Shown here piece by piece: positions 1 through 64,000 of a stretch of DNA of 64,000 nt (within the stretch, counting starts at the first letter, position 1; each line of letters starts with the position of its first letter). The position numbers and the translations under genes were made by a program. The notes beneath the pieces were generated by a model. It had not been told where the DNA came from and did no database searches. It was given only the letters and a program-made list of their open reading frames with translations. Origin of the DNA: a virus; IMG/VR virus record IMGVR_UViG_3300045107_000106, positions 1 through 64,000 of that record. One strand, written 5' to 3'.

Positions 1-11
1 ACATCATCATC

Positions 12-35
12 TTACAGCCCACGCTTGGGTTGTAA
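12..35. terminator. hairpin at the end of the envelope operon
   Basis: A ten-base inverted repeat (TTACAGCCCA at 12-21, TGGGTTGTAA at 26-35, loop CGCT) lies just after the stop codon of the leftward gene. It could end leftward transcription, but there is no good T-run. Confidence 0.35.
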
Positions 36-44
36 AGTTGGTTT

Positions 45-1064
45 CTACTGCCGCTCGTGGAGGGATTGATTGATACCCTCCATCTGCTCCTGGGTGCGGC
101 GGGCGGCGTTCAACTGGCGGTCCAGGTTCTCCCGCAGCCGGTCCATGTCGCTGTTGTTAGCCTTCGCCCGCAGCGAGCGGATGCCGGACACGATCTCACC
201 CATGTGATCGACGGCCTTGCCCACATCCTCGATGATCTTGTCCCGGTCGGCCTGGGCCAAGTCTTTCGCCTTCCCACGCAGGTTCCGGGACGTTTCCCAG
301 ATGTTGAAGGCGTCTTCGAGTTTCTTAACGACCAGATTGAAGAGTTCCTTAATCTGATCGACCGTCTGCGGTGTGCAGTATTCCGACAGCTTTCCGGCCT
401 CGTAGTCGGCCATGAAGGCGTCGTACAACTCCCGCATGTCCCGGAGGTAGGTCTGGTCCCTCGGGTCACGGTCACGGCACAGCTTCTCGTCCAGTTCGTC
501 GAGCTTCTGCTTCGTGGCTTCCTTCGTCTCAAGCTCGATGGTCTTGGCGGCGTTCTGGACGACCTTCTCAAGATTCAGTGCAAAGTTAGTCCCGGCCCAA
601 CCCAGGCCGACCAGCACACCCAAGAACCCCAGGAACGTCATCACCGCCCCGCCGCCGAATGCCCACGACAGGAGCAGCATGGTAATGCCGATGGTGGTCG
701 AGCCGACCGTCAGCGGCGTCACAAACAAGTCGAGTATCGCCTTCTTGCGGATGCTGTCCATAGTTGGCTTCGCTTTCGGCTGGGCGGTGTATGGTTCTCC
801 CGGCCTCAACTTCGGGCGAGGCGGGCGTGGCTTCGGTGGTTCTGGGTCAAACCCCGGTATCCCTTGAAACAGCCGGTCTTTCAGAATCCCGTCAATCGGC
901 AACGGGGGCGGAAGATCGGGCAGTTTCTTCTTCGGCGTGGGCTTCTTCTTTGGAACGATGGGGCGGACTTCCACCCCATCGAGAGAACTCTTCTTGGCTT
1001 TCTTTCCGTAGTAGGCCGGGGTGTTCGGTTTCTTCCCCGGCCTGTTTCCCTTCCGTGGCGGCAT
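45..1064 (-). CDS. proline-rich, two-TM, coiled-coil membrane protein
   Basis: A 339-residue protein of unknown function. Residues 1-100 are basic and rich in proline, lysine and arginine. Two hydrophobic segments follow (about 113-135 and 138-162), separated only by a short glycine turn, so both long tails probably face the same side. The remaining 170 residues are charged, helical and coiled-coil-like, with no catalytic motif seen. It is the last gene of a leftward run with two solute-binding/OmpA proteins and a VWA protein, only 7 bases after the upstream gene. I infer an inner-membrane scaffold for that envelope set. Confidence 0.75.
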   Translation of the reverse strand: MPPRKGNRPGKKPNTPAYYGKKAKKSSLDGVEVRPIVPKKKPTPKKKLPDLPPPLPIDGILKDRLFQGIPGFDPEPPKPRPPRPKLRPGEPYTAQPKAKPTMDSIRKKAILDLFVTPLTVGSTTIGITMLLLSWAFGGGAVMTFLGFLGVLVGLGWAGTNFALNLEKVVQNAAKTIELETKEATKQKLDELDEKLCRDRDPRDQTYLRDMRELYDAFMADYEAGKLSEYCTPQTVDQIKELFNLVVKKLEDAFNIWETSRNLRGKAKDLAQADRDKIIEDVGKAVDHMGEIVSGIRSLRAKANNSDMDRLRENLDRQLNAARRTQEQMEGINQSLHERQ

Positions 1065-1071
1065 ATAATCC

Positions 1072-2622
1072 TCAGTACGGCAGTTGTCCCACGATGAAGG
1101 CCACCGTCATAGAGCCATTCGGCTCGGACACATCGGCCTTAACACGATTCCGGTCGATCCCGTGCCCCACCAGCCAGTCCACGGCGGATTGCGCCCGCTG
1201 AGCCGCCAGTGCCTTGTTCGCCTCGATGTCGCCCTCCTTGCTGCAATGCCCCCGGACGATCAGGTAGTATTGCGGCCAGGACTTCATCGTGTTGACCAGA
1301 TCGGCAAGGGTCTGCTCGCTCGCCGTCGTCAACGTCGCCCCGCCCCGTGCGAACACCAAGCGAGGGACTTGCAGTGTACCAACCGGGATCAGTTCCTTCC
1401 ACTGCTTCTCGTTCAGGGCGACCAGTGCCTTGTCCTGCCGAACCTCTTCCGGCTGCACACCGGGGTGGAAGTTCTTGTCAAAAAGGCCACGGATCGTCTT
1501 GTCGTAGTAAAGGCGGTTGGGCTGCCCGCCGGTCGGGTCACGCTCCATCGCCCCGGTCTTGATGAGGACGCCGTTCAGGTTGACGATCATGTCCTCAATG
1601 TGCTGGTAGCCGGTCCCCTGAGTCAGCCCGAAGTGGGCATAGTTCTCCTGGGTGTTCTTCCACCGGATGCCGTCCGCCACCCGCTTCGCAGACGCTTGGC
1701 TGATCGGCTCGCCGGTGAGCTTGGAGTCGTTGAACACCAACTCCTCACGGTTCGTCAGGGTGAAGTTCGCCCGGAAGTAGCTCTCCACCGTCTGCCGCAC
1801 CACGTCCTCGTTCTTGATGAGGAAGTCACGGCTCACCACCAGCACGTCCACGACGTACCCCCGGAACCGGCTGCTGTCGATCAGCACCTTGTAGTCGGGG
1901 TTGTCCAACATCTTCGAGACGTAAGGTTCCCAGAGTACGAACGCCTTCTTCTCGCCCGGTCGGGACTTCCGGTACTCCTCGTAGACCGCCTTCGCCCCGT
2001 TGACCTTCACGAACTGGCTCGCTTTGAGGCGGTCCAGGTTGAAGTTCGCCATCAGCACCCGAGTCAGCGTCTCACTCGGACTATCCCCGGTCATGACGAT
2101 CCGCATCTCCGGGTCGTTGAGGGCGTCCACGTTCGGGATCGAGCGGTAAGCGACCAGGGCGTCCGCCCCCTTCGTCTCGTCGATCAGTGAAACCACGACG
2201 GCCGGGATGTCCCCCAACTCCGCACTGCTCTTAATCAATGCGTCGAGAGTGAACACCGCCATCTGCGTCTCGCCACTCTTCAGCGAGGCGAGCCGCTTCG
2301 GGTAGTCCGCCTGATCGTCCACGAGATCACACTTGATCCCTCGGGACGATAGTTCGTTACGGAACTCGTCGGTGCGGAGTACGGCGTACCCGCTGAACGA
2401 GTCGATGCCCATCTTGAACTTGATCTTGTAGTGGGCTTCCGAACTCGTGTCGTCCAGTTGCTTTTGCTTGGCCTTCGCCTCCTCCTCGGCCTGCTGTGCC
2501 GCCTTGCGAGGGACGAAAATCCATCGGTAGCCCATCACCCCAATAGCCAGGATGACGAGCCACACGACGGCGACGATCACCATCCGTGCCTTGCCCATGC
2601 CGTTGTCTTGCGCCATGTTCAT
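1072..2622 (-). CDS. membrane-anchored solute-binding / OmpA-like fusion protein
   Basis: 516 residues. An N-terminal hydrophobic helix (about 13-32) can anchor or export the protein. The middle (about 60-330) reads like a NitT/TauT/SsuA-type periplasmic solute-binding fold. The C-terminus (about 410-516) has the OmpA-like pattern, including 'VRGHCSKEGD' and a run of AAQRAQSA helix residues, a domain that binds peptidoglycan in known families. The start is fixed by GGAGGT just upstream. It abuts the VWA gene on one side and the coiled-coil membrane gene on the other, so the four genes look co-transcribed. No ABC permease or ATPase is seen nearby, so a role in sensing or anchoring is more likely than transport; that is inference. 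Confidence 0.75.
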   Translation of the reverse strand: MNMAQDNGMGKARMVIVAVVWLVILAIGVMGYRWIFVPRKAAQQAEEEAKAKQKQLDDTSSEAHYKIKFKMGIDSFSGYAVLRTDEFRNELSSRGIKCDLVDDQADYPKRLASLKSGETQMAVFTLDALIKSSAELGDIPAVVVSLIDETKGADALVAYRSIPNVDALNDPEMRIVMTGDSPSETLTRVLMANFNLDRLKASQFVKVNGAKAVYEEYRKSRPGEKKAFVLWEPYVSKMLDNPDYKVLIDSSRFRGYVVDVLVVSRDFLIKNEDVVRQTVESYFRANFTLTNREELVFNDSKLTGEPISQASAKRVADGIRWKNTQENYAHFGLTQGTGYQHIEDMIVNLNGVLIKTGAMERDPTGGQPNRLYYDKTIRGLFDKNFHPGVQPEEVRQDKALVALNEKQWKELIPVGTLQVPRLVFARGGATLTTASEQTLADLVNTMKSWPQYYLIVRGHCSKEGDIEANKALAAQRAQSAVDWLVGHGIDRNRVKADVSEPNGSMTVAFIVGQLPY

Positions 2623-3504
2623 TTACCTCCGGGAAGACCCAGCGGCGACGACAACGACGATGACGAGGAAGACCACGACCCCGATACACACCCAGCCCCA
2701 GGTCGGAAGTCCGCCGCCACCCGTGTTAGCCTTCGCTACCTCGGTCGGGTTTACAGTGCCGCTCTTGTCCAGTGTACCGTCTTCCTTCACGGTGTAAACC
2801 GTGACCGGCTCGCCGATGGGCGTGTCCGGCGGCGACGTGAGGGCGGTGATGATGTGCCCGCTCAGCTTCGGGTCGAGTGGGGCGATCATGCGGAAGTCCT
2901 CGTCCGACACGGCACTGTTGCCGCCGCCCACTTCGGCGACCGAGGCGTTGACGGCTTGCTTCAGCGACTCCGGGTCGTTGGCCCGCATGTACACCTTGCT
3001 GCTCTTGGCGAGGGCGTGGTCGTCCTTCATCCCGACGCCGATGGTTTCGATCACGATCCCACGGGCCTTGACGTGGACGATGTTCTCAGCCAGGAGGTTG
3101 CCGTCGGTTGCTTCGCCGTCGGTGGCGATGACGAGCTTGAACGTGCCCAGCCCCTTGTCACGCTTGCGGGCTTCGATCAGTGCATCCGCTGCGTCCTTGA
3201 CGTACTTGCCCAGCGGGGTGCCGCCGCTCGCTCGGGTGGCACGGATCGCTTGCTTCAGCGACTCCTTGTTGACCGGGCCGAGGTTGGCGATCCAGCCGTT
3301 GAACGTGATGATCCCGATGTGCGTGTTCGGGCCGACCCGATCCACGACGCCGCAGAGGGCGTCCTGAGCGGCCTTCATCTTCGAGACGCTGCCCAGCCGC
3401 TCGTCCATCGACCCGCTCGTGTCCAGTAGCACCACCACGTTGTCGGCGGCGAAGGACGGCGAGGCGAGGAAGAGTAATGCGAACGCTGCCAGTAGCTTCT
3501 TCAT
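2623..3504 (-). CDS. secreted VWA-domain protein with C-terminal TM
   Basis: About 293 residues from the methionine that begins a clear signal peptide (MKKLLAAFALLFLASPSFA). The mature protein starts straight into a von Willebrand A domain with the metal-site motif 'DTSGSMDE', and later has 'IATDGEATDG', typical of VWA folds. The last 25 residues form a hydrophobic segment followed by SSRR, so it is likely held in the inner membrane facing the periplasm. Its stop touches the start of the solute-binding/OmpA gene downstream. VWA domains mediate protein contacts; here the partners are probably the neighbouring OmpA-type proteins. An in-frame ATG upstream at 3531 would spoil the signal peptide and was not used. 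Confidence 0.8.
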   Translation of the reverse strand: MKKLLAAFALLFLASPSFAADNVVVLLDTSGSMDERLGSVSKMKAAQDALCGVVDRVGPNTHIGIITFNGWIANLGPVNKESLKQAIRATRASGGTPLGKYVKDAADALIEARKRDKGLGTFKLVIATDGEATDGNLLAENIVHVKARGIVIETIGVGMKDDHALAKSSKVYMRANDPESLKQAVNASVAEVGGGNSAVSDEDFRMIAPLDPKLSGHIITALTSPPDTPIGEPVTVYTVKEDGTLDKSGTVNPTEVAKANTGGGGLPTWGWVCIGVVVFLVIVVVVAAGSSRR

Positions 3505-3533
3505 GTTATGGAACTCCGGGAGTGTGTACATGG

Positions 3534-3559
3534 AAAGGGCGGGGCAATAGACCCCGCCC
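3534..3559 (-). terminator. terminator after the second solute-binding/OmpA gene
   Basis: A GC-rich eight-base stem (GGGCGGGG 3537-3544, CCCCGCCC 3552-3559) is followed, on the minus strand, by a short T-run. It lies between the OmpA-type gene at 3574-5433 and the VWA gene, so it may lower downstream expression. Confidence 0.5.
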
Positions 3560-3573
3560 CCACAGAGAACGGC

Positions 3574-5433
3574 TTAGTAGTCGAAGTCCTTCGGCTTGAT
3601 CGCCTCCGGGTTGACCCGGACCAGCCGGAACTCCACCCGCATGTTACGCTTCGCCTCGTCCATGTTGGACGGCTTGGCGACCAGCGGCTCCCGGATGCCC
3701 ATGCCCACCGGGACGATCTGGCTCGGGTCCAGGTTCAGCCCGTTCTTCTTGGCGTACTCGATGATCGACTTCTTCACTTCCTCGGCACGGGTCTGGCTCA
3801 GGTTCAGAGCCGCCTGCATCGTCTCCTGGGGGTTCGGGTCGGAACCCTGGAAGTCCCCGGCGGCGATGTGCTTCATCACGTCGTTCGTGGCCGTCAGGTC
3901 GAGCGCCTTCCCGTTCAGCTTGTAACTGTACGGGGTGCCCTTGCCGTCGCCCTCACGGGTGATGATCCCCTTGCTCATCCCGGCCTTGATGAAATCGACC
4001 AACGTCTTCGTCGGGTCGGCGTGGCCCCGGATCACGATTGCCGCCTTGCCGAACGTCTGCGTGCCCTGGACGACCCGCTTGAACTCCGCACCGTACACGT
4101 CGATGGAGAACTTCTCCTGGTTCGGCTCGAAGTTGATGGCGAAGCTCACGAGCGTCCGGTCGTCGAGGTTCTGGTTCGGGAAGGCGTCGATGCCCTCGGC
4201 CTTGAACCCACCCCCGGCGAACTTCGGCTCCTCGTAGGTCAACCCGGCCATCCCGGACAGCTTCCGCCAGTCGAACCCGGACTTGTCGTAGCCGAACCGC
4301 TCCTTCGCCGCACCCAGCGTCACCGCCAGATCGAGGCCGGACTTCAGCTTGGCGTCGAACCCGTTCAGGTTGCCCGGATCGTTGAAGTACACGATGTTCC
4401 CAGGTAGGCCGACGAAGCTGGCGTCACTGACCAGCCCGTGAGCGTCCACTTCCAGTGTCGGCAGCACCTTCTCACCGTACACGCCCTGGGCCATCTTCAG
4501 GAGGTTCATGTACTCGGGCGACTTGCCCTTGCCGTCGTTGTAGGCATTCTTCCAGGCGACCAGTTGGCTCGTCGCCTTCAGGTAGCCCGCAGTGAACTTC
4601 TCGCACCAGTCCCGGTTGTTCTTGAAGAAGTCCGACCGGACCATGTACACGTCGGCGACCGACCGGCTCATCTGGGCGGTGGACACGACGACGTGCGCAC
4701 CCTTGACGGTCCCCTCGGCACCGCTCCCCTTCTTATCCAACCCGCCCGTCAGGCCGAGCATGTCGGGGCTGATGACGCACACGCAGTCGATGCTGGCGTC
4801 CTTCTTGAATAACTCGCCGGGGCTGTCCTCGCCGGTCAGGTTCTTCGTCCAGACCACGTTGATGTCGGTCCACTTCAGCCCGCCCGCCCGGAGGGCGTCG
4901 TCGAGCAAGCCGACGTGCGGCCCGCCCTGCTGGAGAGCGAACTTCTTCCCCTTGAACTCGTTGATCGTGTGGACCGCCTCACGGGCAACAACGTGGTCGC
5001 CCGCACTCCACGTCAACTGGAACAGCATGACCGGCTTGGTGGCCGGGTCGCTGCCCAGAACGTCCGAGGCCAGGGCGATCTGGGCCGTCGTACCCCGGAT
5101 GACCGGAGTCTTCCCGCCCATGTAGTCCCGGACCTGCTGGACGAAGTTGTCTCCGTTGACCATCTTCAGCTTCAGCCCGGCTTGGCCGTAGATGGACTTC
5201 GGGTCGGTCGAGCCGCCCCCGCCGTTGGCGAGGAAGGTCGCCACGTCGCCACCCCAGGTCAGGTACGGAACCGGCATCTCAGCCGCAGCCTCAACCGGCT
5301 TGACCTGCACCTGCCCGACGGTCTGGCTGAAGTGCGGAACGGTCGGGGCCGCAGGCGGCTGGGCCGACATCGGGGACGAAATCATCCCCACCACGGCGGC
5401 TAACAGCACGCCGAAGGCACAGAGCTTCTTCAT
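3574..5433 (-). CDS. periplasmic solute-binding / OmpA-like fusion protein
   Basis: 619 residues with a signal peptide (MKKLCAFGVLLAAVVGMISS, then SAQP). Residues about 45-400 resemble NMT1/SsuA-type solute-binding proteins. The C-terminal third (about 430-619) is OmpA-like, with 'VIRGHADPTK' and a later TRAEEVKKSI helix and 'KRNMRVEFRL' strand. It is organised like the 516-residue protein downstream but is soluble rather than membrane-anchored, suggesting an old duplication and divergence. GGAGAG lies upstream of the start. It is the first gene of the leftward envelope set. Confidence 0.78.
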   Translation of the reverse strand: MKKLCAFGVLLAAVVGMISSPMSAQPPAAPTVPHFSQTVGQVQVKPVEAAAEMPVPYLTWGGDVATFLANGGGGSTDPKSIYGQAGLKLKMVNGDNFVQQVRDYMGGKTPVIRGTTAQIALASDVLGSDPATKPVMLFQLTWSAGDHVVAREAVHTINEFKGKKFALQQGGPHVGLLDDALRAGGLKWTDINVVWTKNLTGEDSPGELFKKDASIDCVCVISPDMLGLTGGLDKKGSGAEGTVKGAHVVVSTAQMSRSVADVYMVRSDFFKNNRDWCEKFTAGYLKATSQLVAWKNAYNDGKGKSPEYMNLLKMAQGVYGEKVLPTLEVDAHGLVSDASFVGLPGNIVYFNDPGNLNGFDAKLKSGLDLAVTLGAAKERFGYDKSGFDWRKLSGMAGLTYEEPKFAGGGFKAEGIDAFPNQNLDDRTLVSFAINFEPNQEKFSIDVYGAEFKRVVQGTQTFGKAAIVIRGHADPTKTLVDFIKAGMSKGIITREGDGKGTPYSYKLNGKALDLTATNDVMKHIAAGDFQGSDPNPQETMQAALNLSQTRAEEVKKSIIEYAKKNGLNLDPSQIVPVGMGIREPLVAKPSNMDEAKRNMRVEFRLVRVNPEAIKPKDFDY

Positions 5434-5489
5434 GTACTCTCCAGGTTAAAGGACGGGGACAGGTTGACTTCAGTGAAGCCGACCCCGGC

Positions 5490-6047
5490 TCACATGTCCG
5501 GGGCGGCAAGAACGTCCTCGACGGTGATGTCCGGCACCCACCGCCACAACATCCGCTCCAACGCCCACGCCGGGACGTTGTGCGACTCTTCCGACTTCTT
5601 CGCCAGGAACAGGGCGAACTCCTTCAGCTTCGCCTTGTTCTCCCGCTTGTTCCGTAACAGCGGGGCGTGTTCCAACCACCACGGCGAAGTCGGTTCCTCG
5701 AACCGCACGGTGTAACCCTGCGGCACGGCGTACTGAACATACGCCTTCGGTTCCGACGGCGTGGTGTTCGTGTTGTCGATGATGATGAGCGGGTGCCCCT
5801 CCTCGATCAACTTCTGTGCCCGAACCTGATTCCACTTGTGGGCGAACCCAACGTGGTTCGGGCGGAACGAATACTTCGCCGGTTGCTCGGGTTCCACGAG
5901 CTTGTAGAAGTATTCGTCGGTGGACAGCACCGCCCCGACCGTACCGGCGATCTCCTTCGCCCGGTACGACTTCCCGGAAGAAGGCAGGCCACGCATGATG
6001 ACCAGTTCCTTCACCGCCGGGGTTTCGAGTTCCGTTACACCGTCCAT
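5490..6047 (-). CDS. P-loop kinase (polynucleotide kinase / N4BP2-like)
   Basis: 185 residues. 'MRGLPSSGKSYRAKEI' (about 18-33) is a Walker A motif, followed by 'LSTDEYF' and by 'IIIDNTNTTPSEPKAY', the arrangement of the AAA_33 / zeta-toxin / polynucleotide-kinase-like family. Such enzymes phosphorylate nucleic-acid ends or small molecules; the substrate cannot be told here. A start at 6047 follows GGAAGGGA. A 58-residue membrane gene lies 3 bases upstream, so the two are probably co-transcribed. Confidence 0.75.
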   Translation of the reverse strand: MDGVTELETPAVKELVIMRGLPSSGKSYRAKEIAGTVGAVLSTDEYFYKLVEPEQPAKYSFRPNHVGFAHKWNQVRAQKLIEEGHPLIIIDNTNTTPSEPKAYVQYAVPQGYTVRFEEPTSPWWLEHAPLLRNKRENKAKLKEFALFLAKKSEESHNVPAWALERMLWRWVPDITVEDVLAAPDM

Positions 6048-6050
6048 GTG

Positions 6051-6227
6051 TTATCCCTTCCCACGCACCTTGTCGTGGATGAAGTCCTTCCCACTGTAGA
6101 AGGACGTGATGAGGGCGACCGTCCCGAGGACGTAGTAGCCGTGGTAGTAGAGAACGACGCACAGGGTCATCTGCGGCCAGACCAGGATGCCGAGCAGCAG
6201 AAGCACCCACCCAAATAAACTGACCAT
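6051..6227 (-). CDS. small two-TM membrane protein
   Basis: 58 residues beginning MVSLFGWVLLLLGILVW, with two hydrophobic helices (about 3-27 and 29-44) and a basic tail ending KVRGKG. The start is chosen from AGGAG six bases upstream; the longer open frame to the right is arginine-rich noise. Function unknown. It sits directly before the P-loop kinase gene. Confidence 0.6.
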   Translation of the reverse strand: MVSLFGWVLLLLGILVWPQMTLCVVLYYHGYYVLGTVALITSFYSGKDFIHDKVRGKG

Positions 6228-6297
6228 GCTGTTTCTCCTATTTTGCAGATGGAGTATACAGCATGGTCTTCGTTTTGTATAGCGGGTTATTTTGGGC

Positions 6298-7023
6298 TTA
6301 AACCATCGCCAAGCCACCCGGCGGCTGCTTCGGCATCGGCCCGCCCGGACTCTGTAGCGGGGCGGTCGGATCGGCGTTCGGGTCAGGCGTCCCGGCCCCG
6401 GCCGGAGGTTGTGGCATCGGGGCAGCTTGCGCCATTTGTGCTGCCGCATTAGGATCAGCACCGGCGGCTGCGGTAGGGTCTTGACCCGCTGGAGCGGCAG
6501 CAGGTTCGCCTCCCTGTGGCGGGGCGGTCGCATCTTGAGGAGCGTTCGTATCTTGCGTAGGTTGCTGCGGCTCGACTTTGGCGGCGACCTTCCACCGCTT
6601 TTCCCCGTAGGTGTCAAGGGCGTCCTTACCGAACATCCGTTGCAGGAGTTGTCCTACCGTGTCCTTCGGTCCGACCTTCTGGTCATTTCCGACTTTCGAC
6701 AGGTATTGCATGGTTTGGTCGGCCTGCGTGCCCAGGGCTGGGTCGCCGAGAGCCTTCATACCCTGGAACACGGGTTGGAGTTTCTTCAGTACAACGTTCG
6801 GCCCCTTGCCCTGCGGCGGGGAGTCCGGCCCGGCGTCGTCGTCGGCGATGTCCGACAGGTTCAAGTGCGTCTGATCCTTCGCCGCACCGAGAAGGAGCTT
6901 CACGGTCTGGTCGTAAAGACGCTGAATTTTGGCCTGAACCTCCCGCCGCTTCGGTTGGGGTGCCTGTGCATCATCTTGTTCCATAAGCCGTTTCATCAAC
7001 AGCCAGTTCTTAAACACGCTCAT
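6298..7023 (-). CDS. capsid-targeting-like N-terminus, Pro/Ala/Gln-rich protein
   Basis: 241 residues. It starts MSVFKNWLLMKRLMEQDD, which resembles the short amphipathic N-termini shared by several other proteins in this window and T4 capsid-targeting sequences; an L-x-E site (LME) could be cut by a T4-type prohead protease. The middle is helical. Residues 155-241 are low-complexity Pro/Ala/Gln/Gly. A GTTAAATAC motif lies immediately upstream. I infer a head-internal or structural protein; no enzyme motif is seen. Confidence 0.65.
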   Translation of the reverse strand: MSVFKNWLLMKRLMEQDDAQAPQPKRREVQAKIQRLYDQTVKLLLGAAKDQTHLNLSDIADDDAGPDSPPQGKGPNVVLKKLQPVFQGMKALGDPALGTQADQTMQYLSKVGNDQKVGPKDTVGQLLQRMFGKDALDTYGEKRWKVAAKVEPQQPTQDTNAPQDATAPPQGGEPAAAPAGQDPTAAAGADPNAAAQMAQAAPMPQPPAGAGTPDPNADPTAPLQSPGGPMPKQPPGGLAMV

Positions 7024-7100
7024 AGAATGTATTTAACAAGTAATCCACGCTTTTGATAAACAAAATCATATTCTCTGGCTAAATATGATCGAGGTTAATC

Positions 7101-7655
7101 ATGGGCAGACCAGCACTACCACCAAAAGAGAAGGCAAGACGCAATAAAGAACAACGCCAAAAACGACTAGCCGAGCAGCACAAGCGGCTTGAGGCTGGTC
7201 TTTGTCGGCAATGTGGCGAGCCTCGATCTGACAAGTCGCAAGTATTCTGCGACAAGCATTTGGCTCGACATCGAGAAACATGTCGTGGTTATGCAAGCAA
7301 TGAAGACCCGAATACTGCAAAATACCGCAGGCTAAAAAGCTCGGCACAGCAACGAAGCATAACCGTAGATTTTGATAAAGAAGAATTCATGGCATGGTTC
7401 GAGGGTGAGCAGAAGCAGTGTCATTACTGCGGAATCGAAGAACACCGCCTACACCAACACCATGACCCTAAACAAAGAAGATTGACTGTAGATCGAAAGG
7501 ATAGTAAACGGCACTACTGTGTGAACAACATCTGCTTGGCTTGCTTCCGATGCAACAACATGAAAAGCAACTTCTTCACTTCGGAAGAGTGGATGGGCAT
7601 TGCACTAAATATCATCAGGCCGAGGCTTGCCGAATACCATAACCTCGGAGAGTGA
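7101..7655 (+). CDS. HNH endonuclease, homing type
   Basis: 184 residues. An N-terminal cysteine cluster ('CRQCGEPR', later 'FCDKH') is a zinc finger. The HNH nuclease core is in 'CHYCGIEEHRLHQHH', 'LTVDRKDSKRHYCVNN' and 'CLACFRCNNMKSNF'. Proteins of this kind nick or cut phage DNA and spread by homing. The gene is more AT-rich than its neighbours, which fits recent arrival. It overlaps the next gene's leader by a few bases, as if inserted in front of it. A CTAAATA motif is at 7079-7085. Confidence 0.8.
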   Translation: MGRPALPPKEKARRNKEQRQKRLAEQHKRLEAGLCRQCGEPRSDKSQVFCDKHLARHRETCRGYASNEDPNTAKYRRLKSSAQQRSITVDFDKEEFMAWFEGEQKQCHYCGIEEHRLHQHHDPKQRRLTVDRKDSKRHYCVNNICLACFRCNNMKSNFFTSEEWMGIALNIIRPRLAEYHNLGE

Positions 7656-7657
7656 CT

Positions 7658-8440
7658 ATGCGACGTAAAATCCGATTCAAAGAGTTCTTCGAGGCGACCG
7701 ACATCTTCGGGTTCGAGGACAAGACCGTGCCCGACCAACCGGAAACCCCGGAGACGCCGGTCAATACGTTCAGCGTCGGCACCATGATGGACTACCTGTC
7801 TAAGTGGAAGATCGGGGCCAAGACGCCGCACGTCAAGTTCATGAACGAAATCCGCTGGGGTCAGAACTTCGGGGCGGTCCGGCTCGTCGTCTCCCCCAAG
7901 ATGGCCTTCATGGTACAGAAGCTCGGCAAGGATTTGGAAGGCCAGGACGCCTGGATCACCAAGAAGCGGTTCCAACTGAACCGGACCGGCTACGGCGGGT
8001 TCGAGGAAGCCGTTGCGTCCGAAATCTTCGATGTCATCAAGGAACTCAGTGAAGGCGGCGTGGACTCGGCTAAGAAGGAAGTCGAGCGGCTGGACCGGCT
8101 TACGGAACGCATCTCCATGAAGATGCAGAAGGTGGCTCAGAACAAGTTCATCTACGAGGGCATCAAGAAGATCAGCGACAACGAGTACCAGATCGTGTTC
8201 GCAGTGAACTCCTACGGCCTCGAAGCCCCGAGCCAGCGGCGGGTGGAACAGCACATCACCCAAGTCAAGTTCGACCCGGAAGTGGGTTTGATTAAGTGCA
8301 GCGACTTCAAAATCGAGTCGCCGACCGGCGGGCCGCACGAGTGGCGAATCATGCCTGCGGACCTGGAAGTCAACTTCTCCCCGGCCCAGGACCGGGAAGA
8401 GATTGAGGAAGTGATCGCCGTTCACTTCAAGTATTTCTAA
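7658..8440 (+). CDS. capsid-targeting-like N-terminus, structural-like protein
   Basis: 260 residues, starting MRRKIRFKEFFEATDIFGF, with the F-K-x-F-F pattern seen in other genes of this window. ATG at 7658 is preferred over a GTG two codons earlier because GGAG lies 7 bases before it. The rest is a mixed helical and strand protein without enzyme motifs, ending VIAVHFKYF. Possibly a head or tail component; function not recognised. Confidence 0.65.
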   Translation: MRRKIRFKEFFEATDIFGFEDKTVPDQPETPETPVNTFSVGTMMDYLSKWKIGAKTPHVKFMNEIRWGQNFGAVRLVVSPKMAFMVQKLGKDLEGQDAWITKKRFQLNRTGYGGFEEAVASEIFDVIKELSEGGVDSAKKEVERLDRLTERISMKMQKVAQNKFIYEGIKKISDNEYQIVFAVNSYGLEAPSQRRVEQHITQVKFDPEVGLIKCSDFKIESPTGGPHEWRIMPADLEVNFSPAQDREEIEEVIAVHFKYF

Positions 8441-8748
8441 GAGACGACCTGACCCTCGTCCTTCTTCGGGGGCCAGCCGCCCACGATCACGTCGCCCCAG
8501 ATCATGTCCCGGATGCCTTTGAGTTCGCCGATGACGTTGAACCCGAGCATCTGTTCGGGGTTCTTCTTATCGATCTCCTCCAGCGTCTCCAGGGCTTGAT
8601 TCAGTTGGAACGCCAGCCATGCGGCATTGTCGCCCCGGATGAAGAGGCCGGGCCAGTCCTCGTACCCGTCCTTCATATTAAACTGGACGGCTCCCGTTTC
8701 CACCCGTTCGTCTGTGTCGAGTTGTAGAACTCGTACCTTCTGCGGCAT
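8437..8748 (-). CDS. hypothetical protein
   Basis: 103 residues with a beta-rich N-terminus (MPQKVRVLQLDTDE) and a helical middle (LNQALETLEEIDKK). It overlaps the end of the rightward gene by four bases. It leads a leftward group with the next two genes. No known family recognised. Confidence 0.6.
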   Translation of the reverse strand: MPQKVRVLQLDTDERVETGAVQFNMKDGYEDWPGLFIRGDNAAWLAFQLNQALETLEEIDKKNPEQMLGFNVIGELKGIRDMIWGDVIVGGWPPKKDEGQVVS

Positions 8749-8756
8749 TGCTTCTC

Positions 8757-8951
8757 CTAGACTAATTGGTACTTTCGGTCCATCGTCATTCGCATGCCGT
8801 CAGTCTGCAACAGGTAGCTGAGGGCGTCGATGACCTGCCACTCCTTGACACCTGGGTCAAGGAACAACACCTTCTGAATGACTTCCAGAGGCCGCATCGG
8901 GTTCGCCGACATCGCCTCTTTTACCTTCGAGAGAACGTAGTCATTTTTCAT
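8757..8951 (-). CDS. small hypothetical protein, possible winged-helix fold
   Basis: 64 residues, helical, ending in 'MRMTMDRKYQLV'. The order helix-helix-helix-hairpin ('VIDALSYLLQTDG' then a basic strand pair) resembles a small winged-helix DNA-binding domain, but this is only a shape guess. Its start overlaps the stop of the upstream gene by 11 bases. Confidence 0.5.
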   Translation of the reverse strand: MKNDYVLSKVKEAMSANPMRPLEVIQKVLFLDPGVKEWQVIDALSYLLQTDGMRMTMDRKYQLV

Positions 8952-9624
8952 GCTTGAACTCCCGGTTGAAGAACTCCTGAAGGTCGGCGTTAAGGTTGGC
9001 CTGATAGACGGTTACGTCAAAGCCAACACCCTTCGCCAGCTTCTCCAGGGCGTCCATTTTCTTGATCCACGGTGAGAGCAGCAGGTAGTAGTGGGATACC
9101 TTGCCGCTGCTCACCCAATACTTCATCTTCGGACCGTCCACCGCCTCTTTTGTCTTATCGAAGGTCGGCTCGCCGTCGAACTTCTCGAACAGGAACCGCT
9201 TCGTGCAGTCCAGTTCTTTCGTGATCTTCGGGTTGACGACCAACGGTCGGGGCGGCGTATCAGCTTCAACGTGTGTGGCCTTCTTCTCCATCAGCCGCTT
9301 CCAGACCTGATACCGCACCCACGCCTTGTCGCCACAAATGCCGTTCGGCTCGACCCTTGCGTTGTAGGTCTTGAGGACGTGCAGGTTGGCCGAGATGTAA
9401 TCCTTCAGGCTGCTCTCGTCGAGCAGGCCACGGGTTTCTCGGATGAGCTTCCAGCAGTGCTTAAAAAGGTTGCACTTCCTCGGGTCGCCTTTGTCGGGTA
9501 GCTTGGCGAGGCGTTGATCTGGGAAAATTCTCTTACAAAGCTCCTCCCAGATGCAGGCGGCTCGGAACGCCTTCGCCTCGTCGGGGGTCATGTTCCATTC
9601 GAAGATCGCCTGCATCCGTGTCAT
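8941..9624 (-). CDS. hypothetical protein
   Basis: 227 residues, mostly helical, with scattered cysteines and no catalytic motif I recognise. It starts MTRMQAIFEWNMTPDEAK and ends FNREFKHEK. It lies in a leftward chain with 4 bases to the upstream gene and an 11-base overlap downstream. Confidence 0.6.
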   Translation of the reverse strand: MTRMQAIFEWNMTPDEAKAFRAACIWEELCKRIFPDQRLAKLPDKGDPRKCNLFKHCWKLIRETRGLLDESSLKDYISANLHVLKTYNARVEPNGICGDKAWVRYQVWKRLMEKKATHVEADTPPRPLVVNPKITKELDCTKRFLFEKFDGEPTFDKTKEAVDGPKMKYWVSSGKVSHYYLLLSPWIKKMDALEKLAKGVGFDVTVYQANLNADLQEFFNREFKHEK

Positions 9625-9627
9625 AGT

Positions 9628-10044
9628 TCACCTTACCGGATCGAAGTTCGCCGTCGTTCCGTATGAGTCCGCAAAGTCTTTGCAGACTTGGTATTTACTC
9701 TTGAGGACATTCGGGCGACCTTCGAAGTATAGTTCTTCGTTGGACTCGCCGACCCGAATGAACCCTTCATTCAGTAAAAGCCGCCTGATCTCGTGTCGAG
9801 CATCAGTGCAGGCGATTTCGTAAATGTGCCACTCGGCGTTGTGGCTGCCTTCTCTGTCGGCAAGTTCTGAGTGGTCCCTGTGCATCTCGTCGAGCTTGCT
9901 GATGATATCGCCGATCTTCGGGACTTTCTTGATGAAGTATGGGTTTTCGGACACAATTTCGATATGCTCGTAGAGTTGGCACTGGATGAACTCACCGTTC
10001 GGGCAGAGCCATCCTGCCACTTTGGCAGCCAAAGGGTCTGGCAT
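9628..10044 (-). CDS. hypothetical protein
   Basis: 138 residues from ATG at 10044, chosen because AAGGAGG lies about 6 bases upstream; a TTG codon two codons earlier is not needed. Helical, containing 'LDEMHRDHSELADREG'. Function unknown. Its promoter side opens onto the long structured region at 10045-10559. Confidence 0.6.
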   Translation of the reverse strand: MPDPLAAKVAGWLCPNGEFIQCQLYEHIEIVSENPYFIKKVPKIGDIISKLDEMHRDHSELADREGSHNAEWHIYEIACTDARHEIRRLLLNEGFIRVGESNEELYFEGRPNVLKSKYQVCKDFADSYGTTANFDPVR

Positions 10045-10259
10045 GGGCAACCTCCTTGTTTCGGGTCTAAAGTAACACTTCTTACGGAATGCGCCAAGTC
10101 CGCTTGTTTCTCTTCAAGGATTTTGGTAGAAAGATCGATGATACAGAGCAGGTGGCTCTCTCCACCAGACACAACCGGCTTGCAGTCGCCAGGGCGTGTC
10201 TTAGAAGAAAACCTGGGATTACGAATGTTTTCGTAACACCGGCCAGTCTCCAACCGGGG

Positions 10260-10540
10260 GACTAAGGGCTTGTCCCGACGATCAAGGTAAGCTCGTACTC
10301 CGATACCCTTAAAGCCGAAGTGCTTGTGCGATATATGCCCCGAGGGTGGTCACAAGCTAAGAGTACAGTTAGGCGATCATCTAATAGCTGCACTGGACTT
10401 TCGTTCAGTTGTTAAATACCAACTCTCGACGCTCCGCACTTAGACAAGTGCCGGAGATAACTTCTCTACGGCTGTAGCTTTGCGCTATATCTTAAAAGAG
10501 AAGTTATATATCTGAGTTGTATTTAACACCTTCGGCCCCC
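10260..10540. ncRNA. candidate large structured RNA in a 515-base gene-free gap
   Basis: The gap 10045-10559 has no convincing gene but many strong stems. TGTTAAATAcCAACTC (10410-10425) pairs with GAGTTGTATTTAACA (10514-10528), and this helix encloses two hairpins: CTCCGCACTT/AAGTGcCGGAG (10432-10456) and a perfect 11-base stem ATAACTTCTCT/AGAGAAGTTAT (10457-10467 with 10497-10507). Upstream, GTACTC/GAGTAC (10295-10300 with 10361-10366) encloses GCTTGTG/CACAAGC (10322-10328 with 10351-10357), and ACTGGAC/GTTCAGT forms a further hairpin near 10392-10409. The nested three-way junction suggests a folded RNA. Strand is not certain, and it matches no RNA family I know. Confidence 0.55.
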
Positions 10541-10562
10541 GGTATGCGCCCTGCCAACAGTG

Positions 10563-10817
10563 ATGTACATCGCTACACTATTCCAGCCGAGTCTTGAGTC
10601 AGTCGAGAACTGGATGTGTTTCGACGACGAGGAACTGGCAATCCGCAAGGCCCGACACTTCCTCTACGATTTCAGCTACGACACCTTCATCGTGATCTAC
10701 CACCCCAACGGCCAACCATCGCAGTTCGTCTTCTGGCTCGACGACACGGTTTGCCATAGTCCCGAAGCCCCCGCCTGTTTCGGCCCAAAAGTGGATTGGC
10801 GCAACGAGGGGTTTTGA
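10563..10817 (+). CDS. hypothetical protein, first of a tandem pair
   Basis: 84 residues, MYIATLFQPSLESVENW to the end PKVDWRNEGF. The next gene encodes a protein of the same length and plan with a nearly identical tail (KLDWRKYGF), so the two are probably tandem duplicates. No clear ribosome-binding site is seen, which may link its start to the structured RNA just upstream. Function unknown. Confidence 0.55.
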   Translation: MYIATLFQPSLESVENWMCFDDEELAIRKARHFLYDFSYDTFIVIYHPNGQPSQFVFWLDDTVCHSPEAPACFGPKVDWRNEGF

Positions 10818-10832
10818 GTAACATCGGGACTC

Positions 10833-11099
10833 ATGTACTCCGTCCTTTTCATCTGGCCCAGCAACGACGTTGAAGAAGAGTGTTTCCAGAAGTACGCCAA
10901 TCTGGAAGACGCATTCTCCTTCGGCCACACCAAGATGCAGTCCATGCCCGGTGCGGTCATGTGCGTCATCGTCCGCCCAGGCAGACAGAGCGTGCGAATC
11001 TGGTGGGATGCCAGTCGCCTCGTCTCGAACCTGCCCGAACTAAAAGAAAGCGAGCCGAGTTTAGCGCAAAAACTTGATTGGCGCAAGTACGGTTTCTAG
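10833..11099 (+). CDS. hypothetical protein, second of a tandem pair
   Basis: 88 residues. It starts MYSVLFIWPSNDVEEE and ends QKLDWRKYGF, matching the preceding protein at the tail and in overall strand-helix-strand order ('VMCVIVRPG' against 'TFIVIYHPNG'). The shared fold is a small alpha/beta sandwich by eye. Function unknown. Confidence 0.55.
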   Translation: MYSVLFIWPSNDVEEECFQKYANLEDAFSFGHTKMQSMPGAVMCVIVRPGRQSVRIWWDASRLVSNLPELKESEPSLAQKLDWRKYGF

Positions 11100-11145
11100 C
11101 TAAATTCAGTTAAACCCAAACCCGCATGGATGCGAGGACATAGGC

Positions 11146-11595
11146 ATGGCTGCCTACGGCTACTTCTACCACGTCACCGATAATCCCAATTGGGCCTTCT
11201 CCGTTCGACTCTCGCCTCGGATCACGAACCGATGCGACCAGGACGAGCCGCCGGTCCCCCGCATTTGCGTCTGCCCGACCGTCGCCGGTTGCTTCATGGC
11301 GGCGTGCTACACCGAGGGCTACCGGCGAGTCTACCGCACCCGGAAGAAGGTTCACGCCGTAGAGCCGTACCGGGTTTACGACTCAAAGGTCACGGGCGAA
11401 CTCTGGCTGCTCGAACCGACGGACTTCGTTCTGATTCACGACTTCACTGAAGACGACATCGAGCGGTTCCCCAGGAGCTTCAGTCATTGCAAGACTGACC
11501 GGGGGATGATTAACAGCCAGATCGCCGCCAAGAAGCGGCTGATCCAGCACTTCACGAACATCGGACACGAACTGCCGAGGGCACAATGGATTTGA
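11146..11595 (+). CDS. hypothetical protein
   Basis: 149 residues, starting MAAYGYFYHVTDNPNWAF. The early 'YHVT' and following strand pattern, with 'VYRTRKKVHAVEPYRVYD', is reminiscent of small phage proteins with an ADP-ribosyltransferase-like or RES-like beginning, but no catalytic triad can be assigned. It overlaps the polymerase gene start by 10 bases, implying coupled translation. Confidence 0.55.
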   Translation: MAAYGYFYHVTDNPNWAFSVRLSPRITNRCDQDEPPVPRICVCPTVAGCFMAACYTEGYRRVYRTRKKVHAVEPYRVYDSKVTGELWLLEPTDFVLIHDFTEDDIERFPRSFSHCKTDRGMINSQIAAKKRLIQHFTNIGHELPRAQWI

Positions 11596-12881
11596 TGGAA
11601 TTCAGTGAAGCCCTGGGGAGAATCGGCGAGCAGTCTGCTATCTACATGTACGCCGATCCGGTCGTCCCCGACTTCACTACGGGAAACGGGTTCGACCTTC
11701 ACGTTTTCGGAAGTGGAATCTCAGCCAGCACCGAGGTAAACCCCAAGACCTGCCGCAACATTGCGTCCATGCTCGACATGGCGATCACCGTCCCCGGCAA
11801 GACCCTTCTTGCCTACGACATCAAAAGTACGATCAGTTACATCCGCCATTACCTGAAGAAAGGACTCAACGTCCAGGGCAACCTGATCGACATCCGCATC
11901 GTCGAGAAGTTCATGGGCAAGGACGAGCGGCCCCCTACCTCGTTCGTGGACGCCGTGGCCCGCTCCCGTGAACTGATGAAAGACAAGTCGTGGGTGCCGC
12001 TGTTCAAGAAGCTGCATCAGCCGCTCGCCGTGGAGACGATCCCGGCGATGGAGACGGTGGCCCTGCTGGACACGGAGGCGAAGTACGCCAAGTGGGGCTG
12101 TTACGAAATCGAGGGGCAGACCAACGGGCGGCTGCGGAGCTACAAGGCGTTCGACAAGTCGTATCTGCCGCACACGCTGTCGGACGACCAGAAGCAGTTC
12201 CTCAAGCCACGGGGCGTGAGGGAGAGCTTCCTGTACTTCGACATCAAGAACTGCGAAGTGACGGTCATGGGCTGGCTGTCGGGTGACGCCTACCTGTACG
12301 ATCTAACCCACGGTGAGGCCGACGTATACGCCGCCATCTATAAGGACGTGACGGGCGACCAGTGCAACAGCGACAAGAAGCGGGAGATGGCGAAGCTGAT
12401 GTTCCTGTCGGTCATGTACGGCAGCGGGTCGAAGACGCTCTCGGAGAAGCTGAAGATCAATTTGAAGGTTGCAGAGGAGTTGGTGGCCCGTATCCACGGG
12501 CGGTTTAAGACGACATCGAACTACATGAAGGGCTTGCAGGAGCAGGCCAAAGACGGCCCGGTGACGGACAAGTTCGGGCGGAAGCGGGAGTACGAGTCCC
12601 CGTACATCGCACGCAACGCCGTGACGCAAGCTGCGGCGGCGATGGCGTGCCTAGAGAAGTTGAATGAAATCCATGCGGTGCTGAAGTCCACTCCGGCTCG
12701 GCTCTGCTTATCGGTTCACGACGGCTACTGCGTCGTTAGCCCGACGGATTACCTAAAAGACGCATACAGTAAGATTAAGGGCGTCTTTGAGGTTGATTCT
12801 AACCTGTGTAATGGGTTAAGATTCAAAGTCGGGTACAGCGTCGGCGACACGCTCGGCACGCTGACATCTTTCGGTTCTTAG
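11586..12881 (+). CDS. family A DNA polymerase, short form
   Basis: 431 residues covering the polymerase half of PolA. The conserved 'GRLRSYKAF' block (181-189) precedes motif A, 'FDIKNCEVTVMGWLSGD', with D219 and E224 in the expected DxxxxE spacing. Motif B lies around 264-281 (KKREMAKLMFLSVMYG). Motif C is 'SVHDGY' (H378, D379), where the glutamate usual in HDE is glycine. The first 170 residues are too short and degenerate for a proofreading domain; a separate DEDDh exonuclease is encoded at 16860. Family A enzymes are usually longer than 550 residues. It leads a block with helicase and recombination genes, so it is likely part of phage replication. Confidence 0.82.
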   Translation: MDLMEFSEALGRIGEQSAIYMYADPVVPDFTTGNGFDLHVFGSGISASTEVNPKTCRNIASMLDMAITVPGKTLLAYDIKSTISYIRHYLKKGLNVQGNLIDIRIVEKFMGKDERPPTSFVDAVARSRELMKDKSWVPLFKKLHQPLAVETIPAMETVALLDTEAKYAKWGCYEIEGQTNGRLRSYKAFDKSYLPHTLSDDQKQFLKPRGVRESFLYFDIKNCEVTVMGWLSGDAYLYDLTHGEADVYAAIYKDVTGDQCNSDKKREMAKLMFLSVMYGSGSKTLSEKLKINLKVAEELVARIHGRFKTTSNYMKGLQEQAKDGPVTDKFGRKREYESPYIARNAVTQAAAAMACLEKLNEIHAVLKSTPARLCLSVHDGYCVVSPTDYLKDAYSKIKGVFEVDSNLCNGLRFKVGYSVGDTLGTLTSFGS

Positions 12882-12888
12882 GAGGACA

Positions 12889-13452
12889 ATGCAATCGATT
12901 ATAAACAACTTCCCCATCAACAACGAGGAATATGCAGCCCTCGAAAAGAAGTTCGGCCTCTTGGCACACGACCAAGCGTGGCAGCTAAAGAGGAAGAACT
13001 ATAACAACAACATGACCGACGAGCAGGAGGATGTGGTACAAGAAATCCGCATTGCTATGATTCGGGCCGGGTCGTATTACAAGCGTCAGACCTACATTGA
13101 GAACTCCTTCCGTTCGCTTCGCCGCCGGGTCCGTGACCCGTTCTTGCGGGGCGTGCTGGAGGAGTTGAAGTCGTTGTGGAAGAACCGCACCCGCCACGGG
13201 GCGAACCGACAAAAATTCGGTCCGCACCAGGAGCGGATGTTGGATCGCCTCGTCCGCCGGTTCGTGCCGGAGGACCGCCAGCCGAGCCGGGAAGCCCCGC
13301 TCCAACTGGACACGAAGTTCCAGACCTACTGCAAGCAGATCACCTGGAACCACCAGAAGCTTTTGGGTAAGAAAATCACCCGAGAGAAGTCTTGGCGGAC
13401 GGGTCTTGTCTCTCTAAACGACTTCGACTACTTGGCTAAGAGCGAACTGTAA
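12889..13452 (+). CDS. possible sigma-like protein
   Basis: 187 basic residues. The stretch 'DEQEDVVQEIRIAMIRAG' looks like the start of sigma-factor region 2 (acidic, then hydrophobic helix). Later 'FQTYCKQITWNHQKLLGKK' resembles the FxTY-W segment of region 2.3-2.4. T4 late transcription uses such a divergent sigma (gp55). The likeness is by pattern only; it could be another helical DNA-binding protein. GGAGG precedes the start, and it sits between polymerase and helicase genes. Confidence 0.45.
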   Translation: MQSIINNFPINNEEYAALEKKFGLLAHDQAWQLKRKNYNNNMTDEQEDVVQEIRIAMIRAGSYYKRQTYIENSFRSLRRRVRDPFLRGVLEELKSLWKNRTRHGANRQKFGPHQERMLDRLVRRFVPEDRQPSREAPLQLDTKFQTYCKQITWNHQKLLGKKITREKSWRTGLVSLNDFDYLAKSEL

Positions 13453-13507
13453 CAACTAGGCGCACCCTTCGGCGTCTGGTATGATCTGGGGATCAAGGAG
13501 GATACCC

Positions 13508-13807
13508 ATGCCGGTCACGAAGGAACAATTCTTTCAGATGGTGGAAGCCGAGATTAACAACGCACAGTCTCGGTTTCCCCCACTCAACTCCCTACACGAA
13601 GCCTACGCCGTCCTGCTCGAAGAAGTGGACGAAGTATTCGAGCAGATGAAGCTCAAGGAATCGAAGCGGGATCACGATCTCCTCATCAAAGAACTCGTGC
13701 AGGTCGCCTCGTGTGCCCTGCGGACGGTTCTCGACGTTGTTAACGACCCCAAGAAAGTGCCGCCCCCGCCAGAGGGGAATCTGCTGATCGAACTCGGCGT
13801 GAGATAA
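13508..13807 (+). CDS. MazG-like nucleotide pyrophosphohydrolase
   Basis: 99 residues, all helical. 'EAYAVLLEEVDEVFEQM' carries the EExxE metal-binding motif of MazG/dUTPase-2 type enzymes, which hydrolyse non-canonical or alarmone nucleotides. The second motif is weak: 'KELVQVASCAL' has Q where D is usual, so activity is uncertain. ATG at 13508 follows AAGGAGG. MazG-like genes are frequent in T4-type phages. Confidence 0.6.
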   Translation: MPVTKEQFFQMVEAEINNAQSRFPPLNSLHEAYAVLLEEVDEVFEQMKLKESKRDHDLLIKELVQVASCALRTVLDVVNDPKKVPPPPEGNLLIELGVR

Positions 13808-13851
13808 TAGCGGCGGGTTTCGTTTAACAAGGTTAGCTAACGAGGAGACAT

Positions 13852-15336
13852 ATGCAAGACCCTGACATCGACGATCTGGTAAGCCCCGATGCCGAGAGCA
13901 GCGAGACGTACCGCTGGGACGAGGACTTCCAGCGGCACATCATCGCCCTGCTCCTGGTGGACAAGCAGTTCCTTGTCCAGAGCGTCGATCTGATTAAACC
14001 CAGCTACTTCACCAACAAGGCCCACAAGGAAGTCTGCCGGGTTCTGTTCGAACACTACCACAAGTACAAGCTCGTCCCGAACAAGACGTTCATCCTCGAA
14101 GAATTGAAGAACGTCTTCAAGGAAGACAAGTCGAAGTTGCTTTACCTCAGTGAAGTCAACTCGCTGTACGAGTATTTCGAACCCGCCCTGGATCACCGGG
14201 AGTACCTGTCCGACAAGATCGTCTTCTTTGCGAAGATGATGTCGCTGAAGAATGCCTTCACGCACTGCCTGAAGGAGATCGACAAAGACCCGGAGTCGGC
14301 CGAAACCTGGGCGAAGGTGTACGATACGCTGCGGAAGGCGATGAACGTGGACCGCAACTTCGAGACGGGCCTGGACTACTTCGGGACGACGAAGGAGCGG
14401 TACGAGCGGATGGCCGAGACGGAGACGGACGGCAGCGACAAGTTCGTCACCGGCTACGAGGGCGTGGACAAGGAGATCAAGGGCGGCGGCTACAACCGTG
14501 GCGAAATGATCGCCGTCATCGCCCCCTCGGGCGTTGGTAAGTCGGTCATGTTGACCAACATGGCCCGCACGAACGTGCTGCGCAACAAGAAGGTGTTGTA
14601 CGTCACGCTGGAGTTGTCGGAAGACCGGCAGGCCGAGCGGTTCGACGCCATCTTCGCCGACTCGAACATCCACGCCCTGTACGACAACAAGGACAGCATC
14701 TTCGCCGAGCTTGAGCAGATTGTGGAAGACAAGCAGGACAAGAAGCTTGTCATCGTGAAGTATTTCGCTCCGAAAACGTGTACGGTCAACGTCCTTCGGG
14801 CTTATATTTCGCAACTCAAGTTCTACGGCTTCGTCCCCGATATGGTAGTATTGGACTACATCGGGGAAATGAAAGACTACCCCGACATGAAGGTTCACGA
14901 GTCCCGTGAACTCATCATCAGTGAACTGCGGGGTTTGGCGAACGAAGGGGAGAAGTTCTTCTGTGCCGTCGCTATCCAGCCGAACCGTAGCTCGAAGTTG
15001 CTCGAAGAACACCAAGCCATCGAAGACGAACACATGGCCGACTCGTTCGGTCAGATTCGCCCGCTGGACGGTGCCCTGTCGATCAACCAGAGCAAGAACG
15101 AGGCCCAGGTCAACATCGGCCGGGGCTGGGTGATGAAGCAGCGATTTGGCCGGGCCAAATACTACTTCTATCTTGAGTTCGACCGGCAGAGCTTGCGTAT
15201 CAAGGAGATTTCGCAACAGACATACCGTAACAGGCAATCGTCCCGGACCGAGAAGGTTTCGGAAGAGACTGCCATTGACAACATCGTGACACATTTTGTA
15301 CCCTCTGATGCAGCGGAGGAAGGAGATAAGAAATGA
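13852..15336 (+). CDS. replicative DNA helicase, DnaB / gp41 type
   Basis: 494 residues. The N-terminal helical domain (1-170) is followed by a RecA-fold core with Walker A 'APSGVGKS' (224-231), 'VLYVTLELSE' and 'DMVVLDYIGEM' (Walker B), and a 'AIQPNRSS' motif, the order found in hexameric DnaB-family helicases. It unwinds DNA ahead of the fork. GAGGAG precedes the start, and its end overlaps the next gene by four bases. A 485-residue reading frame exists on the opposite strand but is only a codon-bias shadow. Confidence 0.88.
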   Translation: MQDPDIDDLVSPDAESSETYRWDEDFQRHIIALLLVDKQFLVQSVDLIKPSYFTNKAHKEVCRVLFEHYHKYKLVPNKTFILEELKNVFKEDKSKLLYLSEVNSLYEYFEPALDHREYLSDKIVFFAKMMSLKNAFTHCLKEIDKDPESAETWAKVYDTLRKAMNVDRNFETGLDYFGTTKERYERMAETETDGSDKFVTGYEGVDKEIKGGGYNRGEMIAVIAPSGVGKSVMLTNMARTNVLRNKKVLYVTLELSEDRQAERFDAIFADSNIHALYDNKDSIFAELEQIVEDKQDKKLVIVKYFAPKTCTVNVLRAYISQLKFYGFVPDMVVLDYIGEMKDYPDMKVHESRELIISELRGLANEGEKFFCAVAIQPNRSSKLLEEHQAIEDEHMADSFGQIRPLDGALSINQSKNEAQVNIGRGWVMKQRFGRAKYYFYLEFDRQSLRIKEISQQTYRNRQSSRTEKVSEETAIDNIVTHFVPSDAAEEGDKK

Positions 15337-15842
15337 CGGCGATCAAAGTAGGCGACGAGGTTGTTAACCTCGACGAGAAGAACTTGAACTTCGACGAGAC
15401 GACTCTGACCACCTATCTGCAAAAGGAAGGTGGGTTCTACAACAACTTCGGCGGGTATCTGGCGAAGGCCGAGTACCTGTTACAGTACCGGGAGTTGGAT
15501 CACGAGACGGAGTACGCCGACAAGTTCAAGATGTACAAGGACGAGGGCGGCAGCGACAAGCTCGCTGAAGCCAAGACGGAATCGGACCCCGATGTCATCG
15601 AGGCGAAGAAGAAGGTGATCGAGGCGAAGTACCTCGTCCGCCAACTTGTTCAGCACTTGAAGGCGTGGGACAAGAACCACGAAAACGCCCAGAGCCTCGG
15701 GCACCATCTCCGCAAGGAAATGGACAAGCTCTCGAACGAGATCAGAGCGGCTGGGTATCGCCACGATACCCCGGACAACAACTACTCCTACGAGGATGAA
15801 GTCAACAAGATCGTGGGTGGTCGAGTTGATTCAGAAAGCTAA
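15333..15842 (+). CDS. UvsY-like recombination mediator (tentative)
   Basis: 169 residues, helical and charged. The central pattern ('YLAKAEYLLQYRELDHETEY', a 'MYKDEGG' segment, then 'TESDPDVIEAKKKV' and a final long helix) follows the plan of T4 UvsY: a helix of K-W-type residues, a small Y-x-G turn, the 'sDkdv' segment and a C-terminal helix. UvsY loads UvsX onto gp32-coated DNA, and both partner types are encoded here. It overlaps the helicase stop (ATGA) and the next start (TAATG). Confidence 0.5.
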   Translation: MTAIKVGDEVVNLDEKNLNFDETTLTTYLQKEGGFYNNFGGYLAKAEYLLQYRELDHETEYADKFKMYKDEGGSDKLAEAKTESDPDVIEAKKKVIEAKYLVRQLVQHLKAWDKNHENAQSLGHHLRKEMDKLSNEIRAAGYRHDTPDNNYSYEDEVNKIVGGRVDSES

Positions 15843-16459
15843 TGGTTGACCCCATTAACATGACTCAGTACGATCTCTCCCCGGAGAGATTGGAAGAGAC
15901 GTTCTTGTTCTGCATCGGCGTGGCAGGGAAGCCAGCCCTCACCACCGCACGATTACTCGAAGACCTGCTCCGCACGGCCCACGCCCGCCGGAGCAAGACG
16001 CCCTGGATGAACCCCTTCCAGGCGTTGAAGAAGTACAAGACCGTGGAGTCGATGATCGACTTGCTCAAGGCAAGTCGGTTCGGCTGTTTCACCCTGAAGG
16101 GGCGTGGGTTCCACTTCATCGTGAACAGCGGGCTAGACCTGCGGACCTGCACCGCCGAACAGCTTTACGAGTGCCCCGGCGTGTCCATGAAGACCGCCAA
16201 GTTCTTCGTGATGCACACCCGCCGTAACCAGGAGATTGCGTGTCTCGACACGCACGTCCTGAAGTGGTTCCGTGACCTGGGCTACGAGGACGTTCCGAAA
16301 GGCTCGCCCCAGAATCCGAAGGTCTACAGGAAGTGGGAAGATATCTTCTTGGCGGAAGCGAAGAAGCGTAACAAGGTGGCAGCCGATCTCGACTTAGAGA
16401 TTTGGAACCACTATGCCGGGAACAAAATCAGTACGGAGGCACCATGCGGTACACGATGA
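15842..16459 (+). CDS. HhH-GPD DNA glycosylase-like protein
   Basis: 205 residues. 'CPGVSMKTAKFFVMHTRR' is a helix-hairpin-helix, followed by 'EIACLDTHVLKWFRDLGY', where D is the catalytic aspartate of HhH-GPD enzymes. These remove damaged bases. No Cys4 iron-sulfur loop is seen, unlike Nth or MutY. The helix 'KASRFGCFTLKGRGFHF' upstream fits the family's barrel. Start codon shares bases with the previous stop. Confidence 0.72.
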   Translation: MVDPINMTQYDLSPERLEETFLFCIGVAGKPALTTARLLEDLLRTAHARRSKTPWMNPFQALKKYKTVESMIDLLKASRFGCFTLKGRGFHFIVNSGLDLRTCTAEQLYECPGVSMKTAKFFVMHTRRNQEIACLDTHVLKWFRDLGYEDVPKGSPQNPKVYRKWEDIFLAEAKKRNKVAADLDLEIWNHYAGNKISTEAPCGTR

Positions 16460-16725
16460 AAGTCTGGAACTGGCACGATGGTGGTTGGACTAAGAACTTC
16501 GACGCCCTCAGTGAATTGTTCGAAGCTCTGGATGATCTCGTAGACACGACTGAGGAAGCCGCCGGTTTCGTTACTTTTACTCAAGATGGCACCGTCCATC
16601 TCGTAGACGAAGAAGAGACGGTGGTCGCACTTTTCGACGGCGACATGTTACTCGTCCCTGTGAGTGCAGACGGTGACTGGAGAGAGTGGGACGATCATAG
16701 AAAGAATCTGCAACATGCGATGTAG
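16444..16725 (+). CDS. hypothetical acidic protein
   Basis: 93 residues, MRYTMKVWNWHDGGWTKNF. ATG at 16444 follows GGAGG, and it overlaps the glycosylase gene by 16 bases. Acidic, strand-rich, no known motif. Its tail runs into the next small zinc protein. Confidence 0.55.
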   Translation: MRYTMKVWNWHDGGWTKNFDALSELFEALDDLVDTTEEAAGFVTFTQDGTVHLVDEEETVVALFDGDMLLVPVSADGDWREWDDHRKNLQHAM

Positions 16726-16900
16726 CAACTGTGACGGGCAGGGTCGGATTCGGTGGACGTTCGAAGGGACGACCGAACCGGCCTACCCGTGGAACGCCAG
16801 AGAAGACATGGAAACCTGCCCGACCTGTAAAGGGACGGGCGAACGCAAGGAGGCGTCAGGTGAAGTATCTCAGCGTGGACTTGGAAACGACCGGACTTGA
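16715..16900 (+). CDS. small DnaJ-type zinc-finger protein
   Basis: 61 residues. Two CxxCxGxG-type motifs, 'CSNCDGQGRI' and 'CPTCKGTGER', are the zinc-binding repeats of DnaJ central domains. There is no J domain. It overlaps the end of the preceding gene and the start of the exonuclease (GTG at 16860), so it may regulate that start by coupling. Role unknown. Confidence 0.5.
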   Translation: MRCSNCDGQGRIRWTFEGTTEPAYPWNAREDMETCPTCKGTGERKEASGEVSQRGLGNDRT

Positions 16901-17474
16901 CCCGTCGTACTGTCAGATTCTCGAAATCGGGGCCGTCGTGGACGACATGGCGTGGCCCGACAAACTCCCCAACTGGAAGAACGGCCTCGCCTTCGGCGGA
17001 CGACCCTTCTTCCATGCCTACCTCGTCAACGAAGTCATCACCGGCAGTGCCTACGCACTGATGATGAACGCCGCCATCATCGAGAAGATCGCCAAGCGGA
17101 AAGACTACAAGTCGTTCAACTTCTACACGCCGGAAGAGGCCGTGGAGAAGTTCTTGGACTTCGTGTACGAACACTTCCCGAGTAACAGCTACAAGAAGGT
17201 CACGGTGGCGGGGAAGAATTTCTCCAGCTTCGACCGAAACTTCCTGGTGAAACTGCCGAACAGCGGCGAACTGATGAGCCGCTTCCACCACCGGGTCTTC
17301 GATCCGGGTAGCATGTACTTTGGGTCGGAAGATACCGAACTTCCCAACCTGGAGACGTGTCTGAAGAGGGCGGGGATCGGCGGGGAAGTCACCCACAACG
17401 CCTGCGAGGACGCCTACCAAGTCATCCAGGTCATCCGTGCCTGGGTGAAGGAGAAGGGCTGGGAGAGCGAGTGA
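16860..17474 (+). CDS. DEDDh 3'-5' exonuclease (DnaQ-like)
   Basis: 204 residues from GTG at 16860, set by AAGGAGG 7 bases upstream. 'YLSVDLETTGLD' gives the first D and E, 'NFSSFDRNFL' the second D, and 'VTHNACEDAYQV' the H-x4-D of DEDDh enzymes. Such exonucleases proofread or trim DNA. Because the family A polymerase at 11586 lacks a recognisable exonuclease, this may act with it in trans; that is inference. Confidence 0.8.
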   Translation: MKYLSVDLETTGLDPSYCQILEIGAVVDDMAWPDKLPNWKNGLAFGGRPFFHAYLVNEVITGSAYALMMNAAIIEKIAKRKDYKSFNFYTPEEAVEKFLDFVYEHFPSNSYKKVTVAGKNFSSFDRNFLVKLPNSGELMSRFHHRVFDPGSMYFGSEDTELPNLETCLKRAGIGGEVTHNACEDAYQVIQVIRAWVKEKGWESE

Positions 17475-17581
17475 ACCGCATCTACCGTTTCCTGCACATG
17501 CTGACCCACTGGCACTGGCATCCGGTGAACGGGGACGAGTACCTGTGGTGCGGTTGGTGCGGAAAATGTTGGAAGAAGTAA
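17471..17581 (+). CDS. tiny cysteine-tryptophan protein
   Basis: 36 residues from GTG overlapping the exonuclease stop (GTGA). It ends 'LWCGWCGKCWKK', a CxxCxxC pattern able to bind a metal. So short that it may be spurious, but the overlap is typical of translational coupling in this genome. Confidence 0.35.
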   Translation: MNRIYRFLHMLTHWHWHPVNGDEYLWCGWCGKCWKK

Positions 17582-17598
17582 CGTAATACAACTAGATA
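17569..17598 (+). promoter_or_regulatory. candidate promoter of the 17.6 kb small RNA
   Basis: TTGGAA (17569-17574) and TAGATA (17593-17598) are 18 bases apart. Transcription would start near 17605, directly before the structured region. Confidence 0.35.
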
Positions 17599-17604
17599 TT
17601 TGCG

Positions 17605-17790
17605 TCCGTCTTCAGCCGCAGAGCAGAAGGTTACGACTGTCCGCACGGATGTCGTATCGTGAACTGCGGAGGACTCCTGTTAGTAGCGGGTTCCTGATGA
17701 TCTTCGGGTCAAGGAACAAACGGGACCAATAAGCGAAAGCTGCAAAAAGGTCTAGGTATTACTTTGTTGGTATACCTAGACCTTTTTTGT
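17605..17790 (+). ncRNA. candidate small RNA with terminal hairpin
   Basis: The 221-base gap 17582-17802 carries three ordered stems. CCGCAG/CTGCGG (17616-17621 with 17664-17669) encloses ACGAC/GTCGT (17633-17637 with 17651-17655). GTTCCT/AGGAAC (17690-17695 with 17712-17717) holds a GATC-UUCG-GGTC hairpin. The last is a perfect 16-base terminator stem ending in six T. No reading frame fits. The layout is that of an independent small RNA or a leader of the phosphatase gene. Confidence 0.5.
17744..17788. terminator. strong bidirectional terminator
   Basis: AAAAAGGTCTAGGTAT (17744-17759) pairs perfectly with its complement at 17772-17787, with A-run and T-run on the two sides, so it can stop transcription from either direction. 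Confidence 0.8.
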
Positions 17791-17802
17791 TTGGAGAACG
17801 TC

Positions 17803-18237
17803 ATGAAGGAAGTGTTCGTCCGGTCCAAAGGCCACGCCGCCATGTTCGAGAGCGACGTGCCGTTCGCTGCCATCAGCGTTTCGACCAACGCCGGTGAGTG
17901 GCCCGTCATCAGTGAAAACAACCGGGTCGCCCTGCTCCAACTGAGCTTCGCCGACCGGGATATGGTTCGGGAGGCCACGCCGGAAGTGATCGAGAAGTAC
18001 GACCTGTTCCGCCCGGAGCAGGCCAAGCAGATTCTCGACTTCATCGGCGAGAATTGGGACAAGGTGGAAGCCTTCCTGGTTCACTGCGAGGCGGGGATCA
18101 GCCGTAGCCCGGCCATCGCTGCGGCGATTACCAAGATCGCCGGGGGCGACGACGCCTACTACTTCCGGCACTACTCGCCGAACCGCTACGTCTACAAGAC
18201 GCTCCTTGAGGCCCACTTCGGCCCGATGGTTCAGTAA
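17803..18237 (+). CDS. dual-specificity / tyrosine phosphatase-like protein
   Basis: 144 residues from ATG at 17803 (GGAG upstream). 'FLVHCEAGISRSPAIAAA' is the cysteine-phosphatase P-loop, HCxxGxSRS, with the catalytic Cys and Arg in place; a general-acid aspartate is likely in 'LSFADRD'. Such enzymes dephosphorylate proteins or small molecules. It is separated from the upstream genes by a strong terminator, so it has its own control. Confidence 0.8.
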   Translation: MKEVFVRSKGHAAMFESDVPFAAISVSTNAGEWPVISENNRVALLQLSFADRDMVREATPEVIEKYDLFRPEQAKQILDFIGENWDKVEAFLVHCEAGISRSPAIAAAITKIAGGDDAYYFRHYSPNRYVYKTLLEAHFGPMVQ

Positions 18238-18278
18238 GAAAAATTCTGAAACAAAATCGCAGGGTCGTGCATCTAATA

Positions 18279-18313
18279 TATTAGCCGATGCGGCGTTGGC
18301 TGGTCGGCTAATA
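18279..18313 (+). promoter_or_regulatory. hairpin in the hsp20 leader
   Basis: TATTAGCCGA (18279-18288) and TCGGCTAATA (18304-18313) form a perfect ten-base stem, with a GC-rich 15-base loop, about 17 bases before the GGAGG of the Hsp20 gene. It may be a leader control element or a protein site. Confidence 0.4.
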
Positions 18314-18339
18314 CCATGTGCAAAAGCAATGGAGGTAAT

Positions 18340-18840
18340 ATGACTAAGAATGCACTTGCGCTCCGCAATGGAGATGTTTCACTACTTCCCTCTCGGGATC
18401 AATTCTTCCGTCCTTTCGAGGACACCTTCAATCGGTTCTTTGACGACTTCTTCGGCGACCGCCAGTTAGGCAGCATGGTCAAAGGCCAGGGGCGATACCC
18501 CAAACTCGACGTAATGTACAAAGACAACAAATGGCTGGTCGAGTTAGCCTGCCCCGGCGCAACCCCGGACGACGTGGAAGTCCGGGTCGTACCCGACAAG
18601 AGCGGGGCGAAGTACGTCAAGATCAGCGGCCGGATGTCCGACGAGTACGCCCACGAAGACGCCACCTATTACGTTAAGGAGTTGTCGAGATCGTCGTGGG
18701 AACGACTGGTCCGACTGCCGGAGAACGTGGTCCGGGACGAGCCGGACGCACTGCTGAAAGACGGCGTGCTGCGGCTGACATGGGAGACGACAGTTAAGAA
18801 AGACCCAGAGGCGAAGGTAGTCAAGATTCGCACTGAGTAA
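18340..18840 (+). CDS. Hsp20 / alpha-crystallin small heat-shock protein
   Basis: 166 residues. The alpha-crystallin domain spans about 50-165, starting 'YPKLDVMYKDNKWLVEL' and including 'PGATPDDVEVRV' and the late 'KDGVLRLTWE' strand (the family's G-x-L motif). The N-terminus 'FFRPFEDTFNRFFDDFFGD' matches the hydrophobic arm. GGAGGTAAT precedes ATG at 18340; an upstream in-frame ATG at 18316 lacks such a site. Small heat-shock proteins hold unfolded proteins and are common in T4-type phages of cyanobacteria. Confidence 0.88.
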   Translation: MTKNALALRNGDVSLLPSRDQFFRPFEDTFNRFFDDFFGDRQLGSMVKGQGRYPKLDVMYKDNKWLVELACPGATPDDVEVRVVPDKSGAKYVKISGRMSDEYAHEDATYYVKELSRSSWERLVRLPENVVRDEPDALLKDGVLRLTWETTVKKDPEAKVVKIRTE

Positions 18841-18846
18841 ACAAAG

Positions 18847-18873
18847 ACGCCCCGGAACTCCGGGGCGTTTCTT
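18847..18873 (+). terminator. terminator after hsp20
   Basis: A perfect nine-base stem ACGCCCCGG / CCGGGGCGT with loop AACT is followed by TTCTTAT. Confidence 0.8.
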
Positions 18874-18882
18874 ATATACCTC

Positions 18883-19590
18883 ATGCCCATTTGCCGACAG
18901 CGAAAACTCGCCTTCGTCCACATCCCGAAGACCGGCGGAATCACTATCGAGTCCGTGTTCGGTTTCGGGAGGACGGAGGCGGACTTGTTCGGCGAGATGG
19001 ACGGGCTGGAACTCGCCCACCTGACCGCCCAACAGATGATGAAATACGTCCCGGACTTCCGGGACTACTTCTCGTTCGCCATCGTTCGCAACCCGTGGGA
19101 GCGGCTGGTTTCGGAATACGCTTGGCGGGCCGGGAATACGTCGGACACTCGGGCGTTCGACGTGCTGGGATTGAAAAAGCCCACTTTCGAGAAGTTCGTC
19201 CGCTGCCTCGGCGACATCGACTTCGGCAACTACTCCCAGCCGCAGGTCAACCACCTGTACCCTCAGTCCTGTTTCACGCACGTCGGCGGCGAGCAGGTCG
19301 TCACGCACATCGGACGGTTCGAGCAGTTCGAGGCGTCCATCAACGAGATCAGGCAGAAGTTGGGAATGGACTTGGTGACGATCCCCAAGTTAAACAAATC
19401 CAGCCACCGACACTACAGTTACTACTACACGCACAAGACAAAAGAGATCGTAGAAAGTGTTTACCGGGATGACATCAAGCTCTATGGATACACTTACGAA
19501 AGAGATTCATCGCCGTTTCAGCAGTCACCACCTGACGAGCCGAGTCGTCCTGCCCAACGCACGGCTTCCCGGTCCCGAGTATTTGGCTAG
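18883..19590 (+). CDS. sulfotransferase family protein
   Basis: 235 residues. 'LAFVHIPKTGGITIESVF' is the 5'-phosphosulfate loop of the PAPS-binding fold and 'FAIVRNPWERLVSEYAW' the 3'-phosphate-binding block, both in the places expected for Sulfotransfer_2 enzymes. These move sulfate from PAPS to sugars, proteins or small molecules. The enzyme-like part ends near residue 205 ('YGYTYE'); the last 30 residues are low-complexity and overlap the next gene by over 100 bases in another frame. A target such as a phage or host glycan is inference. Confidence 0.8.
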   Translation: MPICRQRKLAFVHIPKTGGITIESVFGFGRTEADLFGEMDGLELAHLTAQQMMKYVPDFRDYFSFAIVRNPWERLVSEYAWRAGNTSDTRAFDVLGLKKPTFEKFVRCLGDIDFGNYSQPQVNHLYPQSCFTHVGGEQVVTHIGRFEQFEASINEIRQKLGMDLVTIPKLNKSSHRHYSYYYTHKTKEIVESVYRDDIKLYGYTYERDSSPFQQSPPDEPSRPAQRTASRSRVFG

Positions 19591-20047
19591 TCCGCACTTC
19601 GCCTCGACCAACCACCTGCCATTCTTCTACATCGCCGGGGCTGTACTTAGTAAAGCCCGGACGGTGTTCTGTCTCGACCCGGACTACGGCCTGGAGTTGG
19701 CGGCGTTTCTGCGGGGGTGCAGTGCCGACCGGGTGTTGGCCTCGGGTAAAACACAGTTCTCCTACCCGGAGAAGAACGTGCGGCAGGTGGGTCGTTCCCT
19801 GGAAATGAGCGAGACGCTTCCCGAAGGTCCGTTCGATGTCGCTCTTATACTAGGACAGCGAGACTGGCCGGAGTCCAGGGACTTGTTATTAAACATCTGG
19901 GACAGGATGTCTGACAAATCCCTAATAATCGTTGACTATATACAAGCCGAACCAGTCGGTCGTGGCTGGGCGGACTTGGAGGCGGTCACGAACCGCCCCG
20001 GCGTCGTCTTCCCTACACGCTACGGAACCGGCGTAATGATGAGGTAA
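19484..20047 (+). CDS. hypothetical protein, Rossmann-like
   Basis: About 187 residues if it starts at ATG 19484; the true start could be later, since this one lies 107 bases inside the sulfotransferase gene. 'KARTVFCLDPDYGLELAAFL' and the later 'FDVALILGQRDWPESRD' and 'KSLIIVDYI' have the strand-helix rhythm of a class I methyltransferase, but no SAM motif is clear. It may act with the sulfotransferase as a coupled pair. Confidence 0.5.
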   Translation: MDTLTKEIHRRFSSHHLTSRVVLPNARLPGPEYLASPHFASTNHLPFFYIAGAVLSKARTVFCLDPDYGLELAAFLRGCSADRVLASGKTQFSYPEKNVRQVGRSLEMSETLPEGPFDVALILGQRDWPESRDLLLNIWDRMSDKSLIIVDYIQAEPVGRGWADLEAVTNRPGVVFPTRYGTGVMMR

Positions 20048-20054
20048 CAGTAAC

Positions 20055-20936
20055 ATGGCATACGAATTGACGTACTTCTACCACGAGAAGAAGCCGGAGG
20101 GCGGCTACAACACGGAGGAGAAGAAAGAACTCAAAAAGAAGATCGGCAACGGCTTCGAGGACGTTTCCCTGGAGTCGGTCGCCTCGGCGATCATCAAACA
20201 ACTGGCCCGCCGGGACATCTGGGTCGTGGACGTTGAAGTCAACGAGTACACGAAGAAGAAGGTGTCCTTCAAGGAGTCCAACGACGGCAGCGGGATCGTG
20301 TTGAAGAATAAGAAGTTCTCGCTCGACCACTCGTCCGCCCTGGTCGCTACCGACCTGAGCGTTGACGTGGTTGACGAAGTACCGGCCGCACCAGCCCCGG
20401 CCACGAACGGCGTGAACCTCGTGCATGCGTTGCAGAAGAAGACGGCCGGTAAGCCGGGCGGGGTGAACCTCGTCGAGCCGCCGGTGAACCCGAATAGAGT
20501 AATCTTCTGGGCCACCTTCGAGCCGCACCCGTTCACCCAGGAGGCCCGGAGCAAGGGCTTGAAATTCACCGTAGGAAAACGTTATCCTGTACACCGCCAA
20601 ACCGAAGGGGAACTCGGCAACACCTTCCACATGACCGACGACACGAAGAAGATCGTTAAGGTCGATGAGAAATACTTCTCCGTGGCGGGTGCCGGGTTGG
20701 TCGGGGACGACGAGGTTGAGGGCGGCTTCAGCCAGCAGACCAGCGGCGAACCCGAGCCGAAGCTGGCCTACTGGAGCCACATGAAGGGCGGCGATGCGGG
20801 CGGCGGCGTGCCGCAGCTTCGTGGCAACGGCAAGTCCCTCAAGAACATCCCCGAAGAGTACAAGAACATTCCGCTGGACGACGGGTCGATCCCCGACTCG
20901 TACTTCAACGTCCCGGACATCCGAAAGAAGAAGTAA
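20055..20936 (+). CDS. hypothetical protein
   Basis: 293 residues in two parts: a basic N-terminal domain (1-95) with 'MAYELTYFYHEKKPEGGY', a Pro/Ala linker (about 110-120) and a C-terminal domain (150-293) with 'VIFWATFEPHPFTQEARS'. No family recognised. It is followed at once by the HAD-like gene, sharing one base of stop and start. Confidence 0.6.
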   Translation: MAYELTYFYHEKKPEGGYNTEEKKELKKKIGNGFEDVSLESVASAIIKQLARRDIWVVDVEVNEYTKKKVSFKESNDGSGIVLKNKKFSLDHSSALVATDLSVDVVDEVPAAPAPATNGVNLVHALQKKTAGKPGGVNLVEPPVNPNRVIFWATFEPHPFTQEARSKGLKFTVGKRYPVHRQTEGELGNTFHMTDDTKKIVKVDEKYFSVAGAGLVGDDEVEGGFSQQTSGEPEPKLAYWSHMKGGDAGGGVPQLRGNGKSLKNIPEEYKNIPLDDGSIPDSYFNVPDIRKKK

Positions 20937-21370
20937 TGAAAGTTGCTTTTGACATTGGCGGGGTACTTTCTAAGTACCCCGTTTTGTTTAGAAAGTTCTG
21001 CAAGACCCTTCAGAGCGGCAGCATCGAAGTGTATGTCATCACCGACATGCACGACCGGGAGAAGACCCTGGCGATGCTGAAGGACAACGGCTTCGGGTTC
21101 ATCCCCGAGGAACGAGTCCTCAACAGCGACTACGCCAAGTACGGCGACATGTGTAAAGCGGTGCTGCTCAAGGAACACGCCATCGACATGTTGATCGACG
21201 ACTTCCCCGGCTACGTCCAGTGGGACTCGTCGTTCGGCCCGGCACCCGTCCGGCTCTTATCACAACCCGACCCATTCAAACCCTACTGGTCCGAAGATTG
21301 GAAAACCGATCCGAAGGATGGCGACTTCGGCCGTCGGGTTTTCACTAAGGACACAGCATGCAGCGACTAG
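20936..21370 (+). CDS. HAD-like phosphatase-related protein
   Basis: 144 residues. The start 'MKVAFDIGGVLSKYP' carries a DxGGVL first motif as in HAD hydrolases, but the second aspartate is replaced by glycine, while 'VYVITDMHD' and 'HAIDMLIDDFPGYVQWD' fit motifs II and IV. It may be a small nucleotidase-like or non-catalytic HAD protein. A terminator-like hairpin is embedded in its first 15 codons. Confidence 0.6.
   Translation: MKVAFDIGGVLSKYPVLFRKFCKTLQSGSIEVYVITDMHDREKTLAMLKDNGFGFIPEERVLNSDYAKYGDMCKAVLLKEHAIDMLIDDFPGYVQWDSSFGPAPVRLLSQPDPFKPYWSEDWKTDPKDGDFGRRVFTKDTACSD
20960..20989 (+). terminator. terminator-like hairpin inside a gene start
   Basis: GGGGTACTT (20960-20968) and AAGTACCCC (20972-20980) with loop TCT are followed by GTTTTGTTT. 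It lies within codons 9-15 of the HAD-like gene, so it could cut short read-through or attenuate the gene. Confidence 0.5.
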
Positions 21371-21951
21371 AAGAAGAAACCGCCATCGCCATGATGGGCA
21401 TCCTCTCCACGTCCAAAGACGAAGAGTTCAAGAACAGACTCAACCAATCACTGAAGACGGCGGCTGGTGCCCGGAAGGGCTTGTACGCCATGTCGGCGGC
21501 GTGGTACGGCACCGAACTCCCGGCCGAGATGCGGGAGGCGTTGCATGAGACGTTCGGGACGGAGTTCCTTTACCAGCGGAACGTCCTATCGACCTGCGGG
21601 ACGTGGATCGAGTTGAACGTCCTGTGCGGGGCGATGCCGGATGAATTCTTGAACAACTTCTTCCATTTTGATATTAAGGAACGTGCGGAGGAAGTCGGGG
21701 TGACGGTTGCCGAAGTCGAGGACTTCATCCGGGATAGCTACCGGGGCGTCACCGAGGACGGCGACTACCTGTTCGAGTTTAGCGACGAGGAGAACGGGTT
21801 CCGGTATCTGACGGTCCTCGGCGTCGGCGGGTTCGGCGGCGACGGGAAGTACAAGAAGGTCTACGCCGACATGAGTACGTTCGGCGTCGAGAACATCAGG
21901 AACATTTTGTTCCGAAACACACAAGGAGAAAGCAATGGCTCAGGAACGTAG
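21358..21951 (+). CDS. hypothetical protein
   Basis: 197 residues, mixed alpha/beta and acidic. It overlaps the HAD-like gene by 13 bases and the next gene by 17. Contains 'FFHFDIKERAEEVGVTVAEV', a helix-turn-helix-like segment, and a glycine-rich strand 'VLGVGGFGGDGKYKKVY'. No family recognised. Confidence 0.55.
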   Translation: MQRLEEETAIAMMGILSTSKDEEFKNRLNQSLKTAAGARKGLYAMSAAWYGTELPAEMREALHETFGTEFLYQRNVLSTCGTWIELNVLCGAMPDEFLNNFFHFDIKERAEEVGVTVAEVEDFIRDSYRGVTEDGDYLFEFSDEENGFRYLTVLGVGGFGGDGKYKKVYADMSTFGVENIRNILFRNTQGESNGSGT

Positions 21952-22387
21952 AAAACTCCAGAAGCGTAAGGAGCGGGAAGACAAGGCAAAGAAGGCCAAG
22001 CTCTACCGGGCGAAGGAAGCCGCAGCCAAGCGTCAGGAGGAGAAGGCCAAGCTGCAAACGCTAGAGGCCAAGAAGAAGATCATGAAGGAAGAGGCCCGGC
22101 TGCGGGCGATGGCCGAGGCGATCTACGACAAGCTGCCGGAGGAAACCCGCAAGAAGTTGGAACACAACATCCAGATTCTCCGGGCACTCGAAGAGGAGCA
22201 TGCGAAGGAGCAGGCCGAGAAGGCGAAGCTGAACTCGGAACTGGAGGGCCAGGGTGCCGAGGATTTGCAGTCGAAAATGAGTTTGCTAACAAAGGCGGCA
22301 AACGCCGTGGGGTCGGTCGGCGGCGAGGCGGAATACAGCTTCAAAGTTAATGAACCTGTTGTGGAAGAAATTCCCGAGCAAGCCTAA
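21935..22387 (+). CDS. charged coiled-coil protein
   Basis: 150 residues. Residues 1-110 are almost entirely Lys, Arg, Glu and Ala and form a long coiled coil (start MAQERRKLQKRKERED). The C-terminal 40 residues are less charged. It lies just before the single-strand-binding-protein gene and could be a scaffold or nucleic-acid-associated helix. No enzyme motif. Confidence 0.6.
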   Translation: MAQERRKLQKRKEREDKAKKAKLYRAKEAAAKRQEEKAKLQTLEAKKKIMKEEARLRAMAEAIYDKLPEETRKKLEHNIQILRALEEEHAKEQAEKAKLNSELEGQGAEDLQSKMSLLTKAANAVGSVGGEAEYSFKVNEPVVEEIPEQA

Positions 22388-22393
22388 AGTTCC

Positions 22394-22422
22394 TTGACCC
22401 CGCCTCCGATAAGAGATATAAC
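22394..22422 (+). promoter_or_regulatory. sigma-70-type promoter before the SSB gene
   Basis: TTGACC (22394-22399), a 17-base spacer and TATAAC (22417-22422), with the gene starting 60 bases on. Confidence 0.6.
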
Positions 22423-22482
22423 ACTAAACGTTGTTAACCAACGAGTGACAACAGAGACAACTTTAACCAAACGGAGTTTACT

Positions 22483-23508
22483 ATGAGCGATTTCGGCGTA
22501 CTTGACCTGGAAGAGATGATGGGCGAAGGCACCCGGCTGGCAGGCAGCGAGGGTGGCGAGGGCGGCGGCGGCAACTGGCTCGACATGTTCGTGCCGATGC
22601 CGGAAGTCAAGCCGGGTTCGACCGGCAGCGTGACCCTGCGAATCCTTCCCCCGGTGAAGGGTGGCAAGCTGTTCCAGTTCACCCGCTTGCACTTGATTAA
22701 CGAGCGCAAGTACCACTGCCCGAAGCCGCTGGTCAACGGCAAGTGGGACAAGAACACCCCCTGCCCGATCTGCGACTACTACAACGCCCTCTGGCGTGAG
22801 ATCGACAAGCTGGAAGACAAGGGCGACAAGGAGCGGGCAGAGGAACTGAAGCGGGAAGCTCGGTCCATCAAGCCCATCGAGCGGTACTACTACAACGCCA
22901 TCGTTCGTGAACTCCGTTCCGAGAAGGGCGTCGAGAAGAACGTCGGACCCCGCATCCTCAGCGTCGGCAAGATTCTGCACAAGATGATTGTGCGGGCCAT
23001 CGTCGGCGACGAGAACGAGAAGGCTCTGGGTGACGTGACTCACCCGAAGACCGGGTACGACTTCGTGATTCGCAAGGAGTTGCGAGGTACGGGCAAGGAT
23101 GCCTTCCCGAACTACGACCGTTCGAGCTTCGCTCGTGAAACCTCCCCGCTGGGGACGGCTGACGAGATCGCCAAGTGGCAAGCCAACCTGCACGACCTGA
23201 CCAAGCTGCGGACCCTGAAGGGCGTCGATGAACTCGAAACCCAACTGGCGATCCACCGTGGCCTGATCCCGGACACGGCAGAGCAGGGCTGGAGCATCGA
23301 CCAGTTCGATGCGAAGTACAAGGGCGGCAACAAGACGACTGTCGCCACCGGCGGGAGCGTCGGTAAGCCGAGCGGTGGCAGCACCCCGGCAGTGAACGTG
23401 GAGGATGTGGTCGGCAACTTCGAGGCACCCGCTGCCCCGACCCCGACCGACGTGCCTCTGGACATGGACGAGTTCACGAAGGAACTTCAGGAGATGGAAG
23501 GCAAGTAA
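22483..23508 (+). CDS. gp32-like single-stranded DNA-binding protein
   Basis: 341 residues. Residues about 45-250 form the core, beginning 'LRILPPVKGGKLFQFTRLHL', then a zinc knuckle made of H70 (or H78), C79, C94 and C97 in 'YHCPKPLV' and 'TPCPICDYYNALW', as in T4 gp32. After about residue 285 comes a Gly/Ser/Pro linker and an acidic tail 'LDMDEFTKELQEMEGK', the part that recruits helicase, polymerase and UvsY partners. It coats single-stranded DNA. It lies between its own promoter and a strong terminator, and the UvsX gene follows. Confidence 0.87.
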   Translation: MSDFGVLDLEEMMGEGTRLAGSEGGEGGGGNWLDMFVPMPEVKPGSTGSVTLRILPPVKGGKLFQFTRLHLINERKYHCPKPLVNGKWDKNTPCPICDYYNALWREIDKLEDKGDKERAEELKREARSIKPIERYYYNAIVRELRSEKGVEKNVGPRILSVGKILHKMIVRAIVGDENEKALGDVTHPKTGYDFVIRKELRGTGKDAFPNYDRSSFARETSPLGTADEIAKWQANLHDLTKLRTLKGVDELETQLAIHRGLIPDTAEQGWSIDQFDAKYKGGNKTTVATGGSVGKPSGGSTPAVNVEDVVGNFEAPAAPTPTDVPLDMDEFTKELQEMEGK

Positions 23509-23530
23509 GCCTCCACTCCAACAGCAACAC

Positions 23531-23580
23531 ACGGGGGCCAGGAACAAGCTACTGGCTATGTTCCTGGCCCCCGTTGTCTA
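23531..23580 (+). terminator. terminator after the SSB gene
   Basis: A perfect 16-base stem (ACGGGGGCCAGGAACA at 23531-23546 with its complement at 23559-23574). The T-run is short (TTGTCTAT), so read-through is possible. Confidence 0.65.
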
Positions 23581-23618
23581 TATGCGTCACTAACCACTTT
23601 ACCAACTAGAGGGAACTT

Positions 23619-24839
23619 ATGGCTAAGAAGAAGAAAGACGAATTGAACGCAGACGACGCTCTGTTTGAGGCACTTGCCGAAGCTACGGACGGCGACATTC
23701 TCGGCAAGATGGACTCAGTGAAGTATTTCGTGGACACCGGCTCGCTCGCAGTGAACTTCATCTGCTCGGGCAAGTTCATTTCCGGTGGCGTCCCCGGTGG
23801 CAAGATCACCGAAATCTACGGGGCGTCCTCCTCCGGTAAGTCGCTCCTCGCAGCGAACATCCTCCACGGCTGCCAGAAGCTCAGCGGCTTCCCGATCATC
23901 CTCGACTGTGAAAACGCCACCAACGGTGAGTTCATGGCGAAGACATCGCACCTGAACCTGAACCGGGTCATCCGCTACACGCCGATGACACTGGAGCAGG
24001 CGTTCTTGAAGATGCTCAACGCCGCCAGGAAGATTCGGGAGAAGGTGAGTGTCGAAGTCCCCATCGTCTTCATCTACGACTCGATCTCGGTATCCCCGTG
24101 CGAGCGTGAACTGAAGGAAACCGAACTGCCGGAGAACTACAAGCCTTCCGACTGGAAGAAACTGGTGGGTCGCCAGGAGCAGCCGGGCGAGCGGGCGAAG
24201 GTGTGCAGCAAGGAGTTGCGTAAGCTCCAGGCCGTGATGGAAGAGATGAACATCACGCTGGTCGTGCTGAACCAGACCCGTGAGAAGATCGGCGTCATGT
24301 ACGGCAACCCGGAGACGACGGCCGGTGGCGGTAACGCCCTCCCGTTCTACGCTTCGTGCCGCCTGCGGACCGCAACCCGGAAGAAGATCGAGAACAAGCG
24401 TCTCGAAACGTTCGCCGGTGTGAACATGCACGTCAAGAACGTGAAGAACCGCAGCTTCCGCCCGTTCGTCGAGAGCGAGGGGATCAAGCTGTACTTCGAC
24501 ACGGGCGTGAACCCGATCTCGGGCCTGTTGTCCTGCTTCATCAACGGCGACCGTGTGAAGCCTGGGAGCGGCGGCAACTACGAAGTGGCCGAGGCGTACC
24601 TGCCGGAGAACACGCCGAGCTACAAGTTCAAGGCGGCTCGGGCCAACAACGACGTACCGCTTCAGGTTCTCTACGACTGCCCGAAGCTGATCGACGCACG
24701 CTCGACCGAGGAAGTGAAGGAATACCTAGCCCCCTTCATGGACTCGATCACCAACTCCGAGAGCGACGACTTCGAAGAGAAGGCAGTGTCGTTCGACGTG
24801 GACGGCAACCCCATCGAGAGTGGCGGCGAAGAAGAGTAA
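23619..24839 (+). CDS. RecA/UvsX-type recombinase
   Basis: 406 residues. 'IYGASSSGKSLLAANI' (Walker A, 68-75) follows 'GGVPGGKITE', and 'VPIVFIYDSISVS' is Walker B, with 'ITLVVLNQTREKIG' as the loop-L1/L2 side of the RecA fold. The order and length match UvsX-family strand-exchange proteins. It forms a filament on gp32-cleared DNA for recombination-dependent replication. GAGGG precedes the start. A bidirectional terminator follows. Confidence 0.87.
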   Translation: MAKKKKDELNADDALFEALAEATDGDILGKMDSVKYFVDTGSLAVNFICSGKFISGGVPGGKITEIYGASSSGKSLLAANILHGCQKLSGFPIILDCENATNGEFMAKTSHLNLNRVIRYTPMTLEQAFLKMLNAARKIREKVSVEVPIVFIYDSISVSPCERELKETELPENYKPSDWKKLVGRQEQPGERAKVCSKELRKLQAVMEEMNITLVVLNQTREKIGVMYGNPETTAGGGNALPFYASCRLRTATRKKIENKRLETFAGVNMHVKNVKNRSFRPFVESEGIKLYFDTGVNPISGLLSCFINGDRVKPGSGGNYEVAEAYLPENTPSYKFKAARANNDVPLQVLYDCPKLIDARSTEEVKEYLAPFMDSITNSESDDFEEKAVSFDVDGNPIESGGEEE

Positions 24840-24846
24840 AACGAAA

Positions 24847-24877
24847 CGAGGGGCGGTTTCCCGCCCCTCGTCTTTTA
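24847..24877. terminator. bidirectional terminator between converging genes
   Basis: A perfect ten-base stem CGAGGGGCGG/CCGCCCCTCG with a TTTC loop, followed by TCTTTT to the right and by A-rich sequence to the left. Confidence 0.85.
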
Positions 24878-25225
24878 GAACCCTTCTCGTGGGTCGTATT
24901 TGTACGGCACTTCTTCGACCGACTGTTTCACCATCCACTCCCCGACATGCCGGTCCAACAGCAGGTAGTTGTTGTTCTGGATCGTCGCCAAGTGAGCTTG
25001 GTTGCTCAAGTCCCTGATCGTCTCGTAGTCGATCTCGGCAATCATGTCCTGAATGATACGAACCGCCAGAGCATCCCGCTCGTAAGGGTCAGCCTCAGCA
25101 ATTCGTTGATTGATTAAGTCCTCGTACATCTCGATGTCGGCTGCCGCCTGCATTAAGTAACAATTCTTACGACAGGTCGGGCCGGATGTAGGATGACATG
25201 TCGGGCACGACACAGTATCCGCCAT
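24875..25225 (-). CDS. hypothetical protein with N-terminal cysteines
   Basis: 116 residues. The N-terminus has CPTC-x6-C-x3-C ('VSCPTCHPTSGPTCRKNC'), a likely metal site. The rest is helical ('YERDALAVRIIQDMIAEID'). It overlaps the next leftward gene by about 59 bases, so its start is uncertain (a later ATG is at 25152). Function unknown. Confidence 0.5.
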   Translation of the reverse strand: MADTVSCPTCHPTSGPTCRKNCYLMQAAADIEMYEDLINQRIAEADPYERDALAVRIIQDMIAEIDYETIRDLSNQAHLATIQNNNYLLLDRHVGEWMVKQSVEEVPYKYDPREGF

Positions 25226-25676
25226 TTTCGGTTTTGGTAACGATCTGACCCTGCGTCTTGAGCTTCTTGCGGACGGCGGTCATGTGGTTGCAGAGAGTTG
25301 AGTCGGACAAATCCATCCCGTCGAACTGTTCCCGGAGGGTCTTGAGAGAGACGACCTTCTTCGCCTGGAACTGCGACTCGATCCATTTCCTGACCGTCGC
25401 CGCCTCCTTTAAGATTACAGTTCGAGGCTTGGAGTCTTTCACGACGTTCTTCGGATATATTTCCTTAACCACCGTGGCCGTCACGTCCTGGTTGGCGTTG
25501 GCGTCACACAGGGCTTGGGCGAGTTCACCGAGTTCAAGCGGCTCCGTGTCCGCTTCCACTTCACTAAGCTCGGCACGAAACGTCTTAGCGTACTCAATTA
25601 TGGAAGGTAGGTTTTTCTTGGACGTGAACAGCTTCCGTTTGTCCTTCGTCCGAATCATGATGAGGTTCTGGTTCAT
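25167..25676 (-). CDS. hypothetical protein with C-terminal winged-helix-like domain
   Basis: 169 residues from ATG at 25676 (MNQNLIMIRTKDKRK); GGGGGAT lies upstream. The C-terminal 70 residues ('VSLKTLREQFDGMDLSDSTL' then a helix and hairpin with 'VTKTENGGYCVV') read like a winged-helix DNA-binding domain. No further assignment. It reads leftward, opposite to the amidoligase gene, from a shared upstream region. Confidence 0.55.
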   Translation of the reverse strand: MNQNLIMIRTKDKRKLFTSKKNLPSIIEYAKTFRAELSEVEADTEPLELGELAQALCDANANQDVTATVVKEIYPKNVVKDSKPRTVILKEAATVRKWIESQFQAKKVVSLKTLREQFDGMDLSDSTLCNHMTAVRKKLKTQGQIVTKTENGGYCVVPDMSSYIRPDLS

Positions 25677-25722
25677 GTAAATCCCCCGAAAAGGTTTACC
25701 CTGTGTTATAGCAGGAAGTCCC

Positions 25723-25752
25723 TTGACAATCAATACTTTAAGCGAATATAAA
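25723..25752 (+). promoter_or_regulatory. sigma-70-type promoter before the amidoligase gene
   Basis: TTGACA (25723-25728) and TATAAA (25747-25752) are 18 bases apart. The gene's ATG is at 25760, so its mRNA would be almost leaderless. Confidence 0.55.
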
Positions 25753-25759
25753 GGGCAGT

Positions 25760-26773
25760 ATGGATGATTTCGTAACATGCGACGTGAGTCGCCGGATCGG
25801 CGTCGAGATCGAGTTGAACACACCTACCGGAGAGATCAAGCCGCTCAAGAAGAATGAGGCACCCGAGGGTGCAGACTATGTAGGCGTCTTGGTTAATAAA
25901 TCCACGGCAAAAAAGACCACCGTCCACGGCTGGCACTCGACCCACGACAACACCGGCTGGGTCATCAAACCCGACTCGTCCTGCGGCATCGAAGTCTGTT
26001 CGCCCATCGGCAAAGGCTGGGACCACATCGTCAGCATCGCCCAGGTCGCCGAGGACATCCGCACCTGCGGTAAGATCGGGGCGGACAGCCGGTGTTCGCT
26101 CCACGCCCACATCGACGCTCACGACCTGGACGACCGGCAACTGGCTTCGATCTTAGCCTACTGGATCAAGTGCGAGGCCGTCATCAACGACGCCTTCCCG
26201 TCCAAGCGAAAGCTCAACCGATACTGTCAGTACATCGGGATCAGCGACCTGTTCGACGCCCACGAGGAGTACAGTCCCTACGAGATCATCCGCCTGCTGT
26301 CCGGGGCGAAGTATTACTCAGTGAACACGTTCCACCTTCAGCGGGGCAACCGCCGGAGCTTCGAGGTTCGGTACGGCGAGAACGAGATGTGTACCGACGC
26401 CTTCTCGATGAAGAACTGGTTGCTGTTCGTCTTGCACTTCTGTCGCTGCGCCCTGGATGCGGGGTTGCCGTGGAGGCCGCAGCAGGGCGACGTGCAGACG
26501 GGCCTCTACTGGTTCGATCCGGTGGACATGTTCAAGTTCCTCCGCTGGGACAACCCGGACATCCTGAGTCCTTCACTGAGGCAAGTCCGGCGATGGTACT
26601 TGGGACGACTGTCGGAATACACGATAGACACGGGGCTGCCGGGGATTTGGTCATACGAAGCGAGGAGAATTGCTTACGAACAGGTGCTAGATATGCTGGG
26701 CCAGGAGAAGTTGGAGCCGGGCCTGTACAAGCCGACCGAGGGCGAACTATTCGGGAAGGAATACTTGTTCTAA
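25760..26773 (+). CDS. amidoligase-like enzyme (PF12224 type)
   Basis: 337 residues. 'RRIGVEIELNTP' is the first motif of the amidoligase branch of the glutamine-synthetase/gamma-glutamyl-cysteine-ligase fold, followed by 'VKPDSSC'-like and 'CSLHAHIDAHDL' metal-site blocks and 'RRSFEVRYGENEMC'. Enzymes of this fold join an amine to a carboxylate using ATP; in phages the target may be cell-wall peptides, proteins or DNA. A promoter lies directly in front. The next gene overlaps its stop (TAATG). Confidence 0.72.
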   Translation: MDDFVTCDVSRRIGVEIELNTPTGEIKPLKKNEAPEGADYVGVLVNKSTAKKTTVHGWHSTHDNTGWVIKPDSSCGIEVCSPIGKGWDHIVSIAQVAEDIRTCGKIGADSRCSLHAHIDAHDLDDRQLASILAYWIKCEAVINDAFPSKRKLNRYCQYIGISDLFDAHEEYSPYEIIRLLSGAKYYSVNTFHLQRGNRRSFEVRYGENEMCTDAFSMKNWLLFVLHFCRCALDAGLPWRPQQGDVQTGLYWFDPVDMFKFLRWDNPDILSPSLRQVRRWYLGRLSEYTIDTGLPGIWSYEARRIAYEQVLDMLGQEKLEPGLYKPTEGELFGKEYLF

Positions 26774-27201
26774 TGAAACTACAAGAAGAAGTTGAGTCGA
26801 TGCGGCGGATGTCCACGATGCTCAGCCGCTACTCGTACCCGGTGAAAGACCTGAAGGACGAGATCGACATCTACCCACTCAAGACACGCACACTGACGGT
26901 GGACGGCTACGAAGTCATCGCCCACCTGAACATAGCCGAGTACGGCCGGTTCAACATCGAGATTTTACAACTCGAATCGGCCCGCTCGATCTACCTGCCG
27001 ATGCACCTTTTGGTGAAGCTCGGCAAGCTATTCCTGGGTAGCGAGGAAGTCTGCTACATCGAGTTCTACCGCAACAATCGGAAGGTGTACTGCTGGACGG
27101 TTAGGCGGAAGGGCGACACATGCCTGCCGCCGCTCGGGGAGATTTTACCCCGTGAATTCGAGGGGTTTTCGTTTTATGTCGCAAAACCTGAAACGAATTA
27201 A
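26773..27201 (+). CDS. hypothetical protein coupled to the amidoligase
   Basis: 142 residues starting MKLQEEVESMRRMSTML, from ATG overlapping the amidoligase stop. It is beta-rich in the middle ('YEVIAHLNIAEYGRFNIEIL', 'YIEFYRNNRKVYCWTVRRKG'). Genes of amidoligase systems often have a small coupled partner, but I do not recognise this one. Confidence 0.6.
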   Translation: MKLQEEVESMRRMSTMLSRYSYPVKDLKDEIDIYPLKTRTLTVDGYEVIAHLNIAEYGRFNIEILQLESARSIYLPMHLLVKLGKLFLGSEEVCYIEFYRNNRKVYCWTVRRKGDTCLPPLGEILPREFEGFSFYVAKPETN

Positions 27202-27229
27202 ATCCGTTAACAGGGATACATATTCCCGT

Positions 27230-27259
27230 ACAGACCAGTTACTTGCCGGGTCTGTTCTC
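27230..27259 (+). terminator. hairpin before the 27.3 kb gene
   Basis: ACAGACC (27230-27236) pairs with GGTCTGT (27249-27255), followed by TCTCT. Weak T-run. Confidence 0.35.
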
Positions 27260-27281
27260 TAACAAAAAAGAGGTAAGGATC

Positions 27282-27593
27282 ATGCACAAGTCCAAGTCGA
27301 AGGCTCGCAAAATCCAGAAGCTACTTACCGACCATTTGCTGAACTGCGGGGTTATCGAACTCCGTCTGCCAGATGGTATCAACCTGGAAATCGGTATCAC
27401 GAAGGAGGGCAAGGATGGCGTCGAAATCAGTGATGATTACTGCTTCGTGAAGGCAAGCCGAGATCACAGTTCCACCCTACTCGACACGCATGTCGTGTCC
27501 ATGCAGTACGAAGATTCCCGGAACAGCGTCATTTGTCTGGACAACACCTACACCGACGACGGCACCGCCGTCAAACGGGTTGAGGTTGTCTAA
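27282..27593 (+). CDS. hypothetical protein
   Basis: 103 residues from ATG at 27282. N-terminus MHKSKSKARKIQKLL is basic and helical; the rest is strand-rich. No known motif. It ends inside the last codons of the converging leftward gene. Confidence 0.55.
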   Translation: MHKSKSKARKIQKLLTDHLLNCGVIELRLPDGINLEIGITKEGKDGVEISDDYCFVKASRDHSSTLLDTHVVSMQYEDSRNSVICLDNTYTDDGTAVKRVEVV

Positions 27594-27930
27594 CTTTTGA
27601 TTCGAAACACACCCCCGAAGTGTTGACTAAGGTCGCTTCCCCGTCCAGGGAGAGTTGGTAAATGTGGGTTCCCACAAGCACGCCGCTCTCCCTGGGCAAA
27701 GTGAATTCGACCCAGATTTCGTATTGTCCCTTGCCAAGCGGCTCGAACTTGGTTATAGTCATCTTCGTGGTTGAGCCGGGAGGAGCGTCCTCCTGGGACA
27801 CGACAGGAGCTTTGTAGTCTCTCGCATCGGCCAAGACACGCTTTAGGAACTGTGTCTTGTCGATCAGGTTAGCCCAATTGGCTAAGAAAAGAGCTTCAAG
27901 TTTCTGGGGATCGATCAGTCTCGTGTGCAT
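27571..27930 (-). CDS. hypothetical beta-rich protein
   Basis: 119 residues from ATG at 27930 (MHTRLIDPQKLEALFLANW); longer upstream frames lack a start site and run into the facing gene. A beta-rich C-terminal half ('YEIWVEFTLPRESGVLVGTH') is seen. Function unknown. It overlaps the tail of the converging gene by 23 bases. Confidence 0.5.
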   Translation of the reverse strand: MHTRLIDPQKLEALFLANWANLIDKTQFLKRVLADARDYKAPVVSQEDAPPGSTTKMTITKFEPLGKGQYEIWVEFTLPRESGVLVGTHIYQLSLDGEATLVNTSGVCFESKVRQPQPV

Positions 27931-27941
27931 AAGGAAGTGCC

Positions 27942-28373
27942 ATGAAGAAGCAGGATTACCGGGCATCCGTAGTTGAGTTCGTCGCCACCCTTTCTGACGA
28001 AGAAGTTCGCTTCGTCGCAACCCGCCTCGGCGACCGCTACGCCGGTGACATGGCGGAAGCCCTGAACTACCTCAGCGGCAAGCCCGCTGTGGATGTCATC
28101 CTCGGCTCGGCTGCGAACGCCGACGAGTTCTTCGACTACTGCGACGGCATCCGTGAGGTTGCCTACAAGGAGATCAAGCGGCGGGCCGCAACGCTCGTCG
28201 CCGCAGGGGAGTTCGACCCCCGGCAGAACAAGCACCAGGGCGGCGACCGCCCGCCCCGCCAGTTCCACGACGGCCCCCGTCCGCCCCGCCAGCACAACGG
28301 CGGCGGGCACCAGGGCGGCGACCGGCCGTACAAGACCTACCAGAAGCGGGGGCCGAATCCGCAGTCGAACTAA
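27942..28373 (+). CDS. hypothetical protein with Arg/Gly/Pro-rich tail
   Basis: 143 residues. A helical domain (1-90, 'MKKQDYRASVVEFVATLSDE') precedes a tail rich in Gly, Arg, Pro, Gln and His with repeated 'GGDRPPRQ'-like units, the sort of tail that binds RNA or DNA. Faces the leftward gene from an 11-base gap. Followed by a terminator. Confidence 0.6.
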   Translation: MKKQDYRASVVEFVATLSDEEVRFVATRLGDRYAGDMAEALNYLSGKPAVDVILGSAANADEFFDYCDGIREVAYKEIKRRAATLVAAGEFDPRQNKHQGGDRPPRQFHDGPRPPRQHNGGGHQGGDRPYKTYQKRGPNPQSN

Positions 28374-28406
28374 CTCTCCGGCTCGACACGTCACGGAGTT
28401 AGATGA

Positions 28407-28437
28407 ACAGGGTGGCTTCGGCCACCCTGTTTGTTTT
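28407..28437 (+). terminator. terminator before the helicase gene
   Basis: A perfect ten-base stem ACAGGGTGGC/GCCACCCTGT with TTCG loop and TTGTTTT. Confidence 0.85.
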
Positions 28438-28458
28438 CCTACCCACCTTTGCTATACT
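28431..28458 (+). promoter_or_regulatory. promoter before the Ski2-like helicase
   Basis: TTGTTT and TATACT (28453-28458) lie about 16 bases apart, overlapping the upstream terminator's T-run. Confidence 0.45.
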
Positions 28459-28480
28459 AGGCCAACTCAAGGAGGAGAAG

Positions 28481-30520
28481 ATGCCACAAGTCATTCGCAT
28501 TGAAGACCAGAACGAACTCGTCCCGACTGCCAACTACCCGCACGCCAAGTGGAAGTTCGAGAAGTTCAACCCGGTCCAGAGCCGGTTGTTCGAAATCTAC
28601 AACACCGATGCGAACGCCACCATCGCCGCCAGCACGGCTGCCGGTAAGACGGTTTCGAGCGAAATCTTCGCCGCCTACGAGATCAGGAAGAACAAGAAGA
28701 AGATGCTCTACATCGGGCCGCTCAAGTCGCTGGTGAAGGAGAAGCACCAGGACTGGACGAAGCCCGACTACCACTTCGGCGACCTGAAGGTGTCGATCTG
28801 CTCGGGCGACTTCCGGTTGACCAACAACCGCATCAAGGAACTGGAAGCGGCCGACATCATCGTCATGACGCCAGAGATGTTGGCGAGCCGCTGCCGCAAC
28901 CACAAGAGCGAGAAGTCGCAGTTCCTCCACCATATCGGCTGCGTCGTCTTCGACGAGTCCCACCTGCTCGGCGTGCCGAGCCGGGGCGACCATATCGAGA
29001 TCGCACTGATGAAGCTGACGGAGATCAACCCGGACTGCCGGGTCATTCTCCTGTCGGCCACGCTCCCCAACGTCCCCGAAGTCTGCGGCTGGGTCAGTAA
29101 GCTCACCGGCCGGGACACCTACTACCTGGAGTCCAAGTACCGCCCCTGCCCGCTGCACATTCACTACGAGAAGTATTACGACGGCGGGAAGAAGTACGAG
29201 GACAAGGAGACGGAGAAGGTCGGAGCGGCCGTCGGGATCGTGAACTACTACAGCGACGACAAGTTCCTCGTGTTCGTACACACCAAGAGGACCGGCCAGT
29301 TGGTTCTCGCCGCCCTGAAGCGGCAGGGGATCGACGCCGAGTTCCACAACGCCGACCTGGACGCCGCCAAGCGGGACGCATTGGAGAAGAAGTTCAAGGA
29401 AGACCCGAAGTTCCGCTGCGTCGTCGCCACGTCCACCCTGGCCTGGGGTGTTAACCTACCGAGCCGCCGGGTCGTGATCGTCGGCGTGGACCGTGGCCTG
29501 ACGCCGGTCGAGAACTACGACATCTGGCAGATGGCGGGCCGGGCCGGTCGTCCGGCGTTCGACCCTCGGGGCGACGTGTACATCCTCGTGCCGGAGAGTG
29601 CGGAGAAGGAAGTCATCGCCCGGTTGAACAAGAAGACGCCGATCCGCTCGCAGTTGCTCGACGACTTCGGCGGGCACCACAAGACGCTGGCCTTCCATAT
29701 CGTGTCGGAGATTCACCACGGGAACGTGAAGACGAAGGAGGGGTTCCACGAGTGGTTCGCCCGGAGCTTCGCCGCCCACCAGAACCAGGATTTCAGTGAC
29801 GCCGAGCTTGACCGGCTGATCGACCTGCTGGTGAAGTGTAAGACGGTGAAGATCGAGAACGACGAGTACAAGGTGACGATGACCGGCACCGTAGCGTCGA
29901 TGTTCTACTTCTCCCCGTTCGACGTGGCCGACCTGAACAGCAACTTCAAGAGGCTGTTCGAGAACCATTGGGAGAAGGACGACTACCGGCTGGCCGTCGC
30001 CCTCGCCGATATCGACAGCAACCGCTGGGGCATCGTGAACAAGAACGAGCGGGCCGAGATGCTGAAGTTCCAGATGAAGATCGAGCAACTGTACGGCAAG
30101 GGCACGGTCAAGGAGTCGGCGATCAAGGCGGCGTTCGGCTACCACAACCTCATGACCGGCCAGGACAACGCCGTGTTCGGGGCACTCCAGGCCGGGCTAC
30201 GGGCCGACTCGGAGCGGACGATTGAGGTACTGAACGCCATCGACACGATGAGTGCGAAGTGGAACGAGGGCGACTACTTCAACACCGTCCGGCTGCGGCT
30301 CACCTACGGCGTCCGGGCCGAACTGGTTGACCTGTGCCGCATCCCGAACGTCGGCAAGGTCCGGGCCGAGCGGCTGTTCGCCGTCGGCGTGCGGAACATG
30401 CAGGACTTCGTTAACACGCCCGCCGAGAAGCTGTCGCTGGCGATGAACCTCACCGTCGATAAGGCGAAGGAGAGCCAGGACGCCGCCCGTCAGATCAAGA
30501 TGAAAGAGATGATGGGTTAA
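28481..30520 (+). CDS. Ski2/Hel308-type DEAD-box helicase
   Basis: 679 residues from ATG at 28481, after GGAGGAG. Helicase motifs in order: 'IAASTAAGKTVSSEI' (I), 'VVFDESHLLG' (II, DESH), 'VILLSATLPNVPE' (III), 'VATSTLAWGVNLP' (V) and 'QMAGRAGRPAFDP' (VI). The C-terminal part has a helix-hairpin-helix ('RIPNVGKVRAERLFAVGVRN'), as in Hel308 repair helicases. These unwind DNA at stalled forks or RNA. Its own promoter and terminator set it apart. A role in recombination-linked replication is inferred. Confidence 0.85.
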   Translation: MPQVIRIEDQNELVPTANYPHAKWKFEKFNPVQSRLFEIYNTDANATIAASTAAGKTVSSEIFAAYEIRKNKKKMLYIGPLKSLVKEKHQDWTKPDYHFGDLKVSICSGDFRLTNNRIKELEAADIIVMTPEMLASRCRNHKSEKSQFLHHIGCVVFDESHLLGVPSRGDHIEIALMKLTEINPDCRVILLSATLPNVPEVCGWVSKLTGRDTYYLESKYRPCPLHIHYEKYYDGGKKYEDKETEKVGAAVGIVNYYSDDKFLVFVHTKRTGQLVLAALKRQGIDAEFHNADLDAAKRDALEKKFKEDPKFRCVVATSTLAWGVNLPSRRVVIVGVDRGLTPVENYDIWQMAGRAGRPAFDPRGDVYILVPESAEKEVIARLNKKTPIRSQLLDDFGGHHKTLAFHIVSEIHHGNVKTKEGFHEWFARSFAAHQNQDFSDAELDRLIDLLVKCKTVKIENDEYKVTMTGTVASMFYFSPFDVADLNSNFKRLFENHWEKDDYRLAVALADIDSNRWGIVNKNERAEMLKFQMKIEQLYGKGTVKESAIKAAFGYHNLMTGQDNAVFGALQAGLRADSERTIEVLNAIDTMSAKWNEGDYFNTVRLRLTYGVRAELVDLCRIPNVGKVRAERLFAVGVRNMQDFVNTPAEKLSLAMNLTVDKAKESQDAARQIKMKEMMG

Positions 30521-30828
30521 CCCAAGATGTCCTTGAGCGGTGTCCCGAAGAACCCTTCGGGATACTGCACTTTCACCGTGCCGTTCCCGTTGGTCTTCTG
30601 CCCGTTCTCGTCCTCAGTCCAGAACCGCACTTCCTTGATGTCGTTGAAGTCGGACCACTCGCCCGTCTTCGGGTCTTGAAACTGCTGCTCGAAGAAGCAC
30701 GGGTCGTTCGCACTGACGGGGAGCTTGATCCGCTCCCCTTCGTGCAGGATGACCACGTTGCACCGCTCGTTGACCGGATCGAAGAGACGGCAGTTCTTAC
30801 AGATGTGTTCGATTTTCTTCTTTTTCAT
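30517..30828 (-). CDS. hypothetical four-cysteine protein
   Basis: 103 residues. 'HICKNCRLFDPVNERC' and a later 'NDPCFFEQQF' give C-x2-C-x8-C and a fourth cysteine, a likely metal site. The N-terminus is lysine-rich. It overlaps the helicase stop by four bases. Function unknown. Confidence 0.55.
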   Translation of the reverse strand: MKKKKIEHICKNCRLFDPVNERCNVVILHEGERIKLPVSANDPCFFEQQFQDPKTGEWSDFNDIKEVRFWTEDENGQKTNGNGTVKVQYPEGFFGTPLKDILG

Positions 30829-30875
30829 GACGCACTTCCTTTACTTAACTAATGGTACTACATTCGGAGGCCGAA

Positions 30876-31070
30876 ATGCAATACACTGCTACCTTGATGG
30901 GTATCTATAGCTGTAAGGTAATTATCGAGGCATCCTCTCCCCAGGAAGCCGAAGAAAAGCTGCTCAACGCCAAGTCCGCTGCCGACTTCACCCGGTTCGG
31001 GAACAAGCTCGAATTCGTGAAGACAGATTCGGTGGAGGACATTTTCCCTAGTGAAGTGGAGATCGACTGA
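30876..31070 (+). CDS. small hypothetical protein
   Basis: 64 residues, MQYTATLMGIYSCKVII, from ATG after CGGAGG. 'EASSPQEAEEKLLNAKSA' is the usual helix of small alpha/beta phage proteins. The stop overlaps the thioredoxin start (TGATG). Confidence 0.5.
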   Translation: MQYTATLMGIYSCKVIIEASSPQEAEEKLLNAKSAADFTRFGNKLEFVKTDSVEDIFPSEVEID

Positions 31071-31375
31071 TGTTAATCAACGTGAATACGATTGAGGCCG
31101 TCCGCAAGGCCATCGCCCTCAACGAGTTGGTTGTGGTAGACGTGTACGCAACGTGGTGCCCGCCGTGCAAAGCGCTGGCACCTATTCTTGAACAAGTCGC
31201 CGATTTGTGCTACATTGTGAAAGTGAACAACGACGAGGTTCCCGACGCTGCCGTGGAGTTCAACGTAGGCGGACTCCCGACCCTTCTGTTCTTTAAGAAC
31301 GGGCAGTTGTTGGACCGAGTTCTCGGCTTGATTAGCCGTGAGGCTTTAGAAGCCAAAATTAACCAACTTAAGTAA
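31070..31375 (+). CDS. thioredoxin
   Basis: 101 residues with the active site 'DVYATWCPPCKALAPILE' (WCPPC) and the cis-proline block 'VGGLPTLLFFKNGQ', both as in thioredoxins. It reduces disulfides and could supply a ribonucleotide reductase not seen in this window. Translationally coupled to the gene before. Confidence 0.88.
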   Translation: MLINVNTIEAVRKAIALNELVVVDVYATWCPPCKALAPILEQVADLCYIVKVNNDEVPDAAVEFNVGGLPTLLFFKNGQLLDRVLGLISREALEAKINQLK

Positions 31376-31389
31376 CCCAGGAGGCAAGG

Positions 31390-32001
31390 ATGCCGGTAGG
31401 AACATACCAGAGCGGGGCGAACACCCATTCGCACTTCAACAGCGCTCGCCACAAGGCGTTCGACGGGATGGGCAAGCAAAATGCCGTCGAGTTCTTGGAG
31501 GGCGACGGGTGGAATGTGGAGAAGAACGACGAGGACGCCAAAGGGCGGGTGTTGTACACGAACACCGATCTCGTCGCCTCGAAGCCGACCGGCGAACTCT
31601 TCTTCTTCGAGGCCGAAGTCAAGCGGGACAAATACTGGAGCTACATCTACCAGGGCGTAGACATTCCGACCCGGAAGGCGAAGTACCACCGGGAGGGCGT
31701 GGACGCCGCCATCATGATGAGCAACGAGAGCAACACGGCGATGCTGGAAATCCCGCTGAAGCTCATCGCCCTCGCCTGCGAAGACTGCGGCGAAGAGTAC
31801 AAGGGGGACTTCGGGGCGAAGTCCTCGACCGGCTTCGTGATGCCCGCCCACGGCTGTCACCGGGTCATGAAGCCCTGCCGGGACCGCTACAACGGCAGCA
31901 CCGTCGAGACGTTCGCCCGCATCCCGTACAAGTACATCAAGCACTACGTCAAGAAGGACGGGGCTTGGGTGCTTCACAAAGACGCACAACCCATTTCCTA
32001 A
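31390..32001 (+). CDS. PD-(D/E)XK-like nuclease candidate
   Basis: 203 residues. 'YTNTDLVASKPTGELFFFEA' followed by 'EVKRDKYW' fits the D...ExK core of restriction-endonuclease-like enzymes. A later 'ACEDCGEEY' and 'PAHGCHRVMKPCRD' could form a zinc finger. It starts after AGGAGG with the thioredoxin 14 bases upstream. The function is a guess from the motif. Confidence 0.5.
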   Translation: MPVGTYQSGANTHSHFNSARHKAFDGMGKQNAVEFLEGDGWNVEKNDEDAKGRVLYTNTDLVASKPTGELFFFEAEVKRDKYWSYIYQGVDIPTRKAKYHREGVDAAIMMSNESNTAMLEIPLKLIALACEDCGEEYKGDFGAKSSTGFVMPAHGCHRVMKPCRDRYNGSTVETFARIPYKYIKHYVKKDGAWVLHKDAQPIS

Positions 32002-32019
32002 CTCTCAAGGAGGAGAGCT

Positions 32020-32631
32020 ATGCACCTGATCGGAGTCGCCTCGCAGGCACAGCACGGTAAGGACACCCTCGCCAACTATCTTGCCCAGGCTTTGAACAAG
32101 CCTGTTTACTACGACAAGCCCGGTAGCAAGATTCATTGGAAGCGGGACGCCTTCGCCAACAACGTCAAGCGGATATACTGCGAGACGTTCAACAAGGACA
32201 TGGAGTTCGTCGAGAAGTGGAAGGTGATCCCTGAAGTGCCGCCCGGCATGGACATGACCGTCCGCCGGGCGTTACAGTTCATCGGGGACGGCTTCCGCCA
32301 GATTCAGGGTGACATCTGGATCGACCTGATGTTCCGTAAGGACGAGCCGAAGATCATCTCCGACATTCGTTACATCAACGAGTTGAAGGCGATCAAGAAC
32401 CGGGGCGGGTTCACGATCCTGGTGGCACGGGCCGACAAGCTGAACGACGACCCGAACGGGTCGGAGGCTCAGATCAGGCCGCTCGTCACCTACGCCCTGG
32501 GGATGAACCCGGAGCGTCCCGAGGCGATGGACTTCGTGGACGCCATCGTGTTAAACAACGGAACGGTCGAGGAATTGTACGCCCAGGGGGACAATTTGAT
32601 TCCTCAGATACTCAACTATTTCCGTCTCTAA
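32020..32631 (+). CDS. deoxynucleoside monophosphate kinase (T4 gp1-like)
   Basis: 203 residues. 'MHLIGVASQAQHGKDTLANY' is the unusual P-loop with 'QHGKDT' used by T4 gp1-type dNMP kinases; 'ALQFIGDGFRQIQGDIWIDL' and 'KIISDIRYINELKAI' fit the nucleotide-binding and lid parts. It raises dNMPs to dNDPs for DNA synthesis, in step with ThyX here. AGGAGAG precedes the start. Confidence 0.78.
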   Translation: MHLIGVASQAQHGKDTLANYLAQALNKPVYYDKPGSKIHWKRDAFANNVKRIYCETFNKDMEFVEKWKVIPEVPPGMDMTVRRALQFIGDGFRQIQGDIWIDLMFRKDEPKIISDIRYINELKAIKNRGGFTILVARADKLNDDPNGSEAQIRPLVTYALGMNPERPEAMDFVDAIVLNNGTVEELYAQGDNLIPQILNYFRL

Positions 32632-32647
32632 GAGCAATAAGGAACAT

Positions 32648-33178
32648 ATGCCAAAAGAAGAAGTCGTCAAGAAATACGCCCCGCTGGTTGAGGAACTGGC
32701 GGGGAACATCGCCACCGGCCCGGAAACCGTCTACGTCAAGGGCGAATACTTCGGGTACTTCCTGAACAAGCTGGTCAAGGGCTACGCCCAGGCACTCGAC
32801 GCCGCCCAGCCGTCGTTCAACTCGATCCTCTTCAATGAGGCGAAGCGGAAGGCAATCACCCAACTCACCGAGAAGCTGCAAGTCTTCGTCAACACCGGCG
32901 ATCCGATGCAAGCCGCCGACGAGTTGAACTACGTCGTGAACGAGGTTTACCGGCAGGTCGTCGGCCACCTGGACACCCAGGTCACGTCGGCCGTCGCCCT
33001 GTACTTCCTCGGCGTCGTAGAGACGGTGAAGAACAACCTGCGGGACGCCAAGTTCGACAACCCGGCATCCCCGGCTCTGCGGGCCACCACCCTGCGGCGG
33101 TACTCCCTGGCCGTCGGCGTCCTCGGGCAGTTGACCTGCACCCTGGCCTGCCGCACTTCGGGGTGCTGCGGTGAGTGA
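32648..33178 (+). CDS. hypothetical helical protein
   Basis: 176 residues, almost all helix, from MPKEEVVKKYAPLVEEL. Ends with 'CTLACRTSGCCGE', a cysteine cluster. Stop overlaps the next gene's GTG start. No family recognised. Confidence 0.55.
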   Translation: MPKEEVVKKYAPLVEELAGNIATGPETVYVKGEYFGYFLNKLVKGYAQALDAAQPSFNSILFNEAKRKAITQLTEKLQVFVNTGDPMQAADELNYVVNEVYRQVVGHLDTQVTSAVALYFLGVVETVKNNLRDAKFDNPASPALRATTLRRYSLAVGVLGQLTCTLACRTSGCCGE

Positions 33179-33638
33179 GTTCATTAAGAACGAGTCCATG
33201 AAGTTCGTCCCGAAAAGCTGGGGCTGGGAACTGTGGATCGTCAACAACGAGAAATACTGCGGGAAGATTTTGTTCGTGAAGCGGGGGCAGTTCCTCAGCT
33301 ACCACTACCACAAGATCAAGGATGAGGTTCTATACATCCAGTCCGGCCGTGCCCGCTTCGTGATCTCCGACCACGAGGACGGCCGTGACCCGAGCGAAGT
33401 GTTCATGGACGAGGGGCAGGCGTACCACGTCACGACGGGGTGCCCGCACCAGATCGAGGCGTTGCGGGACTTGACGATCATCGAGTTCAGCACCCAGCAC
33501 TTCGACTCGGACAGTATCCGCCTTTCACCGAGTAAAGGTGACGGCGGACAACGAATCGAAGTAATGCCACCACCGCACCCGTTCGAGAACCTGTTCGATG
33601 CGGCTCCGAACTGCGTGCCAGAATCGAGATACTGCTAA
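33171..33638 (+). CDS. cupin (mannose-6-phosphate isomerase-like)
   Basis: 155 residues. 'GKILFVKRGQFLSYHYHKIK' then 'DEVLYIQSGRARFVI' and 'GQAYHVTTGCPHQIEAL' are the two cupin motifs; the histidines give the metal site of type II phosphomannose isomerase/cytidylyltransferase C-domains. In such enzymes this part isomerises sugar phosphates. Together with the HldE-like protein at 39427 it suggests sugar-nucleotide chemistry in the phage. Starts at GTG 33171 overlapping the previous gene; an ATG at 33198 is also possible. Confidence 0.72.
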   Translation: MSEFIKNESMKFVPKSWGWELWIVNNEKYCGKILFVKRGQFLSYHYHKIKDEVLYIQSGRARFVISDHEDGRDPSEVFMDEGQAYHVTTGCPHQIEALRDLTIIEFSTQHFDSDSIRLSPSKGDGGQRIEVMPPPHPFENLFDAAPNCVPESRYC

Positions 33639-33913
33639 TGCGTAACCACTGGCTGAAGCTTCACCGGCTGCGTGAAGCGAAGAGAAACTGCGAGGTTCAC
33701 CTGTTCAGCGGGATGAAGACCCAAGACATTGTGGCAATCCTGCCGTTCGCCGACCACATCGCATTCAAGCCGGACGAGTTGACCAGCGTGTCGGGCTTCA
33801 TCATCATGCACAAGGGGAAGGACGTGATGTATCACTACTTCGCCCATACGTTCGTGATGAAGAAGGGCGAAGTGCTGAACCTCGACTTGAGTAAGATCAC
33901 GTTCCGGGTTTAA
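33638..33913 (+). CDS. hypothetical protein
   Basis: 91 residues, MRNHWLKLHRLREAKRN, coupled to the cupin stop (TAATG). Strand-rich, with 'KPDELTSVSGFIIMHKGKD'. Its end overlaps the facing nuclease gene by four bases. Confidence 0.5.
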   Translation: MRNHWLKLHRLREAKRNCEVHLFSGMKTQDIVAILPFADHIAFKPDELTSVSGFIIMHKGKDVMYHYFAHTFVMKKGEVLNLDLSKITFRV

Positions 33914-34569
33914 CCTTCGTTAAGCTGCCGCTTGATCTTAGTCTTCAGCTTGCCGATGCCGACTTCGGTCAGCACCATGAACTTCCAACCGAGCTTTTCT
34001 GCATGGGCGTCCATCGACGCCCATTTGCATTTGTTCTTCTCCAAGTCCGTCTGCTTGGCGGGCTTGATCTCCCAGATTTCGGTCGCCCCGTCGATGAAGC
34101 AAACCTTCAGGTCAGGGATGTAGTCGTGCCACTCGCCCCGGTAGGTGTATGGCACCTTGAACGGTTCGACGTAGAACGCCGCCACGTCCTTGTCCGAGTC
34201 CAGTAGTTCGTAAACCTCGCACTCGTACCCGGAGCGGTAGTGGAGCGGGGCGTTCATCTTGGACGACATGTAAGTGCCGTCACGCACCTTCGGCTTGCGG
34301 GCCTTTCTCTTACCCTTCGAGTCGAAGTCGAACCAGACGGTGACGGTGTGTTGCACATCGCTCGGCATGACCCGGTTCGGGTGCTTGGCCTTGTAGTGGG
34401 CCTTCATGTCCCGGACGGGTGCCTCGCAGGCCGGACACTTGATCCATTCCCGGCCCTCGTCGTGTTTATCGTAGATGTGCCCCTTGTACTCGTCGTAGGA
34501 GGGGAAGAGTTCCCCGCATACGAAACAAGCCCATTTGCGAACATCCTTGCTTCCTGGCTTTTCGAACAT
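33910..34569 (-). CDS. C2H2-finger plus TnsA-like nuclease candidate
   Basis: 219 residues from ATG at 34569 (GGGAGAG upstream). Two C2H2-type fingers come first ('CFVCGELFPSYDEYKGHI' and 'CPACEAPVRDMKAHY'). A nuclease-like domain follows: 'YIPDLKVCFIDGATEIWEI' then 'KPAKQTD' reads as the PD...E-x-K of restriction-like folds, as in TnsA-type enzymes. A homing or genome-processing role is possible. Longer frames upstream are arginine-rich noise. Confidence 0.68.
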   Translation of the reverse strand: MFEKPGSKDVRKWACFVCGELFPSYDEYKGHIYDKHDEGREWIKCPACEAPVRDMKAHYKAKHPNRVMPSDVQHTVTVWFDFDSKGKRKARKPKVRDGTYMSSKMNAPLHYRSGYECEVYELLDSDKDVAAFYVEPFKVPYTYRGEWHDYIPDLKVCFIDGATEIWEIKPAKQTDLEKNKCKWASMDAHAEKLGWKFMVLTEVGIGKLKTKIKRQLNEG

Positions 34570-34976
34570 TACTCTCCCGGCCCTTGTAGATTCTGGACGA
34601 ACCGCACGGCGTTCTTGATCTTGGTGTCGAGGCCGAGGGTGAGGATTTCCACGATCTCGTAAAGCTGCTTGGTCAAGCTCTCCCGGTTGGTGTGGGACAG
34701 CGGCCCGTCTTGGAGCGTGACCTGGGACACGTTGTCCTTCTTGGCGTCGAGGATGTACTTGTACGACACGTTGCCCACCTGGGACTTCGTGATGGTGAAC
34801 TCCCAATTGATCGTGGCGGCAGCGGGATCGACGCACTCGCTCGGCTGCTGCTCGGTGGACTTGAACTGCGTGTTGCCCAGGGCGCTCCAGGTGAGTGCCC
34901 GGCTCTTGGTCTTCTCGATCAGTTCCCGTACCAACGCTTCGTTGTACAGGTCTTGTAGGTCAAGCAGTGATGGCAT
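34569..34976 (-). CDS. hypothetical protein
   Basis: 135 residues, MPSLLDLQDLYNEALVRELI. Middle is beta-rich, ends GPGE. Possibly structural. Its stop overlaps the nuclease start by one base. Confidence 0.5.
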   Translation of the reverse strand: MPSLLDLQDLYNEALVRELIEKTKSRALTWSALGNTQFKSTEQQPSECVDPAAATINWEFTITKSQVGNVSYKYILDAKKDNVSQVTLQDGPLSHTNRESLTKQLYEIVEILTLGLDTKIKNAVRFVQNLQGPGE

Positions 34977-34978
34977 AT

Positions 34979-35383
34979 TTATTCTCCCTCGATCTCGACG
35001 GCGATGTGCATGTGTCCGTCGAAGTCGTCAGTGGCTTGCTTGTTAAGGATGGCAAAAGCCTTGTCCTTGTCGATCACCTTCGCTTTCTTAATGTCGTCTT
35101 CACTGACGACACGCTGACCGGCGTTGCCTGTAACAACCCCGGTCAGGTTGTACATAGTGAACGAGGCGTCTTTCGTGGTGTCTTCGTCCGGCTTCTTCAA
35201 GCTGGCGAACATGATCCGGCTGCCCTCGCCCCCGGCGAGGACTTCCTTGCCGAGTTGGAGGAACATGACGAAGTTGGGATTGTCCACCAGATTGCGAAGG
35301 TTCTCTTCCCGGCGGTGCGGTCCGATAGACTCGTCCCAGGTATCCATCAAGTCACGGAAGTCAGAAAAACCGGGTGATTGCAC
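34979..35383 (-). CDS. hypothetical, weakly capsid-targeting-like
   Basis: 134 residues, MQSPGFSDFRDLMDTWDESI. The SDFRDLMDTWDE part resembles, more weakly, the shared N-terminus of other genes here. The rest is beta-rich and ends 'MHIAVEIEGE'. Diverges from the next rightward gene and overlaps its region. Confidence 0.5.
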   Translation of the reverse strand: MQSPGFSDFRDLMDTWDESIGPHRREENLRNLVDNPNFVMFLQLGKEVLAGGEGSRIMFASLKKPDEDTTKDASFTMYNLTGVVTGNAGQRVVSEDDIKKAKVIDKDKAFAILNKQATDDFDGHMHIAVEIEGE

Positions 35384-35424
35384 AGTTGCCTCTGAATGAC
35401 GGGGACTACACCATATATAACATC

Positions 35425-35907
35425 ATGAACTGGACTTTTCGGCGATTCATGGAACAAGGCGAGGCCGCACCCACGGCGGGTGCCGCCCCGGCCTCACCGG
35501 ACAATCCGGGCAAGAAGAACGACGCCTCCGTTGGCGACATGGAACTCGACATCAGCAAGGATGACCGGGACACCGTTGACCAACAGGGGGAGTTCATTAC
35601 GTCCCTGAAGCCGCTCTACTTCAAGAGCCACGGCATCAAGGCCGCACCGCCGATCTTCCTCCAGGTTCTCCAGAAGTACGACGACGGCAGTGCCCGAGTC
35701 AAGATCATGTACTCGTTGTGCAACAAGCGGAAGCTGCGGACATCCGAGGGCGAACCCCTCCAGATCGCCCCGCAAGACCAGGAAGCCTTCCTGTCCCGTC
35801 AGGAGTTGGATGACATCCGGCTCGGTGCCTTCGATCAATCAGCCGCCGGTGGCGGCATGGGTGGGGCTATGGGCGGGATGCCGCCTCCACCGGGAGGTTT
35901 GGTATGA
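35425..35907 (+). CDS. capsid-targeting-like N-terminus, Pro/Ala-linker protein
   Basis: 160 residues from ATG at 35425 (MNWTFRRFMEQGEAAPT). The F-R-R-F-M-E pattern matches the shared N-terminus. A low-complexity linker is followed by a folded middle (about 55-140) and a Met/Gly/Pro-rich end. No enzyme motif. TATATAAC lies just before the start. Confidence 0.6.
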   Translation: MNWTFRRFMEQGEAAPTAGAAPASPDNPGKKNDASVGDMELDISKDDRDTVDQQGEFITSLKPLYFKSHGIKAAPPIFLQVLQKYDDGSARVKIMYSLCNKRKLRTSEGEPLQIAPQDQEAFLSRQELDDIRLGAFDQSAAGGGMGGAMGGMPPPPGGLV

Positions 35908-36071
35908 TGTCATTCAAGAAGTGGTTCTTAGCTCAAGAAACGATGACCAGCACCGGCTGCGTGGCCGGGTTCAGCCGCCCGATTGGGATCGGCATGGTTC
36001 GGCGGAAGAAGGTGCCGAACATTGTGACGGGTCAGCCTCAAGTGAAAGAGAGTCGGAAACCGGCTCGGTAA
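35904..36071 (+). CDS. 55-residue capsid-targeting-like protein
   Basis: 55 residues, MMSFKKWFLAQETMTS and a basic tail (KESRKPAR). The start overlaps the previous stop (ATGA). Its F-K-K-W-F-L core is nearly the same as in the 41242 protein (F-K-T-W-F-L). It lies partly antisense to the leftward gene at 35971. Likely a small internal head protein. Confidence 0.55.
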   Translation: MMSFKKWFLAQETMTSTGCVAGFSRPIGIGMVRRKKVPNIVTGQPQVKESRKPAR

Positions 36072-36315
36072 GCACTTCCACCCTGTTCTTAGTCTCGATC
36101 CAGACGTGTGCCCCGCAGCTTAGCGGCTTGTCGGGGCTGTAGATCACCCTCGCAACCTCGTTACCGTGGTCGTCGTAAATGACGGCCTGATGGCCGTAGG
36201 TGTTCTCTTTGTACGTCTTGCATGTGATGACCGGGTTCCGGTTGCCCGTGATCCGGTTGCCCGTGATCCGGTTCTTTTTGATGGCATGTTGGTTAACGTG
36301 AATGACGGTCTTCAT
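35971..36315 (-). CDS. hypothetical protein with internal repeat
   Basis: 114 residues, starting MKTVIHVNQHAIKKN. A tandem DNA repeat codes for ITGNR twice ('NRITGNRITGNRNPV'). The last third overlaps the 55-residue gene on the other strand, so its true stop region is uncertain, but the first two thirds look coding. Confidence 0.5.
   Translation of the reverse strand: MKTVIHVNQHAIKKNRITGNRITGNRNPVITCKTYKENTYGHQAVIYDDHGNEVARVIYSPDKPLSCGAHVWIETKNRVEVLTEPVSDSLSLEADPSQCSAPSSAEPCRSQSGG
36238..36273. repeat. 15-base tandem repeat, 2.4 copies
   Basis: Unit CCGGTTGCCCGTGAT at 36238-36252 and 36253-36267, then six more bases. It lies inside a gene and adds five residues per copy, so it may vary in copy number. 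Confidence 0.75.
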
Positions 36316-36345
36316 GGCAGCAGTGTACCATGAAGACCGTTCGTT

Positions 36346-36684
36346 TTACAACATGATTGGCATCTCGTTGTCGTGGATGCCCGTGTCGAGCGGCGTGTCG
36401 TCGAGTGCCGTGTACGGGTCGGCCCCCATGTGCGAGACTGCCTCGGCCTTCCGGCGGCAGTCCTTAGCCTTCTCCAGATTGTACCCGGCCCGATAACCGA
36501 AGTTGTCCATCTTGGAAGATGTCGGGCCGAGGATGTGAATCTGTCCAATGACCTGCTTCTTGCGCTTGCCATTGCAGTGCGGGCAGGCCACACCCTTGTA
36601 CTTGCCCGTGGGGTCGTGTTTCTCCAGAGCTTCGAAATACTTCCCGCATTTCTTGCTGCTGCAAACGAAACAATACATCGGCAT
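36346..36684 (-). CDS. zinc-ribbon protein (FmdB-like)
   Basis: 112 residues. 'MPMYCFVCSSKKCGKYFEAL' and 'GVACPHCNGKRKKQVIG' give the CxxC...CxxC zinc ribbon of FmdB-type small regulatory proteins. The C-terminal half is polar. Role unknown. Confidence 0.6.
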   Translation of the reverse strand: MPMYCFVCSSKKCGKYFEALEKHDPTGKYKGVACPHCNGKRKKQVIGQIHILGPTSSKMDNFGYRAGYNLEKAKDCRRKAEAVSHMGADPYTALDDTPLDTGIHDNEMPIML

Positions 36685-36688
36685 ATCG

Positions 36689-37012
36689 TTAGTCCTTCTT
36701 TTTCTTTTCTTCCTCTTCCTCGTAGATGGCTTTCACGAGGTTCTTGAAGATTTTGTTGATGACTCGTGTCTTGTGGGCGGGGCTGCGGAACCACCAGAAG
36801 ATATCCTGCTTTGCGACAGCCTGAGCCTGGGCCAATAACCGTTCCTTAAGCTGAGTGTGCATCAGGTCGATTTGCATCGCCACATCCTCGAAGTCCATGT
36901 CGATTACGATGCCACTCCCCTTTTCGTCATCCTCCTCGTCGTCGTTCTCGTCGAAACCGTAGCCTTCTTCATCTTCATCCTTATTCGGTTCTTCGTTGAA
37001 GTAGCGTTTCAT
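36689..37012 (-). CDS. acidic then lysine-rich protein, structural-like
   Basis: 107 residues from ATG at 37012 (AAGAGG upstream). Starts MKRYFNEEPNKDEDEEGYGF, then an acidic stretch, a helical middle and an EEEEEKKKKD tail. Similar in style to head core proteins of T4-type phages, but no family match. Confidence 0.55.
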   Translation of the reverse strand: MKRYFNEEPNKDEDEEGYGFDENDDEEDDEKGSGIVIDMDFEDVAMQIDLMHTQLKERLLAQAQAVAKQDIFWWFRSPAHKTRVINKIFKNLVKAIYEEEEEKKKKD

Positions 37013-37022
37013 CAAATACCTC

Positions 37023-37676
37023 TTATTGAACGGCGTTGTAGAGGGACACCATCTTTCGCCAGAGTTCGACAATCCGTAATTCGTTTACGGTGATATCTTC
37101 CGCCATGACGCTTGCCGCCGAGGAGAACGGACATCCCTTCTTGGTATCTATCCAGGTGCCGACCCCTTTGCGAATACTTACGAAAGTGCCTGGATTTGTG
37201 GCCTCTTTCGCCTCCTGTACGAAATGCACTTCGGATAAGCCCAGGTCGGCGAGCATGTAGGAGTTCACCAACTCCTTGATAACCGCCGCCGTCGCCTTCG
37301 GCACCCACAGGCAGTCCGGGCCAGCCCAACAGGCGTGACTCGGCAATGCTTCGAGTTGCTGGAGGGCCATGACGTGAGAGGTAATAACCAGCGTATCCCG
37401 GCCGTCCGGCAACAACCCTTCGGTGTTCGCCATCAGTAAAGCGTTCAGGATAGTCTCCTCCCGGTGGTCGGCCGGGTTAACGAAGCGGTGAGGTATCCGC
37501 ATTCGTTTCATCCACTGGAAATACTGGAACCCGACTTCGAGGTTGCGGACGCAGACGACGGCGACTTTGGCTTCGGGCAGGTTCTTGTTGATTGAGTACC
37601 AGGACGAGAAGGCCAGCCAGTCTTGCGTCGGCTCGGTCAGGATCAGGACGTTGAGGTTTTCACCGAGAGAGTTCAT
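37023..37676 (-). CDS. hypothetical, glycosyltransferase-like rhythm
   Basis: 217 residues. 'LNVLILTEPTQDWLAFSSWY' and 'AKVAVVCVRNLEVGFQYFQW' have alternating strands and helices of a Rossmann-type enzyme, and 'DTLVITSHVMALQQLEAL' continues it. No DxD motif is visible, so the assignment is weak. It overlaps the start of a 56-residue gene. Confidence 0.45.
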   Translation of the reverse strand: MNSLGENLNVLILTEPTQDWLAFSSWYSINKNLPEAKVAVVCVRNLEVGFQYFQWMKRMRIPHRFVNPADHREETILNALLMANTEGLLPDGRDTLVITSHVMALQQLEALPSHACWAGPDCLWVPKATAAVIKELVNSYMLADLGLSEVHFVQEAKEATNPGTFVSIRKGVGTWIDTKKGCPFSSAASVMAEDITVNELRIVELWRKMVSLYNAVQ

Positions 37677-37830
37677 CTTTCATTTCCTTGTACACCTTGT
37701 ACTGTTGGGCCAGGAACTCGTCCGTCTGGGCCGGTGGCACCTTGTTGTTAAGCATTAGGTTCGGGCAGGTGTTCTTGACGCCGCACTGGAATTCCTCCCA
37801 ATACAGGTCTAGTTGTTCGTCTCGTGTCAT
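37660..37830 (-). CDS. small hypothetical protein
   Basis: 56 residues from ATG at 37830 after GGAGG (MTRDEQLDLYWEEFQCG). Helical, ends 'YKVYKEMKDELSR'. Overlaps the downstream gene by 17 bases. Confidence 0.5.
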   Translation of the reverse strand: MTRDEQLDLYWEEFQCGVKNTCPNLMLNNKVPPAQTDEFLAQQYKVYKEMKDELSR

Positions 37831-37866
37831 AGAAATGCCTCCTTCGTGCATAAATTAGTGTAACCA

Positions 37867-37895
37867 TTGACAACGTGGTAATGACAAGTTAACAT
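37867..37895 (+). promoter_or_regulatory. sigma-70-type promoter in the 37.8 kb gap
   Basis: TTGACA (37867-37872), 17-base spacer, TAACAT (37890-37895). Transcription would give a leader of about 130 bases with small hairpins (GGCGG-CACC-CCGCC and CTCGG-GAG-CCGAG) before the 38032 gene. Apart from this the 201-base gap 37831-38031 holds nothing I recognise. Confidence 0.55.
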
Positions 37896-38031
37896 GGTTG
37901 TACTTGGCGGCACCCCGCCAGCGGTCCTCGGGAGCCGAGTGTTTCGTTTACGACATGTGTTGAAAGTTGTTTCTTAGGCCGGGTAAAGCCGGTGTATTCA
38001 GGATTGAGTTTTGATGGAGTCGTAACGAGCA

Positions 38032-38166
38032 ATGAATCCCGTACCTTTTCCTTCCGCCCTCTACAACCTGCTGTTCCTCAGCACGGCCTGTCTGACCATC
38101 GGCATCGTCTGCATCGCCGCCTGTTGGATTATTTTAGACCTGATGGACACTAGAAAAAAGGACTAG
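38032..38166 (+). CDS. 44-residue membrane peptide
   Basis: 44 residues, MNPVPFPSALYNLLFLST, with one hydrophobic helix (about 11-37) and a charged tail ending TRKKD. Its leader holds a promoter and hairpins. Function unknown. Confidence 0.45.
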   Translation: MNPVPFPSALYNLLFLSTACLTIGIVCIAACWIILDLMDTRKKD

Positions 38167-38212
38167 CGTTTGCTAAGATGCCTCCTTCGCCACCCGTGAA
38201 AGGAGTCACACG

Positions 38213-39115
38213 ATGCACGACGTTCTGTCCAATGTTCCGAATCTCCAGATCAACGTACTCGACAAGGGGTTCGTTAAGCTCATCGACTCGATGCCCCGTC
38301 TTGTGCCCGAAACCCAGAAGACGGCCGACGCCGCCATCACCCAAGCCGCCCGTGTCTCCTACGGCGACGGCACCAAGTCCGTTAGTGAAGACCGTGGCCT
38401 GATCCGCTACCTCTACCGCCACACCCACACCACCCCGTTCGAGATGGTGGAGTTCAAGTTCCACTGTAAGATGCCGATCTTCGTGGCCCGGCAGTGGATT
38501 CGCCACCGCACCGCCAACGTGAACGAATACAGCGGCCGGTACTCCATCATGAAGGACGAGTTCTACTACCCGGAAGAGGACAACATCCGCCAGCAGTCCA
38601 AGAACAACAAGCAGGGCGGCGACAAGGTGATGGAAGCCGTCGAAGCCCAGGAGTTCCTGGCGAAGCTCGACGAGGCGTGCCGGGGTGCCTATAACCTCTA
38701 CACCGAGTTCGCCGACAAGGGCATGGCCCGTGAGCAGGTGCGGATGATTCTGCCCGTCAACCTATACACCGAATGGTACTGGAAAATCGACTTACACAAC
38801 CTGTTCCACTTCCTCGGCCTCCGCTGCGACACCCACGCCCAATGGGAAATCCGGGTGTTCGCCGACGCCATGCTGGAACTCATCACCCCCATCGTCCCGT
38901 GGGCCGTCGAAGCCTGGAACGACTACCACGATCACCGTGGGGCTGTGAAGCTCACCCGCCTGGAGATCGAAGCCCTGCGGAAGACCATCTCGTATTGCGA
39001 AGTCCTTGACCGGGCTGCCGGTGGAAAGGTGAAGCTGATGCCACTAGATACTGATAACAAACGGGAGCAGGCCGAGTGGGTGGCGAAGGCAGCCAAGTTT
39101 GGCCTGAAGGAGTAA
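38213..39115 (+). CDS. thyX: ThyX flavin-dependent thymidylate synthase
   Basis: 300 residues. 'RQWIRHRTANVNEYSGRYS' carries the ThyX signature RHR-x7-S and the FAD/dUMP-binding arginines, and the upstream 'EMVEFKFHCKMPIF' also fits. It makes dTMP from dUMP with a folate and FAD. AAGGAG-like bases precede the start. Works with the dNMP kinase in making DNA precursors. Confidence 0.92.
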   Translation: MHDVLSNVPNLQINVLDKGFVKLIDSMPRLVPETQKTADAAITQAARVSYGDGTKSVSEDRGLIRYLYRHTHTTPFEMVEFKFHCKMPIFVARQWIRHRTANVNEYSGRYSIMKDEFYYPEEDNIRQQSKNNKQGGDKVMEAVEAQEFLAKLDEACRGAYNLYTEFADKGMAREQVRMILPVNLYTEWYWKIDLHNLFHFLGLRCDTHAQWEIRVFADAMLELITPIVPWAVEAWNDYHDHRGAVKLTRLEIEALRKTISYCEVLDRAAGGKVKLMPLDTDNKREQAEWVAKAAKFGLKE

Positions 39116-39116
39116 G

Positions 39117-39368
39117 ATGGTTGGTCTACTGGACTACTGGTGGGTTGCGTTGCTGGTAGGTGCCGTCATCATGGCGATCACCTACGGCGTTAAGAAATAT
39201 CACGAGAAGAAGCAGGCCGAGGCTCCGCTTCAGGCACAGTTCGTCGTCACCGGCTCGGTGCTGATCGGCTGTATCATGTTCATCTTCTCAGTCGTCGGGA
39301 TCGTCTCCGCTATCCTCGGGATTCTCTCAGCAATCCTGAAGCTGATATGCTGGAAGCTCGGCATCTAA
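39117..39368 (+). CDS. small two- or three-TM protein
   Basis: 83 residues with hydrophobic segments at about 6-24 and 42-78, separated by a charged loop (KKYHEKKQAEAPLQ). Could be a holin or host-membrane factor; nothing decisive. Follows ThyX by one base and is closed by a terminator. Confidence 0.55.
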   Translation: MVGLLDYWWVALLVGAVIMAITYGVKKYHEKKQAEAPLQAQFVVTGSVLIGCIMFIFSVVGIVSAILGILSAILKLICWKLGI

Positions 39369-39379
39369 CTTTCGAATCG

Positions 39380-39410
39380 AAACCCGGCTCCGGCCGGGTT
39401 TCTTTCTTTT
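39380..39410 (+). terminator. terminator after the ThyX unit
   Basis: AAACCCGGC / GCCGGGTTT with loop TCCG, followed by CTTTCTTTT. Confidence 0.85.
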
Positions 39411-39426
39411 ACACTCTCCTATCTGC

Positions 39427-40797
39427 ATGGAAGCCGTCACCAAATTTCTGTCCAAAAACCGAGAACGAGAAGTCAAAGTCCATTGCTACGGCGATGCGAT
39501 GATTGACGAATACTACGACGTGAAGGTGAACCGGATCAGCCCCGAGTTCCCCATGCCGATCATGCACTCCCAGCCGGGACAGCCCGTTGTAAGACCGGGC
39601 GGTGCCGCCAACGTCGCCTACCAACTGAAACACTTCAACGTAGACGCCACACTGATCTCGTTCATTGACGAGCCGCTGGCGAACGTCCTCCGGCAACACC
39701 CGATGAGTTTCGTTGGCTCGCCGAACTTCTTAGGGCACGTCCCGGTCAAGCGGCGGTTCCTCGACGACGGCATCCAGGTCAGCCGGTGGGATACCGAGGC
39801 TAAGAACTACGGCCTGCCGGACCAGGAACTCTACTTCGCCCAACAGCGGCTTATGAACAACATCCCCGGACTGAATGAAGACCCGGACGTGGTGATCCTG
39901 TCCGACTACGGCAAGGGGTTCTTTAACGACGCCCAGGCATGGCTCGCCGAACTTGACGGGTTGATTACCATCGTGGACCCCAAGAACGGCCCTGTCGAGA
40001 AGTGGCGTGGCTGTAGCGTGTTCAAGCCGAACGCCAAAGAAGCCTACGAACTGAGCGGACTGACCGACTGGCGGAAGCAGTGTGAGTTCTTTGTTGAGAA
40101 ACTAGGCTGCTGGGGCATCGTCATCACCCAGAGCGGCAACGGCTTCGTCGGGTACGAGGACGGCCGGTTCTTCGAGTACCGGGTGGATCACAAGTACAAG
40201 GTGGAGAGCGTGATCGGGGCGGGCGACTGCTTTGCGGCCATCCTCGGTGCGGCCATCGCCCAAGACCTGAGTCTGGAGGAAGCCGCTCAGGTAGCGTTCA
40301 AGGCGGGGTCGGCCTACGTCCAGAACCGGCACAACCGGCCGATCATCCCAGCGGAACTGGTGGACGGTAAGGTCGTCAACCCGGACGACCTATTGCACCA
40401 CGACTTCAAGCTGGTCTTCACTAACGGCTGCTTCGACATCCTGCACCCTGGGCACGTCTCCATGCTGGAGTTCGCCAAGAGTAAGGGGGACAAGCTGGTG
40501 GTGGCGGTGAACTCAGACGAGAGCGTGCGGCGGTTGAAGGGACCGACGAGGCCGGTGAACGTTCTGGAAGATCGGATGGCGGTGTTAGAGGCGATGGAAG
40601 TGGTGGACTTCGTAGTGGCTTTTGAGGAGGACACGCCGATCAACGCAATCGAGCGAATCAAGCCAGACGTACTGGTCAAAGGGGCAGACTACACCGTAGA
40701 TCAGATTGTCGGTCACGACCTTGTTCCCGAAGTACATCGTGCCCCTATCATTGACGGTAAGTCCACCACTTCCATCATCAATAAGGTCACTTCTTGA
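39427..40797 (+). CDS. HldE-like bifunctional heptose kinase / nucleotidyltransferase
   Basis: 456 residues. The first about 310 form a PfkB-type sugar kinase ('VRPGGAANVAYQLK', then 'VESVIGAGDCFAAILGAA', with the catalytic GAGD). Residues about 325-456 are a nucleotidyltransferase: 'FTNGCFDILHPGHVSMLEF' with HxGH and 'PINAIERIKPDVLVKG'. HldE makes and activates D-glycero-D-manno-heptose-1-P on the way to ADP-heptose, a precursor of lipopolysaccharide. Having this in a phage is unusual. The cupin, sulfotransferase and phosphatase genes in the window may serve the same surface-sugar chemistry. Confidence 0.83.
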   Translation: MEAVTKFLSKNREREVKVHCYGDAMIDEYYDVKVNRISPEFPMPIMHSQPGQPVVRPGGAANVAYQLKHFNVDATLISFIDEPLANVLRQHPMSFVGSPNFLGHVPVKRRFLDDGIQVSRWDTEAKNYGLPDQELYFAQQRLMNNIPGLNEDPDVVILSDYGKGFFNDAQAWLAELDGLITIVDPKNGPVEKWRGCSVFKPNAKEAYELSGLTDWRKQCEFFVEKLGCWGIVITQSGNGFVGYEDGRFFEYRVDHKYKVESVIGAGDCFAAILGAAIAQDLSLEEAAQVAFKAGSAYVQNRHNRPIIPAELVDGKVVNPDDLLHHDFKLVFTNGCFDILHPGHVSMLEFAKSKGDKLVVAVNSDESVRRLKGPTRPVNVLEDRMAVLEAMEVVDFVVAFEEDTPINAIERIKPDVLVKGADYTVDQIVGHDLVPEVHRAPIIDGKSTTSIINKVTS

Positions 40798-40891
40798 CAG
40801 GGCAATGACCGTTCTTGCAGCAGTCGTCCTTGCAGCCGGTTGCGGCGGCGAAGACGAAAAGAGCCAGTAGAACCAGGGCAATCTTGCGCAT
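40787..40891 (-). CDS. 34-residue cysteine-rich lipoprotein
   Basis: Too short for most gene finders. MRKIALVLLALFVFAAATGC is a lipoprotein signal with lipobox, followed by KDDCCKNGHCPVKK with three more cysteines. ACAAGGAGA precedes ATG at 40891. It overlaps the last codons of the HldE-like gene on the other strand. Confidence 0.5.
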   Translation of the reverse strand: MRKIALVLLALFVFAAATGCKDDCCKNGHCPVKK

Positions 40892-40944
40892 TCGATCTTC
40901 TCCTTGTAGAATGAGACTCGGTATCTATTCAGTAACAGAGGATT

Positions 40945-41226
40945 ATGGCTCGCCGGAAGAAGTTAATCGACAAACAAGTCAAGAAGAAAGTAGAAGGGAA
41001 ATGCTACTTCTGCCCCGTCGATGACTACGCACTGCTCGACGTTCACCGCATCGTCGAGGGTGCGGATGGTGGTCAGTACACCGACCACAACACCATCGTC
41101 GTCTGCTCTCTGTGCCACCGCCGCATCCACGCCGGACAGATCAAGCCGTTGAGGAAGTATTTCTCGACAAGTGGCCGTTGGGTTCTTCATTTTGTCGATG
41201 AAGACGGCCAAGAAAAGTTCATGTGA
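40945..41226 (+). CDS. small HNH endonuclease
   Basis: 93 residues. 'GKCYFCPVDDYALLDVHRIV' and 'VVCSLCHRRIHAGQI' form the HNH core with zinc cysteines; 'GADGGQYTDHNTI' lies between. Such small HNH proteins may be homing nucleases or packaging helpers. Followed at 16 bases by a capsid-targeting-like protein. Confidence 0.75.
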   Translation: MARRKKLIDKQVKKKVEGKCYFCPVDDYALLDVHRIVEGADGGQYTDHNTIVVCSLCHRRIHAGQIKPLRKYFSTSGRWVLHFVDEDGQEKFM

Positions 41227-41241
41227 AGGCTAGATAAAACC

Positions 41242-41592
41242 ATGTTGCGATTCAAGACATGGTTCCTGCAAGAAGAGAACAACGCCGGGGTCATCACCGC
41301 CGGTCCGAACCCCACTGCGGACAAGCAGCAACTCGGCAAGCTTGTTCAGCAAGTCTCGATGGACCCGGCTATCGCCAACGTCGCAATCAACGCTGGCTCG
41401 AACAACCCACGGAAGACACAGCAAGACACCTTGAAGGCGGTCCAGCAGAGTCTCCAAAAGCAACCGAACAAAGGCGGTGCTAATCCGAACGCCAACATCA
41501 CGGCGTTCGATGTCACCAATGCTGTCTTGAAGCAGACTGGTGCCAACGTCCCCCAGCTTGGAGCAACGGCGGGGTTCACCAACAGGAACTAA
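41242..41592 (+). CDS. capsid-targeting-like N-terminus, Asn/Gln-rich protein
   Basis: 116 residues, MLRFKTWFLQEENNAG. L-Q-E after the aromatic core is a good match for a T4-type prohead-protease site. The rest is low in charge and rich in Asn, Gln, Thr and Ala, consistent with an internal head protein. CTAGATAAA precedes it. Confidence 0.65.
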   Translation: MLRFKTWFLQEENNAGVITAGPNPTADKQQLGKLVQQVSMDPAIANVAINAGSNNPRKTQQDTLKAVQQSLQKQPNKGGANPNANITAFDVTNAVLKQTGANVPQLGATAGFTNRN

Positions 41593-41870
41593 TGATTACG
41601 TTTCGAGAATTCTTTAACCGGCGGGAACGGATGCCGATCAGCGGCCGGACAGTCACGACGAAGCCGCCGAGCATGGGCACGATGGGAGTCGTCAAGGACT
41701 TCAGCAAGTTCCTTCAGAAGCCGTCCATGAACCCGGAGAAGCCCGAAGCGGCCACGCCGGAGAAGGCACCACTACCGACCGAAGTCGGCCTGCGGCCCAC
41801 AGACCGCACCATCGCCAAGAAGCCGACAGACTTCCTCCCTCGCAAGGGAAGCTCGTTCAAGAATTTCTAA
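41592..41870 (+). CDS. capsid-targeting-like N-terminus, Pro/Lys-rich protein
   Basis: 92 residues, MITFREFFNRRERMPISG, sharing the F-R-x-F-F start. Rich in Pro, Lys and Thr, ending in FLPRKGSSFKNF. It directly follows the previous gene (TAATG). Confidence 0.6.
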   Translation: MITFREFFNRRERMPISGRTVTTKPPSMGTMGVVKDFSKFLQKPSMNPEKPEAATPEKAPLPTEVGLRPTDRTIAKKPTDFLPRKGSSFKNF

Positions 41871-41888
41871 ACAGCACTACCTCATCTC

Positions 41889-42101
41889 ATGAGGTATTTC
41901 AAACTCCACAACAAGGAACGGGGCGTAGACTTCAAGATGGCCCCGTTCGGCGTATGGAACACGTCCAATCCCACCGAAGCTAAAGAAATGCTCCTGGCTT
42001 GCCGGGAATACCTCCGAGCCATCGGCCTCGATAACGTCTGCGAGCAGGTTGTTTTACAAGACCTGGACACGGGCGAAGAATTGTCAGAAAATGCCTTGTA
42101 A
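41889..42101 (+). CDS. small hypothetical protein
   Basis: 70 residues, MRYFKLHNKERGVDFKMA. Mixed alpha/beta with 'REYLRAIGLDNVCEQVVLQD'. No known motif. Confidence 0.5.
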   Translation: MRYFKLHNKERGVDFKMAPFGVWNTSNPTEAKEMLLACREYLRAIGLDNVCEQVVLQDLDTGEELSENAL

Positions 42102-42125
42102 TGGAACGGCGAGTTCTGTTATAGT
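42096..42125 (+). promoter_or_regulatory. promoter before the PrkA-like gene
   Basis: TTGTAA (42096-42101) and TATAGT (42120-42125) with an 18-base spacer. Confidence 0.5.
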
Positions 42126-42163
42126 TCATCAATCGTGGCTTCATTAACAACGAAGGGCTAAGC

Positions 42164-44224
42164 ATGGAAAAAACAGCATTGACCAAATACTCTGCGGGCT
42201 TCGACCGCAAGAAGTACCTCGAACTGAACCAAGAGATGAGCTATGACGAGTACATCGCTCACGCTCTGAAGAACCCTCGGGTCGCACGGAACGCATTTCA
42301 GTACATCTACGACATGATTATGTCGAAGGGCACTTCGGAGTTCGAGCGATACCGCAAGACCTACACCCACTATAACTTCTTCGACGATCCCAAGATTCCG
42401 ATCTACGGTCTTGAAGAAACACTCGACCAATTGGTGAACTTTATCCACGGGGCAGCCGGTGGGTACGGCACCGAGAAGCGGGTACTCCTTCTCCACGGCC
42501 CGGTCGGATCGGCAAAGTCCACGATCTGCCGCTTGCTTAAGAAGGGGTTGGAAGAATACTCCAAGACCCGTGAGGGTGCTTGGTACAGTTATAAGTGGGT
42601 TAATCTACCCACGGAAGGCGAGTTCGCCGTCTCCACGACGACGGAAGACCCGTGCCCGCTGCACGAAGACCCGAGTCGTCTGATGGACCCGGACCAGCGT
42701 GAAGCGTTCTTCGCCGACCTGAACCTGTCCCTGGCCGAAGCATCCGGCGGGGAGGCACCGTACAAGCTCCGCAGCGAAGGGGAAATGTGCCCCCGGTGCA
42801 AGACGTACATGAAGATGCTGCTGAAGAAGTACGACGGCGATTGGGACAAGATCGTCCGTGACCACATCCGTGTCGTCCGGCTCGTCCACAGCGAGATCGA
42901 CCGGGTTGGCGTCGGCACCTTCCAGCCGAAGGACGAGAAGAACCAGGACTCGACCGAACTGACGGGCGACCTGAACTTCGGCAAGGTGAGCCACTACGGG
43001 TCCGACTCGGACAGCCGTGCCTTCAACTTCGACGGCGAGTTCTGCGTTGCCAACCGTGGCGTGATGGAATTCATCGAAATGCTCAAGTTGAGCAACGAGT
43101 TCCTTTACGACCTGCTGGGTGCCTCGCAGGAACACAACATCAAGCCGAAGAAGTTCCCGCAGGTCAAGATCGACCAGTTCATCGTGGGCCACACCAACCA
43201 CGCCGAACTCGAACGCCTGCAAGGCAACCGCTTCATGGAAGCCCTCCGTGACCGGACGGTGAAGATCGACGTGCCGTACCTGCTCCGCTGGACGGACGAG
43301 ATCAAGGTGCTGGAGAGCGACTACGGTCCAGGCAAGGTGAAGCAGCACATCATGCCGCACACCCTGGAGATCGCAGCCCTCTTCGCAATCCTCACCCGTC
43401 TGAAGGACGACAAGGACGTGAAGCTCGACCTTCGGGACAAGGCCAAGCTGTACGACGGCCGGGCACTGCCGGGCTGGACGGAAGACTCGGTAAAGGAACT
43501 GAGGGACAAGTACCCGACGGAAGGTCTGGATCAGGGCGTGTCCGCACGTTACATCCAAGACAAGATTTCGAACTGCTTGGCTCGTAGCGTCAAGGGTTAC
43601 GTCAACGTCTTCCACGTTCTGAACGAACTGAAGGCAGGGTTCTACAACTCGTCCATGATTGATGTCGAACACATCAAGAAGTACGAGGAAGCCCTGGACT
43701 TGGCGATCAAGGAGCTTCAGGAAATCCTGAAGGCCGAGGTTCAGAAGGCGTTGGTGGCCGACGAGAACATCATCGAACGGGTCTGTGCCAAGTACATTGA
43801 CAACGTGGTGGCGTATGTCAACAAGGAAAAGATCATCAACCCGATCACCAAGCAGCCCCAGGAGCCTGATGAGCGGCTGATGCGGAGCATCGAAGAGAAG
43901 ATCGACATCCCCGAGCAAGGTGCCAACGACTTCCGCCGGAGCTTGGCGTCGTTCATCGGGACGCTGACGATCAAGAAGAAGGAGTTCCGGTGGGACAGCA
44001 ACCCGGAACTGCGGCGTGCCCTTGAGGCGAAGGTGTTCGAGGACACCAGGGACTCCATCAAGCTGTCGGCCCTCACGGGCGAGGCAGCGGCAGCCGACCC
44101 GGACAGCCGGGAAAAGCTGGAGGCCATCAAGGTCCGACTCATCAACCAGTACGGGTACAACGAACAGTCCGCCACGGACGTTCTGGAATACGTCGCCAGC
44201 CTGTTCACGGGCGGCACCGACTGA
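42164..44224 (+). CDS. prkA: PrkA-like AAA+ serine protein kinase
   Basis: 686 residues. A P-loop 'LLHGPVGSAKSTICRLLKKG' (about 109-128) is followed by the PrkA AAA core, including 'FVAHTNHAEL'-like 'IVGHTNHAELERLQGNRFM' and 'MEALRDRTVKIDVPYLLRW', then a C-terminal kinase-like region (about 400-686, 'LARSVKGYVNVFHVLNEL'). PrkA (YeaG) is a widespread stress-linked kinase that works with DUF444 and SpoVR proteins. All three are found here in order. Its own promoter lies upstream and a strong terminator downstream. Confidence 0.87.
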   Translation: MEKTALTKYSAGFDRKKYLELNQEMSYDEYIAHALKNPRVARNAFQYIYDMIMSKGTSEFERYRKTYTHYNFFDDPKIPIYGLEETLDQLVNFIHGAAGGYGTEKRVLLLHGPVGSAKSTICRLLKKGLEEYSKTREGAWYSYKWVNLPTEGEFAVSTTTEDPCPLHEDPSRLMDPDQREAFFADLNLSLAEASGGEAPYKLRSEGEMCPRCKTYMKMLLKKYDGDWDKIVRDHIRVVRLVHSEIDRVGVGTFQPKDEKNQDSTELTGDLNFGKVSHYGSDSDSRAFNFDGEFCVANRGVMEFIEMLKLSNEFLYDLLGASQEHNIKPKKFPQVKIDQFIVGHTNHAELERLQGNRFMEALRDRTVKIDVPYLLRWTDEIKVLESDYGPGKVKQHIMPHTLEIAALFAILTRLKDDKDVKLDLRDKAKLYDGRALPGWTEDSVKELRDKYPTEGLDQGVSARYIQDKISNCLARSVKGYVNVFHVLNELKAGFYNSSMIDVEHIKKYEEALDLAIKELQEILKAEVQKALVADENIIERVCAKYIDNVVAYVNKEKIINPITKQPQEPDERLMRSIEEKIDIPEQGANDFRRSLASFIGTLTIKKKEFRWDSNPELRRALEAKVFEDTRDSIKLSALTGEAAAADPDSREKLEAIKVRLINQYGYNEQSATDVLEYVASLFTGGTD

Positions 44225-44241
44225 TAAGCAGTAGCCCTGAG

Positions 44242-44275
44242 AAAGCCCGGCCAAGTGCCGGGCTTTTTCTTTAAT
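44242..44275 (+). terminator. terminator after the PrkA-like gene
   Basis: AAAGCCCGG / CCGGGCTTT with loop CCAAGTG, then TTCTTTAAT. Confidence 0.85.
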
Positions 44276-44307
44276 AGGACTTCCAAATGTAAGCCGGATT
44301 GTGTAAT

Positions 44308-44757
44308 ATGTTGGGCATGGGTGTTAGTCCATTCAAGCGGTCTTCCTCCGGCCCCCGACGAGCGTACTACCCGTCCGGCCCCTGGATCGACGAAAACGGC
44401 AAGCCGTGCAAGTCGCCGACTTACGCTGCTTCCGATTACGACAAGAAGAAGCGGAAGAAGACGGAGCCGCCGAACCCCGACCCGCACAACTACAAGTTCG
44501 TGCGTGTCGAGGAAGCAGATGGATTTCTCTTAGTCCAACTCAATTATCCTGACTGCACCAACTATGAGGGGAACAAGATTCTTCTCTTCAGGGGTGTGAA
44601 GCTGATCGATCTGGTCAACCAGAAATACATCGACCCACACTTCTTCCAAGCGAAGGATATCGCCTCCCCCATTGCCCGCTTCGTCCCCACGGAAGAGGGT
44701 TGGAAAATGGGCCTTACTTTAATCACAGCGTTGAAAGCGAGTACGAATGCCTCGTAG
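44308..44757 (+). CDS. hypothetical protein within the PrkA set
   Basis: About 149 residues from ATG at 44308 (MLGMGVSPFKRSSSGPRR; 44317 is also possible). N-terminal half is Lys/Pro-rich; the C-terminal half, with 'IDLVNQKYIDPHFFQAKD' and 'ARFVPTEEGWKMGLTLIT', is folded. It overlaps the DUF444 gene by 11 bases. Not a usual member of PrkA clusters. Confidence 0.55.
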   Translation: MLGMGVSPFKRSSSGPRRAYYPSGPWIDENGKPCKSPTYAASDYDKKKRKKTEPPNPDPHNYKFVRVEEADGFLLVQLNYPDCTNYEGNKILLFRGVKLIDLVNQKYIDPHFFQAKDIASPIARFVPTEEGWKMGLTLITALKASTNAS

Positions 44758-45943
44758 AATTCAAGAAGACCACAAAGACTTCCGGGACGTTGTAGGCGGA
44801 CGTGTCCGTAGGGAACTGAAGAAGTTCCTGAAAGGGAAGGTCGTCCGCCTACGACCGAAGAACGGGAAGCTCCAGTTCACCATCCCGCAGATCGACCAGC
44901 CGCACTTCCTCCACGGGGACAACGGCGAGGGCGTCGGCCGGGGCAAGGGTAAGAAGGGTCAGGTCATCGGCCAAGACCCGCAAGAGGGCGATCCGCAGGC
45001 TGGCGAAGAACACGCCGACGGGATCACCATCCAGGTCGATCTCGAAGAAGTGTTGAAGGTCATGCAGGAAGAACTCGGCCTGCCGGACCTGAAGCCGAAG
45101 CCGTCGGAAGTGTACGAGGAAGTCAAGACGGTTTACAACGACATCTCGAAGGTCGGCCCGGAATCGCTACGCCACACCCGCCGCACGATGTACGAGGCGA
45201 TGAAGCGGATGGCGATGATGGGCACGCTGGGCGAGAAGAAGATGCTCCCCGGCCACTCCGTCCCGATGCGGGTCATCACCCTGGCCGACGGGGACCGCCG
45301 CTACCGTCAGTACAAAGAGATCAAGATTCCGTCGTCGAACGCCGTGGTGTTCTTCATCCGGGACTACTCCGGGTCGATGGACGACTTCCGCTGCGACATC
45401 GTTTCCGACATGTCCTGGTGGATCGACGTGTGGATTCGCAAGTTCTACGAGCGGGTAGAGCGGGTCTACATGATCCACGACACGGAGGCCGAAGAGGTAG
45501 ACGAGAAGAAGTTCTACGAAGTCCGGTTCGGCGGCGGCACCAAGATTTCGTGTGCCTTCGACGAGGCGGCGAAGATGCTGGAGAACCGCTTCCCGGCCCA
45601 CAACTACAACATCTACGTCATCTACTTCTCTGACGGCGACAATTGGGAAGAAGACAACGCCAAAGTGTCCGACCTGTTGGGTAAGAAGTTCCCGCCGGAA
45701 GTGGTGAACATGGTCGGGTTCGTGCAGATTTGCACCTACAACTACTCACGCAGTATCAAGAAGTTCGTTGACGAACAGATCAAGACCGGGGCCATCGGCA
45801 AGAACGTCCGCACGGTTACGATTGGTGAAGAGTCCTCCGACAGCAGCAGCATGTTCGGCGGCGGCACGCTCATGACGCCCGAGGAGCGGGACGAGCAAAT
45901 CCTGAAGGGAATCAAGACTCTGTTCGGTAAGGAGAAGAACTAA
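44747..45943 (+). CDS. DUF444 (YhbH/YeaH-type) protein
   Basis: 398 residues. The N-terminus is basic ('QEDHKDFRDVVGGRVRREL'). The C-terminal half is a VWA-like domain with the metal-site 'FFIRDYSGSMDDFRC', then 'GGGTKISCAFDEAAKMLE' and 'YVIYFSDGDNWEEDN'. This is the DUF444/YhbH arrangement that accompanies PrkA and SpoVR in bacteria. It overlaps the previous gene and shares a base with the SpoVR start. Confidence 0.85.
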   Translation: MPRRIQEDHKDFRDVVGGRVRRELKKFLKGKVVRLRPKNGKLQFTIPQIDQPHFLHGDNGEGVGRGKGKKGQVIGQDPQEGDPQAGEEHADGITIQVDLEEVLKVMQEELGLPDLKPKPSEVYEEVKTVYNDISKVGPESLRHTRRTMYEAMKRMAMMGTLGEKKMLPGHSVPMRVITLADGDRRYRQYKEIKIPSSNAVVFFIRDYSGSMDDFRCDIVSDMSWWIDVWIRKFYERVERVYMIHDTEAEEVDEKKFYEVRFGGGTKISCAFDEAAKMLENRFPAHNYNIYVIYFSDGDNWEEDNAKVSDLLGKKFPPEVVNMVGFVQICTYNYSRSIKKFVDEQIKTGAIGKNVRTVTIGEESSDSSSMFGGGTLMTPEERDEQILKGIKTLFGKEKN

Positions 45944-47544
45944 TGGCTATCAGCAAAATGTTGAACGGTTCGCCTATCCTGATGGGCAACAACAACGTGC
46001 CGGGCGTTCGCATTCACAAAGAAGTCATGGATGTCATGGACACCATCTTCAGTGAATGCCGTAAGTTCGGCCTGGACTTCTACCCAACCATCGTCGAGTT
46101 CTTGACCTACGACGAAATCTCCGAGATCGCCTCATACGGCGGCTTCCCGATCCGCTACCCGCACTGGAGCTTCGGGATGGAGTACGAGGAACTGTCCCGT
46201 GGGTACGAGTACGGCATGCACCGGATCAGCGAGATGGTTGTGAACAACAACCCTTGCTACATCTACTGCCTGGACTCGAACACGCTGGTGGACAACATCG
46301 ACGTGATCGCCCACGCCCTCGGCCACAACCACTTCTTCAAGAACAACGTGTTCTTCAAGGGGACGCACACCGGCATGATGGGCAAGTTCGCCGACCATGC
46401 CCGCCGCATCCGTAAGTACATGGCCCGGTGGGGCAAGGAGCGGGTGACGGAGTTCATCGACCACTGCCTGCGGCTGAACACGCTCATCGACCCGATGGAC
46501 AACCTGTATCAGAAGCAGATCAACGACGTGATCGTCAGCGACCACCGGGAATACCGGACGCCGAACCGCCGTCACGCCTCGTCGAACTACATGGACGACT
46601 GGATCAACCCGGTCGAGTACATCAAGAAGGAGAACGAGAAGATCGAAAAGGCGGACGCCGCCGACTACCTGGACATCTTCGACAAGCCGAACCGTAACAT
46701 CTTCGGCTATCTGCGTGACCACGCCCCGCTCAAACCGTGGCAGCAGGACATCATCAGCATGCTGTACGAGGAGGCAATGTACTTCTCGCCGCAGCGGTTG
46801 ACGAAGATGTTGAACGAAGGGTTCGCCTCGTACACCGACTACTACCTGATGTGCGTCCACGGGCTGTGCGGCCTCGGCCAGAAGCGGCACGACATGGGCA
46901 TCATCCAGTACGCCAAGCACAAGATGTTGGTTTTGGGCGGCAAGTACAGCCAGAACCCTTACAAGCTGGGCTTCGAGCTACTGACCGACATCGAGGAGCG
47001 GTGGAACAAGGGCCGCTTCGGTCGGGAGTACGAGGAGTGCAAGAGCATGAAGGAGCGGGCCGAGTGGGACAAGAAGCTCGGGCTGGGCAAGGAGAAGGTG
47101 TTCGAAGTCTGCCAGTTCTACAACGACGCCCTGGCGATTGCGGAATTCTTCACGCCGGACTTCTGCGAGAAGATGGAATACTTCGAGTACAAGAAGTTTA
47201 ATAACGGCCAGACGAAGATTCAGAGCCGGGACTACCATAGTATTAAGTCGCAACTCGTCCGGCGTTACATGAATGGCGGGTTGCCAGATATTCGTCTGAC
47301 CGACCCGAACCACCTGGGCAAAGGCTGGTTCCTCATGCAGCACTACGGTTGCGGGCTGCCGCTGTACGATCCTTACGCAAAGGAAACGATCACATCGGTG
47401 TTCCGCATCTGGGGTAGCCCCGTGGTTCTGGCTACGAAGAACCCGGACGGTGAGGAATTCGTCTACCTCTGCGATGGGACGAACTCCGAGAAGGATGTTC
47501 ACGTCATGAGACGGGCGGACTACGAGAAGGAGTTTGTCAAATGA
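45943..47544 (+). CDS. SpoVR / YcgB family protein
   Basis: 533 residues. 'EIASYGGFPIRYPHWSFGME' and 'VNNNPCYIYCLDSNTLVDNI' and 'VIAHALGHNHFFKNNVFFKG' are close to the most conserved blocks of SpoVR proteins, whose function is poorly known but which are linked to sporulation cortex or stationary-phase survival. The protein is full length for the family. It completes the PrkA-DUF444-SpoVR trio. Confidence 0.88.
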   Translation: MAISKMLNGSPILMGNNNVPGVRIHKEVMDVMDTIFSECRKFGLDFYPTIVEFLTYDEISEIASYGGFPIRYPHWSFGMEYEELSRGYEYGMHRISEMVVNNNPCYIYCLDSNTLVDNIDVIAHALGHNHFFKNNVFFKGTHTGMMGKFADHARRIRKYMARWGKERVTEFIDHCLRLNTLIDPMDNLYQKQINDVIVSDHREYRTPNRRHASSNYMDDWINPVEYIKKENEKIEKADAADYLDIFDKPNRNIFGYLRDHAPLKPWQQDIISMLYEEAMYFSPQRLTKMLNEGFASYTDYYLMCVHGLCGLGQKRHDMGIIQYAKHKMLVLGGKYSQNPYKLGFELLTDIEERWNKGRFGREYEECKSMKERAEWDKKLGLGKEKVFEVCQFYNDALAIAEFFTPDFCEKMEYFEYKKFNNGQTKIQSRDYHSIKSQLVRRYMNGGLPDIRLTDPNHLGKGWFLMQHYGCGLPLYDPYAKETITSVFRIWGSPVVLATKNPDGEEFVYLCDGTNSEKDVHVMRRADYEKEFVK

Positions 47545-48059
47545 GTGAAGTCGTCGTCCCTTCACCAACGGTAAAGACCCCTCTACCCGAGGGGTCCGTT
47601 GCCCATGAGGGATTGGAAGTCATCGAAGGTTTCCTCAATACACTGGTTACGCAGTGGGAAACCGAGTACCAGAGCAAGAGCAAGTGGCTCTGGTTTTTCA
47701 AAGCCAAAGTCGGGCTGGCTAAGTGCGCCCGGTTCGTCGCCGGGGCCACGGACGGATTCATCGTTCTGGCCGAAAGGGTGGGCGAAGCGGGGAGCGGACG
47801 GGCAAAGAAGACGCTTGTTACGAATGCCCTGGACCGCCTTTACACGAAGGTCGTGCAGCCCAATCTACCTTTGTGGCTGAAACCCGTGGGCTGGCTGATC
47901 CGGCTCGTGGTGATCCGGTTGATCCTCAGTACACTGATCGACTTCTGCGTCAGCAAGTACAACCAGGGCGATTGGAACGCCGAAAAGAAGGAAGCGGAAG
48001 TCCAGGCTTTGATCGCCCAGAACTTGATCTCACAAGGACTCAAGAAGCAGCAGTTTTAA
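47541..48059 (+). CDS. membrane protein, possible holin
   Basis: 172 residues, coupled to the SpoVR stop by a 4-base overlap. 'ATDGFIVLAERVGEAGSGRA' then 'LWLKPVGWLIRLVVIRLI' and a hydrophobic stretch give one TM helix (about 112-133) and a coiled N-terminus, a plan seen in some phage holins. Assignment weak. A CDS-internal hairpin lies near its start. Confidence 0.45.
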   Translation: MSEVVVPSPTVKTPLPEGSVAHEGLEVIEGFLNTLVTQWETEYQSKSKWLWFFKAKVGLAKCARFVAGATDGFIVLAERVGEAGSGRAKKTLVTNALDRLYTKVVQPNLPLWLKPVGWLIRLVVIRLILSTLIDFCVSKYNQGDWNAEKKEAEVQALIAQNLISQGLKKQQF

Positions 48060-48397
48060 GCAACGCCGAGGGTGCCCGGTCCTGCGGGCATCTGATTCTG
48101 AAGCTCCGGTTCGCCCTGCGGGGTGGGCCGGGGCTTGTTTTTCCACCCGTCCCAAATCTCGAACATTCGGTCACAAACTTTCTTCAGTTCACCCTTCTCG
48201 CCCTTCATGGCGTGGCGGATACGCTCCATGTGCCCGTCGATGGCCTGCACCCGGTCGAAATGCTCTTTGGGCTTGGTTTTTATCTCGTGCGAGTTAATTT
48301 GGGGCTGAAGGCCGGTGCGGATGACTTCCGCAGAAGCGGGCATCGCCGACGCTTTCGCCTCTAACTCTTCGTTCTCTAGCCACTGTCGGAATCGCAT
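48056..48397 (-). CDS. capsid-targeting-like N-terminus protein
   Basis: 113 residues, MRFRQWLENEELEAKASAM. F-R-Q-W-L matches the shared N-terminus. The rest is helical. The end overlaps the converging membrane gene by four bases. Likely head-internal. Confidence 0.6.
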   Translation of the reverse strand: MRFRQWLENEELEAKASAMPASAEVIRTGLQPQINSHEIKTKPKEHFDRVQAIDGHMERIRHAMKGEKGELKKVCDRMFEIWDGWKNKPRPTPQGEPELQNQMPAGPGTLGVA

Positions 48398-48496
48398 GGA
48401 GGTATCTACTGGACAACTCGAATTTTCTTTGCTAACATTCCCCTGTTAACTGATCGCCGACGGTAAGGAAACCTCAAACAACGTAAGGAGACGACG

Positions 48497-49144
48497 ATGG
48501 CGAAGAAGAAGACCGCAGTAGCAGCACAGGCAGTGGAAACCCCGGTTCTCGTGGACACGGTGCCGGACATCTCGAACCTGAGCGAAGACGCCCTCAGCCA
48601 ACTGATCTCGGCTGCCAGCACCCGGCGGTACGAGTTGCAGAACGCCGGTTCGGCCGAGCGGGAGGAGAAGTACAACGAGGCGAAGAAGTCGGACAAGGTG
48701 AAGGCTCTCAAGGCCGAACTGAAGGAACTCAACAAGGAGTTCGCCGCTCTCTTGAAGAACGGCCACAAAGTCACCTACCAGCTTCCGCTCACCCTGACCG
48801 TCACCATCGACGCCTACGACGCCGACTACAACGGCGGCACGCTGGCCGAACAACTCGCCAACCAGGACTACTCCGACGTGGATTGGGACAACCTGTTCCA
48901 GATCAGCGTCGAGGGCGACCTGGGCCGGGGCGAACTGCCGAAGGACGTTCACTCACTGATGCAGGAGAACCTGGAGAACGTGCTGGCAGACGCCTGCAAT
49001 GAAGTCGCCCGGCTCACCCCGGACCTGACCAAGCAGTTCGACGCCTTCTGCAAGAAGGTCAACAAGTTCTCGGCGAAGGTCGTCAAGGCTGCCGAGGAGG
49101 TTGACCCGGACGGCTACCACTCGGTCGCCGACCTGCTCGACTAA
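48497..49144 (+). CDS. hypothetical protein
   Basis: 215 residues. A Lys/Ala start (MAKKKTAVAAQAVETPV), a coiled-coil (about 45-95) and a strand-rich domain ('VTYQLPLTLTVTIDAYDAD'). No family recognised. Followed by a terminator. Confidence 0.6.
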   Translation: MAKKKTAVAAQAVETPVLVDTVPDISNLSEDALSQLISAASTRRYELQNAGSAEREEKYNEAKKSDKVKALKAELKELNKEFAALLKNGHKVTYQLPLTLTVTIDAYDADYNGGTLAEQLANQDYSDVDWDNLFQISVEGDLGRGELPKDVHSLMQENLENVLADACNEVARLTPDLTKQFDAFCKKVNKFSAKVVKAAEEVDPDGYHSVADLLD

Positions 49145-49155
49145 GCAGTAACCCC

Positions 49156-49186
49156 GACGGCACGGGACGTTCCCGTGCCGTCTTCC
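49156..49186 (+). terminator. terminator between the 48.5 kb and SPFH genes
   Basis: A perfect 12-base stem (GACGGCACGGGA and complement, loop CGT) with weak T-run. Confidence 0.65.
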
Positions 49187-49214
49187 CCCTCTACCCGTTT
49201 CTACAAGGAAGAAC

Positions 49215-51164
49215 ATGGACTTCGTGTTGTCCCACCCCTGGCTGATGGTAGGTGCGGGGGTGGCGTTCGTCCTCCTGCTCCTGGTCTGGCTCGGCGTCCG
49301 CTTCGTGGCGAACGACCGACTGGCAATCGTGGAAAAGCTGTGGGGCAGCAAGTCCCTCAGTGAAGGCGACATCATCGCCCTCAACGGCGAGGCGGGCTTC
49401 GAGCCGGACGTGAAGCGTGGTGGCTTCCACTTCGGCTACTGGCGGTGGCAGTTCAAGTTCCACAAGCGGAAGCTCATCACCATCAAGCAAGGCAAGATCG
49501 GCTACGTCTTCGCACGGGCCGGGAGTGCCCTGGCCCCGACCCAGACACTCGGCACCGTCGTCGAGTGCAACAACTTCCAGAACGCCCGTGCGTTCTTGAA
49601 CAACGGCGGGCAGAAGGGTCGCCAGCGGGCCATCCTGCGTGAAGGCGTGTACGCCATCAACCTCGCTGTGTTCAGCGTCATCGCCGACGACGGCGTGTAC
49701 AGCCTGGACAACGACCGGAACCTGGAGTCGTGGCGTGAGCAACTGACCAACTGCCACGGGTTCGACCCGGTGGTGGTCGGGCAAGACGCCGACGACATCG
49801 GCATCGTGACCACCCAGGACGGCCCGGCTCTGGATCAGGGCGAGATCATCGCCCCGGCCGTCGGGACGAAGAAGGACGACCCGAACTACCACTCGAACTT
49901 CCAAGACATCGAGAAGTTCCTGGCCGCAGGCGGGCGGCGTGGCCTCCAGTACGCCGTGCTGCTGGACGGGACGTACTTCATCAACCGCTGGTTCGCCGAC
50001 GTGGAACTGAAGCCCAAGTTCGTCGTTCCCATCGGGAACGTCGGCGTGGTCGTCAGCTACTACGGCAAGCAAGGGACCGACACGAGCGGCACCAAGTTCC
50101 GCCACGGCGAGCGGGTCCACGAGGGCGAGCGGGGCGTGTGGGAAACCACGCTCGGTCCGGGCAAGTACCCGTTCAACCCCTACGCCGGGAACATCGTCCT
50201 GGTGCCGACCACGAACTTCGTGCTGCACTGGATCACGGGCAAGTCGGAAGGCCACAAGTACGACGAGAGCCTGAAGTCCATCGACCTGATTACGAAGGAC
50301 GCCTACGAGCCGATCCTGCCGCTGAGCGTCGTGGTTCACTGCGACTACCAGAAGGCTCCGAACGTCATCCAGCGGTTCGGTGATGTTAAGCAACTCATCA
50401 CCCAGACCATCGACCCGCTGCTGTCCGCCTTCTTCCGGGACGTGGCCCACAAGAAGACGATGCTGGAACTCGTTCACAGCCGGGACGAGATTCAGAAGCA
50501 GGCTCGTGTCGAACTGCGGGACAAGTTCCAAGAGTTCGACATCGAGTGCATCGACGTGCTGATCGGTCGCCCGGAGAGTGCGAAGGGCGACGACAAGATC
50601 GAGAACCTGCTGGAACAACTCCGGCAGCGGCAACTGTCGCTCGAACAGATCGAGACGTTCGGGAAGCAGGAAGCGGCTGCGGAGAAGCAGAAGTCGCTGA
50701 ACGACGCCCAGAGCCGGGCCGTTCTCCAGAAGGAACTGACGGCATCGGCGATCAAGATTCAGATCGCCGCCAACGACGCCGAAGCGAACCTCGCTCGGGC
50801 GAAGAAGGAAGCCGAACAGACCGTCGTCACCGCAGAGGCCGAAGCCAAGAAGCTCAGCCTCGAAGGTAAGGGTAAGGGCGAACTGATCCTGAGCGTCGGC
50901 CAGTCCGAGGCCGAAGTCCTCCAGAAGAAGATCGCCTCGTTCGGCGACAGCAACCTGTACGCCCTGAGCGTCATCGCCGAGTTCCTGTCCAAGAGCGAAC
51001 AGCCGCTCGTCCCGGCGACGGTGCTGGGTGGCGGCGGGGACAACGCTGGCGTCCTGAGCCTGCTGATGAACCTGATGGTCAAGGAGAAGATCACGCCCCG
51101 AGACGACGGCGTGACGTTCCTCAGCACGAAGAACGGCAACGGGCACGTCGTCGAAAAGAAGTAA
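49215..51164 (+). CDS. SPFH / flotillin-like membrane protein
   Basis: 649 residues. A single TM helix (about 9-32) is followed by a band-7/SPFH domain (about 33-390), including 'YGKQGTDTSGTKFRHGERVH' and 'SIDLITKDAYEPILPLSVVV', then a long coiled coil (430-590) rich in Lys, Glu and Gln with an 'AEAEAKKLSLEGKGKGEL' segment, the typical flotillin layout. These proteins organise membrane patches or hold proteases such as FtsH. A large one in a phage is noteworthy. It is between terminators, so it is its own unit. Confidence 0.82.
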   Translation: MDFVLSHPWLMVGAGVAFVLLLLVWLGVRFVANDRLAIVEKLWGSKSLSEGDIIALNGEAGFEPDVKRGGFHFGYWRWQFKFHKRKLITIKQGKIGYVFARAGSALAPTQTLGTVVECNNFQNARAFLNNGGQKGRQRAILREGVYAINLAVFSVIADDGVYSLDNDRNLESWREQLTNCHGFDPVVVGQDADDIGIVTTQDGPALDQGEIIAPAVGTKKDDPNYHSNFQDIEKFLAAGGRRGLQYAVLLDGTYFINRWFADVELKPKFVVPIGNVGVVVSYYGKQGTDTSGTKFRHGERVHEGERGVWETTLGPGKYPFNPYAGNIVLVPTTNFVLHWITGKSEGHKYDESLKSIDLITKDAYEPILPLSVVVHCDYQKAPNVIQRFGDVKQLITQTIDPLLSAFFRDVAHKKTMLELVHSRDEIQKQARVELRDKFQEFDIECIDVLIGRPESAKGDDKIENLLEQLRQRQLSLEQIETFGKQEAAAEKQKSLNDAQSRAVLQKELTASAIKIQIAANDAEANLARAKKEAEQTVVTAEAEAKKLSLEGKGKGELILSVGQSEAEVLQKKIASFGDSNLYALSVIAEFLSKSEQPLVPATVLGGGGDNAGVLSLLMNLMVKEKITPRDDGVTFLSTKNGNGHVVEKK

Positions 51165-51193
51165 AGAAATTCGGCTAGGAAGCCGATACAATG

Positions 51194-51224
51194 GGCACGG
51201 GCGAAGATGCCCGTGCCTGTTTTG
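51194..51224 (+). terminator. terminator after the SPFH gene
   Basis: GGCACGGGC / GCCCGTGCC with loop GAAGAT, then TGTTTTG. Confidence 0.85.
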
Positions 51225-51247
51225 TTTCCAAACCAGGGAAGGTTAAC

Positions 51248-52618
51248 ATGTCGAATATGAAGCACCCCATCATGGGGTACGAGAACCTGCACCGCCACTC
51301 CGAGTACAGTCTGCTGGACGGGTTCGCAAAGGTCGGCGAGTACGCCGCCTACTCCAAAGAGGCAAACCAGCGTTACCTCTGCATCACCGACCACGGCGTC
51401 ATGGGGGCCGTTCCGCAGCAGGTCGGCGAGTCCGAAAAGCACGGCCTGAAGCCCATCTTCGGCATCGAGTTCTACATCAACCCGATGCAGCCCAAGTCCG
51501 AGTACCGTGAGCAGAACGCCGAATTCCGTAAGGGGTTGGGCACCGAGGAAGAACAGAAGCGGTTCGACAAGAGTCACCACCTGCTCGGCATCGCCCGCAC
51601 CAACCAGGGCTACACCAACCTCGTGCGGCTGAGTACCTGGGCCTGGGTTCACGGCTACTACCGTCGGCCCCGCATCAACCACGACATCCTGAATCAGTAC
51701 AAAGAAGGGATCATCTTCACGAGTACCTGTGCCAACAGTGAAATCGCCAACGCCTTCTTCGACCACGGCGAGGAAGCGGGGATGGCGAAGGTGCAGCAGT
51801 ACATCGACTTCTTCGGGAAAGAGAACTTCTTCCTCGAACTGATGATGCTCGACTTCAAGATGCAGAAGCCCTACGACGCCTTCCTGCTACGGGCGATGGA
51901 TCGGTTCGGCCTGCAAGTCCTGCTCTCCACCGACTGCCACTACTGCAAGAAGGAACACGCCCTGAACCAGCGGATGATGCTCATGGTTCAGACGGGCCGG
52001 ACCATGCAGGAGATCGAAGCCCTCGTCGCTTCGGGTGCGGCCGACGACCTGTTCGAGCTTCAGGACACGAACCTGTGGATGAAGACCGAAGATGAGATGA
52101 ACCAGATGTGGGAGGAGAAGTACCAGGACACCATCGACTACGAAATCTTCAAGTGTGCGAAGGCGAACACGGTGAAGGTGTGCGAGATGTGTGCCGGGGT
52201 GCAGATCGACCGGGGCATCAAGCTGCCGATTGAGGAAGACGAAAAGAAGCAGTTGATGAAGTTGATCCGGGAGGGCGTGGACCGGCGGAAGGTGCCGATG
52301 ACCCGCCAGTACCTTGACCGAATCAAGGAAGAGTACCAACTGATCTGTGACAAGGGGTTCGCCTCGTACTTCCTGATTCAGAAGAAGATGGTGGATGAGG
52401 CGTTGCGGGTGTGCCCGGAGATTTACGGGTTTCAGGACTCGTCGATGGCCCGAGGGCCGGGGCGGGGGTCAGTAGGCGGCTCGCTGGTCGCCTACTGTCT
52501 GGACATTCACGATCTCGATCCGATCAAGCACGGGCTGCTGTTCTCTCGGTTCCTCAGCCCGGCTCGTGGTGGTAAGCAGATGAAAACTCGCTTCTCGCTT
52601 AGCCCCTGCGGCGGTTAA
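51248..52618 (+). CDS. DnaE-like DNA polymerase III alpha, truncated at the palm
   Basis: About 456 residues. The PHP domain opens with 'YENLHRHSEYSLLDGFAK' and includes 'YLCITDHGVMGAVPQQ' and 'LSTDCHYCKKEHALNQ'. Near the end is 'ARGPGRGSVGGSLVAYCLDI', part of the DnaE palm. It then runs only to 'LLFSRFLSPARGGKQM' and stops about 10 residues later, before the DxD catalytic aspartates. The catalytic half is not in the window. It could be a split gene whose second part lies elsewhere, or a decayed one. Chosen start is after GGGAAGG; the region before it is a terminator. Confidence 0.78.
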   Translation: MSNMKHPIMGYENLHRHSEYSLLDGFAKVGEYAAYSKEANQRYLCITDHGVMGAVPQQVGESEKHGLKPIFGIEFYINPMQPKSEYREQNAEFRKGLGTEEEQKRFDKSHHLLGIARTNQGYTNLVRLSTWAWVHGYYRRPRINHDILNQYKEGIIFTSTCANSEIANAFFDHGEEAGMAKVQQYIDFFGKENFFLELMMLDFKMQKPYDAFLLRAMDRFGLQVLLSTDCHYCKKEHALNQRMMLMVQTGRTMQEIEALVASGAADDLFELQDTNLWMKTEDEMNQMWEEKYQDTIDYEIFKCAKANTVKVCEMCAGVQIDRGIKLPIEEDEKKQLMKLIREGVDRRKVPMTRQYLDRIKEEYQLICDKGFASYFLIQKKMVDEALRVCPEIYGFQDSSMARGPGRGSVGGSLVAYCLDIHDLDPIKHGLLFSRFLSPARGGKQMKTRFSLSPCGG

Positions 52619-53441
52619 GTGCCCGCATCAGGTGTTCCATAGCAGGCGGCATGGGCTTCTTCGGAAGTGCCATGCCGCTGTCGTCCATAGCGTTCGGATC
52701 GACGGCAGCCGGATCACCGTCCAGGGTCATCTCGTCGCCCATCCCGTCTTCATCTCCCGGCAGCGGTTCTTCGTCGCCGTCGTGCTGCATCTGGCCCAGG
52801 AAGTCCATGTCGTCGTCGCCGAGGGTGGCGTCTTCGTCACCCATCTCGCCGTCGTCGCCCATGTCCTCTTCGGCGTCCGGGTCGTCCATCCCGTCCATTC
52901 CCATACCGTCTTCGTCATCGAATTCGGAGAGTCCAAAGTCCTCGTAAGGCGGGGCGACTTCTTCCTTCTTCAGTGCGCTGACGAGCTTGCGGCTCAGGGT
53001 CGGGCCGAAGTCCTTATTAGCCATCACTTCGGCAAGGTGCTTGAAGGTGTCGTTGTGGGTGAACATTTCCGCAACCACCACGCCCATCGCACCACGACGC
53101 TTCAGGTCGGCGATCAGGTGTTCGGCCAGGAACGGGTTATCAGCGATGGCGGCGGCAGCGGCCTTCACTGCTTGAATGCCCTCAGCGGTCGGAATCTTGA
53201 CGTTCTTGCAGGTCTTCTCCGGGTCGTACTTGAGAGCCGAATCGCCCTCGTCGCCGAAGCCCTTCGTGGCCTTTTTGAGCTTTTTGCCGCCGTCAGCGTA
53301 GTGCTTCGGGGTGTACTGTGCGTTCCCCTTCGGCGGTTGTTTGGATTTGCCGGACGGCATATCTACTTTGTCAGCGACATCCTTAACAACAGGCTTATCA
53401 AGCTTACCGCTGCTGCTCAGGTATTCAGAAAAAATTCCCAT
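52599..53441 (-). CDS. acidic structural-like protein with capsid-targeting-like start
   Basis: 280 residues, MGIFSEYLSSSGKLDKPV. A helical middle (about 75-165, 'AAAAAIADNPFLAEHLIADL') is followed by a long acidic low-complexity stretch (about 175-245, Asp/Glu/Gly/Met). The C-terminus is basic. Plan resembles a head core or scaffold protein. CTAAATA (53457-53463) lies 16 bases upstream. It overlaps the last 20 bases of the DnaE-like gene. Confidence 0.62.
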   Translation of the reverse strand: MGIFSEYLSSSGKLDKPVVKDVADKVDMPSGKSKQPPKGNAQYTPKHYADGGKKLKKATKGFGDEGDSALKYDPEKTCKNVKIPTAEGIQAVKAAAAAIADNPFLAEHLIADLKRRGAMGVVVAEMFTHNDTFKHLAEVMANKDFGPTLSRKLVSALKKEEVAPPYEDFGLSEFDDEDGMGMDGMDDPDAEEDMGDDGEMGDEDATLGDDDMDFLGQMQHDGDEEPLPGDEDGMGDEMTLDGDPAAVDPNAMDDSGMALPKKPMPPAMEHLMRALNRRRG

Positions 53442-53495
53442 GTTTTCACCTGTGGTTATTTAGCACGATCCGACTCATTTAGATCGGAGGTATCT

Positions 53496-53756
53496 ATGAA
53501 CGAACAGAAAGAAATCAACCTATTCGAGCGGCATGACCCGTTCTCGAACGGCCAAGTATTCGACGCCAACGCCGTCACCTACGACCAGGACGGGGACTAC
53601 TGGAAGCAGCTTTACTGGCTCCAGCGGCACATCGTCCAGTCTTTCCGCAAGGCCAACCTCCCGAACAGATTGGCTAAGGACTACGCCGCCCGCTACGGCC
53701 GAGACATCCTCGACCGGGCGAAGGCTAAGAGCCTCCCGACGGAACCGGCCGTTTAA
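53496..53756 (+). CDS. small hypothetical protein
   Basis: 86 residues from ATG at 53496 after GATCGGAGG (MNEQKEINLFERHDPFS). Helical and polar ('RKANLPNRLAKDYAARYG'). Function unknown. Ends against a leftward gene. Confidence 0.5.
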   Translation: MNEQKEINLFERHDPFSNGQVFDANAVTYDQDGDYWKQLYWLQRHIVQSFRKANLPNRLAKDYAARYGRDILDRAKAKSLPTEPAV

Positions 53757-54067
53757 GTATTCTCATCCCAGCAGATGTCCGGGTTGAAGTAAGTGATGTG
53801 GGCGGGAGAAGTGGCTTCAAAGTCCTTGAGCCGCTTCGACTTTTTGGCATATCTTTCATATTTCCGTTGCGCAGCGGACATCTTGCTGGCGGGGTTACAC
53901 GAACTCGCCAAATTTCCGCCCGTGTAAGGCACGTCTAACACATTCCCGCAGTCCGGGAACCTAGCCGCCGTTCCGGTCGGCGACTTTCCGACCAACGGCA
54001 CGATGAACCCCAAAACCGGGGACACGTTCTCGGAACTGTAGTCCGCTTTTGAATCTGGGCAGGCCAT
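53753..54067 (-). CDS. hypothetical protein
   Basis: 104 residues, MACPDSKADYSSENVSP. Has a few cysteines and a lysine-rich helix (RKYERYAKKSKRLKDFE). Overlaps the rightward gene's end by four bases. Confidence 0.5.
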   Translation of the reverse strand: MACPDSKADYSSENVSPVLGFIVPLVGKSPTGTAARFPDCGNVLDVPYTGGNLASSCNPASKMSAAQRKYERYAKKSKRLKDFEATSPAHITYFNPDICWDENT

Positions 54068-54125
54068 ACTCCTCCTTTACGTCCTAAGCCACTCGTGGTA
54101 GTATGTAGTGCCAAAGGAGGCACAT

Positions 54126-54428
54126 ATGCGATTAGTAAAACTGCTGCTCGTTCCGGTCCTGGCCCTCTGTCTGACGGGCTGTGGCGGGTGCCGGGAGCGG
54201 CCGAAAGAGGAGCAAGAAGAGAAGCAGCGGCAGTACGTCCCCATCCTGGTGTGCGAAAAGGACGGGGTGCGGGTGTACAAGGTGTACGACTCGACCGAAG
54301 GCGGCACGAGCTACATCTACTTCACCGTGCCCGTCGGGACGACGCACTGGACGACCGAGGACAGCGAAGGTAACGTGACCCACCACCAAGTTGCCGGTCC
54401 GCAGACCGGGGCACCCAAGAAGAAGTGA
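54126..54428 (+). CDS. lipoprotein
   Basis: 100 residues from ATG at 54126 after AAAGGAGG. Signal MRLVKLLLVPVLALCLTGCG with lipobox LTGC; the mature part has 'YVPILVCEKDGVRVYKVYD' and a beta-rich rest. Exported to the envelope. Possibly involved in host interaction; unknown. Confidence 0.65.
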   Translation: MRLVKLLLVPVLALCLTGCGGCRERPKEEQEEKQRQYVPILVCEKDGVRVYKVYDSTEGGTSYIYFTVPVGTTHWTTEDSEGNVTHHQVAGPQTGAPKKK

Positions 54429-54435
54429 GGACGCC

Positions 54436-54573
54436 ATGCGGTATCACATCTACGTCTGGTCGGAAGAGGGTGATATCCGGTACTGTAAGTCGGTGAACAC
54501 GAAGGAGTCGGTGGATGCCCTCCTCTCGGAACTCCGAAGCATCGGCTTCGGGTGCGAATACCTCGCTTGGTAA
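54436..54573 (+). CDS. small hypothetical protein
   Basis: 45 residues (MRYHIYVWSEEGDIRYCKSV), coupled to the lipoprotein. Strand-helix-strand layout. Unknown. Confidence 0.45.
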   Translation: MRYHIYVWSEEGDIRYCKSVNTKESVDALLSELRSIGFGCEYLAW

Positions 54574-54585
54574 AGGACAACTCTC

Positions 54586-55467
54586 ATGATGCTGGAACTC
54601 GCAGTCGCCGACGCCTACGGGGCATGTTTTGAAACCCTGTCGGCAAAGGACATCGGCGACACGAACGACCTGTCCTACCACAAGCGACTCCAGCCGTCGA
54701 TCATCAAGCGGGGTAAGTACACCGACGACGCCCAGATGAGCATCGGCGTGGCCGAAGCTATTCTGGAACGGGACGAGTGGACGAAGCCCTACCTCGCCCA
54801 GAAGTTCGTCGATGTCTTCCGCCGTGACCCCCGACGGGGCTACACCGGCCCGTTCTTCAACATCTTGACCGAGTGCCAGACCGGCGGCGACCTTCTCTCG
54901 AAAGTGGACGGCAAGAGCCGCAAGGGCGGCGGCTGCATGAGGGCCGGGCCGTGCGGCCTCTACCCGACGCTGGAAGAGGTTCAGGAACGGGCCGTCGAGC
55001 AGGCGAAGATCACCCACAACTCTGTCGTCGGCGTCATGAGTGCCGCTGCTGCGGCGTTCATGGTTCACTACTTCGCCTACGATTTGGGAGAGAAAGCCGA
55101 CCTACGGGAATGGCTGCACAACAACAACTTCCCGTCGAAAGTCACCGGGGCTATCGACGACCCGGAGGGCGAGTTCCGTGTTTGGGAACCCGGCCAGAAG
55201 GTCGGCAACTTCGGCTGGAGTGTCGTCCTGGCTGCTCTCGCCGCCATCGAGCGGACCGATTCCCTGGCCGAGTGCCTGAAGCAGTGCGTGGCCTGGGGCG
55301 GCGACACGGACACGGTGGCGACCGTCGCCCTGGCTGCGGCGTCCTGGTCGAAGGAGATGAAGAAGGACATGCCGCAGGGACTTGTTGACATGTTGGAGAA
55401 CGGCAGGTATGGTAGGGACTACCTGATCGAGTTGGATAACAAACTGAAGGCCAAGTTCGGCCTGTAA
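54586..55467 (+). CDS. ADP-ribosylglycohydrolase (DraG-like)
   Basis: 293 residues. 'KRGKYTDDAQMSIGVAEAIL' supplies the first metal-binding Asp pair, and 'AWGGDTDTVATVALAAASWS' the second GGDTD motif, as in DraG-type ADP-ribosyl-hydrolases. These remove ADP-ribose from proteins or nucleic acids. In a phage it may undo host defence or its own modifications; inference. It sits in a small-gene string. Confidence 0.85.
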   Translation: MMLELAVADAYGACFETLSAKDIGDTNDLSYHKRLQPSIIKRGKYTDDAQMSIGVAEAILERDEWTKPYLAQKFVDVFRRDPRRGYTGPFFNILTECQTGGDLLSKVDGKSRKGGGCMRAGPCGLYPTLEEVQERAVEQAKITHNSVVGVMSAAAAAFMVHYFAYDLGEKADLREWLHNNNFPSKVTGAIDDPEGEFRVWEPGQKVGNFGWSVVLAALAAIERTDSLAECLKQCVAWGGDTDTVATVALAAASWSKEMKKDMPQGLVDMLENGRYGRDYLIELDNKLKAKFGL

Positions 55468-55479
55468 ACGGAGTCGGCT

Positions 55480-55698
55480 ATGGATGGCCTCAAGAACCTG
55501 CTAGTCTACATCTGCCTGTTCACGGGCTTCCCGTTCGCATGGCTCTACGTTAAGCTGTTCTCGTCCCGGCCGAGGCACGGCGGCTTCCTCGAAAACCTCG
55601 GCACCGTCGTCCTGGCGATCTGGATCGGCGTAGCCATGTGGATCGTGGCATTCGTCGCCTTCGCCTGTTTCGGAATCTACAAAGCAATCTGCGGGTAA
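55480..55698 (+). CDS. small two-TM protein
   Basis: 72 residues with hydrophobic segments at about 5-27 and 40-68 and a positive loop (SSRPRHGGF). Possibly a membrane-acting accessory. Follows the hydrolase by 12 bases. Confidence 0.55.
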   Translation: MDGLKNLLVYICLFTGFPFAWLYVKLFSSRPRHGGFLENLGTVVLAIWIGVAMWIVAFVAFACFGIYKAICG

Positions 55699-55701
55699 AC
55701 C

Positions 55702-56433
55702 ATGTTCCCTAGCGGCATTAACGAACTGGCGAAGAATGTCCCTCTGCCGAAGTACCAGGAACTCCGCATCCTCCTGATGCCGATTGTCCTGGGGGACGCC
55801 AGCACGAACCCGTACCCCGACTGCAACCCGATGTTGGAAGTGATGGCAGCGGTCCAGCCCCAGCACAAGGGGAAGGTCTGTTACCTGACTATCGACCAGA
55901 AGGGTGTTCCGGCTGGGAAGACGCACCGTCGTGCCGGGCTGCACGTTGACGGCTACCCGTACACCGAAGCCGACAAGCGGATGCTGGACGGCGGATACAT
56001 TACCTCTGGCGCTGGCGGCATCTGGGCGGCAAACGCCCACGGCGGCACCTGGGGCGGTGGTGGTGGCTGGGGAGGCGGTAATTCCGCTCTCTACTGGCAC
56101 ATGGGTAACGGCTTGCTGACGGTTTCGAGCGTCGAGGGCTGTGTCGCCTGGAACCAGGAATTCCCCGGCGAGCCGAAGGTCGAAGGGGATTGTGAACATC
56201 TTCGGGAACACTGCAAGGAGGAGTGTAAGGTCGTACTCAAAGCGAATACCCTCTACTGGATGAGTCCGGGGTGCGTCCACGAGTCGCTGCCGCAGCCGGT
56301 GGACGTGATCCGCACCTTCGTGCGGCTCTCGCTGCCGTCTAAGTGCGATTGGTACGAGGGTTGTACTCCGAACCCGCTCGGCGTGAAGCCGACGGGGAAG
56401 ATCAGCCGCCGTCGCCGCTTCTTGGACGTGTAA
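55702..56433 (+). CDS. possible 2OG-Fe(II) oxygenase-like protein
   Basis: 243 residues. 'KTHRRAGLHVDGYPY' gives an H-x-D pair (H81, D83) and a later 'GCVHESLPQPVDVIRTFVRL' gives a third His and an Arg, the layout of a double-stranded beta-helix oxygenase. A glycine-tryptophan-rich loop (about 110-130) is odd and could form a sticky or flexible lid. The family call is by motif spacing only. Confidence 0.45.
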   Translation: MFPSGINELAKNVPLPKYQELRILLMPIVLGDASTNPYPDCNPMLEVMAAVQPQHKGKVCYLTIDQKGVPAGKTHRRAGLHVDGYPYTEADKRMLDGGYITSGAGGIWAANAHGGTWGGGGGWGGGNSALYWHMGNGLLTVSSVEGCVAWNQEFPGEPKVEGDCEHLREHCKEECKVVLKANTLYWMSPGCVHESLPQPVDVIRTFVRLSLPSKCDWYEGCTPNPLGVKPTGKISRRRRFLDV

Positions 56434-56442
56434 TTTTTCTGG

Positions 56443-56470
56443 TTGACAATCACCGAACCGAGGGTATAAA
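56443..56470 (+). promoter_or_regulatory. sigma-70-type promoter of the tmRNA
   Basis: TTGACA (56443-56448), 16-base spacer, TATAAA (56465-56470). Placed exactly before the tmRNA 5' end. Confidence 0.75.
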
Positions 56471-56482
56471 TAGGGTGTGCAT

Positions 56483-56876
56483 GGGGCCGCTCCGGTATCG
56501 AACCGGCGTCAACGGCCGAAAGGACTTGCGTAGTGGTTGGTCGGTGGGCCACTTAAAAAAGCCGACTAAGCCTTAACTGGCGATACTCTCAGAATGGCTG
56601 CCTGAGTTGTGCCCTCGCAAGGGGGCACCGCAATAGCGGCCAAATGAGTCTTCGGACTCAGGGACTCACAGAAGCGATGCTCCAAGCGTCTGTGTTTCTC
56701 ACGCCAAAAAGGAGACGAAGCCTAGTGAGTGTCGGTTGTAGCTAGGCGGGTCGCTAACCGAGAATCCCGGTGGTTTTGCCAGTTGTACGGCACCGTGGAT
56801 TATCAACAACTGGATACACGCATAAACGCCTTCGGAAGTTCGCTTGGTCACAGGGGTTCGACTCCCCTCGGCTCCA
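56483..56876 (+). ncRNA. ssrA: transfer-messenger RNA (tmRNA)
   Basis: The 5' end GGGGCCG pairs with CGGCTCC at the 3' end (56869-56875), with a T-arm AGGGGTTCGACTCCCCT (56852-56868) and the usual 'TCCGGTATCGAACCGG' near the start. The tag frame reads GCC (56570-56572) to TGA (56603-56605) and codes ALTGDTLRMAA; the final Ala-Ala is as in known tags, while the penultimate residue is Met rather than Leu. CCA is not encoded (CTA follows the discriminator). tmRNA frees stalled ribosomes and tags the product for proteolysis. Several stem-loops (pseudoknot region) fill the middle. Confidence 0.88.
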
Positions 56877-56882
56877 CTAAGA

Positions 56883-56929
56883 AAACCCTCCGGCTCCACT
56901 GAAAAGTGGCCGGAGGGTTTCTCTTTTAG
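56883..56929 (+). terminator. terminator after the tmRNA
   Basis: AAACCCTCCGG plus CCAC pair with GTGG plus CCGGAGGGTTT (56906-56920), then CTCTTTT. Confidence 0.85.
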
Positions 56930-56932
56930 TGC

Positions 56933-57493
56933 ATGTCTACAACACAAGTCACCTGTGCCCACTGCGGCACGTCATTCTCCAAACGCACAGCAGAAGTTAA
57001 TCGCTCAGTCAAGCTGGGCCGTAAACACTACTGCAATCGTTCTTGCATGGGGAAAGACCAACTCGACCACATGCCGTTAGTAAAGCGTGCCAATGCCCAG
57101 CACCTTCGAGGCCACGAGAGCAACCGCAAAGACGAGTACAGCCCGTTCCGCTGGCACTTCCGCAATGCGATCCGCCGCTCACAAGAGTCGGATCGCAAAG
57201 AATGCACGATCACCCTCGATGATCTGAAGAAGCAGTGGGACGACCAGAAAGGAAAGTGCCCGTACACTGGCTGGGAACTAAAGAACCTGCCAGATACCAA
57301 CACCAAGAAGCAGCTTCCTCTTACACCAGACCGTGCGAGCCTGGACCGAAAGGATTCGTCAAAGGGATACGTCCCCGGCAACATCCAGTTCGTCTCGACG
57401 ATGGCGAACTACGCCAAAAACCGCTGGGGAGATCAAGAGCTATTCGAGTTCTGTGCTGCGGTTTACAAGGGGCATGTTTCGGGTAAAATGTAG
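56933..57493 (+). CDS. HNH endonuclease next to the tmRNA
   Basis: 186 residues. N-terminal zinc cysteines ('VTCAHCGTSFSKR', 'YCNRSC') precede an HNH-type core ('CPYTGWELKN', 'PDRASLDRKDSSKGYVPGN', 'IQFVSTMANYAKNRW'). It starts 4 bases after a terminator, with no clear ribosome site. A homing endonuclease beside an RNA gene is typical; it may target that RNA gene in related phages. Confidence 0.75.
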   Translation: MSTTQVTCAHCGTSFSKRTAEVNRSVKLGRKHYCNRSCMGKDQLDHMPLVKRANAQHLRGHESNRKDEYSPFRWHFRNAIRRSQESDRKECTITLDDLKKQWDDQKGKCPYTGWELKNLPDTNTKKQLPLTPDRASLDRKDSSKGYVPGNIQFVSTMANYAKNRWGDQELFEFCAAVYKGHVSGKM

Positions 57494-57509
57494 CAGATAG
57501 GAGGACAAC

Positions 57510-58601
57510 ATGCCAGCGAAGAAGACGTACTCAGAAGTCGTTAAGTTCTTCCAAAAACAAGGCCATACACTCCTCACTGAAACCTACCTCGGTTGTAATC
57601 AAACTCTCACTTTCAAGTGTCGTTGCGGCGGCACCGGCACCACTACGTTCGCTATGATGCGTGCTATCGTCAACCGGGGGAATACGTCTGGTTGTAAAGA
57701 ATGCCGTGGTGATCGCATCGGCGTCTCCAGCCGATTTACTATTGAGCATGCCAAACAAGTCTATGCCGATGCAGGCTGCAAGCTACTAGAAGATCAATAC
57801 GTCAACCACATCACCCCTATGCGGTACATCTGCTTCTGCGGACGTGAGGGGCGGACGAGCTACAACTATTTCACCCAGCACGGGCGGCATTGTAAACAAT
57901 GCGGTTTTGAAAAACGCACTGAGAAAATCAAGTTCTCCCAAGAGGAGGTTGAAGCTATCTTCGAAGCAGAGAACTGTCTCCTCCTCGGCACATACACCGG
58001 CTATCACGATTACATTGATTACATCGCTCAATGTAATCACAAAAGTAACGTCACCCTACAGTATTTCCGAGTCGGGGGCGGTCGGCAGTGCTGGAAGTGC
58101 AGTTGGGAAAACAGGGGGTGGCGTGGCCCAGACTGGACTTTCGAGCAGGTCCGTGATTACGTCGCCTCCCACGGCTGCGTGCTGCTCTCCACCAGCTACA
58201 GCGGCGTGAAAGACCAGATTGAGTACCGCTGCATCTGTGGGTTTCAAACCGAAATCCGATTCAGCAACTTCAAAGAAGGACACCGTTGCAAAGAATGTTC
58301 CAACCGGCTCGGTGGAGATCGCAGGCGGCACTCCTTCGAATTCGTCAAACTCTTCTTCCAAGAAGCGGGGTGCCGACTCCTCGCCGATGAGTACGTCGGA
58401 AAGGACACGGTGATGCCCTACATCTGCGTTTGCGGTCGAAAATCCAAAATCTGCTTCGCCAGCTTCGCCCGAGGGAGTCGCTGTAAAGACTGTGGGTTCG
58501 TGAAGATCAGTGAATCACAACAACTCGCTCGGCGGCTCTGGGAGGAGGCAGAACTAGGCGATCTGGACAAAATTCTCTCAGACCGCTTGCGTTGTGATTG
58601 A
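57510..58601 (+). CDS. treble-clef zinc-repeat protein, five repeats
   Basis: 363 residues made of about five repeats of 65-70 residues. Each has an aromatic-E helix, a 'GCxLL...Y' strand, then 'Y-x-C-x-CG' and about 20 residues on 'G-x-RCK-x-C', a four-cysteine zinc unit ('MPYICVCGRKSKICFASFAR', 'GSRCKDCG'). The C-terminus 'ARRLWEEAELGDLDKILSDR' is shared with the next gene. No nuclease core is evident. These repeats are probably for DNA or RNA binding, as found beside homing endonucleases. Confidence 0.65.
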   Translation: MPAKKTYSEVVKFFQKQGHTLLTETYLGCNQTLTFKCRCGGTGTTTFAMMRAIVNRGNTSGCKECRGDRIGVSSRFTIEHAKQVYADAGCKLLEDQYVNHITPMRYICFCGREGRTSYNYFTQHGRHCKQCGFEKRTEKIKFSQEEVEAIFEAENCLLLGTYTGYHDYIDYIAQCNHKSNVTLQYFRVGGGRQCWKCSWENRGWRGPDWTFEQVRDYVASHGCVLLSTSYSGVKDQIEYRCICGFQTEIRFSNFKEGHRCKECSNRLGGDRRRHSFEFVKLFFQEAGCRLLADEYVGKDTVMPYICVCGRKSKICFASFARGSRCKDCGFVKISESQQLARRLWEEAELGDLDKILSDRLRCD

Positions 58602-58651
58602 GTTGTGTTTAAGATGTGTTTGTGTTGAGGAGACGAGGCAAGGAGGCCGGA

Positions 58652-59563
58652 ATGAGGAGGCTGACATTCGAGTTCGTGCGGGATGAATTCCGCAAGGCGG
58701 GTTGCACACTCCTAGCGACCAGCTACTCCCGCAACAGCGAAAAGCTTCCTTATATCTGCAAGTGTGGTCGTCGGTCGCAGATCACTTGGAATAAATTCAA
58801 AGAAGGGCAACGGTGTTATGATTGCCGCAATCGCAAGATCGGCGATTGCAAACGGACCGACTACGAAGATGTGGTCGCATATTATTACGACCAGCAATGT
58901 ACCCTGCTTGCGGATAAGTATCACGATTGTGATACCCCGATGCCGTTCATTTGTGTCTGCGGCAGAGAAGGTATAACCACCTTCTATAACTTCAAACATC
59001 TTGGGGTTCGATGTCTCGCTTGTGCCCACGAGAAGACGGGGGACGCATATAGGTATACCCTTGAGCAAGTTAAGGAATTCTTTCTCGATCAAGGGTGTGT
59101 ACTTCTTGCAGATAAGTATGTAAATGCCTTCACAGTGATGCCTTACCTGTGTCATTGTGGAAGGTATGCCGAGATCATTTGGAATTCCTTCCAACGGGGG
59201 AACAGGTGTAAGGCGTGTGGTATCGAAAAAATTGCGAATGACCGGAAGTTCAGCTACGAATATGTCAAGATGTACTTTGAGGGGCGGGGGTGTACCCTCC
59301 TATCTTCCGAGTATGTCAACTCTCAGACGCCACTGGAGTACCGTTGTGCCTGTGGCGAAATTGCTAAAGTAACCTTCAACCGCTTTACCTCTCAGGGATC
59401 GCTGTGTTGGAGTTGCCGTGATCGTAGAGCATGGCAGGTACGTCGAGAGAACGAGAAGCTGTGGAATGAGTCCAACTTGGACGCAGACCTTGACCGATTA
59501 CTCACAGAGAGGTGCCGTGGAGAGCAGGCATCCCTCTTAAACAACGCTCTCAAGGAGAAGTAA
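58652..59563 (+). CDS. treble-clef zinc-repeat protein, four repeats
   Basis: 303 residues, paralogue of the preceding gene, starting MRRLTFEFVRDEFRKAG after AAGGAGG. Four repeats ('LPYICKCGRRSQITWNKF', 'MPFICVCGREGITTFYNF', 'MPYLCHCGRYAEIIWNSF', 'LEYRCACGEIAKVTFNRF'), each closing with 'RCxxC'. The tail 'ENEKLWNESNLDADLDRLL' matches the paralogue's tail. More AT-rich than its surroundings. Likely acquired with the HNH gene. Confidence 0.65.
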   Translation: MRRLTFEFVRDEFRKAGCTLLATSYSRNSEKLPYICKCGRRSQITWNKFKEGQRCYDCRNRKIGDCKRTDYEDVVAYYYDQQCTLLADKYHDCDTPMPFICVCGREGITTFYNFKHLGVRCLACAHEKTGDAYRYTLEQVKEFFLDQGCVLLADKYVNAFTVMPYLCHCGRYAEIIWNSFQRGNRCKACGIEKIANDRKFSYEYVKMYFEGRGCTLLSSEYVNSQTPLEYRCACGEIAKVTFNRFTSQGSLCWSCRDRRAWQVRRENEKLWNESNLDADLDRLLTERCRGEQASLLNNALKEK

Positions 59564-59564
59564 C

Positions 59565-60296
59565 ATGGCGGCACACATGAACGAAGTTGGCACCGAGGCG
59601 AAGGCGATCCTGGCCGACGTGGGCAAGATCGGCAAGCGGGTGATGGAGCAATTCTACCGGGGCTTCCTGGCAGCCCTGCACGATGTCCATAAGGGCTGGC
59701 GGCATCTCAAGCCCCGTGAGCGGAAGGTCGTGTTCGAGAAGGTGCAGGACACGGCGAAGGAACTCATCGTCTGCAAGGAGGACGGCGGCGGGGCCGACGA
59801 CGGCTTGGCCCTGGGCACTTTCCACGGGTACGTCTGCAAAATCAAGCGTGCCCTGATCTTCAACGTTCCGCTGGAGATCGCCGAGCGGGCGACGAACCAG
59901 GAACTCCAAAAGGCCCAGGTGTACGTCAACGACGTGCTTAAGGAATCGCCACAACCGCTCGAAGACAAGATGGTTCTGGCCTACAAGTGGGTCAAGGAGG
60001 AACAGATCAAGGCGAAGCAGCGGTTGAAAGAAGAGGCCGACAGGCTCATCAACCAACCGACTGCGGCCACCCTGGAGACGGCATACACCCTGCCCGATCC
60101 CGATCAGTATAAGGAGGAGGATTCAGACGCCCTGCTCAACGACATCATCCACGGCATCCATGCGTGTTTGACCAGTCGGGGGCTGAAGCCGCATCTGACG
60201 AAGGATACCCCGGCGGCACGAGTGCTTCGGCGGGTTCTCGGCGAAATCTCGGTGTACGAGACTTTGGGCGAATCGCCCTGCACGGCCGCTGGCTAA
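59565..60296 (+). CDS. hypothetical helical protein
   Basis: 243 residues, strongly helical, MAAHMNEVGTEAKAILADVG. No motif recognised. It starts one base after the repeat protein, as a new unit of vertical phage genes. Confidence 0.6.
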   Translation: MAAHMNEVGTEAKAILADVGKIGKRVMEQFYRGFLAALHDVHKGWRHLKPRERKVVFEKVQDTAKELIVCKEDGGGADDGLALGTFHGYVCKIKRALIFNVPLEIAERATNQELQKAQVYVNDVLKESPQPLEDKMVLAYKWVKEEQIKAKQRLKEEADRLINQPTAATLETAYTLPDPDQYKEEDSDALLNDIIHGIHACLTSRGLKPHLTKDTPAARVLRRVLGEISVYETLGESPCTAAG

Positions 60297-60303
60297 GTCA
60301 ATC

Positions 60304-60334
60304 ACACGCCCGCATTCACTGAATGCGGGCGTGT
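60304..60334. terminator. long GC-rich hairpin before 60351
   Basis: ACACGCCCGCATTC (60304-60317) pairs with GAATGCGGGCGTGT (60321-60334), loop ACT. T-run is poor; it may be a terminator or an mRNA stability element ahead of the next gene's AGGAGG. Confidence 0.55.
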
Positions 60335-60350
60335 TGAACAGGAGGTTCAC

Positions 60351-60656
60351 ATGCGATACGACGTTCACTACGCCAAGATCGTTCGGCACGAGTTGGTGGT
60401 AGAAGTGGAGGCGAACAGCGAAGAGGAGGCCATCCAGAAAGCCCTGAAGGGGCGGCACGAGGCCGTGTTGGAGGATGACATCTCGGTCGAGACGGAGTTC
60501 GACCCGATGCAAGATCATCACTGCGATCCTGATTGGTCAACTGCCAACGAACCGGCGGACAATCCTGATTGGGCAACCGCCGAGCCAGACGATTTTCCAG
60601 CCGAAACCCTTTACGCACGGGACTTCATGCCCTATGATCCCACGAAGGGATTCTGA
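60351..60656 (+). CDS. hypothetical protein with repeats near the end
   Basis: 101 residues, MRYDVHYAKIVRHELVVEVE. N-terminal half alpha/beta, C-terminal half has a short repeat ('CDPDWSTANEPADNPDWAT'). Unknown. Ended by a terminator. Confidence 0.55.
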   Translation: MRYDVHYAKIVRHELVVEVEANSEEEAIQKALKGRHEAVLEDDISVETEFDPMQDHHCDPDWSTANEPADNPDWATAEPDDFPAETLYARDFMPYDPTKGF

Positions 60657-60665
60657 CTTAACCTC

Positions 60666-60706
60666 GACCCTCGCCAGACCTACCCCCTGGCGAGGGTCTT
60701 TCTTTT
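60666..60706 (+). terminator. terminator after 60351 gene
   Basis: A perfect 12-base stem GACCCTCGCCAG / CTGGCGAGGGTC with nine-base loop, then TTTCTTTT. Confidence 0.85.
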
Positions 60707-60715
60707 GGTGCAAGG

Positions 60716-60877
60716 ATGCACGACGACTACGACGACTACTACTCCGAAAGCCTTTTGGAAGAAAACTGGAGGCTCAAGCGGGAGAACCGCTACCTCAAGC
60801 TCCTCTTCCTCCTACTAGCGGCGGGAACGCTGATCTGGTACTATGACATCATCACGTTCTTCACCGTGGAGAAGTAA
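60716..60877 (+). CDS. small single-TM protein
   Basis: 53 residues, MHDDYDDYYSESLLEENW, then a helix and one hydrophobic segment (about 28-48). Acidic start, membrane end. Unknown; overlaps nothing and leads the next lipoprotein gene. Confidence 0.5.
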   Translation: MHDDYDDYYSESLLEENWRLKRENRYLKLLFLLLAAGTLIWYYDIITFFTVEK

Positions 60878-60878
60878 G

Positions 60879-61196
60879 ATGAATAGACTTGTCCGCATTG
60901 CACTGACGGCACTGATCGTCGTCCTGGTCGGCCTGCTCGTGGGCTGCGGTGGCCCGTCAACCCCGCTCCCCAAAGGACACGTCGCCAAGATCATTGCCAC
61001 CCAGAACTACTACAACATCCTGATCGAGAACGAGGGGGTCGTTGTTACCAAACAATACCCATACCACCGGGTCACGTTCGTCACGGGCCTGAAGGCCGAC
61101 GAGCAGATGTGGATCGAGCCTGACCCGAACGACGGCCTCAGAGTCATCGTCCACGTCCACACCATCAGGCTCGACATCCAAACACAGGCAGAATAA
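60879..61196 (+). CDS. lipoprotein
   Basis: 105 residues from ATG at 60879. Signal with lipobox LVGC ('VVLVGLLVGCGG'), then a strand-rich part ('NYYNILIENEGVVVTKQYPY'). Stop overlaps the next start (AATGTT). Confidence 0.6.
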   Translation: MNRLVRIALTALIVVLVGLLVGCGGPSTPLPKGHVAKIIATQNYYNILIENEGVVVTKQYPYHRVTFVTGLKADEQMWIEPDPNDGLRVIVHVHTIRLDIQTQAE

Positions 61197-61696
61197 TGTT
61201 CGAACTCACCAAAGCCAACTGGACGCCGTTCTTCGGCAACAACCACGAAAAGCTGCCCTGGCCCGACGTGTACGCCGGTGGCTCGGTCCGGTTCCACCGG
61301 CACGTCGGCAGGCCGCTCAGCCAAGAACTCTGGGAAGACTTGGTACACCGCCTACTCGTAACCGGCATGTGCATCTACCGGCCGAACGACGGCATGTGGA
61401 CGGTCGGATGGGGCAGCGGCCACATCATCATCCACCTGGACGACAAGGACAACGTAAAGTCCTTCGACTACTTCCCCCGGCACGACAAGCCGCTGCAAGG
61501 GGTGTTCGTCTACTATGACTGCAAGCCGGAAGAGATCAAGGTGTTCCGCTACCTCTCGCACGCCAAGCAGTTCTGCGAGGAGAAGTGGAACAAGTCGCTC
61601 GGGCCGGGCGAAACGGTCGAGTGGACCGAGCCGGAACCCGGCGTCTACCTGTACAATGGTGGTGTAGGAACCATCAGAGGAACCCCGTTCTCCTGA
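61196..61696 (+). CDS. hypothetical protein
   Basis: 166 residues, MFELTKANWTPFFGNN, alpha/beta with Trp-rich middle. No motif. Coupled to the lipoprotein. Confidence 0.55.
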   Translation: MFELTKANWTPFFGNNHEKLPWPDVYAGGSVRFHRHVGRPLSQELWEDLVHRLLVTGMCIYRPNDGMWTVGWGSGHIIIHLDDKDNVKSFDYFPRHDKPLQGVFVYYDCKPEEIKVFRYLSHAKQFCEEKWNKSLGPGETVEWTEPEPGVYLYNGGVGTIRGTPFS

Positions 61697-61736
61697 TCGG
61701 CATGACGCCGATCACTAACAGCAAGGATGCTAAGAC

Positions 61737-62243
61737 ATGGAAGTCTTCGAGGTTCACATTACCGGCGACAGCCGGATTCACGAAGCTGCCAAGAAGTACA
61801 ACATCAAGTCGATTGAGGTTGAACTTCTACGACCCGACTACTCGGTGCTTCGTACTGAACACATGACATCCCATGTGTTCAAGTTCCCAAACTACGAAGA
61901 GTGCATCCAGCACGTCCTGAACCTCCGGGACGAGTTAAAGCGGTGGTGCGCCGTGTGGCGGGTCAAGGTGGAGTGCCCGGCGTTCTACGAACACTACCGG
62001 GACCGCAGCATCTACCTGGAGAGCCACTTCGAAACCAAAGACAACATGTATCCCATTAGCCGGAACGTGAAGAAGACGACGCTGATGGGCACGGACCGCA
62101 CCTACGCCCACGAGGACTACGACAACTTCCTCCGCATCTGGAAGGGCCAGACGCTCGAACTCGCCCTCTACGACTCGTTCGTGGAAGAAGACTTCGACTG
62201 GCTCGACATGTGGGGCGTTACGAAAGAGGCGGTTTATTGCTGA
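61737..62243 (+). CDS. hypothetical protein
   Basis: 168 residues, MEVFEVHITGDSRIHEAA, two alpha/beta halves ('YNIKSIEVELLRPDYSVLRT'). Not recognised. Confidence 0.55.
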   Translation: MEVFEVHITGDSRIHEAAKKYNIKSIEVELLRPDYSVLRTEHMTSHVFKFPNYEECIQHVLNLRDELKRWCAVWRVKVECPAFYEHYRDRSIYLESHFETKDNMYPISRNVKKTTLMGTDRTYAHEDYDNFLRIWKGQTLELALYDSFVEEDFDWLDMWGVTKEAVYC

Positions 62244-62470
62244 GGCTTCTCGATGATGAGCTTCCGTTCCGGGGTTTTGATGTTGAACCGGAACGGCTCT
62301 TTCCCTTCACGGCGGGGGATTTCGATGATGTTCGTGCCCTCCGGCACCGTGATGGTGCGAGGGCCGTCCAGGTCGGGCTTGATCTTGATGCCCTTGAAGC
62401 ACAACAGGCACGCCACCCCGATCAGGGTGGTGAGGCACAGCAGTACGAGAAGGGTCTTCTTTGTGTCCAT
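62234..62470 (-). CDS. small anchored protein
   Basis: 78 residues from ATG at 62470 (MDTKKTLLVLLCLTTLIGVA). One hydrophobic segment at the start, then polar strands. ATAAATAC sits just upstream. Its end overlaps the rightward gene by 10 bases. Confidence 0.5.
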   Translation of the reverse strand: MDTKKTLLVLLCLTTLIGVACLLCFKGIKIKPDLDGPRTITVPEGTNIIEIPRREGKEPFRFNIKTPERKLIIEKPQQ

Positions 62471-62480
62471 GAGGGTATTT

Positions 62481-62810
62481 ATGGGCAAGGTGTATATTTG
62501 CGAAATCTGGGCGTTCGAGGTAATGGACGAGCGTGACCAGAACTACGACGGATATTTTGGCCGGGAAACCGAACCTCCGGCCGGGCTGGAGTGTCACGTC
62601 TACAGTTCGGTGAGCAGCAAGCTGTTCCCGCCGCACTACCCGGTCAAGTTCCTCGACGCCATGAAGTTCGGCCCGAAGAACCGGGTCAGGATGGTTGCAA
62701 ACAGTGAAGAAGCAGACTATACTGACTTCACGGTCGGGATGTCCCTCGTGCTGGACGAGGACGGCCGCAAGATCGGGTACGGAAGTATCACCGAGGTACT
62801 AGATAACTGA
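62481..62810 (+). CDS. hypothetical protein
   Basis: 109 residues from ATG at 62481 (GAGGG upstream), MGKVYICEIWAFEVMDERD. Strand-rich; unknown. An upstream ATG at 62469 overlaps the leftward start and is not preferred. Confidence 0.5.
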   Translation: MGKVYICEIWAFEVMDERDQNYDGYFGRETEPPAGLECHVYSSVSSKLFPPHYPVKFLDAMKFGPKNRVRMVANSEEADYTDFTVGMSLVLDEDGRKIGYGSITEVLDN

Positions 62811-62811
62811 C

Positions 62812-62928
62812 ATGAACCACATCAAACTCTACCGGCTCATTGGCCGAGCCACCTTCCACAGTATTTTCCCGTGGAGGGTAATCACCAATGAGAAGATGGC
62901 ATCAAGACTACAAGATCGCTCGGCGTAA
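62812..62928 (+). CDS. 38-residue ORF, doubtful
   Basis: Basic short frame (MNHIKLYRLIGRATFHSIF) overlapping the next gene. Kept only as a possible small peptide. Confidence 0.2.
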   Translation: MNHIKLYRLIGRATFHSIFPWRVITNEKMASRLQDRSA

Positions 62929-63220
62929 CTGGCGGATTCACCGGCAGTCCCACGTCCGTAACAACCTCGATCAAAGCGTCGGGTACGAGAACTGGCAGCG
63001 TTTGCCGGGAGCGTCCCCGTTCGTGGTGAAGTGCGCCTGTGACGAACAGGTCGGGCGGTTCCGCAAGAAGGACGCCTGGGACTGCGGCAAGCCGCACTGC
63101 ATGATCTGCCACAGCGACAAGTTCCCGAAGCGGGAAAAGACCCCGCAGGAACTCCTGTCAGAGAAGGACTTCAAGGAAGCCCTTAAGGACTTCTACGATC
63201 ATTCTCAGAGCCAAGAGTAG
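62888..63220 (+). CDS. small cysteine-containing protein
   Basis: 110 residues, MRRWHQDYKIARRNWRIHRQ, then 'KCACDEQVGRFRKKDAWDC' and 'CMICHSDKFPKREK', four to five cysteines that likely bind zinc. GGAGGG precedes the start. Unknown. Confidence 0.55.
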   Translation: MRRWHQDYKIARRNWRIHRQSHVRNNLDQSVGYENWQRLPGASPFVVKCACDEQVGRFRKKDAWDCGKPHCMICHSDKFPKREKTPQELLSEKDFKEALKDFYDHSQSQE

Positions 63221-63551
63221 TTGGCGAGCCGGTAGCTTCTTGTAGGTTATCGGCACCTACCTGCACTCGGATGAATTCCAGAAGTGGACCCAGAACCTCG
63301 CTCCAGGTAAAGAGCGGGGATTTCTCGACGTACACTCGGAAGGCTTGCGAGGACGCTACCACTACGCCCGGAACGGCAAAGATACCGTCCATGAAGTCGG
63401 ACGGGTCGCCGCCGCCGTTGACGTACTCTTCTTTGCCAATCTTCGAACAGTAGGCGGGCACGTCGGTCTTTAACTGAATGAAGACCCCTTCGTCGGACGC
63501 CCCGCCGATGCCCTTGAAATACTCCAGTTTGAAAACAAGATCGAAAGCCAT
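63183..63551 (-). CDS. hypothetical protein
   Basis: 122 residues, MAFDLVFKLEYFKGIGGASD. Strand-rich. Its end overlaps the rightward gene by 38 bases. GTTAAATAC lies 38 bases before its start. Confidence 0.5.
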   Translation of the reverse strand: MAFDLVFKLEYFKGIGGASDEGVFIQLKTDVPAYCSKIGKEEYVNGGGDPSDFMDGIFAVPGVVVASSQAFRVYVEKSPLFTWSEVLGPLLEFIRVQVGADNLQEATGSPTTLGSENDRRSP

Positions 63552-63642
63552 AGTTTAACACCTAAAAGGAACACTTGACACGCCTGTAGTATTTAACTAT
63601 AGTGACTCTGGAATTCACCAACCTTCCGAACAAGGATGTTCA

Positions 63643-64000
63643 ATGAACGAAAACGCTGAACTCAACCAGATGCTTTCGAAGGCTTGCAGCAGCGGGATGC
63701 CCGCTGTAAAGAGCAGCCGTCCTCCCCGTGGTCGTGACTACGACGACGATGACGACGAGTTCGAGGATCAGGTTACTCAGTCGTACTCTCAGTGGACGAC
63801 GAGCAACGGCCGGGTGTTCGTGCCCGCCTCCACCACCAAGAACAAACTGCCGCCGGGCGTCTACGAGATCGACAGCAGCCCGAACATCGGTTTGTACTTC
63901 GAGAAGATTCCGGTCAAGACCGAAGGTCTGCTCCGCTTCCCGGATACCAACTCCGACAAGGTGGTGGACGAAATCCAGCGGTTCTGGACGCTCGAAGAGA
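63643..64000 (+). CDS. AAA+ ATPase, N-terminal part (runs off the window)
   Basis: The first 119 residues, MNENAELNQMLSKACSSG, with an acidic linker then 'KLPPGVYEIDSSPNIGLYFE' and 'DKVVDEIQRFWTLEE'. This N-terminal arrangement, a short beta domain ahead of a helix, is typical of phage AAA+ ATPases whose Walker A follows; the ATPase core lies beyond the window. Confidence 0.5.
   Translation, partial: MNENAELNQMLSKACSSGMPAVKSSRPPRGRDYDDDDDEFEDQVTQSYSQWTTSNGRVFVPASTTKNKLPPGVYEIDSSPNIGLYFEKIPVKTEGLLRFPDTNSDKVVDEIQRFWTLEE

Follow-up and report, generated by a model that had tools for sequence, protein, structure and literature searches.

What would a phage do with a run of genes for envelope proteins, and are the genes in view all that it carries? 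The question is raised by one end of a linear viral IMG/VR fragment of 107,079 bases, whose bases 1-64,000 make up the window, that is, the whole stretch analysed here. Four minus-strand open reading frames lie at its left end as a single leftward unit, as the initial annotation had proposed:

5490 to 6047, minus strand: gene K, an AAA_33 P-loop kinase-like gene just upstream of gene A
3574 to 5433, minus strand: gene A (619 aa), an exported SsuA/NMT1-type solute-binding domain plus an OmpA-like domain
2623 to 3531, minus strand: gene B (302 aa), a secreted VWA protein with a complete MIDAS and a C-terminal transmembrane (TM) anchor
1072 to 2622, minus strand: gene C (516 aa), an N-terminal TM anchor, a solute-binding domain and an OmpA-like domain
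45 to 1064, minus strand: gene D (339 aa), two adjacent TM helices followed by a helical bundle, presumably cytoplasmic
1 to 44, no strand given: contig end past gene D, with an inverted repeat and a candidate start codon

Gene K is a neighbour and an unproven candidate member of the system. As called, the genes are separated by 42 (A-B), 0 (B-C) and 7 bases (C-D). The spacing of 7 to 70 bases given in the initial annotation is close: it holds at the C-D junction and, if B begins at an internal methionine (MKKLL), at the A-B junction (about 69 bases), and it misses the zero gap of B-C.

The folds originally assigned to A, B and C, and the export or membrane signal assigned to each of the four proteins, were borne out. 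The OmpA domain of C scores above the Pfam cut-off (PF00691, 6.2e-13) and its binding half matches solute-binding protein (SBP) models (TIGR03427, 1.4e-7; SsuA_fam, 1.2e-4). As a single sequence A falls below the Pfam cut-offs for both its parts (OmpA, 1.5e-4; NMT1, 0.0018); with a profile built from 12 A sequences, the PDB yields sulfonate/nitrate-binding proteins (3uif, 4.3e-6; 2x26, 8.4e-5; 3e4r, 1.8e-4) as well as OmpA (3td3, 4.2e-5). B is a VWA protein above the Pfam cut-off (8.9e-15). Hydropathy places an N-terminal signal in A, a signal and a C-terminal TM segment (281-299) in B, an N-terminal TM anchor in C (14-32) and two adjacent TM helices in D (113-154), the number expected from the initial annotation.

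Using the Asp of GHxD and the Arg of LSxxRA as the test of a peptidoglycan-binding OmpA domain, and DxSxS, Thr and Asp as the test of a MIDAS, we found that A keeps both wall-binding residues (GHADPT and NLSQTRA), as do 21 of 22 A proteins. The OmpA domain of C has lost the Asp (GHCSKEGD) and kept the Arg. The MIDAS of B is complete in the window (DTSGSM, the T of GGTPLG, and TDG) and is kept in every one of 19 B proteins. Residues 1-101 of D are Pro/Lys-rich and, because they are absent from 14 homologues, the true start of D may be Met102 (nt 761). D had no fold match in the PDB and no fold was assigned to it. D was also considered as a PspA/Snf7 homologue and rejected (hhalign probability of 3% against protein P, described below, and no ESCRT-III fold match), and a Zorya/MotAB-type motor was likewise set aside: a weak ZorB match is confined to the OmpA part of A, and D, with its two TM helices, has no MotA match. 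Identities to huge-phage proteins encoded in the same order are 52-56% for A, 40-43% for B, 50-53% for C and 25-34% for D, and a pair of phage loci (L017/L021) bears the mark of purifying selection, with dN/dS of about 0.07 for A and 0.18 for B. These conserved identities and the conserved gene order indicate that the four genes are real and not chance reading frames.

The contig is judged to be that of a phage, as the initial annotation had held, because it is collinear with LR756511.1, a 595-kb uncultured huge phage, over about 85 kb. Of the 132 contig ORFs, 35 match the 255-390 kb part of LR756511.1, and nearly all matches outside the module fall in a single inverted, collinear block, which spans 13.8-94.7 kb of the contig and 386.6-301.7 kb of LR756511.1. 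Replication genes on the contig that match PHROGs or Pfam include DNA polymerase, UvsX-like, gp32-like, SbcC/D, ribonucleotide reductase and thymidylate synthase genes. A match to phrog_2, which we take to be the terminase and a phage hallmark, is weak in the contig (1.2e-5) and strong in LR756511.1 (7e-43) and in the viral contig 3300037467 (1e-43). In LR756511.1 the module sits at 310.6-319.1 kb, inside the collinear block. At the corresponding site of the contig (about 85.3-89.1 kb) are four other genes, judged from their sequences to be aminotransferase, acetyltransferase, epimerase and glycosyltransferase-like, and the module stands at the contig start; it has therefore moved by about 85 kb.

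A search for the same gene order in other phages and in host genomes, which the initial annotation had suggested, found A-B-C-D adjacent in six viral contigs and in bacterial loci. Searching 50,697 phage records with A and C by tblastn, only LR756511.1 covered both proteins in full (52% identity for A, 50% for C). Scans of IMG/VR, in which single sequences or narrow alignments gave few relatives and broader alignments gave more, added 3300017388 (436 kb), 3300027976/3300027983, 3300037467 (299 kb), 3300015263 (94 kb), 3300005681/3300005690 (494 kb) and 3300032053, the last cut by its contig end; most viral contigs carrying the module are metagenomic. Reading gene order with one profile per gene, we found the order A-B-C-D-P-S-T-U in six distinct viral contigs (L004, L005, L017=L018, L019, L020 and L041=L043), among them contigs of 299-595 kb. 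A further gene, V, follows U in four of these (L005, L017, L019 and L020), and the LR756511.1 module is without V.

The downstream genes of these relatives bear directly on the claim that the module contains no ABC transporter. T and U score above the Pfam cut-offs for an ABC permease (BPD_transp_1) and an ABC ATPase (ABC_tran) and are nearest to TauC and sulfate/nitrate types. S is a solute-binding protein (TIGR03427, 2e-39, below the model cut-off) with a lipobox read from the N-termini, which makes it a predicted lipoprotein; S, T and U all fall below the NCBIfam cut-offs for SsuABC/TauABC. V is a VPS4/CDC48-like AAA+ protein (AAA, 5e-19; CDC48, 5e-20; CdvC, 8e-13) whose only Walker A lies in the C-terminal half. 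For P the E-values are weak. A profile search with P reaches PDB chains of Vipp1/PspA at E 0.024-0.04, the alignment being collinear, and in a fold search with an AF2 model (pLDDT 75) six of the seven best matches are Vipp1/PspA, each at E of about 0.05-0.08. P is below the PF04012 cut-off, the amphipathicity of its N-terminal helix is no greater than that of shuffled residues, and a fold search of a viral library returned unrelated coiled coils only. Sequence profile and predicted fold are suggestive, not proof, of a PspA/Vipp1-like protein of the ESCRT-III superfamily. Coiled coils give false matches, a caveat that applies to this assignment.

Gene D ends only 44 bases short of contig base 1. 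Since the contig stops there, an absence of P-S-T-U has never been observed in this phage, and the statement that no ABC transporter is present was wrong or unsafe: in relatives S, T and U lie downstream of D, and the missing transporter is an end-of-contig effect or at least beyond the reach of this contig. The minus strand terminates ...GTAAGATGATGATGT, and a start codon of the next gene, maybe that of P, could sit at positions 10-1, although three codons prove nothing; in relatives P overlaps D by 38 bases at one extreme and starts 78 bases past it at the other. Profiles run on the window and on the other 43 kb found no P-V genes elsewhere on the contig, including no match for the permease T or the AAA+ gene V. 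We infer that the P-V genes of this phage lie beyond the contig end.

The other way to read this end is that only A-D remain in the window phage, the ABC, PspA-like and AAA+ half having been lost when the module moved, and that the four proteins act on their own as a sensor or envelope tether. The module's map position differs from that in LR756511.1, which would allow for a shortened copy in the window. A 10-bp, hairpin-like inverted repeat at 12-35 follows immediately after D (sites of this kind are no more numerous than in shuffles), and partial versions do exist: few module genes in L010/L011, a short C in L041 and A alone in L014. Against this, the contig runs out 44 bases beyond D, before any absence could be observed, and P-S-T-U follow D in identical order in all six full viral relatives. 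We regard such a loss as improbable.

More divergent versions of the module were also found. Complete circular genomes of Lak megaphages carry a cluster, detected with profiles only, of genes for a TM coiled-coil protein, an SBP-OmpA protein (OmpA, 2e-16; NMT1_2, 9.5e-9), a permease and an ATPase. This Prevotella Lak locus (MK250023, MK250016) is like the window module in joining these four kinds of gene in one cluster; it is distant (A/C profile E of about 1e-26), has recoded TAG and is not annotated in the record, and, unlike the window module, has no VWA gene and no second SBP-OmpA gene that we could see. In two loci labelled viral (L045/L046), A and B stand beside XpaC-like (PF10112) and TelA (PF05816) genes, a likeness to TelA/XpaC toxic-anion-resistance loci; in that place the window has D, and its close relatives have D with the PspA-like and ABC genes. 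TelA was found only in this divergent version and had no match on the contig, and a TelA/XpaC origin of the window module was rejected. On gene content, an A-type SBP-OmpA protein together with a VWA protein seems to form a core that recurs with membrane partners that can be swapped.

The full order is not confined to viruses. Bacterial loci L033, L034 and L012/L036 carry A-B-C-D-P-S-T-U, with V following in L033, L034 and L036, and bacterial MAG contigs, one of 1.8 Mb, carry the operon between ordinary chromosomal flanks. Planctomycetota (Pirellula and others) have A-B-C-D-S-T-U, and other bacterial contigs A-B-C-D-P-S-T-U-V; the Pirellulales loci have neither P nor V. In genome G001, where the locus is without both genes, a close homologue of V was found on a different contig. 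Since LR756511.1 is without V and the Pirellulales loci are without both P and V, these two genes are not strictly obligate. The operon is rare (6 of 246 Planctomycetota genomes and 2 of 237 Myxococcota genomes). In a tree of A and C all phage sequences and six planctomycete loci form one group (100/100) apart from other bacteria; phage monophyly was rejected (AU p 0.019), with long-branch caveats. The simplest reading of the tree would be repeated exchange, in either direction, between phages and planctomycetes.

A bacterial home for the operon, and the position of the module at a contig end, would also fit contamination, that is, a chimeric contig in which host DNA has been joined to phage DNA. 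The synteny of gene K with the module is, however, common to four viral contigs (L017, L018, L020 and L021), the same module lies within the collinear block of LR756511.1 and in complete Lak genomes, and the window sequence groups, albeit weakly (80/95), with phage sequences in the tree. We therefore give contamination very little credence.

Among described systems the closest is a set of bacterial operons reported in one sentence and supplementary tables by Ravi et al. 2024 (PMC11237479), which combine PspA/Snf7-TM, AAA+, ABC ATPase, permease and PBPB-OmpA proteins (example OGG56892.1). Those authors proposed that the OmpA part binds peptidoglycan, that the PBPB part binds the solute transported by the ABC system and that the PspA and AAA+ proteins remodel the membrane; their AAA+ partner has two AAA domains, the N-terminal inactive and the C-terminal active (PMC11237479). 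In the window the likeness to these operons consists of the SBP/OmpA fusion (both A and C) and a TM protein. The relatives add an ABC ATPase and permease, present in all that are full-length, and a protein with a weak resemblance to PspA; four viral and several bacterial loci add V, whose single C-terminal Walker A is comparable to the one active ATPase domain of the AAA+ partner. The module differs in being carried by huge phages and in a fixed gene order that takes in a VWA gene, a gene for a lipoprotein SBP and a pair of SBP-OmpA genes, of which the second has lost the Asp that binds the wall; VWA is absent from the main text of Ravi et al. 2024 (PMC11237479), which reports no phage copy. 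The view that this set is not a described phage system thus stands as far as phages go, and falls short in that bacterial operons of the kind were already on record. The canonical Psp system (PspFABC)/Vipp1 shares only the PspA/Vipp1-like protein, and no PspF, PspB or PspC gene adjoins P.

Gene order, gene families, conserved motifs and the distribution over phages and bacteria are direct observations; complex formation, topological roles and biological purpose we infer. The explanation that we favour, at somewhat better than even confidence, is that A-D make up the 5' portion of a trans-envelope operon of bacterial type, A-B-C-D-P-S-T-U(-V), which the phage carries and which serves host envelope maintenance. 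S (the lipoprotein SBP), T (a TauC/SsuC-type permease) and U (the ATPase) would together make an ABC importer. In the periplasm this importer would have two extra subunits, for ligand binding or sensing, that gather or sense its solute: A, held to peptidoglycan by the OmpA domain, and C, fixed to the inner membrane. B would act on the inner membrane as a metal-dependent (MIDAS) protein-binding adaptor bridging A and C, and D as a membrane hairpin through which the state of the periplasm is relayed to the cytoplasmic side, where D couples to P. P may polymerise on the cytoplasmic face of the inner membrane and V may recycle it. To the phage the most likely use would be a host inner membrane and envelope kept intact, together with an inflow of solute, during a long infection.

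The main rival is simple nutrient uptake, in which an SsuABC/TauABC/nitrate-type importer supplies scarce sulfur or nitrogen and the OmpA and VWA parts merely position the binding proteins. Phages are known to carry the phosphate-binding protein PstS, and S, T and U are most like taurine, sulfonate, nitrate or urea importers, sharing their permease, ATPase and SBP fold families with SsuABC/TauABC/NrtABC. Simple uptake would nevertheless have no need of three binding domains, a VWA protein, a PspA-like protein and an AAA+ protein; wall-anchored SBPs and these latter proteins are extras relative to such importers, no sulfonate or nitrate enzymes lie nearby, and no metabolic enzyme is conserved beside the module in bacterial or phage loci. 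We consider this explanation unlikely.

It had also been suggested that the binding domains serve adhesion or superinfection control, for which we found nothing in specific support. Wall-anchored binding domains and a VWA protein could remodel the host surface and block the adsorption or DNA entry of competitors; secreted, wall-tied, adhesion-type domains in a phage are in keeping with this, and Al-Shayeb 2020 (PMC7162821) suggests that surface proteins of huge phages may influence susceptibility towards other phages. Yet the same operon, with its ABC transporter, resides on bacterial chromosomes, and no PADLOC model matched well: PADLOC returned no convincing defence system, only weak ZorB and TerY matches at 0.002 and an IetA match to the generic AAA part of V. 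We think it quite unlikely that the module serves this end.

Returning to envelope maintenance, the operon is of a kind already known in bacteria, and its carriage by huge phages is a new setting. We found no report of such carriage in the literature searched, although an unlabelled listing in supplementary tables is possible; the main text of Al-Shayeb 2020 (PMC7162821) contains none of the words 'transporter', 'PspA' or 'ESCRT', and the module goes undescribed in the Lak papers of 2019 and 2021. Hardly any named phage has a complete ABC importer of this family: among the 50,697 records the permease query met one real phage, LR756511.1, besides apparent bacterial contigs. More tentatively, and with rather less than even confidence, we propose that several huge-phage lineages (LR756511-like, Lak and others) possess a trans-envelope machine in complete form, in which an ABC importer and wall-anchored sensors are coupled to a membrane-remodelling ESCRT-III/AAA+ pair, and that it preserves or rebuilds the host envelope during infection. 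If true, this would be a phage-encoded envelope-maintenance system new to description. That a fixed system of 8-9 envelope genes is shared by several lineages of huge phage and by scattered planctomycetes and myxobacteria suggests that such phages tend the host envelope and do not merely breach it, and it makes the role of the bacterial operon, and of phage shock proteins as phage-borne tools, testable.

The viral-labelled IMG/VR contigs L045 and L046 encode an SBP-OmpA fusion, a VWA protein, a short OmpA protein, an unknown 217-aa protein, an XpaC-like protein and TelA, a gene content that is a divergent version of the window's envelope module. The 217-aa protein resembles an ORF at 2898-3497 of the bacterial locus L033, where that ORF adjoins a bacterial AAA+ gene. 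Related gene clusters, neither of them annotated, were also found in complete Lak megaphages from human and baboon gut:

L047 (Lak-B4, 274902-295924): ABC permease, ABC ATPase and SBP-OmpA
L048 (Lak-A1): ABC permease, ABC ATPase and SBP-OmpA

A terminase-like gene of 720 aa lies about 6 kb upstream of the Lak cluster. In the phage collection, the CAKLQH and CAKLQF records ('Acinetobacter phage MD-2021a') appear to be bacterial contigs submitted under a phage label: transporter genes of bacterial type, such as cysA, tauB, tauC and ssuB, are numerous in them.

In the 436-kb phage, the VPS4/CDC48-like gene V is split:

L005 (viral locus of this phage), 18134-19504: AAA+ gene V

The V profile resumes past a gap and in a different frame (G004 287227-287367), so V may be a broken or interrupted gene here.

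Elsewhere the window carries:

42164-47544: consecutive PrkA kinase, DUF444 (YeaH/YhbH) and SpoVR genes
49215-51164: SPFH/band-7 protein, 649 aa
54586-55467: ADP-ribosylglycohydrolase (Pfam, 4.5e-31)
56483-56877: tmRNA gene, tag GDTLRMAA

The first three genes are the bacterial yeaG-yeaH-ycgB stress set, here phage-borne, and the trio is kept at 343.5-349 kb of the huge phage LR756511.1 (identities of 60% for PrkA, 49% for DUF444 and 57% for SpoVR). The ADP-ribosylglycohydrolase possibly has a counter-defence or NAD-related role; an ORF of similar look occupies 298-1284 of L005. In Sinorhizobium phage Phosso an SPFH gene lies two genes upstream of the TelA gene and, since the window also encodes an SPFH protein, membrane-domain proteins recur in huge phages.

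Follow-up and report, generated by a model that had tools for sequence, protein, structure and literature searches.

Conserved RNA structure with a double-pseudoknot core at the head of the replication genes in a clade of large phages

A noncoding gap upstream of the DNA polymerase gene in a large-phage genome carries a conserved RNA structure, and 11 phage sequences have the same core where their replication genes begin. The DNA analysed, here called the window, is a stretch of 64,000 bases corresponding to positions 1 to 64,000 of the IMG/VR virus record IMGVR_UViG_3300045107_000106, whose full length is 107,079 bases. We lean toward the interpretation that a stand-alone phage RNA gene of about 415–420 nt occupies the + strand of this gap, with a sigma-70-like promoter at 10104–10132 and a double-pseudoknot core. 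A broader proposal has, in our judgment, an even chance of being correct: that this RNA represents a new stand-alone class of structured phage RNA, situated where the replication genes begin across a large-phage clade and functioning, in replication or in the takeover of the host, as an RNA machine (a scaffold, an RNP, or a particle). Phages have few known classes of large structured RNA, and what those classes do has yet to be settled.

Results

The gap spans 509 bases (10051–10559) between a − strand gene at 9628–10050 and small + strand genes that start at 10560. To its left, at 8941–9624 on the − strand, lies a conserved divergent gene of 227 aa that belongs to no family and holds the same position in most relatives. 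To its right, the + strand order is small genes, a family A DNA polymerase (11586–12881; PF00476, E 1.6e-21, and synteny), a 187-aa gene, a DnaB-like helicase, and a UvsX-like recombinase. The initial annotation had found no reading frame that fits this region, and indeed there is no open frame of at least 60 codons inside 10260–10540, where the longest have 39 and 43 codons. Indels of 1 and 2 bases distinguish a close relative, L002, from the window, and the gap is therefore judged not to be coding.

Several neighboring genes deserve brief description. The small genes at 10560–10817 and 10833–11099, between the RNA and the polymerase, have similar ends (KVDWRNEGF and KLDWRKYGF) and are apparently paralogues; only a version of the second is present in L002. 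The 187-aa gene (12889–13452) has no Pfam or PHROG family and shows 46–94% identity across large phages; part of it resembles sigma-70 region 2 by eye (EDxVQELRIALxRAGSYYKRQ). Elsewhere in the window, a gene at 7101–7655 displays an HNH-like cysteine/histidine pattern by eye, with no Pfam match, and a phage-encoded tmRNA at 56483–56877 has an unusual predicted tag, GDTLRMAA. A search of the window for tRNA genes found none.

The 187-aa gene is a good marker of this phage clade. Searches with it returned 53 and then 80 large-phage loci, many of them the same contigs, and a single match in the phage collection, an uncultured phage of 595 kb; its profile found no match in bacterial genomes. The polymerase used alone led to one contig, the adjoining gene at 9628–10050 to no confirmed relative, and a DNA similarity search in named phages to none. 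When a 20-base loop pattern was searched in IMG/VR, L002 was the sole relative matched. The order common to the relatives is a counterpart of the gene at 8941 on the − strand, the gap, the polymerase, the 187-aa gene, and the helicase. Both flanking genes are present in 62 distinct loci, and in 41 of these the two matches are separated by 400–1000 bases; where frames were listed, most such gaps contain no long frame. In L005 (4784–5947) and L007 (1522–2730), a second polymerase-like gene, recognized by motifs only, directly precedes the polymerase; one of these phages is the 595-kb LR756511. As far as can be seen from their motifs, these gap proteins do not appear to be replacements for the RNA.

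On the + strand, the gap region folds more stably than dinucleotide shuffles of itself (z = −3.84; 0 of 100 shuffles better). L002 (IMGVR_UViG_3300045256_000376) aligns to the gap over 504 bases at 85% identity, and the joint RNA fold of the two sequences contains seven pairs that have changed on both sides and still pair. Measured against column shuffles that preserve conservation classes, the alignment fold of 10139–10556 gives z = −8.0 for the + strand, and the − strand gives −6.2. The values in this pair of phages are −1.1 for the polymerase gene and 0.0 for the 187-aa gene. In all five alignments, folding is better on the + strand than on the − strand.

Four interlocked helices, making two pseudoknots, are common to the 11 sequences (window included) and lie upstream of the polymerase. 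Their 5′ strands follow one another in the order PK1, PK2, P2, P4; then come the 3′ strands of PK2, P4, and PK1 and, about 110–215 bases farther on, that of P2. P2 crosses PK1 and PK2 and no others, and P4 crosses PK2. On the + strand of the window, PK1 pairs GTACTC (10295–10300) with GAGTAC (10361–10366), where L002 has ATACTC/GAGTAT; PK2 pairs TACCCTT (10304–10310) with GAGGGTG (10342–10348), which lies within the P4 loop; P2 pairs GCCGAAG (10314–10320) with CTTCGGC (10530–10536); and P4 pairs GCTTGTG (10322–10328) with CACAAGC (10351–10357). Every counted pair covaries across the 11 sequences, 5/5 in PK1, 5/5 in PK2, 6/6 in P2, and 6/6 in P4. Thus all 22 counted pairs change on both sides, and 242 of 242 cells are paired across the 11 members, compared with 63% for shuffled partners and 30–42% for slid helices. 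Since the registers of the 22 pairs were chosen by the analyst, it is the position constraints and these controls that carry the covariation argument.

The helices were first read from alignments by hand. A script recovers the core, with similar short spacers, in the window, L002, L011, L019, L020, L028, and L049; it was then recovered in L063, L070, L080, and L092, which were left unused until the model had been fixed. The core is flanked by conserved AGGUAA, UUAG, and UAUGCGC, written as RNA. The first corresponds in the window to AAGGTAAG (10284–10291, + strand), directly 5′ of PK1, and reads AGGT or AAGT in all 11 members. TTAG follows PK1 at 10369–10372 (+ strand) and is found in 10 of the 11, L028 having TTAA. 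TATGCGC, at 10543–10549 (+ strand), occurs after P2 in the same form or as a one-base variant in most members and is absent from L011, L028, L063, and L070. A test on the 11 distinct contigs found AGGU, PK1, PK2, P2, and P4 in that order, with UUAG after PK1, on the + strand and upstream of the polymerase.

It might be argued that such stems arise by chance in noncoding DNA, for the DNA of the phage is GC-rich and a four-helix descriptor without motif anchors is unspecific in it, giving good fits elsewhere in the phage. Motif anchors were added to the descriptor for this reason. In an anchored search of both strands of 1.09 Mb of phage DNA, scores of −47 or lower occur at gap loci only, with one chance exception at window position 50279 (−47.2); the best scores are −25.7 on the reverse strand and −41.7 in shuffled DNA. 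The best matches omit L011, L028, and L063, and the motif is one base off in L011 and L028. The chance explanation is refuted by the alignment-fold z and the covariation, and the controls of the anchored search also argue against it; it can practically be dismissed.

Further stems surround the core, all on the + strand. The 5′ domain contains GGTGG/CCACC (10151–10155/10162–10166) and AGACAC/GTGTCT (10167–10172/10196–10201), the latter kept in L002 through two two-sided changes. Next comes an inverted repeat, TTACGAA/TTCGTAA (10219–10236), whose arms are identical in L002 and whose loop has changed; this is the upstream hairpin of the initial annotation (10219–10225/10230–10236), which is thus both present and preserved. 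Downstream of PK1, the hairpin CTGGAC/GTTCAG (10393–10408) has a G-U pair that becomes A-U in L002. A long 3′ stem, with its 5′ arm at 10411–10425 paired to about 10514–10527, bears two further hairpins. One of them, CTCCGCACTT/AAGTGCCGGAG (10432–10456), is kept in L002 with one-sided changes. The other, an inverted repeat with an inner stem (10457–10507), is a perfect 11-pair stem, ATAACTTCTCT/AGAGAAGTTAT. The perfect 11-base stem noted earlier is this one (10457–10467/10497–10507), and L002 retains it by a compensatory change from C-G to U-A. By eye, a comparable stem occupies the same position in L063 (CAACTTTT/AAAAGTTG) and in L028.

The 15-pair closing helix of the initial annotation (10253–10267/10529–10543) fares differently. 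It is present as complementarity, at 13/15 positions, but is not supported as a conserved helix. Its 3′ arm contains the P2 strand CTTCGGC, for which the relatives support GCCGAAG at 10314–10320 as the partner rather than 10253–10267, and one base change in L002 breaks a pair of the 15-base helix while leaving P2 intact. At the 5′ arm lies a conserved motif, AACCGGG (10252–10258, + strand), which several relatives (for example, L049, L063, L070, and L080) have in the corresponding position and which is not consistently complementary to their 3′ ends. The main claim of the initial annotation, an unexplained structured RNA-like region, stands: the gap is noncoding and contains a real structured RNA, the stems are kept by compensatory changes in L002 and in distant members, as the test set beforehand envisaged, and no Rfam family was found. 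Its interval of 10260–10540 does lie on the RNA and is too short, since the promoter and the compensated stems extend the RNA in the 5′ direction by a stretch at about 10139–10260.

The candidate promoter (10104–10132, + strand) consists of TTGTTT (10104–10109), a 17-base spacer, and TAGAAA (10127–10132). TTGnnn-17-TAnnnn is found in all 11 sequences, 151–216 bases before the PK1 core. Taken singly, the boxes are mostly no better than chance, and the −10 box of the window is weak (its last base is A); the argument for a promoter therefore rests on the similar position. The boxes would place the RNA start near 10139. Strong conservation between the window and L002 was traced as far as 10555; past that point the two phages have different genes. 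The predicted structured RNA gene, about 415–420 nt on the + strand, probably extends from about 10139 to about 10556, judging from the sequence. No terminator-like site was found after it on the + strand, so the 3′ end is uncertain and the RNA could belong to a longer leader.

The RNA might be an extended 5′ leader that acts in cis on the replication operon, exerting riboswitch-like or translational control on the genes downstream. It always lies upstream of the polymerase and in the same direction, and a fixed place beside that gene, unlike the placement of ROOL and GOLLD, is a hint of a cis role. Compact pseudoknotted cores with conserved unpaired bases are typical of ligand-binding leaders, and the core seen here is compact and pseudoknotted, with conserved bases flanking it. 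However, in eight of the nine members in which the polymerase directly follows (L011, L019, L020, L028, L049, L063, L070, and L080), a TAnnAT box ends 6–9 bases before the polymerase start codon, which suggests that the polymerase is separately transcribed from its own, nearly leaderless start. Moreover, the window and L002 share the RNA but not the gene that immediately follows it, and their polymerase genes lie at distances of 1.05 and 1.8 kb, respectively; and there is no Rfam riboswitch match. A leader is, on balance, somewhat unlikely. The window, too, has a similar box, TAACAT, 8 bases ahead of the gene at 10833.

Another possibility is that the structure marks a replication origin, where a structured transcript would either act as a primer for DNA synthesis or undergo processing. 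The gap is a divergent point of the genome, the cumulative GC skew has its minimum at 11,967 of 107,079, and genes for a polymerase, a helicase, and a recombinase adjoin. The skew minimum is confounded, because GC skew follows gene direction and gene direction also turns there. ATGCGC boxes stand at both ends of the RNA in several members but are missing in several others, and the compensatory conservation of a double pseudoknot exceeds what a primer needs. We consider an origin unlikely.

In the window the ATGCGC boxes lie at 10089–10100 and 10543–10549; the 5′ one, GCGCCAAG, has the look of the −35 element of a divergent promoter. Similar pairs of boxes occur in L019, L020, L049, and group C. 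Closure of the whole RNA by GCGC/GCGC (10091–10094/10546–10549) was considered but given up, since the GCGC on the 5′ side is situated upstream of the promoter and resembles the −35 box of a divergent promoter.

Other phages of the set have other structures in the same place. In group C (L036, L039, L043, and L045), the gap upstream of the polymerase contains an RNA-like element with strong structure (z = −8.1); the double-pseudoknot core was looked for there and not demonstrated, the core of this group being different or rearranged. The same gap in group B (L008, L015–L018, L021, L022, and L029) has structured elements with z of −3.6 and −4.5, in which a search likewise did not demonstrate the double-pseudoknot core; the element in L015, L016, L018, L021, L022, and L029 has a conserved GTAACCCGACAG...CTGTC..GGGGCCTGGGTCACGGTCC. 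The gap of group D (L050, L052, L054, L055, and L059) is AT-rich and has a long, near-perfect hairpin without the core. In L050, L054, L055, and L059 this hairpin is built around TTTACTCTGAGCGAAGCGAAGAGTAAA, with an invariant loop and a compensated outer stem.

Discussion

The RNA matches no family in Rfam. A search of the gap region against Rfam 15, up to E 10 with lax filters, gave chance matches only, and among known riboswitch and leader families there was just a chance L21_leader match of 16.1 bits (E 4), the cut-off being 36 bits. Fourteen relative loci gave no match at the gathering threshold, and six gave nothing above the cut-offs at E up to 1. The literature that we searched, whose coverage is incomplete, contains no description of this RNA. 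A group I or group II intron was considered and rejected: there is no Rfam intron match, and in most loci the RNA lies between two divergent genes.

The topology of the core invites comparison with self-cleaving or self-splicing ribozymes. HDV-type ribozymes have the strand order P1-P2-P3-P1′-P2′, a nested pseudoknot in which only a few nucleotides join P1 to P2. The order PK1-P2-hairpin-PK1′-P2′ resembles that arrangement in layout. The resemblance does not extend to the details. The segment joining PK1 to P2 is 13 nt long and holds PK2, an extra helix that has no HDV counterpart, so that the short P1–P2 joining region and helix P1.1 of the HDV type are not found; nor is there an Rfam ribozyme or intron match, or an interrupted gene. 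A ribozyme therefore seems very unlikely.

We favor instead a stand-alone RNA gene. A conserved, compact RNA that probably has its own promoter, and that the window and L002 share despite having different genes next to it, would fit a trans-acting RNA gene. In the proposed mechanism, host RNA polymerase would make the RNA early in infection, the timing being suggested by the host type of the promoter; the RNA would then fold up as a compact particle, by itself or together with protein, and act in trans during phage replication, as an RNA of broadly the ROOL and GOLLD sort. Its small size, the compact core defined by covariation, and the fixed place beside the DNA polymerase make structural work on it practical, and an RNA of about 420 nt could be followed in any cultured phage of the clade.

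ROOL and GOLLD often lie close to tRNA islands. They are large structured phage RNAs without known function that form RNA cages; ROOL is found in phages and prophages and has several pseudoknots, and expression of GOLLD goes up during lysis (PMC12286853). The RNA described here resembles ROOL in being a large structured phage RNA with several pseudoknots but differs in its length of about 420 nt, its place beside a polymerase gene, and the absence of tRNA genes from the window. It shares with GOLLD the character of a large structured phage RNA; many GOLLD members, however, exceed 800 nt, about twice its size, and occupy another genome position. Neither the ROOL covariance model nor the GOLLD model (conserved 3′ region) in Rfam matches the gap region or the relative loci, and since the RNA matches no family model it is not filed under either. 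In the lytic phage ICP1, an abundant noncoding transcript of ~800 nt comes from a space without ORFs (PMC7567579). That transcript is likewise long, noncoding, and similarly set, but it lies beside lysis genes; the comparison is one of setting. The best reading is that the RNA constitutes a new family that is broadly akin in kind to ROOL and GOLLD but belongs to neither.
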